A DNA stretch of 64,000 nt from Deltaproteobacteria bacterium (lineage in GTDB: Bacteria > Desulfobacterota > Syntrophorhabdia > Syntrophorhabdales > Syntrophorhabdaceae): positions 62,001 through 126,000 of the forward strand of contig JAKORG010000082.1 in assembly GCA_029777945.1 (NCBI GenBank), read 5' to 3'. A program made the position numbers and the translations under genes. Positions 1-64,000 of the stretch are shown here, in pieces. The notes below the pieces were generated by a model. That model made no database searches, was not told where the DNA came from, and was given only the letters and a program-made list of their open reading frames with translations. The stretch's first letter is position 1. Each line of letters opens with the position of its first letter.

Positions 1-159
1 TGGAAATCTACTCTCGTCTACCCCCTTATGCTTTGGAAGAATCACCCGTGCGTCTAAATCAAGTTTTTTTAGTGCCTTGGGGAGTGCACCTGTCACATCT
101 GCAAGCCCACCTGTTTTTACAAAAGGATATACCTCGGGCGAAGCTATTAGTATTTTCAT
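1..159 (-). CDS. glgA: Glycogen/starch synthase GlgA, N-terminal fragment
   Basis: The first 53 codons of a gene that runs off the left edge of the window. The translation starts [18 protein letters not shown] and continues LADVTGALP. This is the signature N-terminus of the GT5 glycogen synthase family, in which the KTGGL segment binds ADP-glucose. The enzyme adds glucose from ADP-glucose to alpha-1,4-glucan in the cytoplasm. The gene lies 10 bp downstream of galT on the same strand, so the two are probably cotranscribed. Only the N-terminus can be judged; catalytic C-terminal motifs are outside the window. Confidence 0.88.
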
Positions 160-169
160 TATAAACCCC

Positions 170-1171
170 CTAAACTTCTGTCTCTTTTAAATAAATTGTT
201 GCTTCTTCTGGTGGCGTTGGATTTATATAAAAGCCTGTTCCCCATTCAAAACCTGCCATTTTTGTTAATCTCGGTATAATTTCAATATGCCAATGAAAGT
301 GCGATAGTTCACTTTCATTTTTTGGCGCCATGTGAAATATAAAATTATATGGTGGTGCATTTAAGAGTCTTACATATTTTTTCATCAAAACTGACATGCA
401 TTCTGCAAGAAAAAAATAGCTTTCAGATTGGCTGTGGGTAATAAAATTAGATTCATGTTTTTTAGGCAAAATCCATATTTCAAAAGGAAACCTCGATGCA
501 AATGGTGATAAAGCAATAAAGAGTTCATTTTGGTATACAACCCTTTCATTGTCATCTAATTCTTGATTAATCATATCACAAAAAATACACCTGTCTTTGA
601 ATTTGTAATAAGTTAGCCCCCCGTTTATCTCTTCTAACACGCGTCTCGGAACAATAGGCAGTGCTATAAGCTGCGAGTGCGAATGGTCAAGGGATGCCCC
701 TGCAACGGAACCGTGGTTTTTAAAAATCATTATATATTTGAATCTCTTATCTTTATATAGGTCAGTAACCCTTTCTTTATATGCAATAAAAATATTCTGA
801 ATGGTTTTCAAATCCATATCTGCAATGGTTTCTCCGTGGTTAGGTGTTTCTATTATTACCTCATGTGCCCCTATTCCATTCATTTTATCAAAGATACCTA
901 TTCCTTCTTTATCGAGGTCTCCCTCAATCCTCAAGGCAGGGAATTTATTGGGCACAACCCTTGTATGCCATCCTGGACCATTGGGAGATGAACCGGGCGT
1001 TCTTATGGCAAAGACCTCTGGGGGGGTCATATATTCATTGCCTGGGCATAAAGGACAGATAGCAGTCTTTGTTGAAGGCGCCTCTTCAATAAAAAAAACC
1101 GGTCTTTTGCCCCTCTCTGTGGAAATAATAACCCATCTATCTATTATTGGATCCTTTCTTAATTCAGGCAT
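170..1171 (-). CDS. galT: Galactose-1-phosphate uridylyltransferase family protein (HIT superfamily)
   Basis: A 333-residue nucleotidyltransferase of the GalT branch of the HIT superfamily. The active-site motif H163-S-H165-S-Q167 supplies the histidine that carries the nucleotidyl group. Cysteine pairs C39/C42 and C195/C198 look like zinc ligands, and a second histidine cluster (HFHWH, 291-295) lies near the C-terminus. The start ATG has a strong Shine-Dalgarno (GGGGAGG). It is transcribed into glgA 10 bp downstream. GalT moves UMP between glucose- and galactose-1-phosphate; some relatives use ADP-glucose instead. With glgA next door and no galK or galE in sight, an ADP-glucose or alpha-glucan role is as likely as the Leloir pathway, but that is inference. 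Confidence 0.8.
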
Positions 1172-1231
1172 ATCCTCCCCTTTTTATTAGTTTCTTTGAC
1201 TTCAATGGACACTCATGGTAAGAATACATGG

Positions 1232-1912
1232 ATGATACCCATAAAAGATAATATAAAAACACATTCATTTCCCATTATAACAGCATGCATTATTGTTGTA
1301 AATATTTTAATTTTTCTATGGCAAAAAATTACCCTTACTCCTTCTGAAAACGAATTTATAGTCAGATATTACGGGATTATGCCCTACGACTTTTTTATGG
1401 CCCTTACTAAAAAACATGAGTTGATACCTTACAACATAATGACAATATTTACATCCATGTTTTTACATGGCGGTTTTTTTCACGTAGGTGGTAATATGCT
1501 TTATCTTTTTATTTTTGGAAAATCCGTTGAAGATGCCATAGGCCACAAAAGATTTTTTGTATTTTATTTTTTATCCGGCATAGCTGCTGCTGTCTTTCAA
1601 CTTTTATATGAGCCAGATTCACAGATACCCATGATAGGGGCAAGCGGAGCAGTTTCAGGTATACTTGGTGCCTACTTGATCCTTTTTCCCTATGCAAAGA
1701 TAGTAACCATGCTGATTATTCTAATTTTTATCAAGTTTGTTCAATTGCCTGCAATTTTACTCCTTACTTTATGGTTTTTTATGCAGGTGTTATATTCCCA
1801 TACAGATGGAGTTGCATGGTATGCCCATATAGGTGGTTTTATATTTGGACTACTTGTAATAAAATTATTTGGCAGGAGAAAATTTGTTAAAAGTAAAAGA
1901 CTTGAAACTTGA
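1232..1912 (+). CDS. Rhomboid-family intramembrane serine protease
   Basis: A 226-residue polytopic membrane protein from ATG 1232 (MIPIKDN, the usual rhomboid beginning). The catalytic serine S139 lies in GASGA and the catalytic histidine H199 in YAHIGG. The L1-loop/TM2 signature (HVGGNMLYLF, 84-93) and about six hydrophobic segments are visible. Rhomboids cut transmembrane substrates inside the inner membrane; the substrate here is unknown. A TTG 12 codons upstream (1196) is open in frame but coincides with a TTGACT -35-like box. ATG 1232 has no Shine-Dalgarno and may head a leaderless mRNA. The gene stops 6 bp before the ATG chosen for the next gene. Confidence 0.85.
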   Translation: MIPIKDNIKTHSFPIITACIIVVNILIFLWQKITLTPSENEFIVRYYGIMPYDFFMALTKKHELIPYNIMTIFTSMFLHGGFFHVGGNMLYLFIFGKSVEDAIGHKRFFVFYFLSGIAAAVFQLLYEPDSQIPMIGASGAVSGILGAYLILFPYAKIVTMLIILIFIKFVQLPAILLLTLWFFMQVLYSHTDGVAWYAHIGGFIFGLLVIKLFGRRKFVKSKRLET

Positions 1913-1917
1913 AGGAA

Positions 1918-3270
1918 ATGTTTCACGTGAAACAATACAGGGCATTACTCATAAATCCTTATGTCTATGATTTTGCTGCGTACAGCTTCTGGTCTACCCC
2001 TCTGGGTTTATTATATATGGGAAGCATATTAAGAAAAAACGGCTTTGAAATATACCTTATAGATTGTCTTCAGGTAATAGAGGGTAAAAGAAAAGAGGAC
2101 GGTAGAGGCCCGTTTATTAAAGAAAAGGTTGAACCACCTCCACAATTAGCTGGTATAAGAAAAAGATTCAAAAGATATGGCATCTCTAAAGAGGAGCTGA
2201 TATCAAAACTTGCCAGTATGCCTGAGCCTGAGCTTATACTCATAACCTCCATTATGACCTACTGGTATACGGGCACAAAGGAAGTGCTCGAAACAGTCAG
2301 AAATTTATACCCCGGCTCTAAAATCATAGTGGGCGGTATATATCCTACTTTATGTTACGACCATGCGGTTTTAAATTTAAAAAAAGCAGACCTGATTGTA
2401 AGGAATAATGAGATTAATCTGCTGTATAATTTTATTGAAAACTCTTTTCCCATTAAACTTTCTTATAAATATCAAGTAAATGATCTTAACTGGCCCCCAT
2501 ATCCATGCTTTGACCTTTATGATAAGCTCCATTTTGTACCCTTACTTACTTCTTTTGGCTGTATCTATAAATGTGCGTACTGTGCAACACCTTTTATGTA
2601 TCCACAGATTGTAAAAAGAAGTCCAAAAGATGTAATGGAGGAGGTTTATTACTGGCTTGAAAGAAGTGTATCAAAATTTGTGCTCTATGATGACAATTTT
2701 CTTTATATGAAAGAAAAATATGCAAAACCAATACTTAAAGCCTTAGGTAATATCAACAAAAAAATAGACATTTATAATCCTAATGCCTTAAACGGTGCTT
2801 TAATAGATGATGAAGTGGCAGAACTTTTAAGATTTGCAGGATTTAAAGAGGTAAGGCTGGGGCTCGAAACAACAAATCCGATAGTGCAAAAAGATTTGGG
2901 TAATAAAATAGACAAAAAAATTTTTGAAAGGGCAATTGATTGTCTAAAAAAGGCAGGTTTTAAAGGAAAAGGTATAGGCGTCTACATACTTGCTGGACTA
3001 CCGTTTCAAAAATGGACAAATGTAAAAGATGCTATCGATTATCTTTCTGATCTTGGCGTTAGGGCCCACATAGCAGAATATACACCAATCCCCCATACAA
3101 GATTATTTGATGAATATAGTTCGTTCGCCCGGTATCCCATAAAAGAAGACCCTATATATCAGAACAACGCTTTATTCCCCTTTTCCTGGGAAGGCTTCTG
3201 TGAGGCGGATCTCATGTTTTTAAAACACTATTTGAGGGAGAAACAAAAAAACCTCGGTTTTTCCGATTAA
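1918..3270 (+). CDS. B12-binding-domain radical SAM protein
   Basis: A roughly 450-residue protein. An N-terminal cobalamin-binding-like Rossmann domain (about 1-150, with LITSIMTYW and GGIYPTLC) is followed by a radical SAM core with the cluster motif C215-x3-C219-x2-C222 (GCIYKCAYC). Such enzymes use cobalamin and a 5'-deoxyadenosyl radical, often for methylation; the substrate cannot be told. The start is uncertain. ATG 1918 gives MFHVKQ, while an in-frame TTG at 1909 would add three residues. Codons 1-6 coincide with the parS palindrome, so the N-terminus is constrained by that DNA site. It follows the rhomboid gene closely and converges with the polyamine operon, overlapping its last gene by 4 bp. 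Confidence 0.82.
   Translation: MFHVKQYRALLINPYVYDFAAYSFWSTPLGLLYMGSILRKNGFEIYLIDCLQVIEGKRKEDGRGPFIKEKVEPPPQLAGIRKRFKRYGISKEELISKLASMPEPELILITSIMTYWYTGTKEVLETVRNLYPGSKIIVGGIYPTLCYDHAVLNLKKADLIVRNNEINLLYNFIENSFPIKLSYKYQVNDLNWPPYPCFDLYDKLHFVPLLTSFGCIYKCAYCATPFMYPQIVKRSPKDVMEEVYYWLERSVSKFVLYDDNFLYMKEKYAKPILKALGNINKKIDIYNPNALNGALIDDEVAELLRFAGFKEVRLGLETTNPIVQKDLGNKIDKKIFERAIDCLKKAGFKGKGIGVYILAGLPFQKWTNVKDAIDYLSDLGVRAHIAEYTPIPHTRLFDEYSSFARYPIKEDPIYQNNALFPFSWEGFCEADLMFLKHYLREKQKNLGFSD
1919..1934. promoter_or_regulatory. parS: parS, ParB-binding centromere site
   Basis: The sequence is TGTTTCACGTGAAACA, a perfect 16-bp palindrome identical to the bacterial parS consensus bound by ParB (Spo0J). It lies inside the first codons of the radical SAM gene. 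In most bacteria parS sites cluster near the replication origin. Only one copy was found in the window. Confidence 0.85.
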
Positions 3271-4616
3271 GATTGCCGGGATAGATAATCCCTGTAACCA
3301 AAACTTTTTATTACCTTAATCTCGCCACTTTTTTTAATAACTGCTATATCAGGAAGATTTATACCATTAAAGGTCGTGTTTTTTACTATGGTGTATAGTG
3401 CCATGTCTTTAAAAACAATCTTATCTCCCGGTTTTAATGGTTTATCGAAAAAATAGTCGCCAATTATATCCCCTGCCAGACAACTCGGGCCTCCAATCCT
3501 GTAATCATGTTGTTTTTTTTCTTCCTCGCTGGAATTTAGAACATAAGGTCTATAAGGCATAAGAAGGACGTCAGGCATATGGGCCTCTGCTGAGGCATCT
3601 ATAATGGCTATCTTTTTTTTGTTTTCCACAATATCAAGAACTGTGGCTATCAAGACCCCAGCATTTAAAACACTTGCCTCTCCAGGTTCAAGATATACCT
3701 GGACTTTAAAATCCCTTTTAAAATCTCTAATCAAACTTATGAGAAGTTCAATGTCATAATCATCTCTTGTGATATGATGACCTCCGCCAAAATTCACCCA
3801 TTTTAGATTTTTGTTTTTCATTAAAAAAGGACCGAACAGCTTTTTAAAAGAATCCAAAACCCTTTCCAATGAATCGGCATTTTGTTCACAAAGGGCATGA
3901 AAATGTAACCCATCGATTATATGTGAAAACTTATTGTATTGTTTTTTAAAAATTTCGTAGATTATGCCGAGCCTTGAATAAGGTGCGCAAGGGTTATATA
4001 TTTCAACCTTTATATCTGAATATCCTGGATTAACCCTTATGCCTACACCTTTGCCTTTTTCTTTTGCTAAATTACCGAAATTTTCTAATTGGTAAAATGA
4101 GTTAAAGATAAGCACATCAGAATATCGAATTATATCTTCCATATCTTCATGTTTGTATGCTGCACCAAATGTATGAACTTCTTTTTTAAACTTTTCAAAT
4201 CCAAGCCTTGCCTCATTTAATCCACTTGCACAAACACCGTCTAAGTATTTTCTCATTATGGGAAATGTAGCAAATGTTGCATATGCCTTTAAGGCGTGTA
4301 AGATCTTACATCCCGTTCGGTCTTTTACGTATCTTAAGACCTTCATGTTTTCTTCGACGAGCGTTTCGTCTATTAAATAAACAGGGGTGTTTATATTCGC
4401 TGAAGCGATTTCTAAAAATTTCTTATGGTGCTCATCGAAAATCTTTTGTTTTGAGGTTTTAATAATGTTTGTCAGGCATTCTAATGCCTTTGCATCGAGT
4501 TGTTCTAAAATTTCTTTTCTTTTTTTATCTGAAAGTGCAAAAAAGTCTGTCAAAAAAGATGCATCTTTTTCTATTATTCTTTTATAAACACAATGCGCTT
4601 TACCTTTTAAATCCAT
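3267..4616 (-). CDS. nspC: Carboxynorspermidine/carboxyspermidine decarboxylase
   Basis: A 449-residue PLP-dependent decarboxylase of the alanine-racemase fold. It removes CO2 from carboxyspermidine (or carboxynorspermidine), the last step of the aspartate-semialdehyde polyamine route. The PLP lysine is K110 in HALKAYAT. The C-terminal GGPSCLAGD segment carries the conserved cysteine, and EPGEA binds phosphate. ATG 4616 lies 7 bp after the stop of the preceding synthase gene; an upstream TTG (4655) would overlap that gene and is less likely. The protein is longer than the usual 370-400 residues because about 75 charged, helical residues precede the first recognisable barrel segment (PVYLIDE). 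It is the last gene of the polyamine operon. Confidence 0.88.
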   Translation of the reverse strand: MDLKGKAHCVYKRIIEKDASFLTDFFALSDKKRKEILEQLDAKALECLTNIIKTSKQKIFDEHHKKFLEIASANINTPVYLIDETLVEENMKVLRYVKDRTGCKILHALKAYATFATFPIMRKYLDGVCASGLNEARLGFEKFKKEVHTFGAAYKHEDMEDIIRYSDVLIFNSFYQLENFGNLAKEKGKGVGIRVNPGYSDIKVEIYNPCAPYSRLGIIYEIFKKQYNKFSHIIDGLHFHALCEQNADSLERVLDSFKKLFGPFLMKNKNLKWVNFGGGHHITRDDYDIELLISLIRDFKRDFKVQVYLEPGEASVLNAGVLIATVLDIVENKKKIAIIDASAEAHMPDVLLMPYRPYVLNSSEEEKKQHDYRIGGPSCLAGDIIGDYFFDKPLKPGDKIVFKDMALYTIVKNTTFNGINLPDIAVIKKSGEIKVIKSFGYRDYLSRQS

Positions 4617-4623
4617 TGAAAAT

Positions 4624-5862
4624 TTAGAATTTTTCTGGCAGTGGTTCGTGTTCAACTATATGCCAGGGAAGGCCATATATATTTAGCGCCTCCATAAAAG
4701 GATCGGGGTCAAATTGTTCCATATTAAATACACCTTCTCCCGTCCATGTATTTGTAAATAACATCATAGCACCAATCATGGCCGGCACACCGGTTGTATA
4801 GGCTATTGCCTGGGTCCCTGTTTCTATATACGCCTTCTCATGGTCACACACATTGTAAATGTATCGGGTGATGACCTTTCCATCTTTTATCCCGGTCATG
4901 ATATTACCGATTACAGTTTTACCTTTATAGTTCTTTCCAAGGGATGATGGTTCAGGTAGCAGTTTTTTCAAAAATTTAACAGGCACAACCCTTGCCCCTT
5001 CATATTCTACTTCATCGATTCTCGTCATACCGATATTATGTAATACCCTTATGTGCGTCAGATAATTTTCTGAAAATGTCATCCAGAACCTTGCCCTTTT
5101 TAGACCCTTTACATGTTTTACAAGGGATTCAAGTTCTTCGTGGTATAAAAGGTAACTCTCCCTCTCTCCTACTTCTGGATAATGGAACTTAAAATGGATG
5201 GATTTTTCATCCATAATCGGTGGGGTCTCAATCCATTTTCCCTCTTCCCAGTGTCTAACAACCTGTGTAACCTCTCTTATATTTATTTCCGGGTTAAAAT
5301 TCGTTGCAAAAGGTTGTCCATGACTACCTGCATTGCAGTCGAGTATATCTAAGTAGTGTATCTCATCAAACAGATGTTTCTGTGCGTATGCTACAAATAC
5401 ATTCGTTACGCCCGGGTCAAAACCAGAGCCAAGTAAGGCCATTATTCCTCTTTTTTTAAACCTATCGTGAAAGGCAAGTTGTTGGGCATATTCAAAATGT
5501 GGATTGTCAGGGCTTTCATAATTTGCAGTATCAATATAATGGACACCTGTTTCAACACAGGCCTCCATTATATGTAAATTTTGATAAGGTAGGGCAAGAT
5601 GAAGTACAAGATACGGCTTAAAATCTTCTATGAGCTTTATAAGATCTGGCACATTATCTGCATCTATTTGGGCAATCTTTATATCCCTTCCATATCGCTT
5701 TTTTATATCCTTTTTTATAGCCTCACACTTTGTGATGGTTCTGCTTGCAATCATTATATCTTTAAAAATATGAGGTAACTGAGCGCATTTATGGGCAGCA
5801 ACCGTTGCAACACCTCCTGCCCCTATAATCAAAATTTTCCCTTTATTTTTTTCTGTCTCCAT
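4624..5862 (-). CDS. Carboxynorspermidine/carboxyspermidine dehydrogenase (saccharopine dehydrogenase family)
   Basis: A 412-residue NAD(P)-dependent enzyme of the saccharopine dehydrogenase family. It starts METEKNKGKILIIGAGGVA with the dinucleotide-binding GxGGV motif. Next to nspC this family is carboxy(nor)spermidine synthase, which reductively condenses aspartate beta-semialdehyde with putrescine or 1,3-diaminopropane. Because agmatinase, a putrescine producer, is encoded just upstream and no diaminopropane gene is seen, carboxyspermidine is the likely product. The ATG has a strong GGAGGAGG Shine-Dalgarno. It lies 12 bp after speB and 7 bp before nspC in one operon. A lysine-pathway saccharopine dehydrogenase is the alternative but does not fit the neighbours. 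Confidence 0.88.
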   Translation of the reverse strand: METEKNKGKILIIGAGGVATVAAHKCAQLPHIFKDIMIASRTITKCEAIKKDIKKRYGRDIKIAQIDADNVPDLIKLIEDFKPYLVLHLALPYQNLHIMEACVETGVHYIDTANYESPDNPHFEYAQQLAFHDRFKKRGIMALLGSGFDPGVTNVFVAYAQKHLFDEIHYLDILDCNAGSHGQPFATNFNPEINIREVTQVVRHWEEGKWIETPPIMDEKSIHFKFHYPEVGERESYLLYHEELESLVKHVKGLKRARFWMTFSENYLTHIRVLHNIGMTRIDEVEYEGARVVPVKFLKKLLPEPSSLGKNYKGKTVIGNIMTGIKDGKVITRYIYNVCDHEKAYIETGTQAIAYTTGVPAMIGAMMLFTNTWTGEGVFNMEQFDPDPFMEALNIYGLPWHIVEHEPLPEKF

Positions 5863-5874
5863 AATCCTCCTCCG

Positions 5875-6711
5875 TTAAACCGAGCCGTAGTTTAAAATCA
5901 TTATCATCTCCCTAATCACTTTTGCCGCACAGATAGAAGAAACAAATGTTGCATCATAATCAGGAGAAAGCTCAACCACATCTGCTCCAATGATATGCAT
6001 TTTAGATAACGTCTTGAAATAAGAGATTATCTCTGGAAAAAACAATCCTCCAGGTTCAGGGGTTGTAACGCCAGGGACAAGGGATGGGTCGAATACATCC
6101 ATGTCAAATGTTATATACACTGGTTCATTGTTTTTAATTTTATCTAATAATTCGTTGGGGTGCGTTATAATGCGTGCCTTTTGAAATTCCTCTTTAGTCC
6201 CTGACCTTATTCCAATCTGGTAAATATCGGCAAGACCTAACTCTTTAATCCTTTTTAAGACAGTAGCATGGGACAACCTCTGCCCTTCATACTCATCTCT
6301 TAAATCACAGTGGGCATCAAAGTGGATTAAATGGATGTGATTATAGACGTCTTTTAAGGCCTTAATAATGGGCAGGGTTATTAAATGCTCACCGCCTATT
6401 ATAATAAATCTTTTGTTTTGACCTATGATTTCACTTACAGCCTTTTCGATTAATTCCAGTGACAGCAAAAGATTACCCTGGGGTAAATCAAGATTCCCAT
6501 TATCTACAAAATAATTTTCATCGAGGTCTAATTTTAAATATGGACTGTATGTTTCAATGGTCCATGATGCCTTTCTTATGCTATCTGGAGCAAACTTTGT
6601 TCCTCCGCGGAAAGAAGAGGTTTCATCTAAGGGACAACCGAGAAGTTCAATGGGTGCATCTTGTAAAACATCTTTTGATCCCATAAATCTACTGTATAGA
6701 ACCGTTCTCAT
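5875..6711 (-). CDS. speB: Agmatinase (agmatine ureohydrolase)
   Basis: A 278-residue ureohydrolase that splits agmatine into putrescine and urea. All binuclear manganese-site motifs are present: GGEH, DAHCD and TFDMDVFDP, the last followed by PGVTTPEPGG. ATG 6711 is preferred to a TTG two codons upstream. The gene lies between the arginine decarboxylase and carboxyspermidine synthase genes, which supports agmatine rather than arginine as substrate. The 92-bp gap from the decarboxylase gene shows no clear promoter or terminator. Confidence 0.9.
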   Translation of the reverse strand: MRTVLYSRFMGSKDVLQDAPIELLGCPLDETSSFRGGTKFAPDSIRKASWTIETYSPYLKLDLDENYFVDNGNLDLPQGNLLLSLELIEKAVSEIIGQNKRFIIIGGEHLITLPIIKALKDVYNHIHLIHFDAHCDLRDEYEGQRLSHATVLKRIKELGLADIYQIGIRSGTKEEFQKARIITHPNELLDKIKNNEPVYITFDMDVFDPSLVPGVTTPEPGGLFFPEIISYFKTLSKMHIIGADVVELSPDYDATFVSSICAAKVIREMIMILNYGSV

Positions 6712-6803
6712 GGTCAACCATTAAAAAATACTTTTTTTTTGGATTTGTAATTATAATTAAAATAAAATTTAAATCCTGGTGCTAAAGTAAGGGCACTATA
6801 AGA

Positions 6804-7277
6804 TTAATCCCATAAAACTACACCGGCAAACACAGCACCTATTTTTAATACTTTATGGGTTGCTGATTTTGCTACTATCTCTTTTATTGCCCTGTTTCTA
6901 AGCTTCATGCCTTCTTCAACCATTCTTTTTACCTGTGTAACGACCTTGTCCTCATCATCGTTAGCAGAATATTCCATAATAAGACCTGCGCTATCTTTAT
7001 CTTTAGGTATACCTATTGCCACAGCTGCAGATATAATTTCACCGGGGACATCACTTCTAAACGATGCATAGGCCACAGGCACAAGGGCACCCTGTGGCAT
7101 TGGAACTGGAGGAGGATTTATCTCAACACATCCAGGGGGAAGGATGCTACTCATCTTCACCAGGTTTGTATCGCCTACACCAGATGCTATAAGGGCACCA
7201 TCAAATGCATTAAGAAGAGAATATCCTTCTGAAGAACCGCTAACAAGAAAAAATTTAGTGGGTGTTTTTATTATCAA
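6804..7277 (-). CDS. pdaD: Pyruvoyl-dependent arginine decarboxylase
   Basis: A 157-residue proenzyme that converts arginine to agmatine, the first step of the pathway encoded by this operon. The sequence MSSILPPG contains the Ser-Ser bond (S43-S44 with the start chosen) at which this family self-cleaves to make its pyruvoyl cofactor. Length and the GVGDTNLVK segment before the site match the family. The start is set by the ribosome-binding site: GGAGGT at 7290-7285 lies 7 nt before TTG 7277. An apparent GTG start at 7286 overlaps that site itself. It lies 82 bp after the XRE-cupin regulator gene. Confidence 0.9.
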   Translation of the reverse strand: MIIKTPTKFFLVSGSSEGYSLLNAFDGALIASGVGDTNLVKMSSILPPGCVEINPPPVPMPQGALVPVAYASFRSDVPGEIISAAVAIGIPKDKDSAGLIMEYSANDDEDKVVTQVKRMVEEGMKLRNRAIKEIVAKSATHKVLKIGAVFAGVVLWD

Positions 7278-7359
7278 TTTGCGCACCTCCCGAATTTTAA
7301 TTTGTTGTCGATACTGCTATCGTCTCAACGTGACCTTGCATACTTTTAAACACCATACA

Positions 7360-7911
7360 TCAAAAATTAGGTGGAGAAGATACCCATAAAACATGAGCCT
7401 TATTTTTCCGCCTGTTGGCAATATAATGTTTTTTTGTTGCCTTAAAATAAAAACACTCGCCTTTTTTCAACTTATACACCTTGCCTCCAAACACTAACTC
7501 AATACTTCCGCCTAAAACAAAGCCGAATTCTTCTCCTTCATGGGGCTCTTCTTCCGGTGTTTTTTCACCAGCATTCAGCTCGAGTAGAGCCGGATCCATC
7601 TGTCTATTCTGTGCAGCAGGCACCAGAATTTGAAAAGCCCTTACATTGTCTATTTCAAGGTCAACCCTGTCTTTAAGTTTAAAAACAATTTTTTCATCAA
7701 AAGCGCCGTTAAAAAACGTTGACGGTTTTTCATCCAATGCATCGAGTATACCTATAAGACTCTCAACGGACAGAGATGTTAGGTTTCGCTCTATCTGTGA
7801 TATAAAACCCTTTGTCAGTCCCGCCCTAATGGCAAGCTCTTCCTGTGTTAGGGACTTGGCCTGCCTTAGCATTTTAATCCTTTCACCTATGCTTGCACCG
7901 TCTATTTTCAT
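7360..7911 (-). CDS. XRE-family regulator with C-terminal cupin domain (PuuR-like)
   Basis: A 183-residue regulator. Residues about 8-65 form a lambda-repressor-type helix-turn-helix (LTQEELAIRAGLTKGFISQ). Residues about 105-180 form a cupin with a conserved EEPHEGEEFG stretch that could bind a small ligand or metal. XRE-cupin proteins such as PuuR often sense polyamines or amino acids. As the first gene of the polyamine operon it is the obvious candidate for feedback control by putrescine or spermidine, though this is inferred from position. Its promoter carries an 18-bp palindrome over the -10 box, which would fit autorepression. Confidence 0.85.
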   Translation of the reverse strand: MKIDGASIGERIKMLRQAKSLTQEELAIRAGLTKGFISQIERNLTSLSVESLIGILDALDEKPSTFFNGAFDEKIVFKLKDRVDLEIDNVRAFQILVPAAQNRQMDPALLELNAGEKTPEEEPHEGEEFGFVLGGSIELVFGGKVYKLKKGECFYFKATKKHYIANRRKNKAHVLWVSSPPNF

Positions 7912-7934
7912 AATAACACTTTAAGCTTACCAAA

Positions 7935-7973
7935 AGTTTACGTTATTAAACTAATAAAATATATTTTTGTCAA
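7935..7973 (-). promoter_or_regulatory. Promoter of the polyamine operon with overlapping operator palindrome
   Basis: On the minus strand TTGACA (7973-7968), 17 bp, then TTTAAT (7950-7945) form a near-consensus sigma-70 promoter about 27 nt before the regulator ATG. The -10 box lies within AGTTTAATAACGTAAACT (7952-7935), an inverted repeat AGTTTA-N6-TAAACT. A repressor bound there would block RNA polymerase. The XRE-cupin protein encoded just downstream is the likely binder. Confidence 0.62.
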
Positions 7974-8030
7974 GTAAAATTTTATTTAACTTTCAAGCTT
8001 AGTATGTTAAACTCAAATTGAGGTGAGACA

Positions 8031-9635
8031 ATGCTTTTTAAAGATATTGTAGTTAAGTTTTTAAAAGAAAAAAAAATCAATGATATCTTCTACTTACCAG
8101 GGATACACACCGTTTCCCTAAATGAATCTTTTATCAAATACGGTATAAATGTTTATACGGGAAGGCATGAATCAGACCTCATGTATATGGCCGATGGTTA
8201 CACAAGAAGAACAAATAAGACAGGCGTTGTCTTTGTCACTCCTGGTCCAGGTCTTGGAAATATTGTATCGGGATGTATGGAGGCATTTGGAGACAATTCT
8301 TCGATCCTTGTATTTCATATAGATACAAAAAGGCAGGAGCACGGAAAGGGTATCCTCCACGAATTAAAAGAACCGGAAAACATTTTCAAATATTTTATAA
8401 AAAAAAGTTTTTATATATCAAGGATAGATGAGATTTTGCCTAAGCTAAATGCAGCCTTTAAGGAGACAACTACTGAAAGAAAAGGACCTGTCTTGATATC
8501 TATTCCCTTTGTCTTTCTTGATAAAGAACTGCCTTTAACTGAGAATTTACTTAAAGATCAAATTATAGAAACACATCAAAGAAGTCCAAATTTTTTTCCC
8601 GATGATGCCATTGAAAGGATAGAAGGTATATTAAAGTCCAGACATAAACCTGTTATTATTGCAGGGAAGTCTTTGATGTTAGAGGAGGCCAGGAATATCA
8701 TTCATGATATGTGTATGCACTCATCCATACCCTTTTTAACCACAACAAGCGGTAAGGGGATTGTGGATGAAAGACAACCCTATGCCTTTGGAAACATCAT
8801 TAAAAAAGGTCTTATAAACAATATGATAAAAGATGCGGATATTGTTATAGCTATCGGAACAAGGCTAAGGGATATGGATGCAAAAAGAAGGGGAGTAAAG
8901 ATAAGAGAGCTTATACATATAGATATAGACGATACATGGTTCGGAAAGAACTACGAAACACTTATTGCATTATCAGGGGATTTATTAGATTTTCTTAAAA
9001 AATTAAAGGAAATAACCAAAAAAAGGCGATTTGATTGGGATTTGACCCTTCTTAAAAACATGGAGGAAACAGAAGAAGGTATGTTAATGAAAATGGCTAT
9101 GGGCTACAAGGCTATAAAAATCATAAGGGATTCAATACCCCATGAAACAGTAACAGTATGGGACCTGAATCTTATATCCTACTGGGCAGAATATTATTTT
9201 CCTGTTTATGAACAAAGGGCCTTTTTTATGCCGAGAGGTATTTCGCCTATTTTTTATGGGCTCCCGGCAGGAATTGGTGCAAAGATAGGCTCTTTTGAGA
9301 CTCCTTGTCTTGTTGTATGTGGCGACGGCGGCATATTACCCACCTTATGTGAACTTTCCTTTATAAAAAATTATAATATCCCTTTAGTTATTATTGTGTA
9401 TAATAACAATAGCTTTGGAATTCTCGAGGATGCAATACAAAAAAGATATAATTTAATGGGCTTAATGACCCTTACAAATCCAGATTTTGTAAAACTGGCA
9501 AACACATTCGGAATAAAGGGCAAGAAAACAAATACACTGCAAGGATTGAAGAAAATCCTTTTAAACATTGACTGGCATGAACCGTATCTTATAGAGTTTT
9601 CCTATTCAATTTTTCCAACACCATGGGATATTTAA
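8031..9635 (+). CDS. Thiamine-diphosphate-dependent enzyme, acetolactate synthase-like
   Basis: A 534-residue ThDP enzyme with the three-domain layout of acetolactate synthase or benzoylformate decarboxylase. The N-terminal PYR domain has the cofactor-activating glutamate in GRHESDLMYMADGY. A central domain (about 190-330) follows. The C-terminal PP domain has the GDGG...YNNNSFG ThDP/Mg motif (about 433-463). It cleaves or joins 2-oxo acids; no small regulatory subunit follows, so valine/isoleucine synthesis is not supported. GAGGTGA precedes the ATG. It lies 15 bp before hisS and is divergent from the polyamine operon. The substrate is not identifiable. Confidence 0.8.
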   Translation: MLFKDIVVKFLKEKKINDIFYLPGIHTVSLNESFIKYGINVYTGRHESDLMYMADGYTRRTNKTGVVFVTPGPGLGNIVSGCMEAFGDNSSILVFHIDTKRQEHGKGILHELKEPENIFKYFIKKSFYISRIDEILPKLNAAFKETTTERKGPVLISIPFVFLDKELPLTENLLKDQIIETHQRSPNFFPDDAIERIEGILKSRHKPVIIAGKSLMLEEARNIIHDMCMHSSIPFLTTTSGKGIVDERQPYAFGNIIKKGLINNMIKDADIVIAIGTRLRDMDAKRRGVKIRELIHIDIDDTWFGKNYETLIALSGDLLDFLKKLKEITKKRRFDWDLTLLKNMEETEEGMLMKMAMGYKAIKIIRDSIPHETVTVWDLNLISYWAEYYFPVYEQRAFFMPRGISPIFYGLPAGIGAKIGSFETPCLVVCGDGGILPTLCELSFIKNYNIPLVIIVYNNNSFGILEDAIQKRYNLMGLMTLTNPDFVKLANTFGIKGKKTNTLQGLKKILLNIDWHEPYLIEFSYSIFPTPWDI

Positions 9636-9650
9636 TTTATGAGGTGAAGA

Positions 9651-10913
9651 ATGGAAAAAATAAAAACACTCAGAGGGTTCAGAGATATTTATGGAGAAGA
9701 AGTAGAAAAATTAAGGCTCATTGAAACAACATCCCGTAAATACTTCGAGCTTTTTGGATATAGGGAGATTATTATTCCCGTTCTCGAAAATACAGGCCTA
9801 TTCATCAGAAGTATTGGCGACACAACAGACATTGTTGAAAAGGAGATGTTTACATTCAAGGATTTAAGCGGTGAATCGGTAACATTGAGACCTGAGGCCA
9901 CGGCAGGGATTGTAAGGGCCTATCTTGAAACAGGAATGTTTGCAAAGGAAAGGGTAAGCAAATTATTTTCTATTGGCCCCATGTTCAGACACGAAAGGCC
10001 GCAAAAGGGCAGATACAGAGAATTCAGACAAATAGACGTTGAGGTCTTTGGTATAGATGACCCAATGATAGATGCCGAACTCATCTGGATGACCTCTTTT
10101 ATCTTAAAAGAGATAGGCTTAGAGAAATATGCTATAGAAGTAAACAGTGTTGGTTGTCCTGTTTGCAGGACAAATTTTAAAAATATCATCGTAGATTACT
10201 TTGAGGCAAAAGAAGAAAATCTTTGCGATGATTGTAAAAGAAGATTACGCAAAAACCCTTTAAGGATATTCGACTGTAAAAATAAACAATGTAAAGAGAT
10301 AGGTGCAGCCTCACCTGTGCTCTTTGATAATCTCTGCGATTCCTGCAAAATACATTTTTATGGATTTCTCGAATACCTAAATACATTAAAACTCAATGTA
10401 AGTATAAACAAAAGACTTGTAAGGGGCCTTGATTACTATACAAGGACTGTTTTTGAATTCATTTCTAATGAATTGGGTGCCCAGAATGCATTTCTGGCAG
10501 GGGGTAGATATAATAATCTCGTTGAGGCTATGGGAGGACCCAATGTGCCTGGAATAGGATTTGCCATAGGCATGGAAAGGCTCGCCATGCTCATCGATAA
10601 AACTGTAAAAAAGGCAACTCCTCAATTCTTTTTTGCATACTTAGGTGATAGGGCAAAGGCATTCATAATACCTTTTATGGAACGATTTATCGAGAAAAAT
10701 CTGAAATTATCATATCTTCCTCAGGCAAAGTCCCTTAAATCCCAGATGAGGTATGCCGATGCAATTAAAGCAGACTATGTGTTGATACTCGGGGATGATG
10801 AGATTGAAAAAAATATTATTGTAGTAAGAGATATGGCAAAGGGGAACCAGTTTAATATTCCCCTTGACAACTTGGCATTAATACAGAACTTATCGGCTTT
10901 TCTTGAAAAATAA
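9651..10913 (+). CDS. hisS: Histidyl-tRNA synthetase
   Basis: A 420-residue class II aminoacyl-tRNA synthetase. Motif 2 (FRHERPQKGRYREFRQ), the histidine-specific segment LVRGLDYYTR, the AGGRYN loop and motif 3 (GIGFAIGMERL) are all present, followed by an anticodon-binding domain. A cysteine-rich insert (CPVC, CDDCK, CDSCK; about 165-240) may bind zinc, as in some other HisRS proteins. GAGGTGAAG precedes the ATG. Its 3' end overlaps the convergent Gate-domain gene by 24 bp. Confidence 0.95.
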   Translation: MEKIKTLRGFRDIYGEEVEKLRLIETTSRKYFELFGYREIIIPVLENTGLFIRSIGDTTDIVEKEMFTFKDLSGESVTLRPEATAGIVRAYLETGMFAKERVSKLFSIGPMFRHERPQKGRYREFRQIDVEVFGIDDPMIDAELIWMTSFILKEIGLEKYAIEVNSVGCPVCRTNFKNIIVDYFEAKEENLCDDCKRRLRKNPLRIFDCKNKQCKEIGAASPVLFDNLCDSCKIHFYGFLEYLNTLKLNVSINKRLVRGLDYYTRTVFEFISNELGAQNAFLAGGRYNNLVEAMGGPNVPGIGFAIGMERLAMLIDKTVKKATPQFFFAYLGDRAKAFIIPFMERFIEKNLKLSYLPQAKSLKSQMRYADAIKADYVLILGDDEIEKNIIVVRDMAKGNQFNIPLDNLALIQNLSAFLEK

Positions 10914-11315
10914 CCATCTATATGCAAAATAAGTAAAAATAAAGGCAAGAAAGAATCTTGTAACCACAAGTATTATGCCGTTTGCGCCGATTACCACAAA
11001 GATGAGCGTGTCTTCTATAATGGCATGGCAAATGGAAAGGAAAAGCATTATCAAAAATGCCTCTCTTTTATCCATGTTCGAAGACCTTATGGAGTGGATT
11101 ATAACCCCGGCACCATAAGTAAGGCCTATTATCACCCCTGTGACAAGAGGAACAAGACCATTTGAGGATATCCCAAAAATTTTCCATTTTTTTTCTTCCA
11201 AAGTTTGCTGTCTGTGCTTTAAAAATTCATAAGAAATCGTTAAAGGTAATATAATCAATAAAAGCTGTCCAGTAAGTATTGCAGAATTTTTAAGGGCCGC
11301 TAAAATAATGTCCAT
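10890..11315 (-). CDS. Nucleoside-recognition (Gate) domain membrane protein, second subunit
   Basis: A 141-residue membrane protein with about four transmembrane helices and Gate-domain features (LTYGAGVII, LSICHAIIEDTLIF). It is the partner half of the preceding gene, with which it overlaps by 16 bp, so translation is probably coupled. Paired short Gate proteins resemble SpmA/SpmB and split nucleoside transporter-like proteins; the transported molecule is unknown. The 3' end overlaps hisS on the other strand by 24 bp. Confidence 0.68.
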   Translation of the reverse strand: MDIILAALKNSAILTGQLLLIILPLTISYEFLKHRQQTLEEKKWKIFGISSNGLVPLVTGVIIGLTYGAGVIIHSIRSSNMDKREAFLIMLFLSICHAIIEDTLIFVVIGANGIILVVTRFFLAFIFTYFAYRWLFFKKSR

Positions 11316-11749
11316 ATGAGATTTAGACCTGCTCCTGCCAAAAGGCTAAGTAAAATCCTCAAGCAAAAAAGCATCCAGCTACTCACACCGGTCTTCTGCG
11401 TAACCGGGGTTTCTACAGAAAGACTATGGGATATACCAAGAATCAACGCCACGATTGTAACATCCTTTGTGGAAAGATTAAGGGGTGATAGCACTGCTAT
11501 AGCCGCATATAGATTTATTGTATAACCTGCTATTATGCTGATTGCTGCCTCACCGGGAAGGCCGAAATACTTCATAAACGGCTTGAAAAAATCACCAATA
11601 ACACGAATTACCCCAAAATGTTTAACAAGTTCTATGATAATATAACAGGGAACAATAACCTTTACCATAAGAAGGATAACAGAAAATCCATTGAATAGAC
11701 CATTTTTCAAATTATTTAAAATAAAGTTTCTTTGTTTTTCCTTCAACAT
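11300..11749 (-). CDS. Nucleoside-recognition (Gate) domain membrane protein, first subunit
   Basis: A 149-residue membrane protein from ATG 11749, which has an AGG ribosome-binding site; an upstream TTG (11812) would overlap the FadL-like gene and is less likely. It has a Gate-domain core (FGLPGEAAISIIAGY; ILGISHSLSVETPV) and four to five hydrophobic helices. It follows the FadL-like gene by 22 bp and overlaps the second Gate gene. The arrangement of an outer-membrane channel plus a two-part inner-membrane protein could form an uptake or export route across both membranes. That is inference from order alone. Confidence 0.68.
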   Translation of the reverse strand: MLKEKQRNFILNNLKNGLFNGFSVILLMVKVIVPCYIIIELVKHFGVIRVIGDFFKPFMKYFGLPGEAAISIIAGYTINLYAAIAVLSPLNLSTKDVTIVALILGISHSLSVETPVTQKTGVSSWMLFCLRILLSLLAGAGLNLIWTLF

Positions 11750-11771
11750 TAGACCTGAAACCTCAAATAGA

Positions 11772-12965
11772 TTAATTACCGTATTCCATCCCAAACATAA
11801 TAAGGTGGGCAAATCCTGTATATTTTCCGTTCATGTCTTTCATATGTGACCTTGTATTATTAAAAAAAGTTGCCTGATATCCCATATTAAAACCAAAGCG
11901 ACTTTTTTTATAAGAGTAACCTGCAGTAAAAATATGACGTGTGCTATCAGGCAACTCAGGACCCAGTGTCCTTTTTGGTATGGGTGTCCTATCGAGCATG
12001 TAGCCAGTGCTTATTTCAGCCGTATTATTTATTTTATAATTTACACCTAAAGCCCACGTGATTGTATTGCGCCAGTCTTTGTAAAAAAATCCGTCTGCCA
12101 TACCATTATCCGATTTTATCCTGTAGCTATTCATTGAAGACCATCCAGTAAATAAGATGTCAGATTCAATGACAAAATTATTTATTTTTTTTGCAATACC
12201 TGTTACAAATAAAAAGGGTAGTGTCAATTTTGTGGTAGCACCGGTCTGATTTGATATCAAAGGTGCAGGCAAATAGAATTTTGCCTTTCCATTGTATTTT
12301 ATATTCACAGGGCTTCTATAAGTAAAAGAAAGAGAATAGTCTTTTGGAAATTTTATTAATGCTGCCAGGTTATACCCTATACCATCTCCATCACCGGAAA
12401 GCCTTGATATGCCATCTATTAAAGGAAAAAGGTTTAGGGCACTTTTAAATGTAACAGAACTTTTTACATAAAATAAGCCGCCACCTATTGATAAATTATC
12501 ATTCACCTTTCTGGAAATTACCGGATTGATAAATGTGGTCTTTATCTCAGCAAAGATAATATTGTATCTTCCTGACCAATTGTTAGACCACTCTGTTGAT
12601 AGCCCAAATAATGAATAAACGCCTATTCCAAAACCAGTATAAATATCTGAATATTTAGAATAAATATGGGGTATGTGATGTGCCCTTGTCTTTGTCTCAT
12701 AGCCTTTGTTTGATACAGGGTCTTTATACGTAATCTCTGGATAAATCATGATATCTCCAGACAAAACGCTAAATCCATTTTTTTCTGTCATTAAAGCAGG
12801 GTTATAAAAAACACAGGAAGGATTATCTATTGAAGCGCTTACTGCCATACCCATGCTGTTTGCTTTTATGTCCTGATTGTATATAAGAAAAGCAGCACCG
12901 AATACATTTGATAATAAAGAACAGGACAGAATTATAAAAAATAAGATTATTAAAACTATTCTCAT
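11772..12965 (-). CDS. OmpP1/FadL/TodX-family outer-membrane transport protein
   Basis: A 397-residue beta-barrel protein with a signal peptide (about 1-23, ending SNVFGA). The mature N-terminal region holds the family hallmark (AFLIYNQDIKANSMG and the NPALM motif near 57-61). Alternating amphipathic strands continue to the C-terminus. FadL homologues pass long-chain fatty acids or other hydrophobic compounds through the outer membrane. It is the first gene of a set with two Gate-domain genes. No strong promoter was recognised upstream; the AT-rich region there is described separately. Confidence 0.85.
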   Translation of the reverse strand: MRIVLIILFFIILSCSLLSNVFGAAFLIYNQDIKANSMGMAVSASIDNPSCVFYNPALMTEKNGFSVLSGDIMIYPEITYKDPVSNKGYETKTRAHHIPHIYSKYSDIYTGFGIGVYSLFGLSTEWSNNWSGRYNIIFAEIKTTFINPVISRKVNDNLSIGGGLFYVKSSVTFKSALNLFPLIDGISRLSGDGDGIGYNLAALIKFPKDYSLSFTYRSPVNIKYNGKAKFYLPAPLISNQTGATTKLTLPFLFVTGIAKKINNFVIESDILFTGWSSMNSYRIKSDNGMADGFFYKDWRNTITWALGVNYKINNTAEISTGYMLDRTPIPKRTLGPELPDSTRHIFTAGYSYKKSRFGFNMGYQATFFNNTRSHMKDMNGKYTGFAHLIMFGMEYGN

Positions 12966-13294
12966 TTTGTCTATTTTTTATATATTCTTATTTACAACAA
13001 ATTAATAAATTTATAAATATAATTTACAAGATAACCTAAAATTCAGATATGGCCGTTGAAGTAGGAAATTTTTGCAATCATAAAAGTAATGTAATTAACA
13101 AATAAGCATAGGCATAATATATAGAAAAGTACTTACCTTTAAAAATTATTTGAAAAAGGAAACAGGCAGAGGAAATAAAAAAATTTAATTTTAAAAAAAA
13201 TTTAATTTACATATGTAATTTATTGTATTATATATCGTTAAAAAGTATTAAACTATTATACAAGTTAAGAAAATACGAAAGGAGGTGAAAAAGG
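12966..13294. other. AT-rich divergent intergenic region
   Basis: This 329-bp stretch separates the FadL-like and lipoprotein genes, which point apart. No credible ORF or tRNA was seen. Near the right end TTGTAT (13223-13228), 17 bp, TATTAA (13246-13251) is a weak promoter candidate for the lipoprotein-pal genes. It is followed by an excellent GGAGGTG ribosome-binding site before ATG 13295. The palindrome ACATATGT and A/T runs upstream of it could be an UP element or operator; nothing firmer can be said. Confidence 0.5.
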
Positions 13295-13504
13295 ATGAAG
13301 AAACTTTTGGTTTATGCCATAGCAATTACTTTCTTCTCGAGCTTTGTACTAATAGGCTGTGGACCAAAGTCTGAGCCGCCAAAGACAGAGCCTCCAAAGA
13401 CAGAGGCACCAAAACCGGCTGAAGAGGCAAAACCGGCAGCACCGGCTCCAGAAAAGGCAGCACCAGCTCCAGAGAAGGCAGCACCAGCTCCAGAAAAAAA
13501 GTAA
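13295..13504 (+). CDS. Small proline/alanine/lysine/glutamate-rich lipoprotein
   Basis: A 69-residue protein. The first 22 residues form a lipoprotein signal with lipobox LIGC, so the mature protein should begin at C22 with a lipid anchor. The rest is low-complexity Pro/Ala/Lys/Glu with PPKTE and APAPEKA repeats. No homologous family is recognised. It has a very strong ribosome-binding site and lies directly before a Pal-family gene that has a similar charged linker, so it may be an abundant envelope spacer protein. A possible alternative is that it arose by duplication of the 5' part of the pal gene. Confidence 0.72.
13445..13500 (+). repeat. 21-bp coding tandem repeat
   Basis: Two full copies and one partial copy of a 21-bp unit beginning GCTCCAGA encode the APAPEKA repeats at the lipoprotein C-terminus. 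The second copy has one substitution. Copy number may vary by slippage. Confidence 0.8.
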
Positions 13505-13518
13505 TGGTAGAAAAGATA

Positions 13519-13545
13519 GGACATGTCCTTTTATAGGGCATGTCC
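13519..13545 (+). terminator. Intercistronic hairpin between lipoprotein and pal genes
   Basis: GGACATGTCC (13519-13528) pairs with GGGCATGTCC (13536-13545) at nine or ten of ten positions when G-U pairing is allowed, across a 7-nt loop. No T-tract follows, so it is more likely a stabilising or attenuating hairpin than a full terminator. It could raise the level of the upstream lipoprotein mRNA relative to pal. Confidence 0.5.
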
Positions 13546-13571
13546 TTGAAATTTCAGAAAGGGGTAGAAAT

Positions 13572-14105
13572 ATGAAAACAAAGTTTTTTGGATTAATTTT
13601 ACTGACATTATTAATTGGTATTTTTTTAACTTACGGTTGCTCTCAGCAGGTTGTTAAAAGTGAGGTGGAAAAGCCAAAGGCACCTGAAGTTCAGCAAGTA
13701 GTTCCAAAGGCTGAAGAAGTGAAAAAAGAAGAGCCAAAAAAAGAAGCCCCAAAAGTAACCCCAGTAGCAAAAGCAGAGCTTAAAGACATTTTCTTTGATT
13801 TTGACAAATATAACATAAGACCCGGGGATGCAGAGATACTTAAAAATAACTTAGAGTGGTTTAAGCAAAATCCTGGAAAGAAGGTGCGGATTGAAGGCCA
13901 TTGCGATGAAAGGGGCACGGTAGAATATAACCTCGTATTAGGTCAAAAGAGGGCAGACTCAGCAAAGAATTACCTTATAAATCTCGGTGTTGATGGAAAG
14001 CTGCTTGAAACAGTAAGTTATGGAAAGGAAAGACCCTTTGATCCAGGACACAACGAAGAGGCCTGGGCAAAAAATAGAAGGGCACACTTTCTTATTTTAA
14101 AATAG
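13572..14105 (+). CDS. pal: Peptidoglycan-associated lipoprotein, OmpA-like
   Basis: A 177-residue outer-membrane lipoprotein from ATG 13572. A signal peptide with lipobox TYGC (C23) is followed by a charged Lys/Glu/Pro linker (about 30-72). The OmpA-C domain follows (about 75-177), with the peptidoglycan-binding features [18 protein letters not shown] and NRRAHF. Pal ties the outer membrane to peptidoglycan and normally works with TolAQRB, none of which lie here. In-frame sequence extends upstream to 13359 but would overlap the lipoprotein gene in another frame and has no signal peptide, so it is not used. kamA-like follows after 3 bp. Confidence 0.9.
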
Positions 14106-14108
14106 GCA

Positions 14109-15221
14109 ATGAAAGAAAAGGAGGGTAGAAAAAATGCCCTCCCCTTCATCTGTGACATTGAAGAGTTAAAAAAAAGGCTTAGTCTTAGCGAAAAAAAAGC
14201 CAAAGAAATCGAAGAGACTGCAAGGGTATATCCCTTTAGGATACCTGAATTCTATCTAAACCTCATAGAAAAAGAAAAACCTGCCTGCCCTATAAAAAAA
14301 CAATGCATACCAGATATAAAAGAACTCTCTAAAATAGGGGATGTGGATCCGCTGATAGAAGAAAAATATTCTATAACACCTTCATTTATTAAAAAATATC
14401 CAGGCAGGGGCGTATTTTTATCTGGCACCCAATGTGCCATGTTCTGTAGATTCTGTAATAGAAAAAGACTGATAGGGAAAGACCATAATATAAAAGAATC
14501 ACACAAAGAAACTTTTAATTATTTAGAAAAAGATAAAACAATCAAAGAGGTAATCATTTCTGGCGGGGATCCATTGACGCTTCCCCTTGATGAGTTTGAT
14601 TATATATTAATGCGTTTAGCACGCATCCCCCATATAAAGATCTTAAGGATAAGCACTCGAATGCCCGTTGTATACCCAGATGGAATAGACAAAAGGCTTA
14701 TTGATTCCATAAAAGCAATATCACCCCTTTATTTTATAATACATATAAACCATCCAAAGGAAATTACAGAAGAATTTTCCGAAATCGTAAAAAAGCTGAG
14801 AAACGCAGGCTGTATCTTATTAAGCCATACAGTACTATTAAGGGGTGTAAATGACTGCCCATTCATATTAAAAAATTTGTTTGAAGGCCTTATCATGCTC
14901 GGCGTGAAACCTTATTACCTTTTTCAGGTGGATGAGGTAAAGGGCGTGGCCCATTTTAAAGTAGGTCTTAAAAAAGGCATAGAGATCATGAAGTTATTGA
15001 GAAGGGAGTTATCTGGTATAGCATTACCCACATATGTCATTGACATAACAGGAGGTGCAGGAAAGATTCCTGTTGATTATAGCTATATAAAAAAAAGGTC
15101 TGGCAAAAAATTGTTAATAGAAGATTTATACGGTAATATTGGCCATTATACAGATGACGGCAAAAGAAGTATCTGTTCTGGATGCAACATCTGCGGCAAA
15201 AAAAGGAACTTTAAAGGTTGA
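14109..15221 (+). CDS. Lysine 2,3-aminomutase-family radical SAM protein
   Basis: A 370-residue KamA-family enzyme. The [4Fe-4S] motif is C109-x3-C113-x2-C116 (GTQCAMFCRFC). The PLP lysine is probably K319 in TGGAGK, and SGGDPLTL is the usual glycine-rich segment. C356/C359/C362 at the C-terminus resemble the zinc cysteines of clostridial lysine 2,3-aminomutase. The family moves amino groups to the beta carbon, either making beta-lysine or modifying EF-P. No efp, yodP-like acetyltransferase or lysine-fermentation genes lie here, so the substrate is open. It follows pal by 3 bp. Confidence 0.82.
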   Translation: MKEKEGRKNALPFICDIEELKKRLSLSEKKAKEIEETARVYPFRIPEFYLNLIEKEKPACPIKKQCIPDIKELSKIGDVDPLIEEKYSITPSFIKKYPGRGVFLSGTQCAMFCRFCNRKRLIGKDHNIKESHKETFNYLEKDKTIKEVIISGGDPLTLPLDEFDYILMRLARIPHIKILRISTRMPVVYPDGIDKRLIDSIKAISPLYFIIHINHPKEITEEFSEIVKKLRNAGCILLSHTVLLRGVNDCPFILKNLFEGLIMLGVKPYYLFQVDEVKGVAHFKVGLKKGIEIMKLLRRELSGIALPTYVIDITGGAGKIPVDYSYIKKRSGKKLLIEDLYGNIGHYTDDGKRSICSGCNICGKKRNFKG

Positions 15222-15238
15222 AAAAACCTTATTTTTAT
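15214..15238 (+). terminator. Weak hairpin with T-rich tail after the kamA-like gene
   Basis: AAGGTT (15214-15219) and AACCTT (15225-15230) form a 6-bp stem with a 5-nt loop, followed by ATTTTTATT. The stem overlaps the stop codon. It looks like a leaky intrinsic terminator before def. Confidence 0.4.
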
Positions 15239-15251
15239 TATAAAAAAAGAC

Positions 15252-15749
15252 ATGGCAATCTTGGAGATCAAGACATATCCTGACCCGATTTTAAGAGAGC
15301 AAGCAAAACCAATAGAACATATAACAGAAGAAATAAAAAGGCTTTCTACAGATATGATAGAGACAATGAGGCTTGCGAGGGGAGCAGGACTTGCGGCAAA
15401 TCAAATAGGGATTCCCATAAGACTTATAGTGATAGAGTTGAAAGGAAAAAAAGGCGATAAAGCAATGGCAATAATAAATCCTGAAATTGTCCTTACAGAA
15501 TCAGAAGAGATTGCAGAAGAGGGCTGTTTAAGTGTGCCAGGTTTCTATGAATTTATAAAAAGGGCAAAAAAGGTATATGTAAAAGGTATTGACATTGAAG
15601 GCAAATTGTTTGAGACAGAATGTGAGGGATACCTTGCAAGGGCATTTCAACATGAAATTGACCATCTAAATGGGAAGCTTTTTATAGATTACTTAAGTCC
15701 TGTGAAAAGGAACATCTTTAAAAAGAAATATTTAAAAAAAATTAGATGA
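15252..15749 (+). CDS. def: Peptide deformylase
   Basis: A 165-residue metallohydrolase that removes the formyl group from nascent proteins. All three family motifs are present: GAGLAANQIG, EEGCLSVPG (metal cysteine) and QHEIDH (HExxH metal site). Its stop overlaps the start of fmt by 4 bp, the classic def-fmt pair encoding removal and addition of the formyl group. Confidence 0.96.
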   Translation: MAILEIKTYPDPILREQAKPIEHITEEIKRLSTDMIETMRLARGAGLAANQIGIPIRLIVIELKGKKGDKAMAIINPEIVLTESEEIAEEGCLSVPGFYEFIKRAKKVYVKGIDIEGKLFETECEGYLARAFQHEIDHLNGKLFIDYLSPVKRNIFKKKYLKKIR

Positions 15750-16672
15750 ACATCATTTTTTTCACTACATCTAAATTTTCACTGCCTTCTTTTTATGCGA
15801 TTCTCGATTCAATAAAATGCGTTGTAACAAAGAAACCCAAACCAAAAGGCAGAGGTTATATGCTCGAAGACAGTGAAATAAAAAAGGAAGCAGAGAAACA
15901 TTCAATACCAGTTTTAGAAATAGATTCCTTTAAAGATCCTTCTGTTTTTTCCATTTATGAATTTGAACCCCATTTATTTGTCGTTGTTTCTTTTGGGCTC
16001 ATTATCCCCAAGAAGATTCTTGATGCTCCTTCCATTGGTGCCATCAATGTGCATCCTTCTTTACTGCCAGCTTATAGAGGGCCATCACCTATTCAATGGG
16101 CAATTCTAAAGGGCGAAGAAAAAACAGGTATAACTATAATAAAAATGAATGAGTTCATGGATGCAGGGGGAATCGTATATCAGGAAATGGTTGCTATAGA
16201 TGAAAAAGATGATGCCATAACCCTTTCAGAAAAATTATCAAAAAGATCAGCAGAGTTGTTACCTCCCTTAATTAACCGCATTGAGTATGAAGGTAAAATC
16301 GATGCAATAGAACAGGACCATAGCCTTGCCACTTATACACCTTTAATAAAAAAGGAGATGGGTCACATAAACTGGGATTCACCTGCCCATGAAATAAAAA
16401 ACATGGTGAGGGCGTTCATTCAATGGCCTGTGGCCTATACATTTATTGACGGAAAAATGCTTAAAATTTATAGATGTGAAATTGAAGATATAAAAACGGA
16501 AAAAGAACCTGGAACAATAATAAATATTAATAAAAAGGGAATATTTGTTACAGCAAAAGATGGTATTTTGGTATTAAGGGAGGTCCAGCTTGAAGGAAAA
16601 AAGAGAATGGATGCGTATAGTTTTGCCATGGGTTACAGGAATCTTATTGGTAAGAATTTAAATTTTTATTGA
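15746..16672 (+). CDS. fmt: Methionyl-tRNA formyltransferase
   Basis: A 308-residue enzyme that formylates initiator Met-tRNA using 10-formyl-tetrahydrofolate. The formyl-transfer signature INVHPSLLPAYRGPSPI carries the catalytic Asn-His, and a C-terminal OB-fold domain (about 200-308) is present. It overlaps def by 4 bp, so translation is likely coupled. The -35 box of the mltD promoter overlaps its stop codon. Confidence 0.95.
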   Translation: MNIIFFTTSKFSLPSFYAILDSIKCVVTKKPKPKGRGYMLEDSEIKKEAEKHSIPVLEIDSFKDPSVFSIYEFEPHLFVVVSFGLIIPKKILDAPSIGAINVHPSLLPAYRGPSPIQWAILKGEEKTGITIIKMNEFMDAGGIVYQEMVAIDEKDDAITLSEKLSKRSAELLPPLINRIEYEGKIDAIEQDHSLATYTPLIKKEMGHINWDSPAHEIKNMVRAFIQWPVAYTFIDGKMLKIYRCEIEDIKTEKEPGTIININKKGIFVTAKDGILVLREVQLEGKKRMDAYSFAMGYRNLIGKNLNFY

Positions 16673-16697
16673 CTTGTGTTCTCTTAAAATCTATTAT
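16669..16697 (+). promoter_or_regulatory. Promoter for the MltD-like gene, candidate leaderless start
   Basis: TTGACT (16669-16674), 17 bp, TATTAT (16692-16697) is close to the sigma-70 consensus. The -10 box ends 8 nt before ATG 16706, so transcription should begin at or within about 2 nt of the start codon. No Shine-Dalgarno is present. Confidence 0.6.
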
Positions 16698-16705
16698 CAT
16701 TTATT

Positions 16706-18358
16706 ATGTTTAGGCTGAAAAGATATACTTTTATTGTAAAATACTTAATTTTTTTGATAATATTTGGTATTGGCTGCTCAACCCATGTTGTGGCCATAAA
16801 GGATAGTCCACAGGATTTTCAAGCACACCAAGAGATAAAAAGAGATTTACAAAACTCAATTTCAATGAAAGAAAAACATCCTGGGGAGATAAAAAATGAC
16901 ATTATATTCTCAAGAGATTTTAATCAGAATTCAGACGAAGATGATGATGTTTCAGCACTTTTAAAGCCAGATGAATACAGAGACTTTGATATTCCCATAG
17001 TATTTAACGAAGCAGTAGAATATTATATCCAATACTTTACAACAGAAAAAAGAAAGGTATTTTCTAACTGGCTAAGGCGTGCCCGTTATTATGTGCCTAT
17101 AATGAGAGAAATCCTCCGGGAAAACAATTTACCTGAAGATATGGTTTATCTTGCCATGATAGAAAGCGGGTTTAATACAAAGGCATATTCACCAAAAAAG
17201 GCATGTGGGCCCTGGCAGTTTATCTATGCAACTGGTGAAAGATACGGTTTAAAGGTAAATTTCTGGGTTGATGAAAGGCGTGACCCTGAAAAGTCTACTG
17301 TTGCAGCAGCAAAATACTTAAGGGATCTTTTTAACCAATTTGGTTGTTGGTACCTTGCTGCAGCTGGATATAATGCAGGGGAAGGGAGAATTGAAAGGGC
17401 AATAAACAAACATAATACAAACGATTTCTGGGAACTCATCAAGTATAATACACTGCCAAAGGAAACAAGGGAATACATACCCAAATTGATAGCTGCTGCA
17501 ATTATTGCAAAAAATCCTGAAAAATACGGTTTTGGAAATATGGAATACGAAGAACCAATAAAATTTAAAACAGTTAAGGTTCCACCGGCTACCCCCCTCT
17601 CATGTATTTCAAAGGCAGCCAATATGGGTATTGAAACAGTGAAATCTTACAATCCTGAGATATTAAGGGGTATTACCCCTCCTGATGAACACCATTACAT
17701 GATTAAACTCCCTGAAGATATAAATATTCAATCCTTCCATGAACACCTTGCTTTAGCATTAAAAGAAAGAAGATTAATAAAAGGTATGGCAAAATACACT
17801 GTAAGGAAAAACGATACAGTAGCTAAAATTACAAAGAGATACGGTGCAAGCTACGAAGACCTGGTTCTTGTAAACAGCATGGATGGTAATCTAAAAATAA
17901 AAAAGGGCATGGTATTATATATCCCGAGGTATAAAGATGGGGAACCAAAGAAAACCATGCTCGCAGAAGCCCCAAAAAGTTCTGCCTTTAAAGAAAAAAC
18001 ACAAAGTAACAAAAAAATTAATAATCTAACATCAAATATCCATATCGTAAAAAAAGGTGAGACCTTAAGCTCCATATCGAAAAAATACGGCATTGACAAA
18101 AAGATAATCATGGAGGCAAATAACCTGAAAAATGAAAAGATATTTGCAGATATGAAGCTTAAACTCGTAAAACACACAGGCTCACAAAAACCGATTAAAC
18201 AAAAATATAATATCCATATCGTAAAAAAAGGTGAGACCTTAAGCTCCATATCGAAAAAATACAACATAGAGGTTGAAAAATTAATCTCATTGAATAAATT
18301 AAAGACAAGCAAACTTTATCCAAACATGCGACTTAAAATCATCTCAGAAGAAGGATAG
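16706..18358 (+). CDS. mltD: MltD-like membrane-bound lytic murein transglycosylase with three LysM domains
   Basis: A 550-residue periplasmic enzyme. A signal with lipobox-like IFGIGC (about residue 24) is followed by an SLT domain (about 130-260) with the catalytic glutamate in MIESGFN and the GPWQFI and AAGYNAGEG motifs. Three LysM peptidoglycan-binding modules lie at about 360-410, 448-493 and 505-550. It cleaves glycan strands to 1,6-anhydro ends. LysM modules 2 and 3 begin with identical protein sequence encoded by an identical 54-bp DNA repeat. The start has no Shine-Dalgarno and lies just after a strong -10 box. Confidence 0.9.
   Translation: MFRLKRYTFIVKYLIFLIIFGIGCSTHVVAIKDSPQDFQAHQEIKRDLQNSISMKEKHPGEIKNDIIFSRDFNQNSDEDDDVSALLKPDEYRDFDIPIVFNEAVEYYIQYFTTEKRKVFSNWLRRARYYVPIMREILRENNLPEDMVYLAMIESGFNTKAYSPKKACGPWQFIYATGERYGLKVNFWVDERRDPEKSTVAAAKYLRDLFNQFGCWYLAAAGYNAGEGRIERAINKHNTNDFWELIKYNTLPKETREYIPKLIAAAIIAKNPEKYGFGNMEYEEPIKFKTVKVPPATPLSCISKAANMGIETVKSYNPEILRGITPPDEHHYMIKLPEDINIQSFHEHLALALKERRLIKGMAKYTVRKNDTVAKITKRYGASYEDLVLVNSMDGNLKIKKGMVLYIPRYKDGEPKKTMLAEAPKSSAFKEKTQSNKKINNLTSNIHIVKKGETLSSISKKYGIDKKIIMEANNLKNEKIFADMKLKLVKHTGSQKPIKQKYNIHIVKKGETLSSISKKYNIEVEKLISLNKLKTSKLYPNMRLKIISEEG
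18035..18262 (+). repeat. Identical 54-bp repeat within LysM-coding DNA
   Basis: Positions 18035-18088 and 18209-18262 are identical over 54 bp and encode the start of LysM modules 2 and 3 (IHIVKKGETLSSISKKY). Identity at silent sites points to recent duplication or gene conversion. Recombination between them would delete one module in frame (174 bp apart). Confidence 0.85.
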
Positions 18359-18373
18359 ACAAAATTTTTAATA

Positions 18374-19894
18374 GTGATACTCATATACCCACCCATCTCA
18401 ATACCAACTGAGCCGCCTATTGGAATAGCAAATCTATCAGGTGCATTAAAAAAACATTCTATATCCCATGAAATAGTGGATTTGAACATAGAAGGAATAT
18501 ACTGGCTTCTAAACAACGCATACCCTTCCGAAGACATATGGTCTAAAAGGGCAATAAAAAATATGGAAAAAAACATACAAAACATAAAAAACGGTGCTTT
18601 ATTTAAAAACATATCAAGATACAAAAAGGCGGTGTATGAAATAAATCGAATATTAGAGATATATGCACTAAAAAAAGGTATAAAGATTACACTTTCAGAC
18701 TATACTGACAAAAATCTTTCCCCATTAAGAAGTAAAGATTTGATAGATTCAGCAAAAAATTTTAAAGAAAATCCTTTTTATAACTTTTTTTCCGAAAGAC
18801 TGTCATTCCTTTTATCATCAAACTCTCCAGATTTTATCGGGCTTTCTATAAATTATCTAAGTCAGGCCCTTTGCGCCTTTGCAATTATTGGTTTTTTAAA
18901 ATCTAATTATCGTCATATAAAAATCGTTGTTGGTGGAGGGCTTATTAATTCATGGGTAAAAAGGGGGATGAAAAAAGATTTATTCAACGGGCTTATTGAC
19001 CATATAGTAGCAGGACAGGGAGAATCGCATCTTCTTTCACTATTGAATGTTAAACCACTACACCATTCAGTTTATGAACCTAATTATGAAAGATTTAAAA
19101 AAGAGTTATATTTATCCTATGGGTTTGTCTTGCCTTACAGCACATCTACAGGTTGCTACTGGGCAAGGTGTTCTTTTTGTCCTGAAAGGGCAGAAGGCAA
19201 TGTCTATATTCAGAAAAAGCCAGAGGTTATAGCCCAGAAATTAACAAGGATTGTAAACGAGACAAAATCATCCCTGATTCACATAACAGACAACGCAATA
19301 CACCCCTATGTCCTTGATGCTATCATAAAAAATCCTCCTTGTGCCTTATGGTATGGCTTTGTGAGGATAAACAAGGAAATGGAGGATCTCGATTACTGTA
19401 TAAAACTAAAACAATCGGGTTGCGTGATGCTGAAAATCGGTATTGAGTCAGCAGATCAAGATGTCCTAAGGAGGATGAAAAAGGGGCTAAATATTGAAAC
19501 AGCAAAAAAGGTGCTAAAAAATTTAAAAATTGCAGGTATAGGCACATATATTTATCTATTGTTTGGGACACCCTTTGAAACAGATAAATCGCATAAGAAG
19601 ACTATGGATTTTGTTATTGAGCACCATGACCTCATAGATTTTATGAACATCGCCATATTCAATATGCCTATTAATACACCCGATAACAGGGATATAATTT
19701 TTAAAAGCTTCTATGAAGGAGACCTCTCATTATACATGGACTTTGAACATCCCAAGGGCTTGAATAGATTGTATGTGAGAAGATTCATAGAAAAAACTTT
19801 TAAAAAACAGACTGAGATTAAAACCATAATAGACAGACAGCCACCTTTTTTTACTTCAAATCATGCACCTTTTTTTGTTATGGCCAAAAGTTAG
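18374..19894 (+). CDS. B12-binding radical SAM protein with a Cx4Cx2C cluster motif
   Basis: A 506-residue protein starting at GTG 18374 (MILIYPPISIPTEPPIGIAN). The N-terminal half (about 1-225) is cobalamin-binding-like (GLSINYLSQ, VVGGGLINSW). The radical SAM core follows with C261-x4-C266-x2-C269 (GCYWARCSFC) and the GIESADQ segment. The one-residue-longer first spacing is unlike the usual Cx3Cx2C but occurs in some RiPP-associated radical SAM families. No precursor peptide gene was seen next to it. It follows mltD by 15 bp; the substrate is unknown. Confidence 0.8.
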   Translation: MILIYPPISIPTEPPIGIANLSGALKKHSISHEIVDLNIEGIYWLLNNAYPSEDIWSKRAIKNMEKNIQNIKNGALFKNISRYKKAVYEINRILEIYALKKGIKITLSDYTDKNLSPLRSKDLIDSAKNFKENPFYNFFSERLSFLLSSNSPDFIGLSINYLSQALCAFAIIGFLKSNYRHIKIVVGGGLINSWVKRGMKKDLFNGLIDHIVAGQGESHLLSLLNVKPLHHSVYEPNYERFKKELYLSYGFVLPYSTSTGCYWARCSFCPERAEGNVYIQKKPEVIAQKLTRIVNETKSSLIHITDNAIHPYVLDAIIKNPPCALWYGFVRINKEMEDLDYCIKLKQSGCVMLKIGIESADQDVLRRMKKGLNIETAKKVLKNLKIAGIGTYIYLLFGTPFETDKSHKKTMDFVIEHHDLIDFMNIAIFNMPINTPDNRDIIFKSFYEGDLSLYMDFEHPKGLNRLYVRRFIEKTFKKQTEIKTIIDRQPPFFTSNHAPFFVMAKS

Positions 19895-19913
19895 TTGAAA
19901 AATATTCAGATAT

Positions 19914-19958
19914 ATTGCTTAATATATACACTTTAAAAATTTAAAAAGATTAAGCAAT
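19914..19958. promoter_or_regulatory. 10-bp inverted repeat just upstream of the GT2 gene
   Basis: ATTGCTTAAT (19914-19923) and ATTAAGCAAT (19949-19958) are perfect inverted copies separated by 25 bp. The right arm ends 2 nt before ATG 19961, which has no Shine-Dalgarno. In RNA the structure would enclose the leader; in DNA it could be an operator or a weak terminator for the preceding gene. Confidence 0.45.
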
Positions 19959-19960
19959 CT

Positions 19961-20731
19961 ATGAGAATACCAATTTCTGTTTATATGATTACCTTCAACA
20001 ATGCTATAACTGTTGAAAGGGCGCTAAAAAGCATAAAAGACTGGGCAGACGAAATTGTTGTAGTTGATTCCCATAGCACAGACGGCACACAGGAGATTGT
20101 CAAAAATTATACAGATTGCCTGTATCAATTTGATACTAAAAATTTAAGGGAGAAATATCAATATGCCCAAGATATGTGTAAAAACGACTGGGTAATGTTT
20201 ATAGATGCCGACGAGTGGCTCACAGAAGAGATAAAAAAGGAAATAGCCAGCATTATTTCAACAAAAACAGATTATGCAGGCTATGTAGTAAACAGAAAAA
20301 ATATCTATCTTGGCAAGGAGATAAAATATGGAGGCTGGTATCCTGATTATGAAATAAGATTGTACAAAAAAGATAAAGGATTTTGGAAGGGTGGCATCCA
20401 CGCAAAGGTATTTGTAGATGGAAAAATAGGAAGATTAAAAAATCATTATTTACATACCCCCTATTTAGATTCCTCTCAACAGATAAAAACTATTGATAGA
20501 TATTCCCAGGCATATGCAGAAGACCTTTATAACTCAAATCACAGATTTCATCTGATTAATATGATACTAAGGCCTGTTTACAGATTTTTCAGGGACTATA
20601 TCTTTAAACTCGGTTTTCTCGATGGGATACCCGGGTTAATCATCGTTGCATCCACCATGTATTACGTATTTATGAAACATGCAAAATTATGGGAATTGGA
20701 GAAGAGAAATGGAAAAAAAGGAAATATTTAA
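19961..20731 (+). CDS. Family 2 glycosyltransferase (WaaE/KdtX-like)
   Basis: A 256-residue GT2 enzyme. The GT-A fold begins SVYMITFNNA, with the nucleotide-binding VVVDSHSTDGT and the metal-binding FIDADEWL. The C-terminal part (about 180-256) ends in a hydrophobic segment that may attach to the inner membrane. It resembles lipopolysaccharide-core glucosyltransferases of the WaaE/KdtX type. It overlaps the downstream epimerase gene by 23 bp at the head of a cell-surface sugar cluster. Confidence 0.85.
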   Translation: MRIPISVYMITFNNAITVERALKSIKDWADEIVVVDSHSTDGTQEIVKNYTDCLYQFDTKNLREKYQYAQDMCKNDWVMFIDADEWLTEEIKKEIASIISTKTDYAGYVVNRKNIYLGKEIKYGGWYPDYEIRLYKKDKGFWKGGIHAKVFVDGKIGRLKNHYLHTPYLDSSQQIKTIDRYSQAYAEDLYNSNHRFHLINMILRPVYRFFRDYIFKLGFLDGIPGLIIVASTMYYVFMKHAKLWELEKRNGKKGNI

Positions 20732-21701
20732 AGAAAAAGAAGTGCTCGTTACAGGTGGTCTTGGTTTTATTGGAAGTAACCTCTGTATAGAGCTTGTAAA
20801 ATTGGGAGCCCATGTGACTATTGTGGATAATATGCTACCCCGTCAAGGTGGAAACCTCTTTAATATTAAAGATATAGAAGATAAGGTCAGGGTAAATTTT
20901 TCTGATGTGAGAAATAGTCTTTCCATGAATCATCTCGTAAAAGGAAAGGACTATGTCTTTCATCTTGCAGGTCAGGTAAATCATGTGGACAGCATGAGAA
21001 ATCCCATACAGGATCTCGAGATAAACTGTAGGGGCACACTTGTGCTCCTTGAGGCATTAAGGCACAATAATAGATCTGCCAGGGTTATATTTGCAGGGAC
21101 AAGGGGTGAATACGGCTCGAGCGTAAAACTACCCGTTGATGAAGACCACCCTACAAACCCAAAAGGCATATATGCTGTCACAAATCTTACTGCAGAAAAA
21201 ATGGTCCTTGTATACCACGATATTTTCGGCATAAAAGGGGTGTGTTTGAGAATAACAAACACATATGGACCAAGACACCAAATGGCCCACGATGAATACG
21301 GTGTCTTTAACTGGTTTATAAGAAAGGCTATCGATGATGAGGATATACCAGTTTTTGGTGATGGAAGGATATTAAGGGATTTTTTATATGTAGATGACCT
21401 TGTAGAATGTATGTTAAGTGTAGCAGCTACAGAGGAGGCTTACGGAGAGGTGTTCAATGTGGGCACAGGTATTCCTGTTAGTTTTATTGACATAGCAAAA
21501 AAGATAGCCCAGATAGCAGGTTCTGGCAGACCAAAATTTACCGAATTTACCCAGGAAAGAAAAGAGGTTGAGCCAGGAGATTATTATACAGACATTTCAA
21601 AGATAAAGAGAATAACTGGATGGGAACCAAGGGTATCCCTTGAGGAAGGTATAGCACGAACCGTTGAATATTATAGAAAATATAAAAAGGAGTACTGGTG
21701 A
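20709..21701 (+). CDS. NAD-dependent sugar-nucleotide epimerase/dehydratase (SDR family)
   Basis: A 330-residue extended short-chain dehydrogenase from ATG 20709. The NAD-binding GGLGFIGS, HLAGQ and the TNTYGPR substrate segment are typical of UDP- or GDP-sugar epimerases and 4,6-dehydratases. The catalytic YxxxK appears as Y155-AVT-N159, with asparagine in place of lysine. It overlaps the GT2 gene by 23 bp, and the DegT aminotransferase gene by one base (TGATG). With that aminotransferase it could make an amino sugar for surface polysaccharide, if it is catalytically active. Confidence 0.82.
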   Translation: MEKKEIFKEKEVLVTGGLGFIGSNLCIELVKLGAHVTIVDNMLPRQGGNLFNIKDIEDKVRVNFSDVRNSLSMNHLVKGKDYVFHLAGQVNHVDSMRNPIQDLEINCRGTLVLLEALRHNNRSARVIFAGTRGEYGSSVKLPVDEDHPTNPKGIYAVTNLTAEKMVLVYHDIFGIKGVCLRITNTYGPRHQMAHDEYGVFNWFIRKAIDDEDIPVFGDGRILRDFLYVDDLVECMLSVAATEEAYGEVFNVGTGIPVSFIDIAKKIAQIAGSGRPKFTEFTQERKEVEPGDYYTDISKIKRITGWEPRVSLEEGIARTVEYYRKYKKEYW

Positions 21702-22816
21702 TGGAAGTAAACGTATTTAATCTTGAAAGGGATCACAGCGACATCAAAGAAGAGCTAATAGATAAATTCAGGGAAGTCCTTGAAAGAGGAGAGTATATCC
21801 TGGGTAGTGAATCAAAGGCATTTGAAGATGCATTTTCCGCCTATATCGGCACTAAATATGCAGTAGGTGTAGGAAGTGGAACAGATGCATTAAAGATAGG
21901 AGGACTTGCATGTAATCTAAAGGCAGGGGATAAATTTGTAACAACACCCAACACCTATATTTCAACGGCCATGAGCCTCTCCATACACGGTATTGTACCT
22001 GTTTTTTGTGACATTGAATTAGATACATATAATATGGACCCAGAGATGCTTGCCCATCTACTTAAAAAGGAAAGGGGTATAAAACTTTGTATCCCAGTCC
22101 ATTTGTATGGACATCCTTGCAAAATGGATGAAATCGTAGATATATGCATAAGGCACGGTGTTATGGTAATGGAAGATGCCTGTCAGGCCCATGGTGCCCT
22201 GTACAAGGAAAGAAAGGTGGGCGGGCTTTCTGACTTAGCGGCTTTTAGCTTCTATCCCACAAAAAATCTCGGTTGCTATGGCGATGGCGGGATGATTACT
22301 ACAAATTCAGAAGACATATATAAAAAAGCCCTGATGTTAAGGATATACGGCCAATCGTCAAAACATGTCCATGATATTGAAGGGTTTAATTCGAGGCTCG
22401 ATGAAATTCAGGCAGCCCTGCTGTCAATAAAACTTAAAAAACTCGATTCTTGGAATAAAAAAAGAAGGCACATAGTATGGCTATATAGAAGGGAACTGGA
22501 AGACACACCGGTTATATTGCCTTATGAAGCACCCTGGGCATATCATGTTTATCATCTATATGTAATAAGAGTAAAAGAACGGGATGAACTCATGGGGTTT
22601 TTAAAAGAAAAAGGTATATCAACACTTATTCATTATCCTACTCCCATTCATCTTCAAGAAGTATATAAAAGACTTGGATACAAAAAAGGTGCGTTCCTTA
22701 ATGCCGAAAAGGTATCGGCCGAAATAATTTCCCTCCCCATATACCCATCTATGAAAGAGGATGAGGTTTTATATGTTGCCCGCTCCATTAGAGAATTTTA
22801 CGGCATGAAGGCTTAA
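21701..22816 (+). CDS. DegT/DnrJ/EryC1-family sugar-nucleotide aminotransferase
   Basis: A 371-residue PLP enzyme from ATG 21701 with AAGGAG 9 nt upstream. The PLP lysine is K188 in SFYPTKNLG. GSGTDALK binds cofactor phosphate and EDACQAHGA holds the ring. The family transfers an amino group from glutamate to a keto-sugar nucleotide. Its start is coupled to the epimerase stop, which may supply the keto sugar. The exact sugar cannot be told. Confidence 0.88.
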   Translation: MEVNVFNLERDHSDIKEELIDKFREVLERGEYILGSESKAFEDAFSAYIGTKYAVGVGSGTDALKIGGLACNLKAGDKFVTTPNTYISTAMSLSIHGIVPVFCDIELDTYNMDPEMLAHLLKKERGIKLCIPVHLYGHPCKMDEIVDICIRHGVMVMEDACQAHGALYKERKVGGLSDLAAFSFYPTKNLGCYGDGGMITTNSEDIYKKALMLRIYGQSSKHVHDIEGFNSRLDEIQAALLSIKLKKLDSWNKKRRHIVWLYRRELEDTPVILPYEAPWAYHVYHLYVIRVKERDELMGFLKEKGISTLIHYPTPIHLQEVYKRLGYKKGAFLNAEKVSAEIISLPIYPSMKEDEVLYVARSIREFYGMKA

Positions 22817-22820
22817 GGAG

Positions 22821-23960
22821 ATGAAAATACTACAACTTTTAAGCGATTGGAAATGGACAGGGCCTGCAGAGCCTGTGGTGTCTCTAAGTGAGGCCCTTAC
22901 AAAATTAGGTGCAGATATTACAATAGCTTACAGGAAGACACCCCTCGATTTTCCTGAAAGAACAGTTGAGAAACAGGTAAAGGAAAGGGGTATAAATTCC
23001 CATGAAAAATTTAAACTCAATAGATATTTTTCTATTAAAGATTGGTATTTTGATATAAAGGCAATAAAAGAATTCGTGGCAGATAAAAAGATTGATATAA
23101 TTCACACAAACCTCTCCCATGACCACACAATTGCCATAGTTTCTTTAGTGTTTAATAAGAAAAGGCCCCTGATTATCAGAACAGACCATAAAAGAGACGG
23201 TATGCCCCAAAATATCCTTATGAGGTGGCTCATAAAAAAGACAGACGGGCTTGTTACATACAGTAAAAGAATCATGGAAAAGGATTTAAATTATTTTCAA
23301 ATACCCGTTGAAAGAACATGTGTCATTACCCCGGGCATTAAAATATTTAAAGGTCCTGTGAGAGATTTAAGGGGTGTATGGGGTATAAAACCTGAAGAAA
23401 AGGTCATCGGAGTGATTGGTAGACTTAAACCTGACAGGGGTTATGATGTAATACTTAGGGCATTTAAGATTATTCGTTCGAGAATGGAGCACGTTAAGCT
23501 CGTAATTATGGGTAGAAGTTCACAGATAGAAAAAAGTATCATAGAGCCTCTTAATAAGCTTGGAATAGAACAGGATGTTATACTTGCAGGCTATATTATT
23601 GACGATTACTTTTCTGCCATATCCACCTTTGATGTATTTGTTATGATGAGGGCTGGAAGTGATGGAACAGCAAGGGCACTAAGGGAGGTCATGTCTATGG
23701 GTGTGCCTGCAGTTGTCTCTGATGCAGGGATGTTACCAGAACTTGTAAAAGATGGCATAGACGGGTTTGTCATCTCTACCGATGAATATGAGCTGGCAGA
23801 GAAAATTACGATGATTTTAAAAAACGAAGAGCTAAGGAATCGCTTAGGTGCAATGGCAAAACAAAAGGCAATAATAGAGTGGGATTATTTAAAACAGGCT
23901 AAAACAATACTTGATTTTTATGAAAGACTATTGTCAAAAGATAAGAAAGGCAGTTTATGA
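22821..23960 (+). CDS. Family 4 glycosyltransferase
   Basis: A 379-residue GT-B enzyme. The N-terminal domain begins MKILQLLSDWKWTGPAEPV. The C-terminal donor domain contains VIGVIGRLKPDRGYD and the modified EX7E region around ALREVMSMGVPAVVSD. GGAG precedes the ATG. It overlaps the Nudix gene by 4 bp. Its place after sugar-modifying genes suggests it adds the modified sugar to LPS or another glycan. Confidence 0.87.
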   Translation: MKILQLLSDWKWTGPAEPVVSLSEALTKLGADITIAYRKTPLDFPERTVEKQVKERGINSHEKFKLNRYFSIKDWYFDIKAIKEFVADKKIDIIHTNLSHDHTIAIVSLVFNKKRPLIIRTDHKRDGMPQNILMRWLIKKTDGLVTYSKRIMEKDLNYFQIPVERTCVITPGIKIFKGPVRDLRGVWGIKPEEKVIGVIGRLKPDRGYDVILRAFKIIRSRMEHVKLVIMGRSSQIEKSIIEPLNKLGIEQDVILAGYIIDDYFSAISTFDVFVMMRAGSDGTARALREVMSMGVPAVVSDAGMLPELVKDGIDGFVISTDEYELAEKITMILKNEELRNRLGAMAKQKAIIEWDYLKQAKTILDFYERLLSKDKKGSL

Positions 23961-24505
23961 TAAAGGAATGGGAATTAATAGAAGAAAATGCTGATAAGGA
24001 CTACAGGGTGTTCAAGGTGAATACAGTAAAGGCCATTTCACCGAGGACACATAGGATCGGTGAATTTTATACTATAAAAACAAATGACTGGGTAAATATC
24101 ATACCCCTTACAGAAAAGAAAGAAGTAGTAATGATTAGACAGTATAGACACGGCTCTAAAGAAATTACCCTTGAAATCCCAGGGGGTCTTGTGGATGATG
24201 AACATCATATGGAAGCAGCCTTAAGGGAGCTTTCAGAAGAGACAGGATATGTGGGGGAAAAGGCTCTCTATCTCGGTGCAGTGAATCCAAACCCGGCCAT
24301 ATTTAACAATCTTTGTCATACATATCTTGTGGAGAATGTAAAAAAGATAAGGGAAAAAAATCTGGACCCTGATGAAGATATTGAGGTCGAACTCATTCCC
24401 CTTTCAGAGATTCCTGATCTTATCCACAGTGGAAAAATAAATCATGCCCTTGTCGTTGTTGCATTTTATCTGTACTTTTCAAAAATTGGGGGTTTTAATG
24501 ACTAA
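23957..24505 (+). CDS. Nudix hydrolase (ADP-ribose pyrophosphatase-like)
   Basis: A 182-residue protein with a complete Nudix box, G-x5-E-x7-RELSEETG, near residues 76-98. The flanking N-terminal strand region and VNPNPAIFNNLCHTYL are typical of ADP-ribose or nucleotide-sugar pyrophosphatases. It may clear NDP-sugars or ADP-ribose. It overlaps the GT4 gene by 4 bp and mobB by 8 bp. Confidence 0.87.
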   Translation: MIKEWELIEENADKDYRVFKVNTVKAISPRTHRIGEFYTIKTNDWVNIIPLTEKKEVVMIRQYRHGSKEITLEIPGGLVDDEHHMEAALRELSEETGYVGEKALYLGAVNPNPAIFNNLCHTYLVENVKKIREKNLDPDEDIEVELIPLSEIPDLIHSGKINHALVVVAFYLYFSKIGGFND

Positions 24506-25004
24506 ACCACCCCTTATTGGTATTGTCGGGACTTCTAATGTCGGGAAAACAACCCTTATTGAACGTTTAATACCAATATTTAAAGAAAAAGGGATAGCCG
24601 TTGCTGTTATCAAACACCATCCCCACGATTTTGATATAGACATTCCTGGAAAGGATACGCATAGATTAAAGGCTGCAGGGGCAAAAACAACTGTCATATC
24701 GTCACCTAAAAAGATTGCCATAGTCTCTGACGTAAAAAAAGAGGTTATGCCAAACGATATAGTTTCAAGGTATGTTGATGATGTGGATCTTGTGATAGTT
24801 GAAGGTTACAAAAAGGAAAAGATTCCAAAAATAGAGATATTCAGACATAAAAAGGATACAAAACCTGTTTGTGCAAATGACCCATACATTATTGCCTTTG
24901 TTACAGATACCCGTTTTGAAACAAAAAAGCCTGTTTTTTTATTGGATGAGGTGCAGAAAATAGCTGAATTTATAATTAATTTTATCAGTAAAAACGGCTC
25001 TTAA
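24498..25004 (+). CDS. mobB: Molybdopterin-guanine dinucleotide biosynthesis protein MobB
   Basis: A 168-residue P-loop GTPase from ATG 24498 (GGGGG precedes it). Walker A is GTSNVGKTT, followed by VIKHHPHDFDID and DTHRLKAAGA, the MobB hallmarks. MobB helps MobA attach GMP to molybdopterin. The tungsto- or molybdopterin enzyme at 62-64 kb might use pterin cofactor, though AOR enzymes typically use bis-pterin without guanine. It overlaps the convergent LpxC fusion gene by 20 bp. Confidence 0.88.
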   Translation: MTKPPLIGIVGTSNVGKTTLIERLIPIFKEKGIAVAVIKHHPHDFDIDIPGKDTHRLKAAGAKTTVISSPKKIAIVSDVKKEVMPNDIVSRYVDDVDLVIVEGYKKEKIPKIEIFRHKKDTKPVCANDPYIIAFVTDTRFETKKPVFLLDEVQKIAEFIINFISKNGS

Positions 25005-26226
25005 GCTCCCTTACAAGGGCTATGTTTTCCATATGACCTGTCTGCTGTGCAACCACCCTCCCTATAATAGGCCTGTTTAGAAGGTACAAATCCCCTATCA
25101 AATCAAGTATCTTGTGTCTTACAAATTCATCGGGGAATCTAAGTTTTGTATTTACAACACCTTCATCACTTAAAAGAATTACATTGTTTACCCTGCCCCC
25201 TGAACCAAGACCCATCTGGTTTAATTTTTCAAAATCCCTTAAAAAGCCAAAAGTTCTGGCAGGGGCAATATCTGTTTTAAATTCATTGCAGCTACCAATG
25301 AATTTATATTCCTGAATACCTATTGGTTCAGGATGGATGAGTTTATATTCAATCTCAAATCTTTCTGATGGCTCTATCTTTAAATACTTGTCCTCAGGCA
25401 GATTGTTAAGGATAATCTCCTCTTCTACCTTTAACGATTCAATGCCCTCTTTCTGCTCTACTATATCCGCCTCTTCTATCTTTTTACAAAGTTCTATGGC
25501 AGAGCCATCAAGTATGGGCACTTCTTCACTTACCTTTATAAGAAGATTGGTTATCCCATACATATGGCATGTGGCCATAAGGTGCTCTATGGTTCTTACC
25601 ACGCAGGATTTTCCCTTAACAGATGATGCATAGCCGATGGAATACACATAATCTATAAATGCCGGTATTCTTTCACCTTCAGGTACATGTTCAAAAATAA
25701 TACCCGTATCTTCCGGCATTGGAAGGAGAATCATCCCAGTTTTTACCCCTGAATGTAATCCCACTCCATAAACCACAATACTTTTGCCAATGGTCTTTTG
25801 TTTTATTATGTTAAGTCCTTTTGAAATACCTATTTTTAATTCATTGTATGTTTCTTTCTGTTTCTCCCTTCCTGCAAGCCCCCTTGATATGACTTCTAAT
25901 ATTTTTTCTATTGTAAGGGGCTTTTCAAGAAAGTCGAAAGCACCCATTTTAACTGCCTCCACAGCGGTGGATATGGTTCCATGGCCTGAAATTACTATCA
26001 CAATAGAGTCATTTCCTTCCCTTTTTATCTCCCTTAATACCTCAATGCCATCCATCTCAGGCATCCAGATATCGAGTATCACTACATCAGGCCTTTCCTT
26101 CTTAAAAATGGATATGCCCATCTTACCGTCCAATGCCTTAAATACCTTAAACCCTTCATCTTCAAGCATAGGCGATAAGACATCTAATATATTTTTCTCG
26201 TCATCGATTATAAGGATCTTTTTCAT
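24985..26226 (-). CDS. lpxC: Response-regulator receiver fused to UDP-3-O-acyl-GlcNAc deacetylase (LpxC)
   Basis: A 413-residue fusion. Residues 1-118 are a CheY-like receiver closest in pattern to NtrX-type regulators, with acidic pair D8/D9, phospho-acceptor D52, switch residue S80 and K102. A charged linker (about 119-140) leads to a complete LpxC, beginning IKQKTIGK. LpxC removes the acetyl group from UDP-3-O-acyl-GlcNAc, the committed step of lipid A synthesis. The zinc ligands H215 (EHLMA), H371 and D375 (RHKILDLIGD), the catalytic E214 and H398 (GHMEN) are present. Both halves look functional, so phosphorylation might tune lipid A synthesis. The expected AAA+ and DNA-binding domains of NtrX are absent. 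The start lies 6 nt after a -10 box. Confidence 0.9.
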   Translation of the reverse strand: MKKILIIDDEKNILDVLSPMLEDEGFKVFKALDGKMGISIFKKERPDVVILDIWMPEMDGIEVLREIKREGNDSIVIVISGHGTISTAVEAVKMGAFDFLEKPLTIEKILEVISRGLAGREKQKETYNELKIGISKGLNIIKQKTIGKSIVVYGVGLHSGVKTGMILLPMPEDTGIIFEHVPEGERIPAFIDYVYSIGYASSVKGKSCVVRTIEHLMATCHMYGITNLLIKVSEEVPILDGSAIELCKKIEEADIVEQKEGIESLKVEEEIILNNLPEDKYLKIEPSERFEIEYKLIHPEPIGIQEYKFIGSCNEFKTDIAPARTFGFLRDFEKLNQMGLGSGGRVNNVILLSDEGVVNTKLRFPDEFVRHKILDLIGDLYLLNRPIIGRVVAQQTGHMENIALVRELKSRFY

Positions 26227-26232
26227 ACAACT

Positions 26233-26261
26233 ATTCTACTCAAAACAATATTTATTTACAA
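26233..26261 (-). promoter_or_regulatory. Promoter of the receiver-lpxC gene, candidate leaderless start
   Basis: TTGTAA (26261-26256), 17 bp, TAGAAT (26238-26233) on the minus strand. The -10 box ends 6 nt before ATG 26226, so transcription should start at the start codon itself. No Shine-Dalgarno is present. Confidence 0.55.
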
Positions 26262-26298
26262 ACAAATAAGGTAAAAAACAACGCCTAAATTAATTGAA

Positions 26299-26327
26299 TT
26301 GACATGATGATTTTTATCTGTTAACCT
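26299..26327 (+). promoter_or_regulatory. Possible promoter for the hpf-pts operon
   Basis: A perfect TTGACA (26299-26304) is followed after 17 bp by TAACCT (26322-26327), a weak -10. The leader would be about 45 nt and ends with GGAGG before hpf. No sigma-54 -24/-12 element was seen. Confidence 0.35.
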
Positions 26328-26377
26328 TGATATTAGGTAGGGTATCTGTTTAATTATATTTTTTGATTGGAGGACAC

Positions 26378-26902
26378 ATGGAAATTACAATCAGTTTCAG
26401 ACATATTGAGCCCGACGAAAATATGAAAAGTTATATTGAAGAAAAGTTTACAAAATTACAAAAATATGTGGAGACCCCCCTTGATGTCCATGTAGTGCTA
26501 TCTGTGGAAAGAAAATACAGATACAGGGTGGATGTTTTATTTACGATAAACGGTGTGGTTATAAATGCCCATGAAACTATGGATGATATGCGGGCAGCCG
26601 TAGATATGATCCTCGATAAGATAGAAAGAAGATTGACAAGATACAGAGAAAAATTAAAAAGATACAGAAATGCAAGGCCTAAAAAAGAATTAGTCCGGCC
26701 ATCAGAGCCTGTTTCCAAGATTGTAGTAACCAAAACTATAGACGCAAAGCCTATGGATACAGAAGAGGCTGCAATGCAGCTTGAAGCATCGGGAGACAAT
26801 TTTATAATTTTTAGAGACAGTGAAAAAGGTAACGTGTGCGTTATATACAAGAGAAAGGATGGCAACTTCGGTCTAATTGAAGCTTCTGGTAAGGCATCAT
26901 GA
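26378..26902 (+). CDS. hpf: Ribosome hibernation-promoting factor, long form
   Basis: A 174-residue protein from ATG 26378 with GGAGG at 26369-26373. The N-terminal S30AE domain (about 1-100) binds the 30S decoding centre. A charged linker and a C-terminal dimerisation domain (about 115-174; DNFIIFRDSEKG, YKRKDGNFGLIE) make it the long type that forms 100S ribosome dimers. It overlaps ptsN by 4 bp, a common hpf-ptsN arrangement. Confidence 0.92.
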   Translation: MEITISFRHIEPDENMKSYIEEKFTKLQKYVETPLDVHVVLSVERKYRYRVDVLFTINGVVINAHETMDDMRAAVDMILDKIERRLTRYREKLKRYRNARPKKELVRPSEPVSKIVVTKTIDAKPMDTEEAAMQLEASGDNFIIFRDSEKGNVCVIYKRKDGNFGLIEASGKAS

Positions 26903-27360
26903 ACCTTGAAGAAATACTTGCAGAATCATGCGTTATAAGCAATCTAAAGGCATCTAATAAAAAAGATGCCATTTATGAGATGTGCGAAACATTAAAAAAG
27001 TCGGGGCTCATCGAAAATGTTCAAGAGGTTGTCAATGTTATCCTTGAAAGAGAAAGGCTCGGCAGCACTGGAATTGGTGAAGGCATTGCAATACCCCATG
27101 GTAAAATGAAGGGCATAAAAAATATATTGTGTGTTTTGGGAAAATCTGAAAAAGGTATTGATTTCGATTCCATTGACAAAAAACCCGTTCATATTATTGT
27201 GCTTCTCCTTGCCCCTGAAGGCTCTGCAAGCATGCATTTAAAGATGTTATCCCGTATTTCGAAGATCCTCAGAGATACCCACATAAGAAACAGGTTGCTC
27301 GAACTGAAAGATGCCCGTGATATATATTTTTATATCTTAGAAGAGGATAGAAAGATTTGA
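26899..27360 (+). CDS. ptsN: PTS EIIA(Ntr) regulatory protein
   Basis: A 153-residue fructose/nitrogen-type EIIA domain. The phosphorylated histidine is H67 in IAIPHGKM. It receives phosphate from HPr and acts as a regulator rather than a sugar carrier. It overlaps hpf by 4 bp; hprK follows 64 bp later. Confidence 0.9.
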   Translation: MNLEEILAESCVISNLKASNKKDAIYEMCETLKKSGLIENVQEVVNVILERERLGSTGIGEGIAIPHGKMKGIKNILCVLGKSEKGIDFDSIDKKPVHIIVLLLAPEGSASMHLKMLSRISKILRDTHIRNRLLELKDARDIYFYILEEDRKI

Positions 27361-27424
27361 AAGGGTCTTGATTACATCTGAAACAAAACATCTCCACAAA
27401 AATAGAGAGTGAAAAATTTTTGCA

Positions 27425-28366
27425 ATGAAAGGTATTACTGTTAAAGAATTATTAGAAGATAAAGAATACGGTTTAGAGCTTACTGTTGTTGCAGGTTTAA
27501 AAGGGCTCTCAAGAAAAATTTACAATACGAAGATACAAAAGCTCGGGCTTGTAGCAACGGGTAAGATGGTTTATATGCATCCCCATAGGATACAGATACT
27601 GGGTAACACGGAGATTTCCTATCTTTTATCTTTAAAGGAAGAAGAAGCCAGGAAAATCATAAAAGAACTTTTTAAACAAGAAGTTGTGTGCTTTGTGATT
27701 ACAAGAAACCTTAATATACCTGATTATTTCATACAGGAGGCAAATGCAAGAGGGTTACCCCTTCTAAAATCAAAACTCGTAACATCGACTTTTATCGAGA
27801 GGATTACAAAACTATTAGAAGAAAAACTTGCTCCATCTACAACAGTCCATGGTATTTTCATGGATGTATTAGGTGTAGGGGTTTTAATCATAGGCAGACC
27901 TGGCATAGGTAAAAGTGAGAGTGCCTTAGAGCTTATAATGAGAGGACATAGATTGATTGTGGATGATGTAGTTTTTGTAAAAAAAGTGGGCGCCATAGAA
28001 TTACACGGTGAGGCCCCGGAAATGATTAAAAATCTCCTTGAAATCAGAGGGGTTGGGATTGTGGATATCAGGCGTTTGTTCGGTGCCTCTTCCATATGTG
28101 ATAAGAAAAAAATAGACTTTGTTGTGGAATTAATAGACTGGGACGAAAGGCATGATAACGAAAGGCTGGGGATGAAGGAAGAAAAATATCGTCTTTTAGG
28201 CATTGACCTCCCTCTTGTTAAAATCCCTGTAAGCCTTGGAAGAAATGTATCGGCCATAATAGAACTTGCTTGCAGAAATTTTGTTTTAAAACAACAGGGG
28301 ATAGATACAGCCTCTGAGCTTGAAGAAAAGATTTTAAAAACCACATCAGCAGGAAAAAATAAATGA
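27425..28366 (+). CDS. hprK: HPr kinase/phosphorylase
   Basis: A 313-residue bifunctional enzyme that adds and removes phosphate on Ser46 of HPr. The P-loop GRPGIGKS is at 157-164, with the nearby catalytic histidine H142. The C-terminal family signature EIRGVGIVDI is present. Its target Ser46 is conserved in the HPr encoded downstream. It overlaps rapZ by 4 bp. No clear ribosome-binding site precedes the ATG. Confidence 0.93.
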   Translation: MKGITVKELLEDKEYGLELTVVAGLKGLSRKIYNTKIQKLGLVATGKMVYMHPHRIQILGNTEISYLLSLKEEEARKIIKELFKQEVVCFVITRNLNIPDYFIQEANARGLPLLKSKLVTSTFIERITKLLEEKLAPSTTVHGIFMDVLGVGVLIIGRPGIGKSESALELIMRGHRLIVDDVVFVKKVGAIELHGEAPEMIKNLLEIRGVGIVDIRRLFGASSICDKKKIDFVVELIDWDERHDNERLGMKEEKYRLLGIDLPLVKIPVSLGRNVSAIIELACRNFVLKQQGIDTASELEEKILKTTSAGKNK

Positions 28367-29208
28367 AGATAGTGATAGTGAGTGGTATATCGGGTTCTGG
28401 AAAATCTACATTTTTAAAGGCACTGGAAGATATCGGTTTTTTCTGTATAGACAATTTCCCCATACCACTGATAGAAGAATTTATCAAGATGTGTGAGCAT
28501 TATAAAGAAAGGTTAACAACTATTGCCATCGTTGTCGATATAAGGGAAAGGGAATTTTTCGACAGGGGTAAAAAGATTATAAAAGAACTCAAGGAAAATT
28601 ATAATGCAGAGTGCATTTTCCTTGAAAGTAGTGACGATGTACTTATAAGGAGATTTAGTGAAACAAGAAGGATGCACCCCATATTTGAATCTGTGAATGT
28701 CAAGGATGCCATAACTAAGGAGAGGGAGGTCATTGCATGGCTAAAAGACTTATCGAACAAGGTAATAGATACCTCACACCTCACAACCCATGAATTAAGA
28801 AGGTTTGTCATGAGTGTTTATGGGAAGGATAAAAGGGGCATTAAGATAACCCTTATGTCCTTTGGATATGCTTATGGCCTGCCCATAGAAGCAGATATGG
28901 TTTTTGATGTAAGGTTCCTTCCCAATCCTTATTTCGTTGAAGGTTTAAGGGATAAGACAGGACTTGCCGATGAAGTGGGGATGTATATAAAATCAGACGA
29001 TGTTTTTAAGAAGTATTTTCTTTTACTTTCCGATTTTTTATTGTATCTTATTCCACTCTTTGAAAAAGAGGGTAAAAGTTATCTAACTTTATGTGTAGGC
29101 TGTACAGGCGGTAAACATAGAAGTGTTTTTGTAGTAAAGGAACTTGAAGACATACTTATTTCCATGGGTTATAATATAACTACCATACACAGAGATATTA
29201 ATAGATAG
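28363..29208 (+). CDS. rapZ: RNase adapter / nucleotide-binding protein RapZ (YvcJ family)
   Basis: A 281-residue protein. The P-loop is GISGSGKST (about 6-14), and SFGYAYGLP and CTGGKHRSVF are family hallmarks. In enterobacteria RapZ directs RNase E to the small RNA GlmZ to control amino-sugar synthesis; in other groups its target is unknown. Its place between hprK and PTS genes is conserved in many proteobacteria. It overlaps hprK by 4 bp. Confidence 0.92.
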   Translation: MKIVIVSGISGSGKSTFLKALEDIGFFCIDNFPIPLIEEFIKMCEHYKERLTTIAIVVDIREREFFDRGKKIIKELKENYNAECIFLESSDDVLIRRFSETRRMHPIFESVNVKDAITKEREVIAWLKDLSNKVIDTSHLTTHELRRFVMSVYGKDKRGIKITLMSFGYAYGLPIEADMVFDVRFLPNPYFVEGLRDKTGLADEVGMYIKSDDVFKKYFLLLSDFLLYLIPLFEKEGKSYLTLCVGCTGGKHRSVFVVKELEDILISMGYNITTIHRDINR

Positions 29209-29225
29209 CAGTTGCGGAGGCTTTA

Positions 29226-29636
29226 ATGGTTGGAATAGTAATAGTTGCCCACTTCAATCTTGCAAAAGAGATGGCAAGGGCAGTGGAGCTTATAGTGGGA
29301 AAACAGCAGATGTTCACCCATGTGGATATTTTTCCCAATGAGGATATGGAGGGAATAAAGAAAAAGATAATTACTGCCATAAAGTCTGTTGATGATGGCG
29401 AAGGTGTTATTATTCTGACAGATATGTTCGGAGGTACTCCGTCCAATATAAGCCTTTCTTTTTTAGAGGCTGGTAAAGTGGAGGTTGTAACAGGGGTGAA
29501 TTTGCCTATGTTGATAAAATTGGCAACATACAGAGAAGAAAAATCCATTGATGAACTTGCCAGGTTTATAACAGGTTATGGCCAAAAAAACATTTACCTG
29601 GCTACTGACTTACTTAAAGGAATGGGTAAAAAATAG
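29226..29636 (+). CDS. PTS EIIA component, mannose type
   Basis: A 136-residue EIIA(Man) domain. The phosphorylated histidine is H9 in IVIVAHFN, and DMFGGTPSN is the second family motif. No EIIB, EIIC or EIID gene follows, so it probably has a regulatory role. GGAGG lies upstream of the ATG. The ptsH gene follows at once. Confidence 0.9.
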   Translation: MVGIVIVAHFNLAKEMARAVELIVGKQQMFTHVDIFPNEDMEGIKKKIITAIKSVDDGEGVIILTDMFGGTPSNISLSFLEAGKVEVVTGVNLPMLIKLATYREEKSIDELARFITGYGQKNIYLATDLLKGMGKK

Positions 29637-29641
29637 TGCCG

Positions 29642-29908
29642 ATGGTGGAATGTACTTTTACCATTAAAAACAGGCTTGGGCTCCATGCAAGACCTGCTGC
29701 CATGTTTGTAAAAAAGGCAAACGAATTTTCATCTGAGATATGGGTAGAAAAAGACGGCATGAGGGTAAACGGTAAAAGCATTATGGGGCTTTTAATGCTT
29801 GCATGTCTACTGGGTAGTTCCATAAAATTGGAAATAAACGGTGAAGATGAAAACGATGCCTTAAGGGCATTGGGTAAACTTATAGAGGATGGTTTTTACG
29901 AAGAATGA
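29642..29908 (+). CDS. ptsH: Phosphocarrier protein HPr
   Basis: An 88-residue HPr from ATG 29642. This start places the EI-phosphorylated histidine at exactly H15 (RLGLHARPAA) and the HprK-regulated serine at S46 (GKSIMGL), the standard numbering. A GTG two codons upstream (29636) would shift both and is less likely. It carries phosphate from EI to the EIIA proteins. It overlaps ptsI by 4 bp. Confidence 0.94.
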   Translation: MVECTFTIKNRLGLHARPAAMFVKKANEFSSEIWVEKDGMRVNGKSIMGLLMLACLLGSSIKLEINGEDENDALRALGKLIEDGFYEE

Positions 29909-31689
29909 AAGAAGAAACGTTTACAAATAAGATAATAAAAGGTATTGGTGTTTCTTCAGGTATTGCAACGGGAAGCGTTTATCTGCTCGAGAGAGGTAAA
30001 ATACCCGTTATCAAAAGAAATATAAAGGCAGAACAGATAGAAAAAGAGGTCAACAGATTTAGAAATGCAGTAAGGGACGCAATAGGTGAACTAAATGCCA
30101 TAAAACAATCTATACCTGATGACGAGGTCAGAAGGCATTCCTTTATAATCGACGCCCATATTTTAATGCTTCAGGATGATTTTTTTTCAAGAGATGTAGT
30201 TAATGTTATAAGGAAGGATAATGTTAATGCCGAATGGGCCCTCGATATGGTGGTATCTAAATTTATGTCAAGTTTCGAAGCCATAGAAGACCTCTATTTC
30301 AGAGAAAGGGCACAGGATTTAAAGTATATTTATGATAGACTTATGAGGATACTCGTAAAGGGAAAAAGCCCAACTGTTGAGACAAAGAAAAAGGCAGAGA
30401 GGGGTATTATTGTAGCCCATGACCTATCCCCGGCAGATACAATCCAGCTAAATTTGAACAAGATATCAGGTTTTGTAACAGATGTGGGCGGAAGGACATC
30501 ACACACATCCATTGTAGCAAGGGCATTAGAGATACCTGCTGTGGTAGGTGCGGGAAACATATCGAGCCTTGTCAAAAATAATGACAGGATTATTGTAGAC
30601 GGCGATGAAGGCATTGTTATAATAAACCCCACACCAGAGGTTCACAAAGAATATATATCGAAGCAATTGAGGCTTAAAAATATAAAAAAGGAATTTTTAA
30701 GGATTGCAAAGCTAAAATCTGAGACAAAAGATGGGTTTATGGTAAAGGTAGGTGCAAACATCGAGCTTATTGCAGAGATGGATATTGTTAAAAAGTACGG
30801 TGCCCAGGGCATAGGGCTGTATAGAACAGAATATATTTATCTCTCAAGAAAAACGTTGCCAACAGAGATAGAGCATTTTCATATTTACAAAAAATTGGCA
30901 GAGAACAAAAACCTCGATTATGTGACCATAAGAACCCTCGACATAGGCGGAGATAAATTCGTCTCCCATATAGAGATGGCAAAGGAGATAAACCCTGCCA
31001 TGGGGTTGAGGGCAATAAGATTGTGCATAAAAGAGACAGATTTATTTAAGAGTCAGTTAAAAGGCATCTTGAGGGCAAGCGCATATGGGCCCCTTAAGAT
31101 CCTTATTCCCATGGTTTCTGGTATTGAGGAGATAAAAAAAACAAAAGAAATCTTAAAGGAATGCATGGAAGAACTGGAGCATAAAAAGATAGATTTTAAC
31201 AAAAATATAGAATTAGGCATAATGATTGAAGTTCCTTCCACATGCATGATAAGCGACATACTTGCAAAAGAGGTGGATTTTTTTAGTATCGGAACGAATG
31301 ATTTAATCCAGTATACCCTTGCCATTGACAGAATAAATGAATATGTGTCCTATCTCTATGAGCCTTTACATCCTGCTGTTTTGAGGATGATAAAACACGT
31401 GGTAGAAGCGGCCCATGCCAATGGAATTGAGGTTGCCATGTGTGGAGAGATGGCAGGAGAGGCGCTATACATTCCTGTATTGATAGGGCTTAGACTCGAT
31501 GAATTAAGCATGAACCCTTATTCAGTGCCTAAAGCAAAAAAGATAGTTCGTGGCTTAGAACATGCTTACTGTAAAGATTTGCTTTATGAGTTGTTTAGGC
31601 AGGATTCTCACAAAAAGTCTGAAACTCTCCTCAGAAAAGAAATGGCAAGACTTTTCCCCGATGACTTTATAAAATGTATAGAAGAATAA
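29905..31689 (+). CDS. ptsI: PTS enzyme I (phosphoenolpyruvate-protein phosphotransferase)
   Basis: A 594-residue enzyme that takes phosphate from PEP and passes it to HPr. The active histidine is H200 in GGRTSHTSIVAR. The C-terminal PEP-binding barrel contains GIGLYRTEY, SIGTNDLIQYTLA and the conserved cysteine of AMCGEMAGE. Full length for the family. It overlaps ptsH by 4 bp and is followed by metK after 19 bp. Confidence 0.95.
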   Translation: MKEETFTNKIIKGIGVSSGIATGSVYLLERGKIPVIKRNIKAEQIEKEVNRFRNAVRDAIGELNAIKQSIPDDEVRRHSFIIDAHILMLQDDFFSRDVVNVIRKDNVNAEWALDMVVSKFMSSFEAIEDLYFRERAQDLKYIYDRLMRILVKGKSPTVETKKKAERGIIVAHDLSPADTIQLNLNKISGFVTDVGGRTSHTSIVARALEIPAVVGAGNISSLVKNNDRIIVDGDEGIVIINPTPEVHKEYISKQLRLKNIKKEFLRIAKLKSETKDGFMVKVGANIELIAEMDIVKKYGAQGIGLYRTEYIYLSRKTLPTEIEHFHIYKKLAENKNLDYVTIRTLDIGGDKFVSHIEMAKEINPAMGLRAIRLCIKETDLFKSQLKGILRASAYGPLKILIPMVSGIEEIKKTKEILKECMEELEHKKIDFNKNIELGIMIEVPSTCMISDILAKEVDFFSIGTNDLIQYTLAIDRINEYVSYLYEPLHPAVLRMIKHVVEAAHANGIEVAMCGEMAGEALYIPVLIGLRLDELSMNPYSVPKAKKIVRGLEHAYCKDLLYELFRQDSHKKSETLLRKEMARLFPDDFIKCIEE

Positions 31690-31708
31690 AAAATAAAGGA
31701 GGAATAAA

Positions 31709-32872
31709 ATGAGCATGACAAGGTATTTGTTTACTTCTGAATCAGTGGCAGAGGGACATCCAGACAAAGTGGCAGACCAGATATCCGATGCGGTTCTCGA
31801 TGCAATTATAGAACAGGATAAGGCTGCAAGGGTTGCCTGTGAAACATACCTCACAACAGGACTTGCCCTTGTAGGTGGAGAGATTACAACAAGTTGTTAT
31901 GTAAACATCCCCGATATAGTCAGACAGACTGTAAAAGAGATAGGTTATAACAATTCTGCCATGGGATTTGACTGGGAGACATGTGCAGTCATCACTGCAA
32001 TAGATGAGCAATCTCCTGATATAGCAATGGGTGTAAATGAAACCCCGGACCATGAGCAGGGCGCAGGTGATCAGGGGCTTATGGTGGGTTATGCATGCAC
32101 AGAAACACCTGAATATATGCCCATGCCTATTATGTTTGCCCATAAACTTATTAAAAGACTCGCAGAGGTTAGAAAACAGGATATCTTGAATTTTTTAAGA
32201 CCTGATGGCAAAAGCCAGGTAACTATTGAATACATAGACAATAGACCCGTAAGGGTGGATGCCATTGTTATTGCAGCACAGCATACCCCTGATGTCCCCA
32301 TTGAAACGGTACGAGAAGGAATTACTGAGGAGGTAATAAAAAAGGTAATACCTGCAGAAATGATGGATGCAAAGACAAAGATATATATCAATTCTACTGG
32401 AAGGTTTGTAATAGGTGGCCCCAAAGGTGACTGCGGGATGACTGGAAGAAAGATCATTGTAGATACATACGGTGGTGTGGGAAGTCACGGTGGTGGTGCA
32501 TTTTCAGGTAAAGACCCCTCAAAGGTAGACAGAAGCGCATCTTACATGGCAAGATATATTGCAAAAAATCTCGTTGCAGCAGGTCTTGCAGATAAATTAG
32601 AGATTCAGATTGCCTATGCCATAGGTGTGGCAAGACCAGTGTCTGTGATGGTAGACACAAAGGGCACATCAAAGATCAAACCCGACAGAATAGCAGAGAT
32701 AGTAAACGAACTTTTTGACTTAAGACCGCGAAAGATTATAGAAAAACTCGATCTTTTAAGACCCATTTACAAAAAGACTGCATACGGTGGACATTTTGGA
32801 AGAACTGAACCGGAATTTACATGGGAAAGACTTGACATGGTGGATGAGATAAGAAAACTGGCAGGCATTTAG
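31709..32872 (+). CDS. metK: S-adenosylmethionine synthetase
   Basis: A 387-residue enzyme making SAM from methionine and ATP. The family motifs [25 protein letters not shown] and [16 protein letters not shown] are all present. AAAGGAGG precedes ATG 31709. It starts the SAM-cycle part of this operon and is followed by ahcY. Confidence 0.96.
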
Positions 32873-32913
32873 TTAGTTTATATTAGCGATCGTTTTTTCA
32901 CAGGAGGATGATA

Positions 32914-34239
32914 ATGGATTATGATGTTAAGGATATAAACCTTGCTGAAAAAGGACTTGAGAAAATAGAATGGGCAGAAAAGAGAATGCCTGTTTTAAGA
33001 AAGATTAGAGAGAGATTTTCAAAAGAAAAACCCTTATCAGGGGTAAAAATTTCTTGCTGCCTCCATGTAACTACAGAGACGGCTAATCTTGTAAGAACCC
33101 TAAAAGAGGGTGGGGCAGAGGTGGCGCTTTGTGCATCAAACCCTTTAAGCATCCAGGATGATGTGGCTGCTTCCATAGTAAAACATTTTGGTATCCCCAC
33201 GTTTTCCATAAAAGGAGAAACAGATGATGTGTACTATGCCCACATAATGAAGGCCCTTGCCTTTAAACCTAATCTTACTATGGACGATGGTGCAGACCTT
33301 GTGGGGTCTCTGCATATGATAGCCCATGAGAGATTTGAAGCACTCCATCCTGCAGTCAGGCAATGGGTAGAAACTTTAAGCGAGGTAGAGAGAAAAGAGT
33401 TTGTGGATAATATAATAGGCGGTTCTGAAGAGACAACAACAGGTGTGATAAGGCTTAAAAGTATGGAAAGGGAAGGTGTTTTGTGTTTTCCCATAATTGC
33501 AGTAAACGATGCATTTTCAAAACACATGTTCGATAACAGGTATGGGACAGGACAAAGCACAGTGGACGGCATTTTAAGGGCAACAAATGTATTATTCGCA
33601 GGGACAAAGTTTGTCCTTGCTGGATATGGCTGGTGTGGAAAAGGGGTGGCCATGAGGGCAAGCGGGCTCGGTGCCCATGTTATAGTGACAGAGGTGAATC
33701 CTTTAAAGGCACTCGAGGCACTCATGGACGGTTATGCTGTTATGAAGATGGAAGATGCAGCACGAATAGGGGATATTTTTATAACAACAACAGGTAATAT
33801 CCATGTGTTAAGAAAAGAGCACTTTGAACTCATGAAAGATGGTGCAATTATAGGCAATTCTGGCCATTTTAATGTGGAGATAGATTTAGATACCCTTGAG
33901 GCAATGGCAGTGAAAAAGAGAAGGGTAAGGGGTATGATGGATGAGTATACCCTTTCAGACGGCAGACGTATTTATCTTTTAGGGGAAGGAAGGCTTGTAA
34001 ACCTTGCATGTGCAGAAGGCCATCCTTCAGAGGTAATGGACATGAGTTTTGCCAATCAGGCCCTATGTGCTGAATATATGTGGAAAAACGGTAAAAAACT
34101 GGAAAAAAAAGTTTATTCTGTGCCTGAAGAAATAGATAAAAATGTAGCAGCACTAAAACTTGCTTCAGCAGGTGTGGTCATAGATGAGCTTACAGAAGAA
34201 CAGAGGATCTATCTTGCTTCCTGGGAGATGGGCACATGA
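32914..34239 (+). CDS. ahcY: Adenosylhomocysteinase
   Basis: A 441-residue enzyme splitting S-adenosylhomocysteine into homocysteine and adenosine. The NAD-binding motif [18 protein letters not shown] and the substrate-binding [12 protein letters not shown] and EETTTGV are present. AGGAGG lies 6 nt before ATG 32914; an ATG at 32908 is too close to it. No SAH riboswitch fits in the 41-bp gap from metK. It overlaps the pfkB-family gene by 4 bp. Confidence 0.95.
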
Positions 34240-35156
34240 TAAACCTCCTTGTTATAGGAACCATTGCCTATGATTCCATAGAGACACCCTTTGGAAAGGT
34301 AGAAAATACCCTCGGCGGTTCAGCATTACACTTTACCAATGCGGCAAGTTTTTTTGCTGATGTGGGGATTGTGGCCACAGTGGGTAAGGACTTTGACCTT
34401 TCAAGTATAGACTTTTTGGAAGAGAGAAATGTTGATTTAAGGGGCATATCTATAGAAGATGGAAAGACATTCAGGTGGGAAGGTAGATATGGGTATGATC
34501 TAAATCAGGCAATTACCCTAAAAACAGAACTCAATGTTATAGATAAATTCAAACCCCGTATCCCCGATGATTATGTGAAAGCGGATTTTGTTTTTCTTGC
34601 AAACATCGATCCCGAACTCCAGTTATATGTTATTGAACAGATAAATAAAAAGGCAACCATTATTCTCGATACGATGAACTTCTGGATTGAAAATAAATTT
34701 GCTGCACTCATTGATGCAATAAAGAAAGTGAATATTCTTGTTGTTAATGAATCTGAATTAAGGGAGATAACAAAAGAGTACAGTCTCATAAGGGGTGCGA
34801 AAAAGATAATGGAATTGGGCCCATCTTTTGTAATAGTAAAGAGGGGTGAATATGGGGTTTTCATGGCAGAGAAAGAAGGAATATTTTTAACCCCTGCCTA
34901 CCCCCTTGAAGAGGTCTTTGACCCAACCGGTGCAGGCGATACCTTTGCAGGTGGATTTATGGGTTATCTTGCAAACGTGGGCGAGGTCAATTCAGATACA
35001 ATCAAAAAGGCAACAGTAATGGGTTCTGTAATGGCATCTTTTAATGTGGAAGATTTTGGTATTAACAGGATTAAAGGGTTAAAATACGATGAGATCCGCG
35101 GTAGATATACAGCCTTTAAAAGATGCCTCCACTTTGAAGATATAGAATTTAAATAG
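34236..35156 (+). CDS. PfkB-family carbohydrate/nucleoside kinase
   Basis: A 306-residue ribokinase-fold kinase. The N-terminal signature [11 protein letters not shown] and the C-terminal [13 protein letters not shown] with the catalytic aspartate and anion hole are present. The substrate is not evident from motifs. Because the start overlaps the stop of ahcY, which releases adenosine, phosphorylation of adenosine or another product of the SAM cycle is a sensible hypothesis. It is followed by ahbC after 6 bp. Confidence 0.87.
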
Positions 35157-35162
35157 TGCAAA

Positions 35163-36362
35163 ATGATAGGCATATCAAAGCTTTATTGCGGGGCAGTAGA
35201 GGCATCTGATCCCTTAAGATACGAAAGACAGACTTCTAAACTCCCTTCCCATCTTATCCAGTTTTCAAAGGATAAGAAACCTGTTGTTGTATGGAATATG
35301 ACAAAGAGGTGTAATTTGCGCTGCATCCACTGCTATGCCCAGGCAGAGCATGAAGGATATGAGGGCAATGAACTTACAACTGCAGAGGGGAAAAAACTTA
35401 TTGATGACCTTGCTACATTCGGGGTACCGGTGATCCTTTTTTCAGGAGGGGAGCCTCTTTTGAGAAAGGACCTTCCAGAGCTTGTAGATTATGCGGTAAA
35501 AAAAGGTTTAAGGGCAGTTATTTCCACAAATGGAACATTAATATCCCGGAAAATGGCAAAAATCTTTTCTGATAGCGGGTTATCCTATATTGGCGTTAGC
35601 CTTGACGGCATAGGAGATGCAAACGATGCATTCAGGGGCAAAAAAGGTGCTTTCGAAAAAGCACTGAATGGCATAAGAAATGCAAAAGATGCAGGGATAA
35701 AGGTAGGGCTTAGATTTACAATAAACATAAGAAATTATAAAGAGATTCCTAAAATATTCGATTTAGTCGAGAAGGAACAAATAAACAGGGTGTGTTTTTA
35801 CCACCTTGTTTATGCTGGCAGGGGTTCACGCTTAATAGATGAGGATCTTCACCATGATAAACAGAGGGAAGTGGTTGATTATATTATGGATAGGACAAAA
35901 GAATTTTTTGATAAGGGTAGAAAGATTGAGGTGCTAACAGTAGATAACCATGCAGATGGGCCTTATGTGTATCTTCGCTTACTTCGTGAAGATAAAAAGA
36001 GGGCTCAAGAGGTGTATGAACTGCTTATGATGAACGAGGGAAATGCATCGGGTGTTGGGATTGCATGTGTAGATGAGGAAGGGTATGTTCATGCAGACCA
36101 GTTCTGGAGACACTACAGCTTTGGAAATATAAAAATTAGACCTTTCAGTCAGATATGGACAGATACCTCTGACCCCCTTATGGCAAAGCTAAAAGAAAAG
36201 AAAAGGCATGTAAAAGGAAGATGTAGAATCTGTAGATGGCTTGACATTTGCGGTGGCAATTTCAGGGTCAGGGCAGAGGCAGTAACAGGTGATGTATGGG
36301 CAGAAGACCCGCAGTGTTATCTTACTGACGATGAAATAGCCATACCAAATGAAATAGCATAG
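35163..36362 (+). CDS. ahbC: Didecarboxysiroheme deacetylase AhbC (Fe-coproporphyrin III synthase)
   Basis: A 399-residue radical SAM/SPASM enzyme. It begins MIGISKLYCGAVEASD, the beginning I associate with AhbC, and has the [4Fe-4S] motif C50-x3-C54-x2-C57 (RCNLRCIHCYA). The C-terminal cysteine group CRICRWLDICGGN serves an auxiliary cluster. AhbC removes acetate side chains from didecarboxysiroheme to give iron-coproporphyrin III in the alternative haem route of sulfate reducers and archaea. AhbA, AhbB and AhbD are not in the window. It lies downstream of SAM-cycle genes. Confidence 0.82.
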   Translation: MIGISKLYCGAVEASDPLRYERQTSKLPSHLIQFSKDKKPVVVWNMTKRCNLRCIHCYAQAEHEGYEGNELTTAEGKKLIDDLATFGVPVILFSGGEPLLRKDLPELVDYAVKKGLRAVISTNGTLISRKMAKIFSDSGLSYIGVSLDGIGDANDAFRGKKGAFEKALNGIRNAKDAGIKVGLRFTINIRNYKEIPKIFDLVEKEQINRVCFYHLVYAGRGSRLIDEDLHHDKQREVVDYIMDRTKEFFDKGRKIEVLTVDNHADGPYVYLRLLREDKKRAQEVYELLMMNEGNASGVGIACVDEEGYVHADQFWRHYSFGNIKIRPFSQIWTDTSDPLMAKLKEKKRHVKGRCRICRWLDICGGNFRVRAEAVTGDVWAEDPQCYLTDDEIAIPNEIA

Positions 36363-36376
36363 CATCTTTTTATTCT

Positions 36377-36754
36377 ATGGATGAAAAAATTATACGCCAA
36401 GACATCTCAAAAGAGTTTTATTTCAAAGAAGGTTGTTATATTATAGAGCAGTATAATTCTCCAGAGGACCCGTCATTATCTATTGCAAGGGTGAGGGTGG
36501 AGCCAGGTAAAAAGACAAGATGGCATAGGTTAAAAGATACCATTGAAAGATATTATATTCTAAAGGGCACAGGTATCATGGAGGTAGGCACCATGCAGCC
36601 AAAAGAAGTCTATCCCGGTGATTTAGTTGTCATCCCACCTTTATGTGCCCAGAGGATTAAAAATAATGGCACAGAAGATTTGTTATTTCTTGCCATATGC
36701 ACACCGAGATTTGAAAGCAAAAACTATGAAGACATAGAAGACTATGCATTTTAA
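36377..36754 (+). CDS. Cupin-domain protein
   Basis: A 125-residue single-cupin protein. The first motif region VEPGKKTRWHRLKDTIERYYILKGTG is present, though with fewer metal histidines than a classic cupin (the HxH is represented by H and later E/Y). The second motif is GDLVVIPPLCAQRIKN. Function unknown. It follows ahbC by 14 bp and may belong to that transcript. Confidence 0.75.
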   Translation: MDEKIIRQDISKEFYFKEGCYIIEQYNSPEDPSLSIARVRVEPGKKTRWHRLKDTIERYYILKGTGIMEVGTMQPKEVYPGDLVVIPPLCAQRIKNNGTEDLLFLAICTPRFESKNYEDIEDYAF

Positions 36755-36793
36755 TCAATACGTTTTATGCAGTAGCTGAACTATTACATTGTC

Positions 36794-37864
36794 CTATCCA
36801 ACCCTTATATGCTTTCTCACCCACTGTGGCACTGTCTGGATCTGGTAATAATAGGCCATGGTGTGGAAACAAGTTGATGAGCAGTGGGGCATACATTTTT
36901 TCTTTATATCGGCCAGGGTATTTCTGTCAAACTTTGGTTCCCAGATCCTGCCCCAGTCGTGATAAAAACATATGAGGTCAAAGCAAGGGGATAGGCTACC
37001 ATCAGGCCTTATGAGTGCACCGTTTATGCCTGCCCTGCAATCCCAGTATTCTATGACACCCCTCATCCTCTTCTTAAAGGTCTTCAAATGTTCAATGGAG
37101 TTTACCATAGGCCACCCCCTTTTCTGTTTTTCTATTAGCCAGTCAATAAGCTCATCCACCTCAGGAAACTGTTCAGGTGTGATGAATAATCCATCATCTT
37201 TATGTTTATAATGGGAGGTATCTACAAAACCTTGGGGTGGTTCATTAAGATGATAATCTGTGCCAATATTGTTCTCATGGGCAATTTCCGTTAGGAGCTT
37301 TACGTCCTTTATATTAGTGCGACATATGTTTATATTGAAGAACAGAAGGTAACCATACCTTTTTTGTCTTTCTATAAGATATCTGAACTGGGGCTCTATA
37401 GCAAGGAGGGCCTTTGGCAGGCCCTTTTTGGGCGCTATGGTATCTACTGCAAGGTTAACTGCTGCCACAGACGCCTTTCCCATCTCATCTATGAATTCTT
37501 TATCCATCAGATAGCCGTTGGTGGGCAAATACACGAAGAATCCGTTTTTAGCGCCATATCTAATGACCTCTAATGTAAAGTCTTTTCTTAGTAAGGGTTC
37601 GCCACCCATAATGGGTATGACCCTGCACCCTAATGTTTTAAGCCAGTCTATTGCACTTTTTGCTGTTTCTATATCCATCCCCTCCTGTGTGTTGTCGTAT
37701 TGATGACAGTAGTGGCAGTCTATGTTGCAACGCCATTCTGTATATAGATAACACAGGACCGGTTTAAATTGGTCTGGATGTAGCAGGGAATTGAGATATG
37801 GAATAACCCATCTTCTAATGGCCCTTATCCCATTATTAGTTTTATATCGTATGTCATCGAACAT
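36794..37864 (-). CDS. Radical SAM protein with C-terminal cysteine-rich region
   Basis: A 356-residue radical SAM protein from ATG 37864, preceded by GGGGGGTG. The cluster motif is C46-x3-C50-x2-C53 (RCNIDCHYC). MGGEPLLR contacts SAM. A C-terminal SPASM-like region has cysteines in DCRAG, SPCFDL, CMPHCSSTC. The reaction is unknown. It is monocistronic, convergent with the ahbC-cupin operon. Confidence 0.78.
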   Translation of the reverse strand: MFDDIRYKTNNGIRAIRRWVIPYLNSLLHPDQFKPVLCYLYTEWRCNIDCHYCHQYDNTQEGMDIETAKSAIDWLKTLGCRVIPIMGGEPLLRKDFTLEVIRYGAKNGFFVYLPTNGYLMDKEFIDEMGKASVAAVNLAVDTIAPKKGLPKALLAIEPQFRYLIERQKRYGYLLFFNINICRTNIKDVKLLTEIAHENNIGTDYHLNEPPQGFVDTSHYKHKDDGLFITPEQFPEVDELIDWLIEKQKRGWPMVNSIEHLKTFKKRMRGVIEYWDCRAGINGALIRPDGSLSPCFDLICFYHDWGRIWEPKFDRNTLADIKKKCMPHCSSTCFHTMAYYYQIQTVPQWVRKHIRVG

Positions 37865-37988
37865 TGTCACCCCCCAACTTTTTAATTTTATAGAAGCTAT
37901 CTATATAAAAAAATTAAAAAAATCAATGTTTTATTAACCTTATCCGGCCTCCCCATAGCAATAAACAATTTTAAAAAATCTTGGGGGA

Positions 37989-38579
37989 TTAAATATATAT
38001 GCCTATCAATATTATGTTCGCATTTATGGACATATTCGGTCTTAAAAGACCACCATTTGAATAATGTTTAAATCTATCCTCTATGAAAATGCCCTTCCAT
38101 CTGTATCCAACTCCAGCCTGAATTATAAAGGGAAGATGCGTACCTTGCTCTTTAAAACCGTAAGTCGTATAAGCTATACCAACACCAATATTCATATAAA
38201 AGTTTTTCGTTATATAGTGTTTTCCTGAAAGGACAAACCCTAAATCTATTCCCTCAGACGGTCTTGCCTGGTATGTAAGAAATGGTTCTGCAACAAGATA
38301 AAACTGGCCATAAATGGGATTTTCTCTTGCCAGTGAAACATGGTAAAAGTCATATAACCCCTTTGTGTATCTTAGGCGATAAGGTTTGCTTTCAGGGTTA
38401 AAAAGGGCAAATCCGTAACCAGCAGAAATACTTATATCATCGGCAAATACAAAGTTTAAATTAAAAAGAAAAGAAAAAAACAAGGTGGCCATCAATATCA
38501 ATTGGATTTTAGAGCACGCAGGGTTTTTGAAGCATAACTCTTTTGAAATTTTCTCCATTTCCTTTATGTCTTGTCCCAT
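37989..38579 (-). CDS. PagL-like lipid A deacylase family outer-membrane protein
   Basis: A small beta-barrel protein of up to 196 residues. The hydrophobic signal region at 25-46 ends FVFADD, and the true start may be one of the internal ATGs (residue 8 or 30). The C-terminal motif H172-Y-S174-N-G-G matches the PagL catalytic His-Ser. The catalytic glutamate expected 14 residues after the histidine is N186. PagL removes a 3-O acyl chain from lipid A in the outer membrane. Activity is uncertain given the change; the fold assignment is more secure. Confidence 0.72.
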   Translation of the reverse strand: MGQDIKEMEKISKELCFKNPACSKIQLILMATLFFSFLFNLNFVFADDISISAGYGFALFNPESKPYRLRYTKGLYDFYHVSLARENPIYGQFYLVAEPFLTYQARPSEGIDLGFVLSGKHYITKNFYMNIGVGIAYTTYGFKEQGTHLPFIIQAGVGYRWKGIFIEDRFKHYSNGGLLRPNMSINANIILIGIYI

Positions 38580-38667
38580 ATCCTGTTAGCTTATGTGGAT
38601 TATAATTATTTACTCCTTGTCTTTTCGCAAGAGATATTATAAAACCCGTACAAATTTTTCAAACTTT

Positions 38668-40149
38668 TCATTTTATAAAATAATTCCTTAGTATATTAAG
38701 CCTCGATTTTGCATGCCTTCCCATCTCATTATCAGGGGCAACCTTTATCTGCATTGTATATTCTTCATATGCAGCCCTTATATTTTTTATCCTTTCATAG
38801 CATATTCCAAGTATTCCATGAATCTCAGGATGTTTAGGGTATGCCTCAGAAAAAGGCTTAAGGTATTTAATAGCCTCTAAGGACATATTCATTTTATGGT
38901 AATTCATACCCATAAAATAAAAGGAAGGCATGTCATTGGGAAACAATTGTATGGCCTTTTTTAGATAAGTTATGCTCTTTTGGTTATCGTTTTTCTTATA
39001 ATATACGATACCAAGACCTCTATATGCCGGCTGGTATTCCCTATATAAATTTAAAGCATTATTGAAATATATCTCTGCCTCGTTTAAATTACCTTTTTTT
39101 GCAAGTATAAACCCATACAATGCATGAAAAGGTGCCTCGTCTCTTTTTTCCTTAATGGCATTCAACACAAGACTTTGCGCCTCTGCTATTTTATTTTCTT
39201 TCAGATACTTAACGGCTTTGTCGTAGTAATTTATATAAATCTTATTTGTCCTTCTTAAGTCTGCTGTTGCATTTAAAAATGATACTTTATTTGTTCCATC
39301 ACCTCTTAATGAATTTATAGAGGTATCTGTTATTATCTTTTCAAGTTCATCAATCCTGACCGAAGTCCTTAGATGTGTGGAAAGTAAATCAGTAAAAAAA
39401 CCTCCCTCTTCTGTATTCTTTCCAACAGCTTTTAAGTATTCGGAAGATACTTTTTCCAAATTTTTATGGGCATTTATTGCATTTTTTGGTAGATATCCAA
39501 TCTTTGCCATATAGGATACACCAAGCCTATCTGCCATTAATTCGTCATCTCTGCTGTATTTTAACATGAGAAGGTTACCTCCTATTGAACCGAGGGCAAG
39601 GGCAGCCTCTGAATAAGGGGATGTGCCCATAGCCAGACTTGCGCCCTGTAAAACAAAACTCATAAAGATCCCTTTGGAAAGTTGACTCGCAGAGTGTCTT
39701 GCAGAGACATGTCCTATCTCATGGCCCATTACATATGCAAATTCGGCCTCACTTTCAAGACCGGCCAAAAGCCCTCTTGTCATTGCAACATAACCGGGTA
39801 TTGCCCATGCATTTGGGGTTGAACTGTTCTGGATGGCGAATTCCACCTTGATGTGCGGTCTGTGTGATGCCCTCTGTAATGCCTGCACAATATCGTTTAG
39901 ATATGATCTTAGTCTTTCATCCTTATATTCACCGCCACCTCCTTCTCCACCCCACATGATATTCGGATACCATTCTTTTCCCATTTTAAGTTCCTCTTCC
40001 TCTGAGAATAGCATAAGCTGTGTTTGGCCTGTAACAGGATTTGTAGCACAATTTGTAAAAGATAAGATTAAAACAACAACAGGAAGACATAAAAAAAGTA
40101 TCTTTATAAATGTTATGAAACGATTTTTTAAAAAAGGCCTTGTATCCAT
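38668..40149 (-). CDS. M48-family metalloprotease with TPR repeats (BepA/LoiP-like lipoprotein)
   Basis: A 493-residue periplasmic protease. A hydrophobic N-terminus leads to a lipobox-like FTNC (C34), followed by ATNPVTG as in BepA relatives. The zinc motif H143-E-I-G-H147 is present, and E-rich ligand region DELMADRLG follows. TPR repeats cover about 305-490. Relatives degrade or help assemble misfolded outer-membrane proteins. Upstream, TTGACG (40197-40192), 17 bp, TATTTA (40174-40169) is a possible promoter with a leader of only about 12 nt and no Shine-Dalgarno. Confidence 0.87.
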   Translation of the reverse strand: MDTRPFLKNRFITFIKILFLCLPVVVLILSFTNCATNPVTGQTQLMLFSEEEELKMGKEWYPNIMWGGEGGGGEYKDERLRSYLNDIVQALQRASHRPHIKVEFAIQNSSTPNAWAIPGYVAMTRGLLAGLESEAEFAYVMGHEIGHVSARHSASQLSKGIFMSFVLQGASLAMGTSPYSEAALALGSIGGNLLMLKYSRDDELMADRLGVSYMAKIGYLPKNAINAHKNLEKVSSEYLKAVGKNTEEGGFFTDLLSTHLRTSVRIDELEKIITDTSINSLRGDGTNKVSFLNATADLRRTNKIYINYYDKAVKYLKENKIAEAQSLVLNAIKEKRDEAPFHALYGFILAKKGNLNEAEIYFNNALNLYREYQPAYRGLGIVYYKKNDNQKSITYLKKAIQLFPNDMPSFYFMGMNYHKMNMSLEAIKYLKPFSEAYPKHPEIHGILGICYERIKNIRAAYEEYTMQIKVAPDNEMGRHAKSRLNILRNYFIK

Positions 40150-40244
40150 AAAAAGCCCATATAATATATAAATAAATTATTCCTTTATATGCGTCAAGTA
40201 TTTAGATACCTTGATGGAATACAATTTTTTCGATTAATCCTTAT

Positions 40245-41939
40245 TTAAAAAAGGCTCTGTTGTTTTGGTTTTTTCTTTTGTTTATCCTTTTTTGAGATAT
40301 ATGTGGATTCTAAAAATTTTTCCGGTATCTCGTAAAAAAATCTCGATTTTTTAGTCTCCTTTTCTGTTCCATGAATATGCCTCTTTTCACTGCACAAAAG
40401 AAATAACTCATCCTTTGCCCGAGTCATGCCTACATAGAAGAGCCTCCTTTCCTCCTCTATATCTTTCTCTCCCCTTGCAAGGCTATATGGTATAAGACCT
40501 TCTTCAAAGCCTGTGATAAATACCACCTTAAATTCAAGACCCTTTGACATGTGAATTGTCATTAGGCTTACTGCATTTACGTTTATGTTAAAGGCATCAG
40601 CAGATTTAAATAGATAGAGCTCATCAAGGATCTTTTTTAATGCAATTTCCACAGGAAAATTCCTATAAGCCAAAAAGAGGTTTCTTTTTATGCCCAGCAG
40701 TTCTTCCTTAGCTGTAACCCCGAAGGCATAGTCGAGGATATGGGAGAGTGTTTTTTCTCTATCTGGTTCGTTAATATATGTTTTTAATCTATCTTCAATT
40801 TCATTGATCTCTTCATAGAAAACATCTTTTATTAATTGATAGGGTATACCAGAATCAATAAATGCATCTCGGATAATGTCTGCCTGATTATTAGTCCTGA
40901 ATAACACTGCAAAATCAGAAAACCTGTAATTACTATCCCATAGTCCTCTAAAATCATTCTGTGCCAGGCTATAGTGAGTTGTGGCGCCCATTCTATTTTC
41001 AATCTCTTTTACAACAATTTTTGCCTCTTCGTATTCGTTATTTACAGTAATAACCCTTATTTTATTTGAACACTCAAGGGATATTGGTTCCAATGGGTGT
41101 TCTACCCTTTTTTTGTTGTGTTTTATTAGAAACTGCGAGGCATGGACAATTACTTTAGAAGACCTGTAGTTATCTTTTAAAAATAATGTCTTTGCGCCCT
41201 TGAAATCTTTTTCAAAGTTAAGAAAGTGTTCTATATCTGCACCCCTAAAGGTATATATAGCCTGGTCAAGATCTCCCACTGCACAAATATTTTCTGTAAG
41301 GCTGTAGAGAGATCTTATAAACTCGTATTGCAGTGGATTTATATCCTGATATTCATCTATTAGAATGTGTCTTAAACGGGAAATATCTGTTCGAACTTTA
41401 TCGCATGTTCTTATCAATTCCATAGCCTTTATGATAAGGTCATCAATGTCCAAGGCATTTTTGTTTTTAAGTATTTCCTCATATTTTAAAAATATACTAT
41501 CCTTCATAGATGATGTTTCATAAAGATTTTTAATTTTCGAAATGTAATTTAATTGCTCTTGGGCCTTTTTTAATGTTCCATCTGTCAATGACCTTAAAAT
41601 TTCTATTTGTTCTTTTCTTTCTATAAGCCTAAAATCTCTATTGTAGTATTTTCTCAAGATATTTAAACCAAACATATGGAATGTGCCTAAAAATAGACCT
41701 TCTCCATTTTTTTCTAAATAAGGGTCTATTCTTTCTCTCATCTCTTGACCTGCCCTGTTTGTAAATGTAAGCCCTACTATTTCGTGGAGTTTTATACCAG
41801 TGTGGATTAGATATAGAATACGCCTTATTATTGTTAATGTTTTTCCTGTTCCAGGCCCTGCAATAATAAGTAGAGGACCTTTTATGTGTGTAACTGCCTC
41901 TTTTTGATTATCGTTTAATCCATCTAATATCGAAAGCAT
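40245..41939 (-). CDS. UvrD/PcrA-like superfamily 1 DNA helicase (short)
   Basis: A 564-residue SF1 helicase. Motif I is GPGTGKT (28-34), motif Ia region GLTFTNRAGQEMRER, motif II DEYQDINPLQ, motif III GDLDQAIYTFRGAD, motif V TIHMSKGLEFKVV and motif VI FYVGMTRAKD. It is shorter than the roughly 700-residue UvrD, with a reduced 2B region. It lies 20 bp downstream of an EndoQ-like nuclease gene. Such PHP nucleases and UvrD helicases are sometimes fused, which supports a joint role in repair of damaged bases. Confidence 0.87.
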   Translation of the reverse strand: MLSILDGLNDNQKEAVTHIKGPLLIIAGPGTGKTLTIIRRILYLIHTGIKLHEIVGLTFTNRAGQEMRERIDPYLEKNGEGLFLGTFHMFGLNILRKYYNRDFRLIERKEQIEILRSLTDGTLKKAQEQLNYISKIKNLYETSSMKDSIFLKYEEILKNKNALDIDDLIIKAMELIRTCDKVRTDISRLRHILIDEYQDINPLQYEFIRSLYSLTENICAVGDLDQAIYTFRGADIEHFLNFEKDFKGAKTLFLKDNYRSSKVIVHASQFLIKHNKKRVEHPLEPISLECSNKIRVITVNNEYEEAKIVVKEIENRMGATTHYSLAQNDFRGLWDSNYRFSDFAVLFRTNNQADIIRDAFIDSGIPYQLIKDVFYEEINEIEDRLKTYINEPDREKTLSHILDYAFGVTAKEELLGIKRNLFLAYRNFPVEIALKKILDELYLFKSADAFNINVNAVSLMTIHMSKGLEFKVVFITGFEEGLIPYSLARGEKDIEEERRLFYVGMTRAKDELFLLCSEKRHIHGTEKETKKSRFFYEIPEKFLESTYISKKDKQKKKPKQQSLF

Positions 41940-41959
41940 TTACATTTTAACCGAATTTA

Positions 41960-43243
41960 TTAAAAGAGACTCAACTGGCCATTTATATGATTGAGTTTAT
42001 TAATGTTTTTATCTTCAAATATCCTTACCTTTCCGTATTCGCCATCATAACCAGGAGAAATATGGATGTTATTATGCCTCATCCTTTTTATGGCCTCTGC
42101 CATTTTTTCACCGCAGGTAATTGCGATTTCTTCAACAGGCACCTCGAGGAGAATCTCAAACTCATTTCCAAGAAGGGTAAGCATCTTATAGTATTCATTT
42201 ATTACCTTTTTGCTTGTGGGGTTTGAATTTAATACCTCTGCAATGATTTCATTTAGCGGTATTATAGATTTAAAATCAACTGCGCCATTGGGCTTAAGTC
42301 CATTTTCTCTGTCAGCAAGGGCCAGAACCCTATGCATAACCCCTATGGTAAGTTTTTTTTTACATTTAGGGCATATATAACCGTATCTTATTGTTTCTTT
42401 TGGTGAAAGACATATACCGCAAAGCCTGTGACCGTCAAAATGGTATTTGCCTTCCTCAGGAAAAAACTCTATGGTTCCCAGAAAACCTTTTTTTGTTTTT
42501 ATTGCCTTTAACATTTCATCATAGGTAAGGGCTGTGTCAAAGATGTTTGCCTCCCTCCCTATTTTTATAGGAGAATGGGCATCTGAATTCGAGATAAGGG
42601 TAATGTTATCAAGGAGTGAAAGTCTCCAATTCATGGGAGGATCTGATGAAAGCCCTGTTTCTATGGCATGGATGTGGGGTGTTAATTCTTCAAAACACTC
42701 TTCAAGGGAATCAAAACCCGATGCAGCACCGAATACGGAAAAGTGCGGGGTCCATGCATGGGCAGGGACGAATAAGGCACGATCCGATACTTCGAGGACA
42801 ATTCTCAAAAGCTCTTTTGCATCAATACCCAGTATGGGCCTACCATCGGATTTAAGATTGCCTATCTTTGAAAGTGTTAAGTTTATTTTTGCAGCAGAGG
42901 CAACATCAGGTGCTATGACAATGCAATGGATTTTTCTTGTCTTTGCATTTTTTTTACTGTATATGCAACTTATTTCACTCGTTAAGACAAAATTTATACT
43001 AAGTTTACATTTTTCCGGGATTTGATGCGTCTGGGCGGGGTTTATGAGTCTTAAAAAACCAGATTCATCTGGTTCAAGTTTTTCTGTGATTTCCTTAAAC
43101 CAACCAGGGTGGGTAAAATCACCTGTGCCAATAACGGATATGCCTTTAAGTTGAGCCCATCTCCAGACACCTTCTAATGTCATCTCAGCGCTTGTTGCCC
43201 TTGAGTAATAGGAATGAATATGGAGGTCTGCTATATACTTCAT
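41960..43243 (-). CDS. PHP-domain protein, endonuclease Q-like
   Basis: A 427-residue protein from ATG 43243. The PHP motifs IADLHIHSYYS, GTGDFTHPGW, PAHAWTPHFS and NSDAHS give the metal-binding histidines and aspartates. A zinc-finger-like C-x2-C...C-x2-C lies near 277-298 (CGICLS, CPKCKKK). This architecture matches EndoQ, which nicks DNA 5' to uracil, hypoxanthine and abasic sites. A TTG further upstream (43264) lies across the predicted -10 box and is less likely. The helicase gene follows 20 bp later. Confidence 0.8.
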   Translation of the reverse strand: MKYIADLHIHSYYSRATSAEMTLEGVWRWAQLKGISVIGTGDFTHPGWFKEITEKLEPDESGFLRLINPAQTHQIPEKCKLSINFVLTSEISCIYSKKNAKTRKIHCIVIAPDVASAAKINLTLSKIGNLKSDGRPILGIDAKELLRIVLEVSDRALFVPAHAWTPHFSVFGAASGFDSLEECFEELTPHIHAIETGLSSDPPMNWRLSLLDNITLISNSDAHSPIKIGREANIFDTALTYDEMLKAIKTKKGFLGTIEFFPEEGKYHFDGHRLCGICLSPKETIRYGYICPKCKKKLTIGVMHRVLALADRENGLKPNGAVDFKSIIPLNEIIAEVLNSNPTSKKVINEYYKMLTLLGNEFEILLEVPVEEIAITCGEKMAEAIKRMRHNNIHISPGYDGEYGKVRIFEDKNINKLNHINGQLSLF

Positions 43244-43250
43244 ATAGCGG

Positions 43251-43259
43251 ATTATATCA
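43251..43259 (-). promoter_or_regulatory. Extended -10 promoter of the EndoQ-like gene, candidate leaderless start
   Basis: TGATATAAT on the minus strand is an extended -10 element with a perfect TATAAT (43256-43251). It ends 7 nt before ATG 43243, so transcription should begin at the start codon. There is no good -35 at 17 bp and no Shine-Dalgarno. Confidence 0.5.
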
Positions 43260-43316
43260 TGCAAGCCAGTAACAATTCAAAAAAATAGTTGAAAATATCC
43301 CTTTTTAAATTGTTGC

Positions 43317-44177
43317 TTATCTGCCCATATTTTTCAATACCCTATAAAGGGCTGAAAAATCCAGTGCCTCCAGATTTTCTTTAAAAGTCAATGTAAACAT
43401 TTCCTTAACAGTACTACCTAAAAAAAGAGGCCTTCGCATGCTTTTTGCCAGATCTTGGAGATAATGAAGGTCTTTATAAATAAGGGCAGAAGAAAAGTGT
43501 GTGGAAAAATCTTCGTTTAAAATCTTTTCTTTTTTTGCATTCATAACACCTGAATTTCCTGCACCTGAAGATAGGATATCAAGAACATTTTTTTTATCCA
43601 CACCGATACATTCCCCGAATGCCACTGCCTCAGATATAGCTGCCATAAATGTTCCAAGGATAAGGTTGTTTATAAGCTTCATCTTTGTGGCAAGGGTCGC
43701 TTTTTCCAGATAAAAGATAGTTCTACCTATCTTTTCAATATAAGGTAATGCCTTTTCATAGGCATATCTTTCGCCGCTTACAAGGACAACAAGATTTCCC
43801 TGGGATGCCGGTATCACACTACCGAGCACAGGTGATTCAAGATAAAAACCACCTTTTTCTTTTATTGCCTGATAAAAATCCAAGACATCGTTAAAGTGAT
43901 TTGTTGTGGTATCCACAATTATTTTTCCTTCTAAGTTAGCCTTTAGTATCCCGTTTTCATTAAATAATACAGAACGGACAGCGAAACTATCGAATAGATT
44001 CATAAAAATAATGTCCATATTATCGGCAAGTGCCATTGGTGAATCTGCCACTTTTGTCCCCATATCAGAGGCCTTTATAGTTGTCCTGTTCCATACTGTT
44101 AAGTCAACACCTTCTGAAATCAATCTTTTTGCCATTGTTTTTCCAAGATAGCCAAGTCCTATAAAACCTATTTTCAT
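43317..44177 (-). CDS. NAD(P)-dependent beta-hydroxyacid dehydrogenase (3-hydroxyisobutyrate dehydrogenase family)
   Basis: A 286-residue oxidoreductase. The NAD(P)-binding GFIGLGYLG opens the protein. The substrate-binding segment SPVLGSVIPASQGNLVVLVSG follows, and the catalytic lysine is in TKMKLINNL. Members reduce succinic semialdehyde, glyoxylate or tartronate semialdehyde, or oxidise 3-hydroxyisobutyrate; the substrate here is not known. The start has a GGGGGAAGG ribosome-binding site. It is divergent from tetR. Confidence 0.85.
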   Translation of the reverse strand: MKIGFIGLGYLGKTMAKRLISEGVDLTVWNRTTIKASDMGTKVADSPMALADNMDIIFMNLFDSFAVRSVLFNENGILKANLEGKIIVDTTTNHFNDVLDFYQAIKEKGGFYLESPVLGSVIPASQGNLVVLVSGERYAYEKALPYIEKIGRTIFYLEKATLATKMKLINNLILGTFMAAISEAVAFGECIGVDKKNVLDILSSGAGNSGVMNAKKEKILNEDFSTHFSSALIYKDLHYLQDLAKSMRRPLFLGSTVKEMFTLTFKENLEALDFSALYRVLKNMGR

Positions 44178-44263
44178 AAACCTTCCCCCTTTTGTTTTTT
44201 ATGTATTTTATAAAATTAAAAGAATAGTTCAATCAAATTAATTTTTTTATCAGGTAGAAGATT

Positions 44264-44296
44264 TTTGTTGACATTACGAACAAATATTTTTAGATT
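44264..44296 (+). promoter_or_regulatory. tetR promoter with overlapping inverted repeat
   Basis: TTGACA (44268-44273), 17 bp, TAGATT (44291-44296) form a good promoter. The inverted repeat TTTGTT-N9-AACAAA (44264-44284) covers the -35 box and is a plausible operator for the TetR protein. The predicted leader is only about 7 nt, without a Shine-Dalgarno. Confidence 0.55.
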
Positions 44297-44310
44297 AAAC
44301 AAAAATTCAC

Positions 44311-44886
44311 ATGAACAGACGTTCATCATTACAATCAAAGGAAAATATAAAAAAAGCAGCCCTTGAAGCCTTTTCAAAATACGGTTATGGCGGAGCGTCC
44401 ATGAAGATGATAGCCCACGAAGCTGGGATGAGCGTGGGAGGGCTGTATCTATATTTTAAAAACAAGGAAGAATTGTACCTCTTTTTAATAAAAGAGAAAT
44501 TAGATGAATTTTCCAAAACTGCAGAAAATGCATTTAAAATCATTAATGACCCCGTAGAAGCAATAGTTAGATATATAAATATAAGTATCGAATATGCAAA
44601 AAAGCATAAAGAGTTTATTATTACCCAGAGTAAAGAGCATGGTTTTACCTTTGGCATGGAAATAAAAAAGAAGTTTTTTGAAGAACAGAAGGCGCTTATA
44701 TTAAGAATAATTAAAAAAGGTATAGAAAATGGAATTTTTAAGCCCTTTGAACCCGTTGAGGTTGCAAAAGTGATTATGGGGCTTATAAGAGGGTTTATAA
44801 TTTCTATTGTAATCAACCCTGAGAACATATTTGATGCAAAATATTGCACTGATGTTATTTTAAAAGGTTTATTAAAAGAAAATTAG
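44311..44886 (+). CDS. TetR/AcrR-family transcriptional regulator
   Basis: A 191-residue regulator. The helix-turn-helix (about 10-55; ALEAFSKYGYGGASMKMIA, VGGLYLYFKNKEELY) is followed by a variable ligand-binding domain. It is 23 bp upstream of a three-gene RND efflux operon on the same strand, and is the likely repressor of it, responding to an efflux substrate. Its own promoter bears an inverted repeat. Confidence 0.9.
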   Translation: MNRRSSLQSKENIKKAALEAFSKYGYGGASMKMIAHEAGMSVGGLYLYFKNKEELYLFLIKEKLDEFSKTAENAFKIINDPVEAIVRYINISIEYAKKHKEFIITQSKEHGFTFGMEIKKKFFEEQKALILRIIKKGIENGIFKPFEPVEVAKVIMGLIRGFIISIVINPENIFDAKYCTDVILKGLLKEN

Positions 44887-44909
44887 GAAAAAAATAAAAA
44901 GAGGTGAAT

Positions 44910-46121
44910 ATGGGAAGTGCATTAAAATACAACATTTTTATCTCATTCATGTGTTTTTCACTTTTATTAATCTATGGATGTGGCAGACCAAACGCAGCCT
45001 ATCAGGCAGGACCGCCTGAAGTCTCTGCGGTAAAGATTATCCCCCAACAGTTAGTCCTAACAACAGAATTACCGGGCAGGGTATCTGCTTATCGTATTGC
45101 AGAGGTAAGGCCTCAGGTATCCGGTATAATACAGAAGAGGTTTTTTACTGAAGGCACAAATGTAAAGGCAGGAGATATTTTGTATCAAATAGACCCTGCC
45201 CCTTTTAAGGCGACTTACGATAATGCAAAAAGTGCACTGGAGCGGGCCCAGGCCAATCTTCCAGCAATCAAACAGAAATACGAACGCTATAAGGAATTGA
45301 TAGTTCATAAGGCAATAAGTGAGCAGGAATTTGACGATGTGCAGGCAGCCTATAAGCAGGCAGAGGCTGATGTAAATTATTGGAAGGCAACTTATGAAAC
45401 TGCACAGATAAATCTCGGATATACTAAAGTTACAGCACCAATCTCAGGTCGTATTGGAAAATCCAATGTTACAGAAGGTGCACTTGTCACAGCAAATCAA
45501 CCTACGGCACTAACTACAATTCAACAGCTCGATCCTGTATACATTGACATCCCCCAGTCCACTGCTGAGTTAATGGAGCTTCAAAAAAAATTAGAAGAAG
45601 GTAAAATCAAATATGCTGGAAAAGATCAGAGTAAAGTAAGGCTTGTTTTAGAAGATGGAACTATCTATCAAAAAGAGGGTATCTTACAATTTAGAGACGT
45701 AACTGTTGATCCTACCACAGGGTCAGTAATTATTAGGGCAACCTTTCCAAATGAGAGGGAAAGGCTTCTGCCAGGAATGTTTGTGAGGGCAATTGTAACA
45801 GAAGGAGTTAATAAAAATGCCATAATGATACCCCAGCAATCTGTTATGTATGACCCAAAGGGGAAGCCTTTTGTATTTATTGTTGACAGAGAAGGGAAGG
45901 CCCAGATAAGACCTATTCAATTAGATAGGGCAATAGGTAACAAATGGCTTATTTCCAGTGGGTTAGCATCAGGTGATACGGTAATTGTAGAGGGATTGCA
46001 GAGGCTAAAACCTGGTGTGCCTGTAAAGGCAACGGATTTCAAAGAAGATGCAAAACTAGAGGATACACAAATAAAAGATACTCATAGTGTTAAACACAAT
46101 CCTAACAAAAAAACGAAATAG
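44910..46121 (+). CDS. RND efflux periplasmic adaptor (AcrA/MexA-like lipoprotein)
   Basis: A 403-residue membrane-fusion protein from ATG 44910 with GAGGTG upstream. A lipoprotein signal ends IYGC (about C24). The barrel-sandwich domain (RPQVSGIIQKRFFTEGTNVKAGD) and alpha-hairpin (about 95-165) are followed by YTKVTAPISGRIG and a beta-barrel. It links the inner-membrane pump to the outer-membrane channel, both encoded next. Confidence 0.93.
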   Translation: MGSALKYNIFISFMCFSLLLIYGCGRPNAAYQAGPPEVSAVKIIPQQLVLTTELPGRVSAYRIAEVRPQVSGIIQKRFFTEGTNVKAGDILYQIDPAPFKATYDNAKSALERAQANLPAIKQKYERYKELIVHKAISEQEFDDVQAAYKQAEADVNYWKATYETAQINLGYTKVTAPISGRIGKSNVTEGALVTANQPTALTTIQQLDPVYIDIPQSTAELMELQKKLEEGKIKYAGKDQSKVRLVLEDGTIYQKEGILQFRDVTVDPTTGSVIIRATFPNERERLLPGMFVRAIVTEGVNKNAIMIPQQSVMYDPKGKPFVFIVDREGKAQIRPIQLDRAIGNKWLISSGLASGDTVIVEGLQRLKPGVPVKATDFKEDAKLEDTQIKDTHSVKHNPNKKTK

Positions 46122-46132
46122 AGAGGTTATAG

Positions 46133-49100
46133 ATGCTATCTAAATTCTTTCTGGATCGGCCTGTTTTTGCCTGGGTTATTGCCATTATAATCATGGTTGC
46201 AGGTGGGCTTTCCATCTATAACCTGCCCATATCCCAGTATCCACCTATAGCACCTCCTTCCATATACATTCAAGCATATTACCCCGGTGCCTCTGCAGAG
46301 ACTGTAGAAAACAGTATAACCCAGATTATAGAGCAGAAGATGACAGGCCTTGATAAGATGATATACATGTCGTCAACAAGTGATTCCTCTGGTATATCGA
46401 GGATTGAACTTACCTTTGAACCAGGAACAGACCCTGATCTTGCCTGGGCTAAAGTGCAAAATAAACTTCAGCTTGCCATGGCATCTCTACCAGAGGTTGT
46501 TCAGCAAATGGGTGTTACCGTTGGCAAGGCAACGAGGAACTGGTTATTGATAGTAAATCTCATATCAGAAGATGGCAGTATGGATGGGAATGACCTAAGA
46601 GATTACGCACAATCCAACCTTGAAAAGGTCCTTGCCAGGATCCCCGGTGTTGGAGAGGTGGAGATCTTTGGTACACAATATGCCATGCGTATATGGCTTG
46701 ATCCCGATAAACTCACCAGCTATAACATGACCATTGAAGATGTTGTAAAGGCAATAAAGGCTTACAACGTGGAGGTTTCTGCAGGTCAGTTTGGAGGTGC
46801 CCCAGCAGTTAAAGGTCAGAGGCTCAATGCATCCATTATAGTTCAGAGGCTTCTTAAAACTCCTGCAGAGTTTGCCTCTGTGCCCATTCGGATCAACCCT
46901 GACGGCTCTATTGTTCGCGTAAAAGATATAGGCAGGACAGAACTTGGAACAGAAACATACGATATTGAATCTTATTATAATGGTAAACCATCAGCAGGTC
47001 TTGCCATAAGACTTGTTGCCGGCGCCAATGCCATTGAAACGGCGGATAGAATCAAGGGAACACTAAAAGAGATGAGCAGGTATTTCCCACCTGGTATGAA
47101 GGTTACTTACCCCTTTGATACAACACCTTTTACAAAGGTTGCCATATGGGAGGTTGTAAAGACACTGATTGAAGCCATCATCCTCGTATTTCTTGTAATG
47201 TGGTTATTTCTGGGTAGCTTCAGGGCAACAATCATACCTACTATTGCGGTGCCTGTAGTGTTGCTCGGTACTTTCGCTGTGTTAGGCTTAGCTGGATATT
47301 CTATAAATATGCTCACCATGTTTGCCATGGTATTGGCAATAGGCCTTCTTGTAGATGATGCCATAGTCGTTGTTGAAAACGTTGAGCGTATTATGCGGGA
47401 AGAAGGGCTTCCTCCAAAGGAAGCAACAGCCAAATCCATGGATCAGATAACAAGCGCTTTGATTGGTATTGGCCTTGTTTTATCAGCAGTATTCGGTCCT
47501 ATGGCATTTTTTGGAGGCTCAACCGGTATAGTATATAGGCAATTTTCCATAACAATTATCTCTGCCATGCTCCTTTCAGTTCTTGTTGCCTTAATTTTGA
47601 CCCCTGTTTTATGTGCAAACCTTTTAAAATCCATACCACCTGGTCATAGTAGTTCAGAGGCTGGCTTTAGAATATTGAGGCCTTTTTTTACATGGTTTAA
47701 TAAAAGGTTTTTTAAAATAAAGGATATTTATGTAAAATTGGTGGAAAAGTCTTTTTCAAGGGTTACAAAATATATAATAGCCTATGTAATTATTGTTGTG
47801 GCAGTGGGTGTGGTATTTATGCGGCTTCCTACTGCATATCTGCCAGAAGAAGACCAGGGTATGCTTTTATCACAGGTGGTTATGCCAACAGGGTCTACTT
47901 TAGAGCAGACAAAGGAGGTTTTAAACGATATTCAAGAGTATTTCAGAACACAGGAAAAGGATGTAGTTGAATCCTGTATGTTTGTGGCAGGCATTGGTTT
48001 TTCTGGCAGGACCCAGTCTAACGGCATGGTGTTTATAAAATTAAAGGACTGGCACTTAAGAAAAGGAAAAAATTTAAAGGTCGATGCCATAATAGGCAGG
48101 GCAATGATGAAATTTTCTCGATATAAAAAGGCCATGGTGTTTGTCTTTGCACCGCCTTCTGTGATTGAGTTGGGTAGATCAAGGGGTTTTGATTTTCAAT
48201 TGCTCGATATGGGTGGACTCGGGCATGAAAAACTCATGGCAGCAAGAAATCAGCTCCTTTTTATGGCAGCAAAAGACCAAAGGCTTGCAATGGTAAGGCC
48301 TAATGGACTCGAAGACATGCCTGAATACAGACTTACCATTGATAAAGAAAAGGTAGGGGCGCTGGGCATACCCATATCTTCCATAAATACAACCATAGCC
48401 TCTTCTTTTGGTAGCGCCTATATAAATGACTTTATCCATAACGGACGGGTAAAAAGGGTTTATGCCCAGTGGGATGCACCTTTTAGAATGTTACCAAAGG
48501 ATTTAGATAAGGTTTATGTAAAGAACGTATCGGGAAAGATGGTACCTTTTAGTGCCTTTGCAAAAGGCGATTGGGCAATGGGCTCACCAAGGCTCGAAAG
48601 GTATAATGGTTTCCCTTCCTTGAATATCCTTGGTGAGGCAGCACCGGGAAGGAGTTCAGGTGAGGCCATGGCTGCTATGGAACAGATTGTATCAAGGCTT
48701 CCCCAGGGTATTGGTTACCAGTGGAGCGATATTTCCTATCAGGAGAGGATAGCTACAAAACAGGCACCCATTTTATATGCATTTTCAATTCTTGTTATCT
48801 TCTTATGCGTTGCAGCACTGTATGAGAGCTGGACAATTCCTATAACAAATCTTTTAATGTTGCCCCTTGGTGTGTTTGGGGCATTGATGGCAACATGGTT
48901 AAGAGGGCTCCATAATGATGTGTATTTCCAGATTGGATTTTTGACAACCATGGGTCTTTCAACAAAAAATGCCATACTTATAATACAGTTTGCAAGGGAT
49001 AGACTGGTAAAAGGGGAAGGCCTTATAGCATCAACACTTGGAGCTGTAAGAACGAGGTTTAGGCCTGTTATAATGACATCTTTTGCCTTCTTTTTCGGTG

Positions 49101-49312
49101 TGTTGCCCCTTGCCAAGGCAACTGGTGCAGGGGCTGGTGCCATGAAGGCCATTGGAACTGCCGTTGTAGGTGGCATGCTCTCTGCAACGTTTATAGACCT
49201 CTTTTTTATACCCCTGTTCTTTGTCTTAGTCACCCGTGTATTTAAGAGCAAACAGGCAAGGGAGGCAGTGAAAAAGGACAAGGATGTTGAAACATCAGGG
49301 GATGGGAGGTAG
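46133..49312 (+). CDS. RND efflux pump inner-membrane transporter (AcrB/HAE1-like)
   Basis: A 1059-residue proton-driven efflux pump. It begins MLSKFFLDRPVFAWVIAII, has the twelve-helix RND layout with two large periplasmic loops, and carries the proton-relay aspartates in GLLVDDAIVVVEN of TM4. Length and motifs fit the hydrophobic/amphiphilic efflux family that exports drugs, detergents or bile-like compounds. It lies between adaptor and outer-membrane channel genes. Confidence 0.95.
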   Translation: MLSKFFLDRPVFAWVIAIIIMVAGGLSIYNLPISQYPPIAPPSIYIQAYYPGASAETVENSITQIIEQKMTGLDKMIYMSSTSDSSGISRIELTFEPGTDPDLAWAKVQNKLQLAMASLPEVVQQMGVTVGKATRNWLLIVNLISEDGSMDGNDLRDYAQSNLEKVLARIPGVGEVEIFGTQYAMRIWLDPDKLTSYNMTIEDVVKAIKAYNVEVSAGQFGGAPAVKGQRLNASIIVQRLLKTPAEFASVPIRINPDGSIVRVKDIGRTELGTETYDIESYYNGKPSAGLAIRLVAGANAIETADRIKGTLKEMSRYFPPGMKVTYPFDTTPFTKVAIWEVVKTLIEAIILVFLVMWLFLGSFRATIIPTIAVPVVLLGTFAVLGLAGYSINMLTMFAMVLAIGLLVDDAIVVVENVERIMREEGLPPKEATAKSMDQITSALIGIGLVLSAVFGPMAFFGGSTGIVYRQFSITIISAMLLSVLVALILTPVLCANLLKSIPPGHSSSEAGFRILRPFFTWFNKRFFKIKDIYVKLVEKSFSRVTKYIIAYVIIVVAVGVVFMRLPTAYLPEEDQGMLLSQVVMPTGSTLEQTKEVLNDIQEYFRTQEKDVVESCMFVAGIGFSGRTQSNGMVFIKLKDWHLRKGKNLKVDAIIGRAMMKFSRYKKAMVFVFAPPSVIELGRSRGFDFQLLDMGGLGHEKLMAARNQLLFMAAKDQRLAMVRPNGLEDMPEYRLTIDKEKVGALGIPISSINTTIASSFGSAYINDFIHNGRVKRVYAQWDAPFRMLPKDLDKVYVKNVSGKMVPFSAFAKGDWAMGSPRLERYNGFPSLNILGEAAPGRSSGEAMAAMEQIVSRLPQGIGYQWSDISYQERIATKQAPILYAFSILVIFLCVAALYESWTIPITNLLMLPLGVFGALMATWLRGLHNDVYFQIGFLTTMGLSTKNAILIIQFARDRLVKGEGLIASTLGAVRTRFRPVIMTSFAFFFGVLPLAKATGAGAGAMKAIGTAVVGGMLSATFIDLFFIPLFFVLVTRVFKSKQAREAVKKDKDVETSGDGR

Positions 49313-49314
49313 TT

Positions 49315-50718
49315 ATGAAAAAGGCGATGATTTTTTCCTTGTTGGTAGTTTTTTTTATTACAGGTTGCAGTATGGCACCAAAATATACGAGACCACAAGC
49401 ACCCATTCCAAAAAAATGGCCTGAAGGAGATGCCTATAAAAATGTAAAAACACAGGAAGGTGAATTACCACCAGAGCTTAAATGGCAGGATTTTATTAAT
49501 GATAAAAAACTTCAGAAAATCATTGAAATGGCACTAAAAAATAATAGAGACTTGAGGCTTGCTGCCTTAAATGTGGAAAGGGCACGGGCATATTATAATA
49601 TACAGCGGGCAGAATTATTACCAGCCCTTGATGTGGCAGCAGCGGGTTCAAGGCAAAGAGTGCCTTATGATTTGTCAAGCAAAAAGGTAACGGGCATTGT
49701 TGAGCAGTATAGTGTAAATTTAGGTTTATTGTCATGGGAGATAGATTTTTTCGGAAGGATTAAGAGTCTTACTGACAGGGCGCTGGAAGAATATTTAGCA
49801 ACAAAAGAGGCTTACCAGAGTGCAAAAATAACCATTATTGCCTCCTGTGCCAGTGCTTATCTCACCTATGCAGCGGATAAAGAAAATCTCTCCAATGCTT
49901 ATGCCACCCTTAAGGCACAGCAAGAAACCTATGCTTTAATCAAAAAACGCTATGAAGTAGGGCTTGCCTCTGAACTTGATTTATATCGTGCGCAGACACA
50001 GGTAGATGCAGCAAAACAGGAGGTCTCAAAATATATCCAGATCGTTGCCCAGGATGAAAATGCCTTAAATTTGATTGTAGGAGAGGATATAGAGAAGGGA
50101 CTTTTACCAGAAGGCATAAAGGATGTTGTTCCGCTTAAAGACATATCGCCAGGGCTTTCATCTGAAATACTTCTCAGAAGACCTGACATTATGGCAGCTG
50201 AACATTATCTTAAGGCAGTAAATGCAATGATAGGCGCAGCACGGGCAGCATTTTTTCCTCGCATATCTCTAACAACTACCATGGGTACGGCCAGCTCTGA
50301 GCTGTCAAGACTCTTTCGTTCAGGACAGGAAACCTGGAATTTTTCTCCCCAGGTTACAATGCCTATTTTTGATACAAGGGTATGGGCAGCATACAAGGCA
50401 ACAAAGGTAGAGCGGGAGTATGCCCTTGCACAATACGAAAAGACCATCCAGACTGCCTTTAAAGAAGTGGCCGATACCCTTGCGGTAAAAGGCACAATAG
50501 ACGAACAATTATCAGCCCAGAATTCACTGGTGGATGCCATGGAAAAGACTTATAAACTTGCCAGTGTCCGTTATGCAAAGGGGTTGGACAGTTATTTAGG
50601 TGTCCTTGATGCCCAGCGTTCACTTATTAATGCACAAAAACAGCTTGTTGCTCTAAAACTTGCTAAACTTACAAATCATGTAAGACTTTATGCAGTCCTG
50701 GGCGGTGGTAGTGATTAG
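49315..50718 (+). CDS. Outer-membrane efflux channel lipoprotein (OprM/NodT family)
   Basis: A 467-residue outer-membrane factor. The signal peptide has lipobox ITGC (C18). SMAPKYTRP is the usual start of the mature chain. Two outer-membrane efflux repeats with long helices follow, including LRRPDIMAAEHYL and YAKGLDSYLGVLDAQRSL. It completes the tripartite RND pump. GGGAGG lies upstream. It starts 2 bp after the transporter stop. Confidence 0.93.
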   Translation: MKKAMIFSLLVVFFITGCSMAPKYTRPQAPIPKKWPEGDAYKNVKTQEGELPPELKWQDFINDKKLQKIIEMALKNNRDLRLAALNVERARAYYNIQRAELLPALDVAAAGSRQRVPYDLSSKKVTGIVEQYSVNLGLLSWEIDFFGRIKSLTDRALEEYLATKEAYQSAKITIIASCASAYLTYAADKENLSNAYATLKAQQETYALIKKRYEVGLASELDLYRAQTQVDAAKQEVSKYIQIVAQDENALNLIVGEDIEKGLLPEGIKDVVPLKDISPGLSSEILLRRPDIMAAEHYLKAVNAMIGAARAAFFPRISLTTTMGTASSELSRLFRSGQETWNFSPQVTMPIFDTRVWAAYKATKVEREYALAQYEKTIQTAFKEVADTLAVKGTIDEQLSAQNSLVDAMEKTYKLASVRYAKGLDSYLGVLDAQRSLINAQKQLVALKLAKLTNHVRLYAVLGGGSD

Positions 50719-50725
50719 TTAACAT

Positions 50726-51799
50726 ATGGCCATTAAAAAAGCAATAACGAATCTTCCTCTCCATTACGGCAAGGCACCTTCATGGCTTTTTTCTCGGATG
50801 AAGAGGTTTTCCGCTGCCATTATAGAGATAATCCTTTTTGAATTTGGGCCAAAAGAACTGCTGAAAAGGTTAGCAGACCCCATATGGTTTCAAGCAATGG
50901 GATGTGCCTCTGGTTTTGACTGGCATAGTAGCGGTCTTACGACAACCCTATGCGGTGCTTTAAAAGAAGGGATACTAATGCTTGGAGATGATATGCCTGT
51001 TGCCATATGCGGGGGAAAGGCAAAAAGGGCAATAGAGACACCAAAAGAGATAATAGGCTATGGTGAAAAATGGGGCATGGATGTGTCAATGTTTATAGAA
51101 TTAAGCAAAGTCTGTGCAAAGATAGATAATTCTGCCATTCAAGATGGCTATAATCTTTATCACCATACATTTATATTTACAAAAGAAGGTGATTGGACAG
51201 TGATACAGCAGGGGATGAATGAAAGCAAGAGGTCTGCAAGGCGTTATCAGTGGTTCTCCAGAGATGATATTAATCTCACATTAGAACCCCATACAGGTAT
51301 AACATGTGATAGAAAGGATATAGTCCTTAATCTCGTTGCAAAAGACAGTAGTGGTGCCCAAGATGCAATGATTGAGTTTTCAAGGCAAACCCCGGATAAG
51401 ATGTTTAAAATATGGACTGATATAAACATTTGCCTGCCAAAAAGACATTATATAACAGAGAAAGATTTTGACAGTAAACGCCTGGGCAAGATTTTTACTA
51501 CCATTTATGAAAATGAACCTTCTGACTTTGAAGCACTGATTAAGATAAAAGGCGTTGGTCCAAAAACCCTTGCAGCTTTATCCCTTGTTGCCGAACTCGT
51601 CTACGAGAAGCCACCGAGTTTTAAAGATCCTGCACGATTCAGTTTTGCCCACGGCGGAAAAGACGGTCATCCATATCCTGTAGATAGAAAATTATATGAC
51701 AAAACAATTGAGATTTTAAAGACCTGTGTGGATAAGGCAAAATTAAAAGACACAGAAAAGCTCGATGCCTTAAAAAGGCTTGCACATTTAAATGTTTAA
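50726..51799 (+). CDS. DUF763 protein with helix-hairpin-helix-like segment
   Basis: A 357-residue protein of the uncharacterised DUF763 family, known mainly from archaea and thermophiles. Conserved pieces include LPLHYGKAPSWLF at the start, YHHTFIF, and FAHGGKDGHPYPVDRKLYD near the end. A helix-hairpin-helix-like IKGVGPKTLAALSLV (about 271-285) suggests DNA binding. It starts 7 bp after the efflux channel gene without a Shine-Dalgarno and may be cotranscribed, but no functional link to efflux is evident. Confidence 0.78.
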   Translation: MAIKKAITNLPLHYGKAPSWLFSRMKRFSAAIIEIILFEFGPKELLKRLADPIWFQAMGCASGFDWHSSGLTTTLCGALKEGILMLGDDMPVAICGGKAKRAIETPKEIIGYGEKWGMDVSMFIELSKVCAKIDNSAIQDGYNLYHHTFIFTKEGDWTVIQQGMNESKRSARRYQWFSRDDINLTLEPHTGITCDRKDIVLNLVAKDSSGAQDAMIEFSRQTPDKMFKIWTDINICLPKRHYITEKDFDSKRLGKIFTTIYENEPSDFEALIKIKGVGPKTLAALSLVAELVYEKPPSFKDPARFSFAHGGKDGHPYPVDRKLYDKTIEILKTCVDKAKLKDTEKLDALKRLAHLNV

Positions 51800-51830
51800 A
51801 TGCCTTTGCGTTGAATAAAGACCTTAAAAT

Positions 51831-52706
51831 ATGATAAGGGTAAATATAAAAAATCTTCTGATGAGGACATGGATGAATAGATTTGTTTCTTTAAAAATAT
51901 GTGTTGTTTCATCTATTTTTTTAGTGCTATCTGTTCTTGCTGTTTATGCAAATCAGGAAAAAGATATTGGTACACCCAATAAAGGGACACAAAAACTTTC
52001 AAGGGGTTATCTCAATATAAATGATTTACCTGAAACTTATCTTATTCCACCTCCCCCTGCCTTAGGTACAGCAGGGTTTACCCTTGATGATGAAATAAAT
52101 AAAAAAAATCTTAAATTACAGGGCACACCACGCTTTAAACTTGCCGCAAAAGACGCTGATCTTTCGTTTCCCAATGCTGCGGATATATTCTCTTGTGCAG
52201 TGGATGCACCTATTACAGAAAAAGATACTCCAAGGCTATACACACTTATGCGACGAATGCTAATAGATGCAGGCAATCTCTCTGAGAGGGCAAAAAGAAA
52301 ATACTGGCGAGAAAGACCTTACCTTATAAACAAAGAGCCAACCTGTGTGCCAGAATATGAAAAACATATGAAAAACAGTAGTTCATATCCTTCTGGACAC
52401 ACCATAGCAGGTTGGGCATGGGCGCTTGTATTGACTGAGATTGTCCCTGATCGTGCAGATGCCATCCTTGAGAGAGGAAGGGCTTATGGAGAAAGCCGAA
52501 TCGTCTGTAATGTCCACTGGTATAGCGATGTAATAGAGGGCTTTTTGCTTGGATCAGCCCTTACTGCAAAACTACATGCCCTTTTTGAGTTCCGTTCTGA
52601 TTTAGATGCAGCAAGAACAGAGATTTCAAATATCAAAAAAAAGGGTGTAAAACCCAATAAGGATTGCAAAAAAGAGTTCGAAATCATAAGATATACTTCA
52701 AATTAG
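51831..52706 (+). CDS. PAP2-family acid phosphatase, class A-like
   Basis: A 291-residue secreted phosphatase. A signal peptide (about 15-42) precedes the catalytic set K-x6-RP (KRKYWRERP), YPSGHT and SRIVCNVHWYSD, as in class A non-specific acid phosphatases (PhoN) and vanadium haloperoxidases. It probably releases phosphate from organic esters in the periplasm. The start is uncertain because three in-frame ATGs precede the hydrophobic core. Confidence 0.88.
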   Translation: MIRVNIKNLLMRTWMNRFVSLKICVVSSIFLVLSVLAVYANQEKDIGTPNKGTQKLSRGYLNINDLPETYLIPPPPALGTAGFTLDDEINKKNLKLQGTPRFKLAAKDADLSFPNAADIFSCAVDAPITEKDTPRLYTLMRRMLIDAGNLSERAKRKYWRERPYLINKEPTCVPEYEKHMKNSSSYPSGHTIAGWAWALVLTEIVPDRADAILERGRAYGESRIVCNVHWYSDVIEGFLLGSALTAKLHALFEFRSDLDAARTEISNIKKKGVKPNKDCKKEFEIIRYTSN

Positions 52707-52897
52707 TTGAAATAACACGACCACGCAAAAATGGATAAACATGTAGCAGTGTATTTAATTCATCATAAAAGGTTTCCCTATTAATTACTCTATTTGAATA
52801 AATTACATAACATTTATGGGACAAAAAATTTAATGATAATAAGTGTTTTTTTATGATAGTATCGTATGACCTTTAAAAAATGGGAGGATAGTCCACA

Positions 52898-53305
52898 ATG
52901 ACAGATGAAGAAAGAAAGGAGCTTTTAAAGACCATAAAAACCATAGCCGTTGTTGGCATATCAAAGAACGAAACCAGGCCCAGTTACGTGGTGGCAAGAT
53001 ACCTTAAAAGTGTAGGATACAAAATTATTCCTGTAAATCCCAAATACGACGAGGTGCTTGGTGAAAGGTGTTTTAAAAAATTATCGGATATAGAGGAATC
53101 AGTAGATGTGGTGGATATATTCATGGGCTCGGACAAGGTGTTACCTGTTGTGGAAGAGGCTATAAAAATAAAGCCTAAATGCATCTGGCTTCAGCTTGGT
53201 ATAAAAAATGAGGAGGCAAAGAGGCTTGCAGAGGAAAAGGGTATAAAATTTGAGATGGATAGATGCATAAAGATCGAGCATGCAAGTTTAATTGGCACTG
53301 GCTAA
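52898..53305 (+). CDS. CoA-binding-domain protein
   Basis: A 135-residue single Rossmann-fold CoA-binding protein. The motifs AVVGISKNETRPSYVVARYL, PVNPKYDEVLG and IWLQLGIKNEEA are typical. Related domains begin succinyl-CoA synthetase; the free-standing form has no established role. GGGAGGA precedes the ATG. The 191-bp gap upstream has no other feature I can support. It converges with the phosphatase gene with a 5-bp gap. Confidence 0.87.
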   Translation: MTDEERKELLKTIKTIAVVGISKNETRPSYVVARYLKSVGYKIIPVNPKYDEVLGERCFKKLSDIEESVDVVDIFMGSDKVLPVVEEAIKIKPKCIWLQLGIKNEEAKRLAEEKGIKFEMDRCIKIEHASLIGTG

Positions 53306-53310
53306 AATTT

Positions 53311-54480
53311 TTAAACGTATTCAATATTTACAATTTTACCGATTTTCTTTAGCCTCTCTGATAGAAGCTTTACTATTACTTCCCTTGGAAAAATACCCAT
53401 CTGTCTGAAGATAAAACTTTTGTGCGCCCTGTTCGTTGCTGTTCCCACTATAAAATTTATTACATCTGATTCATGGAATATCCTGGCCAGGGTTGTTACT
53501 GCTGAACTCCCTACGAGTTTTTCTGGCTGCATGTCAATGATATTGTATATTTGATTAAGGGTAATGGCACCTTCTGAAGCAAAGTCTATTCCTTCTATCT
53601 TATAAGAGGGTGGTTTGTGATAACCTTCTGGCTCTTCTATCATAATGGCCTTTGTTTTAAGACATTTTGAAACGATCTCTACTGTTGTGGAACCGCATAT
53701 TACCTTTTTTCCTTTCATCTCCATGAATCCTTTTACTACCCTTTCGTCATCTGTCTTCTTTAACGGAGGTCCTGTAAGAACATTCAATACATTAGACTCT
53801 CTGCACATCATTAATACACAAGTTGTATCATCGCCATAATCAGAGATGCATATCTCTTTTACCTTTTGGAGAACCTTGTTTGGTATTTCTTTTATATCTA
53901 TTCCTTGCATAAGCAAACCATCTATAAAATAAGAGGCATTTTGAATACCCCAGCCCATACGAAATTGCCTGCCCATCCCTGCCTGGCTTACACCGTCTGA
54001 GACCATTATAATGCCATCGCCGTATTCGAGGACACAGTTTACCTCTGAGATGATTTCAAGACCCATAGTGAAAAATCTCTGATGGGGCAGATATGTGGCA
54101 AAATGTTTGCTCAGCAAAATTGGAGATGGCATTTCGTAGGATATGATGGTGGCATGACCGCTATTTAAAATTCTACACACAGAAAATGCTGCGAATGGGA
54201 TATTCGAAGTCCTTGCCTCATGAAGGGTATCCACTAATTTTTTACATGCCTCTCTTAAAGAAAAACCGAGCCTTAATAATTCCATAAGCCTCGATGCATT
54301 CATTACCGCTGCTATATTGGCCTTCACCCCTGTGCCCATACCATCTGCAAGTATTACTGTTGTAGCCTCTTCTGTTCTGTCTGTAATAATATAATCGCCG
54401 CAGATTTGGGATTGTTTTTTTGGTGCCTGGGCTGTGACTATTTCTACATATTTTTTTTCAGCTAATAAATCAGGATTCAT
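53311..54480 (-). CDS. SpoIIE/PP2C-type serine/threonine phosphatase, hydrogenase-linked
   Basis: A 389-residue protein. The first 235 residues form a SpoIIE-type PP2C domain with metal-binding aspartates in ILADGMGTG, MVSDGV and DYGDDTTCVL. The remaining 150 residues are a second domain of unknown role (KKVICGSTTVEIV, RIFHESDVINFIVG). The start overlaps hydS by 11 bp. Group C sensory [FeFe] hydrogenases often neighbour such phosphatases, suggesting that H2 sensing is relayed by protein dephosphorylation. The target is not in evidence. It is the last gene of the rex-hyd operon. Confidence 0.82.
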   Translation of the reverse strand: MNPDLLAEKKYVEIVTAQAPKKQSQICGDYIITDRTEEATTVILADGMGTGVKANIAAVMNASRLMELLRLGFSLREACKKLVDTLHEARTSNIPFAAFSVCRILNSGHATIISYEMPSPILLSKHFATYLPHQRFFTMGLEIISEVNCVLEYGDGIIMVSDGVSQAGMGRQFRMGWGIQNASYFIDGLLMQGIDIKEIPNKVLQKVKEICISDYGDDTTCVLMMCRESNVLNVLTGPPLKKTDDERVVKGFMEMKGKKVICGSTTVEIVSKCLKTKAIMIEEPEGYHKPPSYKIEGIDFASEGAITLNQIYNIIDMQPEKLVGSSAVTTLARIFHESDVINFIVGTATNRAHKSFIFRQMGIFPREVIVKLLSERLKKIGKIVNIEYV

Positions 54481-56191
54481 CGCCTTCTGTGAGACTCATG
54501 AGTTTTCTGACGAGCTCTTCACCGCGGGCTGTGCTTTCTCCGAGAAATTGAGCAATGGTTTGGGCCATTTTTATCTGGTGTTCTAAAAGCTCGCTTGCCT
54601 GTTGAACTGTTTGAAGTTTTATTTCTTTTAACTTTTTTTCGTTTTCTTGCTGGCTTGTTATATTTATAAAAATACCCACTATTTGCTGTTCTTGCTTGAG
54701 TATGTAGAGAAGTTCTCTGCACATGAGATTATAGTGCTTATGCGTCCTTACTATATCGAGACTGTCTGTAGTACCTGTTATCAGTTTTTCAAAAGGTGCG
54801 GGGTCCATCAGATAAGATATGTGTCTGCCTAATACTGCATCGGAACAGTAAAAGAACTTTTTAAATGCAGGGTTTACTGCAAGTATTTTTAGTTCTTTAT
54901 CGAGGATGACAATGCCGTTTGGTGTTGTATTGAATATCTGGTCAGTTCTCCTTTCAGCCAGTCTTTTCATATAAGGAATGCACATCTCAGGTTCTGCCAT
55001 ACCTTGGACAACGGCAATGGCCTTATCCCTGCAACTATCATATCCACAGGCACCGCAGTTGAGCTGTTGTAGCGGGTCCAATTTACCTGTTCTTTCGAAG
55101 ACCTTTTCAATCTCCTCTTCTGTTACCTCTCTAAAAATCCCTTCTTCTCTACTGTATTCGGTGTAAAAAAGTCCCTCGTTTTGGATGTCGGGGATGATAT
55201 GGGTCTCTTTTGTTTCCTTATTATATTGGAGGAGGTCTTTCCTTTTTTCAAATATGTTTTTTTCTATATTAATGCCTGGTCCATTTATACAACCTTGGCT
55301 GCAAAAAAGTGGTTCTATTAATGTATAAGATGAATCTTCTGGCAGGCTTTCTATAAGGGGTTTTACGTTATTTATGCCGTCAACCCTTAACAGTTTTAAA
55401 TCAAATCCATCTTCTTCAAGGCCTGCAGTCTTTATCATGCCCCCAGGCAGGGGGTAGAGTTGGGCAAGATGCACCGGTTTTTCATCAAAGCTGCTCTCTT
55501 CGCAATTTAAAAGATTTATACCTTTTTGATTGAGCCATATCATAAGCTCTTTAAAGGTAAGGACGCAATCTATTATCCCTTTGTTTTCAGGTCTTATTAT
55601 CTCGGATTTTTTCGCAACGCATGGCCCTATAAAAATAACCTTTGTATCTTTACCTAATTTTTCTTTGAGCATCCTTCCGTGGGCAAGCATGGGTGATACA
55701 ATGGGAATTAGATTTTCTACAAGATGGGGTTTATATTTTTCAATGTAATTAACAATTGCCGGACATGCAGTCCCAATATAAGGTTTAGAGCTATCCCTTT
55801 TAATAATTTCCAATACATGGGCCGAAACCTGGTAGGCGCCGTGGGATGTCTGACCTATATATCGAAAACCAAGGGCCCTTAGAGCAGATGGAAGACGGGA
55901 TATCTGCCATTTGTTAAAAACTGCTGCAAAGGATGGTGCAATGCTTGCCGCAACTATGCCACCGCCTTCTATAAGTCTTTGAGCTACATCTATATCGTGA
56001 CGGAAAGATTTTGCATTTTGCGGGCATTCTCTTATGCATGTCCCACAGGCAATGCATCTTTTTTCATCCACATAGGCCTGGCCTCTTTCCATCCTTATGG
56101 CCTTAATAGGGCATGCCCTTAAACATCTATAGCAGTCCCTGCACCTTGCAGTGAGTGTAAAGACAATCTGACGGGAGATTGAATCATACAT
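54470..56191 (-). CDS. hydS: PAS-containing sensory [FeFe] hydrogenase (HydS, group C-like)
   Basis: A 573-residue protein. Residues 15-60 hold two [4Fe-4S] ferredoxin motifs. Residues about 75-310 form an H-cluster domain with ligands C143 (TACP), C191 (GPCVAKK), C297 and C301. The usual proton-relay cysteine just before C143 is A142. A further Fe-S motif follows (C379, C382, C387, C404), then PAS (about 415-525) and a short coiled coil (530-560). Loss of the relay cysteine and the PAS domain are hallmarks of sensory rather than catalytic hydrogenases. It overlaps hydA by 8 bp and the phosphatase gene by 11 bp. Confidence 0.86.
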   Translation of the reverse strand: MYDSISRQIVFTLTARCRDCYRCLRACPIKAIRMERGQAYVDEKRCIACGTCIRECPQNAKSFRHDIDVAQRLIEGGGIVAASIAPSFAAVFNKWQISRLPSALRALGFRYIGQTSHGAYQVSAHVLEIIKRDSSKPYIGTACPAIVNYIEKYKPHLVENLIPIVSPMLAHGRMLKEKLGKDTKVIFIGPCVAKKSEIIRPENKGIIDCVLTFKELMIWLNQKGINLLNCEESSFDEKPVHLAQLYPLPGGMIKTAGLEEDGFDLKLLRVDGINNVKPLIESLPEDSSYTLIEPLFCSQGCINGPGINIEKNIFEKRKDLLQYNKETKETHIIPDIQNEGLFYTEYSREEGIFREVTEEEIEKVFERTGKLDPLQQLNCGACGYDSCRDKAIAVVQGMAEPEMCIPYMKRLAERRTDQIFNTTPNGIVILDKELKILAVNPAFKKFFYCSDAVLGRHISYLMDPAPFEKLITGTTDSLDIVRTHKHYNLMCRELLYILKQEQQIVGIFINITSQQENEKKLKEIKLQTVQQASELLEHQIKMAQTIAQFLGESTARGEELVRKLMSLTEGDES

Positions 56192-58193
56192 AAGATTCTA
56201 TTTCTTTCTTTATAGATTCTATTGCCATATCTACAGTGCAATGTTCGAGCACCCTATTTCCTATGCGGGCAACAGGTCCTCTTTCACAGGATTCAAAGCA
56301 AAAAGATGCACTAACATTTACCTTATTTTTTAAACCATTTGCATTTATATAATCAAGTATACCGCGCAATAATTTCTGAGAACCTTTTATAAAACAGCTT
56401 GTCCCAAAGCAAACATTTACCTCAACGCCTGTTTCTTTGTCCCCATAACTTAGCTGCATGTCTTCGTCAACTATCCTTTTTCTTGATTTATAATGGGTAT
56501 GAAGCAATGCATGGGATTTTTCGCCACCCACCTCTTTAAGAAATGTATTATAAAGTTCTACAATATATGGATTATCTTGGGATTTATGAAGTTCAAGCAT
56601 TCTGTCATTTTCGTATATGCCTTTAGTCCTTTTTCTTCTTACCTCCACATCTGTAAATACAGGCTGACCAGCACCTCCCACACACCCTCCTGGACAAGCC
56701 ATCACCTCAACAAAATCATATTTTACCTCGTTCACCTTTATCTTTTCCAGCAGGTGACGGGCATTACCCAATCCACTGACAACGGCCATGGAAAACTCTC
56801 TATCGGCAAGGGTAAATTTTACCTCCCTTATACCATTTTCACCCCTTACATTTTTAAACTCATAGTTTTCTCTCTTTTCGCCTGTTAGTTTTTCTACTAC
56901 ATATCTTAAAACTGCCTCAGTTACACCTCCTGAATTACCGAATATCACACCTGCGCCAGTTTTAAAACCAAAGGGCAGGTTAAAGGATTCGGGTTCGAGT
57001 TCACAAAAGTTTAAACCCATTTCCTCTATCATTCTGCCAAGTTCTTGGGTTGTCAATACATAATCTACATCCTTTATACCATTATGGATAAATTCCGGCC
57101 TCTTTGCCTCGAATTTCTTGGCAGTGCATGGCATAATAGATACTACCACAATGTCTTCTTTTTTGATATTGAGTTGTGTAGAGAGCATTTCTTTTGTCAA
57201 TGCGCCGAACATCTGTTGCGGTGAACGGCAACTTGAAAGATGATAGACGAATTCAGGATAATATTGTTCAACGAATTTTACCCATGCAGGGCAGCATGAT
57301 GTAAATTGGGGTATATGTTGACCAGTGGAAATACGCCTTATAAATTCGTTGCTTTCTTCAATAACAGTTAAGTCAGCAGTAAAGCAGGTGTCGTAAACCT
57401 TGCTAAAACCCATTGCCCTAAGTGCGGCAACGGTCTGACCCGTTGCGATAAGTCCAGGTTCAAGGCCAAATATCTCGCCTATTGCTACCCTTACTGCCGG
57501 TGCAATCTGGGCTATGACGACCTTTTTTGAATTGTGAAGAGCCTTCCATACATCGTCCACTTCAGATTTTGGTGTAAGGGCCCCAGTGGGACATATGCGG
57601 GCGCATTGACCGCAGTTTACGCATTCCACCTTGTCGAGGTCTTTACCAAAACTCGGTATAACCACTGTTTTTGCACCCCTGTAAGCAAAGTCAATGGCAC
57701 CCACAGATTGCACCTCAGAACAGATGCGAACACAGTCACCGCATAGGACACATTTATTCGGGTCCCTTAGAATGGAAGGGGATGAATTGTCTATGGGAAG
57801 TTTTTTGCTTTGATTTTTAAACCTTATGTTCGTTATACCCAGTCTTCTTGCCAGAGATTGAAGCTGACAAGTGGCACTTTTTTGGCATGTAGGACAATTT
57901 TGACTATGGTTTGCCAAAAGAAGTTCTACAATAATCTTTCTCATTTTCCTGATTTCTTCTGTATTTGTTTTTACCTTCATATTAGGTGACGGAGGTGTTG
58001 AACAGGAGCTTACAAGCCCCATGCCTTCCACCTCCACCATACAGAGTCTGCATGCGCCGTATACGCTTAATTCTGAATGATAACAAAATGTGGGTAGGTT
58101 TATGCCTGCCTTTCTTATAAGTTCAAGAAGGTTTTTTTCGTTTTCAATGGGTATGTCTTTATTGTCTATGGTAACATATTCGTGTTCGTTCAT
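56184..58193 (-). CDS. hydA: [FeFe] hydrogenase catalytic subunit HydA (HydABC type)
   Basis: A 669-residue subunit. Domains in order: [2Fe-2S] (C37, C48, C51, C64), His/Cys [4Fe-4S] (near 96-109), two [4Fe-4S] (148-201), H-cluster domain, and a C-terminal thioredoxin-like [2Fe-2S] (C595, C600, C632, C636). The H-cluster motifs are complete: TSCCPAW (C300/C301), MPCTAKK (C356) and ACPGGC (C500, C504). Size and layout match Thermotoga-type HydA. With HydB and HydC it would couple H2 with NAD and ferredoxin. It overlaps hydB by 4 bp. Confidence 0.93.
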   Translation of the reverse strand: MNEHEYVTIDNKDIPIENEKNLLELIRKAGINLPTFCYHSELSVYGACRLCMVEVEGMGLVSSCSTPPSPNMKVKTNTEEIRKMRKIIVELLLANHSQNCPTCQKSATCQLQSLARRLGITNIRFKNQSKKLPIDNSSPSILRDPNKCVLCGDCVRICSEVQSVGAIDFAYRGAKTVVIPSFGKDLDKVECVNCGQCARICPTGALTPKSEVDDVWKALHNSKKVVIAQIAPAVRVAIGEIFGLEPGLIATGQTVAALRAMGFSKVYDTCFTADLTVIEESNEFIRRISTGQHIPQFTSCCPAWVKFVEQYYPEFVYHLSSCRSPQQMFGALTKEMLSTQLNIKKEDIVVVSIMPCTAKKFEAKRPEFIHNGIKDVDYVLTTQELGRMIEEMGLNFCELEPESFNLPFGFKTGAGVIFGNSGGVTEAVLRYVVEKLTGEKRENYEFKNVRGENGIREVKFTLADREFSMAVVSGLGNARHLLEKIKVNEVKYDFVEVMACPGGCVGGAGQPVFTDVEVRRKRTKGIYENDRMLELHKSQDNPYIVELYNTFLKEVGGEKSHALLHTHYKSRKRIVDEDMQLSYGDKETGVEVNVCFGTSCFIKGSQKLLRGILDYINANGLKNKVNVSASFCFESCERGPVARIGNRVLEHCTVDMAIESIKKEIESYV

Positions 58194-60088
58194 GGCATAT
58201 CTCCTTTTATTGCTTTAAATTTACAATGCTCCACACAGGCACCGCATTTTATACAGAGATATGGGTCAATCTTGTGTGCCTTTTTCTTTTCTCCAGTTAT
58301 GGCACCTGAAGGACATTTATTAACACAAACACCACAGCCCTTGCATAGTATTTCGTCTATTGTAAATTTTATAAGGGCCTTACATTTGCCTGCAGGACAG
58401 TATTTATTTTTAACATGTGCTTCGTATTCATTGCGGAAATATTTAAGGGTTGATAAAACAGGATTGGGTGCTGTTTTACCAAGACCACACAGTGAACCTA
58501 TTTGTACTGCCCTTGCCAGATCCTCGAGTATCTCTAAGGTTTTTTCATCTGCATTGCCCTCTATGATGTCATCGAGGAGGCTTAGCATCTGTTTTGTTCC
58601 TTCCCTGCATGGAACGCACTTTCCACAGGATTCGCTCTGGGTGAATTGCATAAAAAATCTTGCAACACTTACCATGCATGTATTTTTGTTCATAATCACA
58701 AGGCCGCCTGAGCCTACCATTGCCCCTACCTTTTTCAATGAATCGAAATCAATAGGTAGGTCAAAGTGTTCTATGGTGAGACAGCCCCCTGAAGGCCCTC
58801 CGATTTGAGCAGCCTTGAACCCGTCTGGCATAACTTGGCCATTATCGTTTGTTATACCTCCTGCAACTCCATAGACGATTTCTCTAAGGGTTACGCCCAA
58901 GGGCATCTCGATTAACCCTGTATTTAACACATGACCTGTTATGGCAAATGTCTTTGTGCCAGGAGAATTTTCTGTTCCCATGCTTCTAAATCTTTCCACA
59001 CCTTCTGTGATTATAAGAGGAACAGTAGATAAGGTCTCTACATTGTTTATAACAGTGGGTTTACCCCATAGTCCACTTTGGGCAGGAAAAGGGGGTTTTG
59101 GTGAGGGCATACCCCTTTTGCCTTCTATGGATGCAATAAGGGCGGTCTCTTCACCGCACACAAAGGCACCTGCCCCTTCCATTACCTGGAGGTTAAAAGT
59201 ATGGTCTGAGCCAAAAATTTTTCTGCCGAGAAGCCCGAGTTTATAGGCATCCTCTATGGCCTTTTTCATCCTTTTTACTGCAAGGGGATATTCTGCCCTG
59301 ACATATACATAGCCTTCATCTGCTCCTATAGCCCGAGAAGCAATAATCATACCTTCTATGATACTATGGGGATTTCCCTCCATTACACCCATATCCATAA
59401 AGGCACCGGGATCACCTTCGTCGCCGTTACATATTACGTATTTTTTTTCATTTAATTGCATCCTTGCCATATCCCATTTTTTTCCTGTTGGGAATCCTCC
59501 TCCGCCTCTGCCCCTTAAACCTGATGCTGTTATGGTCTTGCATATCTCTTCAGGATTCATCTCGGTGCATGCCTTTAATGCCCCTAAATAACCGTTATGG
59601 GCTATATATTCCTTTATATCCTCAGGGTCTATGGCACCACATTTATTTAAGACAAATCTACTCTGCCTTTGATAAAAAGGTATGTCTTCTGCAGTCTTGC
59701 AGATCTTCTGCATATTAGGTTCAATATAAAGTAGCCTATGGAGTAATTCACCTTTTTTTAAGGTTGTCTCTACGATGTCACGGACATCCGTTGGCTTTAC
59801 TTTTGTATATAGAATCTTTTCGGGCATAATTGTTACTAATGGGCCTATCTGACAAAAACCCTGACAGCCACTCTTTGAAACCCAGATGCCTTCTTCTTCA
59901 CCCTTTAATTCCACAATTACATTTAAACCGGATTCTTCTACAATTTTCAAAAATTCTTCATAAACTTTCATAGATCCGTTTACAAGGCAGCCTGTCCCTG
60001 CACAGACAAGTACCCTGTGGATTACAGATTTTTCCCATATTAAAAAGTCCTTTTTAATCTTATTAAGCCCCATTAGAGTCCAGTTCAT
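58190..60088 (-). CDS. hydB: NADH-binding hydrogenase subunit HydB (NuoF-like)
   Basis: A 632-residue subunit. An N-terminal thioredoxin-like [2Fe-2S] domain (CAGTGC, CQGFC) is followed by the NuoF core with GRGGGGFPTGKKW (FMN/NADH), CGEETALIAS and the [4Fe-4S] motif ESCGKCVPCREG. Two C-terminal ferredoxin clusters (CKGCGVCVNKC, CIKCGACVEHC) are present, as in electron-bifurcating HydB. ATG 60088 is chosen because GGAGG lies 6 nt upstream; it overlaps hydC by 26 bp. Confidence 0.93.
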   Translation of the reverse strand: MNWTLMGLNKIKKDFLIWEKSVIHRVLVCAGTGCLVNGSMKVYEEFLKIVEESGLNVIVELKGEEEGIWVSKSGCQGFCQIGPLVTIMPEKILYTKVKPTDVRDIVETTLKKGELLHRLLYIEPNMQKICKTAEDIPFYQRQSRFVLNKCGAIDPEDIKEYIAHNGYLGALKACTEMNPEEICKTITASGLRGRGGGGFPTGKKWDMARMQLNEKKYVICNGDEGDPGAFMDMGVMEGNPHSIIEGMIIASRAIGADEGYVYVRAEYPLAVKRMKKAIEDAYKLGLLGRKIFGSDHTFNLQVMEGAGAFVCGEETALIASIEGKRGMPSPKPPFPAQSGLWGKPTVINNVETLSTVPLIITEGVERFRSMGTENSPGTKTFAITGHVLNTGLIEMPLGVTLREIVYGVAGGITNDNGQVMPDGFKAAQIGGPSGGCLTIEHFDLPIDFDSLKKVGAMVGSGGLVIMNKNTCMVSVARFFMQFTQSESCGKCVPCREGTKQMLSLLDDIIEGNADEKTLEILEDLARAVQIGSLCGLGKTAPNPVLSTLKYFRNEYEAHVKNKYCPAGKCKALIKFTIDEILCKGCGVCVNKCPSGAITGEKKKAHKIDPYLCIKCGACVEHCKFKAIKGDMP

Positions 60089-60569
60089 TTACTGCCTCCT
60101 TTTTTATAATATCTTCTATTATCTCCGCTGCCTTCTCTGGGGTGAGCTGACCGAAGACTTCTTCATTTATTACCATTGCCGGAGCAAGACCATATGCACC
60201 AAGACAGTTTACAGTCTCCACTGTAAAGAGCATATCTTCTGTTGTATCCTTGCCATCCTTAAGAGAGAGTTTTTTTTGAATGGCCTTGTGCAATTCCATT
60301 GACCTTTTTACATGGCAGGCAGTCCCATTACATACCCTAATGTGATATTTCCCTTTTGGTTTTAAGGTAAAGAGAGAATAAAATGTAGCTACACCAAAAA
60401 CCTTTGCCGGTGATATACCAAGGGAGGTGGCAATAAATGTCAAAACCTCTTCTGGAAGATACCTGTATTCGGTCTGTACTGCTTGAAGGATTGGTATGAG
60501 ACGGGATGGTTGTCTGCCGTTTTGTTCAACTATTTCGAGCACACGTTCAAACTTCCTTAATGTGTCCAT
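60063..60569 (-). CDS. hydC: Hydrogenase subunit HydC (NuoE-like) with altered Fe-S motif
   Basis: A 168-residue thioredoxin-like subunit. The [2Fe-2S] ligands C80, C85 (VCNGTACHV) and C122 (NCLGAYG) are present, but the fourth expected cysteine is Y126, encoded by TAT. In almost all NuoE/HydC proteins this reads CLGACGLAP. Such a change should weaken or remove the cluster, or the site may use another ligand. A G-to-A sequence error is possible. The gene follows rex by 15 bp and overlaps hydB by 26 bp. Confidence 0.88.
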   Translation of the reverse strand: MDTLRKFERVLEIVEQNGRQPSRLIPILQAVQTEYRYLPEEVLTFIATSLGISPAKVFGVATFYSLFTLKPKGKYHIRVCNGTACHVKRSMELHKAIQKKLSLKDGKDTTEDMLFTVETVNCLGAYGLAPAMVINEEVFGQLTPEKAAEIIEDIIKKEAVNELDSNGA

Positions 60570-60584
60570 GTTTTTTTCCTCCTC

Positions 60585-61250
60585 TCATTCATCTGACTTG
60601 AGCAAAATTTCTAATTTCTTTGATAATACAACAAGGGATGCAGCTAAATTTTCATGTTGGATTATGACGTTTTTGGGCACATTGAGTTTTACGTGGGTAA
60701 AATTCCATATAGCCCTTATGCCTGCCTTTACCATAATGTCTGCTATTTCCTGGGCATACGGAGCAGGCACTGTCAGAATCCCGATTTTTATGCCCATTCT
60801 TTGAATCATATCGGGTAATTTGTTTACATGAAAGACCATTTTTTTGCCTATTTCCTTTCCCACCTTGCTTTCGTCATCATCAAATCCTGCAATGATGTTC
60901 AAACCATATTCTTTAAAACCATTATAGCTAAGTAAGGCTGAACCGAGATTGCCTACACCCACCAAAAAGGCATCTGTTACATTGTTCCAACCTAAAAAAT
61001 CCTCTATTCGTTTTATAAGCTCCCTTACGTTATAACCTAATTTAGGCTTTCCTGTTATTTCTGTAATCGCAATATCCTTTTTCACCTGTATGGGAATTAT
61101 GTTTAGGTCATTTCCTATCTGTGTTGCTGAGATGAATTCAATTCTCTTTTCATTATGGAGTTTTTTAAGATATTGATAATAAACAGGAAGCCTTCTTAAT
61201 GTCGGTTCTGGGATGAACTTAATTTTTCCATTGTTTTCATTTTTATCCAT
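60585..61250 (-). CDS. rex: Redox-sensing transcriptional repressor Rex
   Basis: A 221-residue repressor. The N-terminal winged helix starts PEPTLRRLPVYYQYL and includes ISATQIGNDLNI. The Rossmann domain has VGVGNLGSALLSY for NADH/NAD binding, plus DDDESKVG. Rex leaves DNA when the NADH/NAD ratio rises. As first gene of the hydrogenase operon it probably controls hydrogenase output by redox state. Its own promoter carries a TATCGATA inverted repeat at the predicted start site. GAGGT precedes the ATG. Confidence 0.92.
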   Translation of the reverse strand: MDKNENNGKIKFIPEPTLRRLPVYYQYLKKLHNEKRIEFISATQIGNDLNIIPIQVKKDIAITEITGKPKLGYNVRELIKRIEDFLGWNNVTDAFLVGVGNLGSALLSYNGFKEYGLNIIAGFDDDESKVGKEIGKKMVFHVNKLPDMIQRMGIKIGILTVPAPYAQEIADIMVKAGIRAIWNFTHVKLNVPKNVIIQHENLAASLVVLSKKLEILLKSDE

Positions 61251-61260
61251 TGCTACCTCA

Positions 61261-61313
61261 TATCGATAATTTTTTATCGATAATTTAATATCTATTTTTT
61301 AAATATTTGTCAA
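61261..61313 (-). promoter_or_regulatory. Promoter and operator-like repeat of the rex-hyd operon
   Basis: On the minus strand TTGACA (61313-61308), 17 bp, TATTAA (61290-61285) is a strong promoter. TATCGATA-N6-TATCGATA (61282-61261) follows, spanning the expected transcription start. It is also a 12-bp direct repeat at 14-bp spacing. It does not match the usual Rex operator (TTGTGAA-N4-TTCACAA type), so the binding protein is uncertain. Confidence 0.58.
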
Positions 61314-61409
61314 GAAAAAAAAATTCATAACCATATTAAAGCAGGGCAAGGCTTATTGGATAAAAAAAGGCACAAGTAATAAGGAATAGATTATGGGTAG
61401 CTTAGGGCT

Positions 61410-61868
61410 TTAAAAAAGATTGTAATGTTTCAGGATCTCGGCAAGCTTAGAGTCTGATTCTGCAAGTTTTCTCAAGGATGCTATTACTTTATCTATTTTC
61501 CCTTCCTCAATTTCTTTAATTTTGTATTCAAAGGGTCTAATCATCGTTCTTCTGTCCCATATGGCAAAGCCTATAGTTGATGCAGTAATCGCAGTAAAGA
61601 TACCACATACAATCCACAAAAAGGTAATTAACTGGTCGATTCTCTTATCCACCTGCTCAAATCTTTTATCAATCTGCTCAAATCTTTTATCAATCTGCTC
61701 AAATCTTTTATCAATCTGCTCAAATCTCTTATCAATTTCTTCCATTTTTACTTTTAATGCGATTAAAAGCTCCCTATCTTTTTGTGTAAAACCATCTGAA
61801 CAAAAGGCTTGAAAAGGACCCAGAAAAAGGAATAATATTATTAGTGGAAATATTGGTTTTTTCTTCAC
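61410..61868 (-). CDS. Small membrane protein with heptad-repeat coiled coil
   Basis: A protein of about 152 residues from GTG 61868. An N-terminal hydrophobic segment (about 5-23) may be a signal or anchor. Residues about 43-80 repeat DKRFEQI four to five times, a textbook coiled coil. A transmembrane helix follows (81-103), then a charged tail. No function is known; similar DKRFEQ-type membrane proteins are common in anaerobes. A TTG at 61895 is open in frame but lies between the predicted -35 and -10 boxes. Confidence 0.7.
   Translation of the reverse strand: MKKKPIFPLIILFLFLGPFQAFCSDGFTQKDRELLIALKVKMEEIDKRFEQIDKRFEQIDKRFEQIDKRFEQVDKRIDQLITFLWIVCGIFTAITASTIGFAIWDRRTMIRPFEYKIKEIEEGKIDKVIASLRKLAESDSKLAEILKHYNLF
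61653..61736 (-). repeat. Four 21-bp tandem repeats in coiled-coil gene
   Basis: Four copies of a 21-bp unit run from 61653 to 61736, three identical and one with a single change. Each encodes one heptad. The number of heptads could change by slippage without a frameshift. Confidence 0.85.
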
Positions 61869-61874
61869 ATTTCC

Positions 61875-61903
61875 ATTATATTCTGTTAAAAACAATCGGT
61901 CAA
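61875..61903 (-). promoter_or_regulatory. Promoter of the coiled-coil gene, candidate leaderless start
   Basis: TTGACC (61903-61898), 17 bp, TATAAT (61880-61875) is near consensus. The -10 box ends 6 nt before GTG 61868, so the transcript would begin at the start codon. Confidence 0.6.
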
Positions 61904-62094
61904 GATAATTTAATTTAATAATTGTGGTTGAGGAAAATTTCTTAATAGTGAAAAAATGTAAGATATGTTTTTCGAATTAAAGCTAAGGGCCATGTGTAAA
62001 TTTTCTCGGTAAAATATTGGCATTATATTTTTAAGGATGTTAGAATAATATATTAATCTTTTATTAAAAATCTTATATACAGGAAGGTTGAAGG

Positions 62095-63858
62095 ATGACT
62101 GGCTTTTTTAACAGGATACTCATCGTCGATTTAACGGAAGGTAATTTTTCTGTTGAAAAGATTCCCGATGAGGTTTACATGCGTTTTTTAGGTGGAAAGG
62201 GCTTTGGTGCATATCTTATGTACAGGCTAAACAAGCCAGGCATAGATGCCTTATCAGCAGAAAACCATTTCATTGTGCTCATAGGGCCTATAAATGATAC
62301 GGGTATATGGGGTTCAAGCAGATACGCCGTGATAACAAAAAGTCCCCTTACAGGTATAATCTCCCATTCGTATTCTGGTGGAAATGTGGCAGAATACATA
62401 AGTAGAACGGGATATGATGCAATTGTGTTAAAAGGAAAAAGTAAAAGGCCGGTCTATCTTGAGATATCAGATAAAGATGTGAGGTTTTGCAATGCAAAGG
62501 ATATCTGGGGAACAGATACATACAGTGCAGAGGAGGCAATAAAAACATCTATAAAAGAGAAAAGATTAGGGGTAATAGTAATTGGCCCTGCAGGTGAGAG
62601 GTTTGTTCGCATTGCAAACATAACAAACAACAAATGGAGGTGTGCAGGCAGAACTGGTGTGGGTGCTGTTCTCGGTGCTAAAAATGTAAAAGGCATTGCA
62701 TTTTATGGAAATAAAAAAAGAAATGTTGCAGACCATGAAGCTATTTTACATTTCCGTAATGAATGGAAAAAAAAGGTCAAAGACCATCCTTCATCAAGGT
62801 CTTATAAAAGGATAGGCACTCCAGGTCTTGTGTCTATAATAAATCATGTAGGGGCCTTTCCTTCTCGCTACTGGCACGATGGGAAGATGGAAGGCTGGGA
62901 ATCAATAAGTGGTGAAACACTCCATAAAGATTTTTCCGTAAAACCCCATGCCTGCTATATGTGTCTACTTGCCTGCGGAAGGATGACGAAAATAGACAAA
63001 GGTAAATATGCAGGTTTAAAGATTGAGGGACCTGAATACGAGACATTATATGCCTATGGAGGTCTCTGTCTTATAAAGAACCTTGAAGATATAATATTTT
63101 TAAATGACTTATCTGATAGACTTGGACTGGATACGATAAGTGCAGGAAATCTATGTGCCTTTGCAATAGAGGCATCTAAAAAAGGCAAAATAGAAGAGAA
63201 AATAGACTATGGTGATACAGATGCAATAGCAAAACTCTTAAAGGATATGGCATACAAAAGAGGCATTGGTAGCATTTTAGCAGAAGGCATAGTATACGCT
63301 GCAAAAACATTTGACATGGAGGACATGGCTATCCATGTAAAAGGTATGGAACCGGCAGGATATGATCCGAGGTATTTTAAAGGTATGGGGCTTGCTTATG
63401 CTACATCGGACAGAGGTGCATGTCATCTGAGGTCTACCTTTTTCAGGGCAGAGCTTGCAGGTATGGTAGATAATGATAATAAAGAAGATATGGCAAATCT
63501 TTTTATAGATTTTGAAGATAGGCTCAACCTCCACGATGCACTGATTCTGTGCAGATTTTATAGGGATATGTATGGATGGGAAGAACTGGGAGGGATAATA
63601 AAAATGGTAACAGGTATGGAGTTAAATAAAAAGGGGCTTTCAGAAATTGCGTCTAATATTCAGGATGTGACAAGATTGTTTAACATAAGAGAGGGCATGA
63701 CGGAAAAAGACGACAATCTTCCAGAAAGGTTTTTTAAAGAACCCATTGGAAAAGATAAAAATGTCATCACAAAACAGGCATTGGAGCAGATGAAGGCAGA
63801 ATACTATAGATTAAGGGGCTGGGATGAATCTGGAATCCCTAATAAAAAAATAGAGTAA
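62095..63858 (+). CDS. aor: Aldehyde:ferredoxin oxidoreductase (tungsten/molybdopterin enzyme)
   Basis: A 587-residue AOR-family enzyme. It begins FFNRILIVDLTEG and contains FLGGKGFGAYLMY, the cluster cysteines CYMCLLAC with a fourth in DTISAGNLC, and GVGAVLGAKNVKG. These enzymes oxidise aldehydes to acids with ferredoxin, or run in reverse, using a tungsten bis-pterin cofactor. The true substrate cannot be told. GGAAGG lies upstream. The 199-bp gap before it holds the promoter of the preceding divergent gene; no firm promoter for aor was found. Confidence 0.9.
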   Translation: MTGFFNRILIVDLTEGNFSVEKIPDEVYMRFLGGKGFGAYLMYRLNKPGIDALSAENHFIVLIGPINDTGIWGSSRYAVITKSPLTGIISHSYSGGNVAEYISRTGYDAIVLKGKSKRPVYLEISDKDVRFCNAKDIWGTDTYSAEEAIKTSIKEKRLGVIVIGPAGERFVRIANITNNKWRCAGRTGVGAVLGAKNVKGIAFYGNKKRNVADHEAILHFRNEWKKKVKDHPSSRSYKRIGTPGLVSIINHVGAFPSRYWHDGKMEGWESISGETLHKDFSVKPHACYMCLLACGRMTKIDKGKYAGLKIEGPEYETLYAYGGLCLIKNLEDIIFLNDLSDRLGLDTISAGNLCAFAIEASKKGKIEEKIDYGDTDAIAKLLKDMAYKRGIGSILAEGIVYAAKTFDMEDMAIHVKGMEPAGYDPRYFKGMGLAYATSDRGACHLRSTFFRAELAGMVDNDNKEDMANLFIDFEDRLNLHDALILCRFYRDMYGWEELGGIIKMVTGMELNKKGLSEIASNIQDVTRLFNIREGMTEKDDNLPERFFKEPIGKDKNVITKQALEQMKAEYYRLRGWDESGIPNKKIE

Positions 63859-63868
63859 TTTAAAAACA

Positions 63869-64000
63869 TTGAAGATCGGTCTTGCCATATACAATTTTGA
63901 CCCAAAAAAAGGAGGTGCAGAAAGATATGCCTTTGACCTGTCCCAAAGGCTTTCTAAAAAAGGTCACGAGGTTTTTGTTATATGTAGTAATGGTATATCC
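63869..64000 (+). CDS. Family 4 glycosyltransferase, N-terminal fragment
   Basis: The first 44 codons of a gene cut by the right edge. It starts at TTG 63869 with KIGLAIYNFDPKKGGAERY, the typical GT-B start of LPS-core glycosyltransferases (WaaG-like), followed by AFDLSQRLSKKGHEV. It begins 10 bp after aor. Only the acceptor-side domain start is visible. Confidence 0.78.
   Translation, partial: MKIGLAIYNFDPKKGGAERYAFDLSQRLSKKGHEVFVICSNGIS

Follow-up and report, generated by a model that had tools for sequence, protein, structure and literature searches.

A receiver domain fused to LpxC in a Syntrophorhabdaceae genome, and a likely move of NtrY control of lipid A synthesis from transcription to the enzyme

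The 64,000 nucleotides of DNA analysed here (the window; positions 62,001 to 126,000 of contig JAKORG010000082.1, assembly GCA_029777945.1) come from a Deltaproteobacteria bacterium of the family Syntrophorhabdaceae and contain a gene that joins a receiver domain to LpxC, the features of which are listed in Table 1. The LpxC part is whole: its Pfam match covers positions 1-267 of the 268 in the PF03331 profile (265.6 bits against a cut-off of 27), and in NCBIfam the protein exceeds the curated cut-off of the lpxC family TIGR00325 (224.7 versus 187.25 bits). Against the full-length NtrX family, NF051870, it reaches 129.4 bits where 600 are needed, and it fails the LpxC-FabZ family, NF009667 (194.6 against a cut-off of 465), Pfam giving only LpxC and receiver domains. 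The window protein is not an NtrX, as the AAA+ and HTH parts of such a regulator are absent from the short form of the fusion and decayed in the long forms described below. An AlphaFold model (pLDDT 82, pTM 0.82) contains both folds, and its LpxC part matches solved LpxC structures; it came without a pairwise error map, so that contact between the receiver and LpxC domains cannot be judged.

Table 1. Coordinates in the window of the fusion gene, its domains, key codons and upstream region
Feature	Position	Strand	Basis
Receiver-LpxC fusion gene	24985..26226	minus	413 aa, ATG start, single open frame without internal stop; translation, Pfam, NCBIfam
NtrX-type receiver domain, residues 4-113	25888..26217	minus	PF00072 E 1.7e-31; NtrX NF051870 the best regulator family; receiver tree
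Phospho-acceptor D52 codon	26071..26073	minus	invariant, 65/65 distinct fusions
Linker, residues 114-142	25801..25887	minus	length and sequence hypervariable in alignment; model pLDDT <50 at residues 121-130
LpxC catalytic domain, residues 143-409, then only 4 more residues	25000..25800	minus	PF03331 E 6.7e-79; fold match to solved LpxC structures; tail length
E214 and H215 codons (catalytic / zinc site)	25582..25587	minus	invariant 65/65; correspond to the LpxC EH motif when aligned with solved LpxC
H371 to D375 codons (HKILD, zinc ligands)	25102..25116	minus	H371 and D375 invariant 65/65
H398 codon (TGH motif)	25033..25035	minus	64/64 complete sequences
Intergenic region 5' of the fusion gene, shared with divergent hpf	26227..26362	minus	without a sigma-54 -24/-12 element

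The 3' end of the gene overlaps a convergent MobB-like gene by 20 bp, and a convergent MobB/NUDIX pair is the only neighbourhood common to the fusion in the relatives checked. On the other side the fusion adjoins a cluster (26363-31689) consisting of what we take to be, from reading the sequences, divergent hpf, ptsN-like, hprK, rapZ, EIIA-Man-like, HPr-like and PtsI genes. Together they form a PTS set with HPr kinase, regulatory in appearance; synteny of the fusion with the hpf-ptsN-hprK-rapZ cluster was not found in the relatives checked.

In a scan of one genome per species, 16 full-length relatives were found at 42-84% identity, among them proteins at 84, 80, 71, 69 and 67%, all from other MAGs. 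Their hosts are Syntrophorhabdales and other MAGs labelled Deltaproteobacteria, Candidatus Binatia and one Oligoflexia MAG. Because full-length homologues also come from many independent MAGs and from a complete Binatia chromosome, a chance or assembly artefact is ruled out. The fusion is present in 36 of the 39 genomes of the window's own family and, by profile, in 91 of 395 sampled genomes of the phylum, 71 with the short form and 20 with a long form whose open frames run to 630-820 residues. The sample covers the window's own phylum, and there are no phylum-wide counts for Binatota or Bdellovibrionota. In nearly all fusion genomes of the sample the fusion is the only LpxC. It is likewise the sole PF03331 match in its own genome, which excludes a second, normal LpxC that would make it dispensable, and since LpxA is also encoded there (as is sigma-54), the fusion is the cell's LpxC, with the reservation that its deacetylase activity is inferred from sequence.

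In a tree of LpxC domains, every fusion (44 short, nine long and one truncated by a contig end) falls on one side of a branch with 100/99 support and all of the phylum's standalone LpxC proteins fall on the other, from which we infer a single origin for a fused enzyme now found in 25 families of the sample. The fusion is old and widespread, occurring in dozens of related lineages. Departures from one fusion per genome were also seen: two genomes have, in addition to a normal LpxC, a divergent receiver-LpxC with Met in place of His at position 158 (L131 in G252 and L132 in G208), and in another (L139, G393:C1) there are two receiver-LpxC fusions some 130 kb from each other.

Among 65 distinct fusions, D8, D9, D52 and K102 of the receiver are invariant and position 80 is always S or T, and in LpxC the same invariance holds for E214, H215, H371 and D375. 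The linker between the two domains varies freely. The acidic pair, phospho-acceptor Asp, Ser/Thr and Lys of a functional PF00072 receiver are thus all in place; that it is phosphorylated is inferred, and a pseudo-receiver is ruled out by the invariant D52. NtrX (NF051870) is the top full-regulator family for the receiver part in NCBIfam, and a receiver tree, limited by its few columns, places the fusion receivers among those of NtrX and apart from other regulators (97/84). An earlier note on this stretch, made without database searches, had described one uninterrupted frame joining an NtrX-like receiver to a complete LpxC, with D8/D9, D52, S80, K102, E214, H215, H371, D375 and H398 intact. The frame held in Pfam and NCBIfam, the NtrX likeness in the family scan and receiver tree, and every residue at its numbered position; loss of D52 in most homologues, which the note would have accepted as refutation, did not materialise.

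Nine proteins of the long form were read (L122-L130, from G388, G185, G003, G274, G294, G209, G001, G132 and G386), and in the three that were scanned the domain order is receiver, Sigma54_activat, AAA_lid_14 and LpxC. The part ahead of LpxC in the one protein scanned against NCBIfam matches NtrX over its whole length, with a score of 332 bits where the cut-off is 600. Set beside real NtrX, the nine proteins are all missing the arginine finger, the Walker-B glutamate and the GAFTGA motif that contacts sigma-54; they still have WPGN and a Walker-A-like loop, and a Fis-like HTH stretch is kept in eight of the nine. We regard the long form with its decayed AAA+ domain as probably a fossil intermediate. 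The earlier note had the enzyme replacing the AAA+ and DNA-binding domains of an NtrX-type regulator, which held with a refinement: because the long forms keep a decayed AAA+ domain, LpxC was apparently joined first to a whole NtrX, and the AAA+ and HTH parts were lost later. The simplest history, which is an inference, is that LpxC became joined to a complete NtrX, that transcriptional activity was then lost, and that the short forms afterwards dropped the middle. Since the long forms do not sit at the base of the LpxC tree, this history requires several deletions or a re-fusion.

The spread of the fusion coincides with the disappearance of NtrX itself. A profile built from 12 NtrX proteins gave a two-peaked result over the 395 genomes, from which (by counts from the table) true NtrX is absent in 89 of the 91 fusion genomes, where no match is stronger than about E 1e-168, and a match below 1e-175 is found in about 265 of the 304 non-fusion genomes. 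Only the four best candidates were scored per genome, yet this was enough to find the approximately 265 non-fusion NtrX proteins. The two fusion genomes that still have a true NtrX are G285 and G208, and in the latter the fusion is the divergent second LpxC mentioned above. No true NtrX was found in the window's own genome, where the best match (E 9.9e-147) lies inside the paralogue range, and a complete Binatia chromosome, for which all candidates were scored, encodes one LpxC, which is the fusion, and no true NtrX. Families of mixed state are instructive here. In f11, three genomes are fused and without NtrX (G009, G047, G083) and two are unfused and with it (G113, G142); in f28, seven fused genomes score 1e-147 to 1e-155 and seven unfused ones 1e-193 to 1e-196; and in f50 the fused genome G132 is without NtrX and the others have it. 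Families f88 and f34 contradict the pattern, so that of the five mixed families known three are consistent and two are not.

The corresponding kinase has been retained. NtrY is present in 86 of the 91 fusion genomes, and in Binatia, most long forms and families f20, f45, f53, f54, f59 and f87 an NtrY-type kinase gene directly precedes the fusion on its strand, at a distance of 0-50 bp or with a slight overlap, encoding in the three cases scanned NtrY_N, HAMP, PAS, HisKA and HATPase_c domains. A kinase fused in frame 5' of the fusion was considered for three open frames of 1007-1423 aa (L133-L135) and rejected: the kinase of L133 and L134 is encoded by a gene of its own that overlaps the long open frame in a different frame, and the residues 5' of the fusion in L135 resemble translated non-coding DNA. 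NtrY is not linked to the fusion in the window's family, where 29 of 31 genomes have one NtrY match of about 600 bits and a runner-up of about 150. The window's own genome conforms, with a single NtrY-type kinase on another contig (G000:C99:18334-20472) at 615 bits, the next best being 144. This protein is full-length, 36% identical to a fusion-adjacent NtrY and intact in its H, N, G1 and G2 boxes; its gene has no NtrX-type regulator as a neighbour. The earlier note's expectation of an orphan partner kinase elsewhere is therefore borne out, the candidate being without an adjoining NtrX and linked to the fusion in other lineages. As to its companion claim of a window without histidine kinases, which stands short of an ORF-by-ORF check, the candidate found is on another contig, C99.

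Relatives with a standalone lpxC show what may have been the starting arrangement. Among 21 such loci, chosen regardless of ntrYX, ten have ntrY and ntrX beside lpxC and one more has ntrY alone, and in 46 of 62 standalone genomes a hand count over the best-scoring matches places ntrY within about 4 kb of lpxC. Of 52 standalone lpxC genes, 36 are preceded by a sigma-54 element (TGGCAC-N5-TTGCW, score of at least 13 of 15, no more than 250 bp upstream of the gene); the figures are two of 312 for control genes from the same loci and zero of 64 for fusions. The 21 ntrY-fusion operons likewise have none ahead of ntrY, and a scan for sigma-70 promoters returned matches at chance level only. Near-perfect sigma-54 promoters are usual at standalone lpxC (e.g., L189, L194, L198, L199, L205, L207 and L209), and sites of this type have been reported at lpxC in Myxococcia (PMC12316311). 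Judging from the promoter element, lipid A synthesis in the phylum's members with standalone lpxC is likely to be sigma-54 dependent. That NtrX is the activator at this promoter is unproven, since one genome with standalone lpxC that lacks both NtrX and NtrY (G038) nevertheless shows a moderate sigma-54 site. The C-terminal tail of LpxC, which has a median of 33.5 residues in standalone proteins, is down to 5-6 in the fusions, and short tails also occur in about ten standalone proteins. A further observation concerns family f41, in which 14 genomes that are 99-100% complete (e.g., G076, G109, G165, G256 and G391) lack LpxC, NtrY and NtrX together and two genomes with LpxC have both NtrY and NtrX. 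This joint presence and absence ties NtrYX to lipid A in the phylum. The 14 may be bacteria without lipid A, a possibility that rests on the absence of LpxC and not on the rest of the lipid A pathway.

The reading that we prefer is that control of lipid A by NtrY has moved from NtrX-mediated transcription to direct phosphorylation of LpxC, which we consider likely even though phosphotransfer and its effect on LpxC are inferred without biochemistry. The regulatory rewiring itself is well supported, by the conservation of the fusion, the retention of NtrY with loss of NtrX, the loss of sigma-54 promoter and tail, and the intermediates with a dead AAA+ domain. The inferred parts are the role of NtrX as activator at the sigma-54 promoter of the relatives' lpxC, phosphotransfer from NtrY to the fusion and the ensuing change in LpxC. 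In the ancestral arrangement, still to be found in relatives, NtrY would phosphorylate NtrX as a protein of its own, which would affect lpxC transcription by way of sigma-54. In the fusion lineages the transcription factor, promoter and tail are gone and the kinase and phospho-acceptor kept; there the membrane sensor kinase NtrY, encoded elsewhere in the window's own genome, is predicted to phosphorylate D52 of the receiver and so to switch the attached deacetylase through its catalytic activity, its oligomeric state (dimerisation) or its stability. The least certain step is the sign. A rise in LpxC output upon phosphorylation would be the likeliest outcome, a guess made because sigma-54 activators act positively. 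In Rhodobacter, deletion of ntrYX raises the lpxC transcript 8.8-fold and no NtrX site was found at lpxC (PMC7240162); NtrYX thus lowers the transcript there, and these data leave the sign uncertain and argue the opposite way. Phosphorylation control of lipid A synthesis, as the earlier note proposed, is accordingly supported as a reading, and a change in LpxC activity or stability remains an inference only. The note's view that a two-component input to lipid A would follow a different logic held in part, the logic being only partly foreign, as lpxC transcription in relatives already comes under NtrYX and sigma-54.

Several other readings deserve consideration. One that is possible, and is best seen as a variant of the preferred explanation with the same input, is that the receiver sets the lifetime of LpxC and not its rate, phosphorylation exposing the protein to, or hiding it from, a protease (FtsH, Lon or Clp) and thereby replacing the standalone tail. 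The difference in tail length speaks for it. The C-terminal tail of E. coli LpxC is the recognition element for FtsH, work that PMC3333781 cites as Fuhrer 2006. Against it, no protease or degron has been identified in the fusion, and the short-tailed standalone proteins show the same trait without a receiver. It is less probable that the receiver is a structural leftover that aids the folding, dimerisation or localisation of LpxC without phosphorylation control. Direct control is unmeasured, and, as the long forms demonstrate, regulator domains can persist long after they have died; the four invariant receiver residues contrast, however, with AAA+ active sites decayed in nine of nine long forms, which argues for selection on the phosphorylation site and not on the ATPase site, and NtrY has been kept although NtrX was lost.

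It also seems improbable that another kinase or acetyl phosphate phosphorylates the receiver while NtrY serves a different regulator. In favour of such a donor, NtrY is unlinked in the window's family and the genomes encode many other kinases, but NtrY adjoins the fusion in many other families, the receiver is of the NtrX type, and the lack of a true NtrX in all but two of the fusion genomes leaves the fusion as the obvious target. The remotest alternative is a reverse flow, in which the state or substrate of LpxC would turn the receiver into a phosphate sink for NtrY or a reporter that feeds back to it. An enzyme-receiver fusion permits such feedback in principle; no result supports this direction specifically, and against it, NtrY has no other evident target after the loss of NtrX.

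Control of lipid A synthesis by direct phosphorylation of LpxC, the reading we favour, can be set against what is known of its parts. Response regulators with enzymatic outputs include the methylesterase CheB, diguanylate cyclases and c-di-GMP phosphodiesterases. These share with the fusion an N-terminal receiver, a flexible linker and a C-terminal enzyme; their enzymes act on signalling, whereas that of the fusion is an essential biosynthetic enzyme. E. coli LpxC, which is controlled by FtsH/LapB-dependent proteolysis, is the same enzyme with the same complete active site, but the fusion has no C-terminal tail and carries its control element as an N-terminal receiver. LpxC-FabZ is likewise a fused LpxC, its partner being a second lipid-synthesis enzyme and not a regulator. 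The NtrYX system of Rhodobacter sphaeroides and Caulobacter, an envelope regulator, resembles the fusion system in kinase type, receiver type and having lpxC downstream (PMC7240162, PMC12444477); there NtrX is a transcription factor that acts indirectly on lpxC, whereas here the NtrX gene is absent and the receiver lies within LpxC. Receiver-enzyme proteins as a kind and NtrYX control of lpxC transcription are thus already known. A receiver on LpxC, an intermediate with a whole NtrX and the replacement of NtrX were not found described in the literature searched. The earlier note allowed that similar fusions may exist in databases, and the sequences are indeed publicly deposited, probably annotated simply as LpxC.

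LpxC, the UDP-3-O-acyl-GlcNAc deacetylase at the committed step towards the lipid A of the outer membrane, is essential, sets the rate of lipid A synthesis and serves as a drug target, and its known control is by proteolysis in E. coli and by NtrYX and ChvGI at the level of transcription in alphaproteobacteria (PMC12444477). If the preferred reading is true, lipid A synthesis would be a direct and fast output of a membrane kinase, and the fusion offers a simple, testable target for NtrY, the signal of which is poorly understood. The system preserves three stages of what amounts to a switch from control of transcription to control of an enzyme: the lpxC-ntrY-ntrX cluster with its sigma-54 promoter at the start, NtrX-LpxC carrying a dead AAA+ domain in the middle, and receiver-LpxC with an orphan NtrY at the end.

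A two-component input dedicated to lpxC is also found in a related bacterium, Desulfovibrio vulgaris, in which lpxC (DVU2917) is the single target of the response regulator DVU2934 (PMC3333781). That input differs from the fusion in being transcriptional and in using separate proteins, and orthology of DVU2934 to NtrX has not been established. In S. fumaroxidans lpxC adjoins the orthologous operon, and the D. vulgaris operon controlling lpxC includes an HD-GYP regulator (PMC3333781). In the window's own genome, an HD-GYP response regulator and a receiver protein are encoded 3-5 kb from the orphan ntrY, on the opposite strand (L162:11522-13577, G000:C99).
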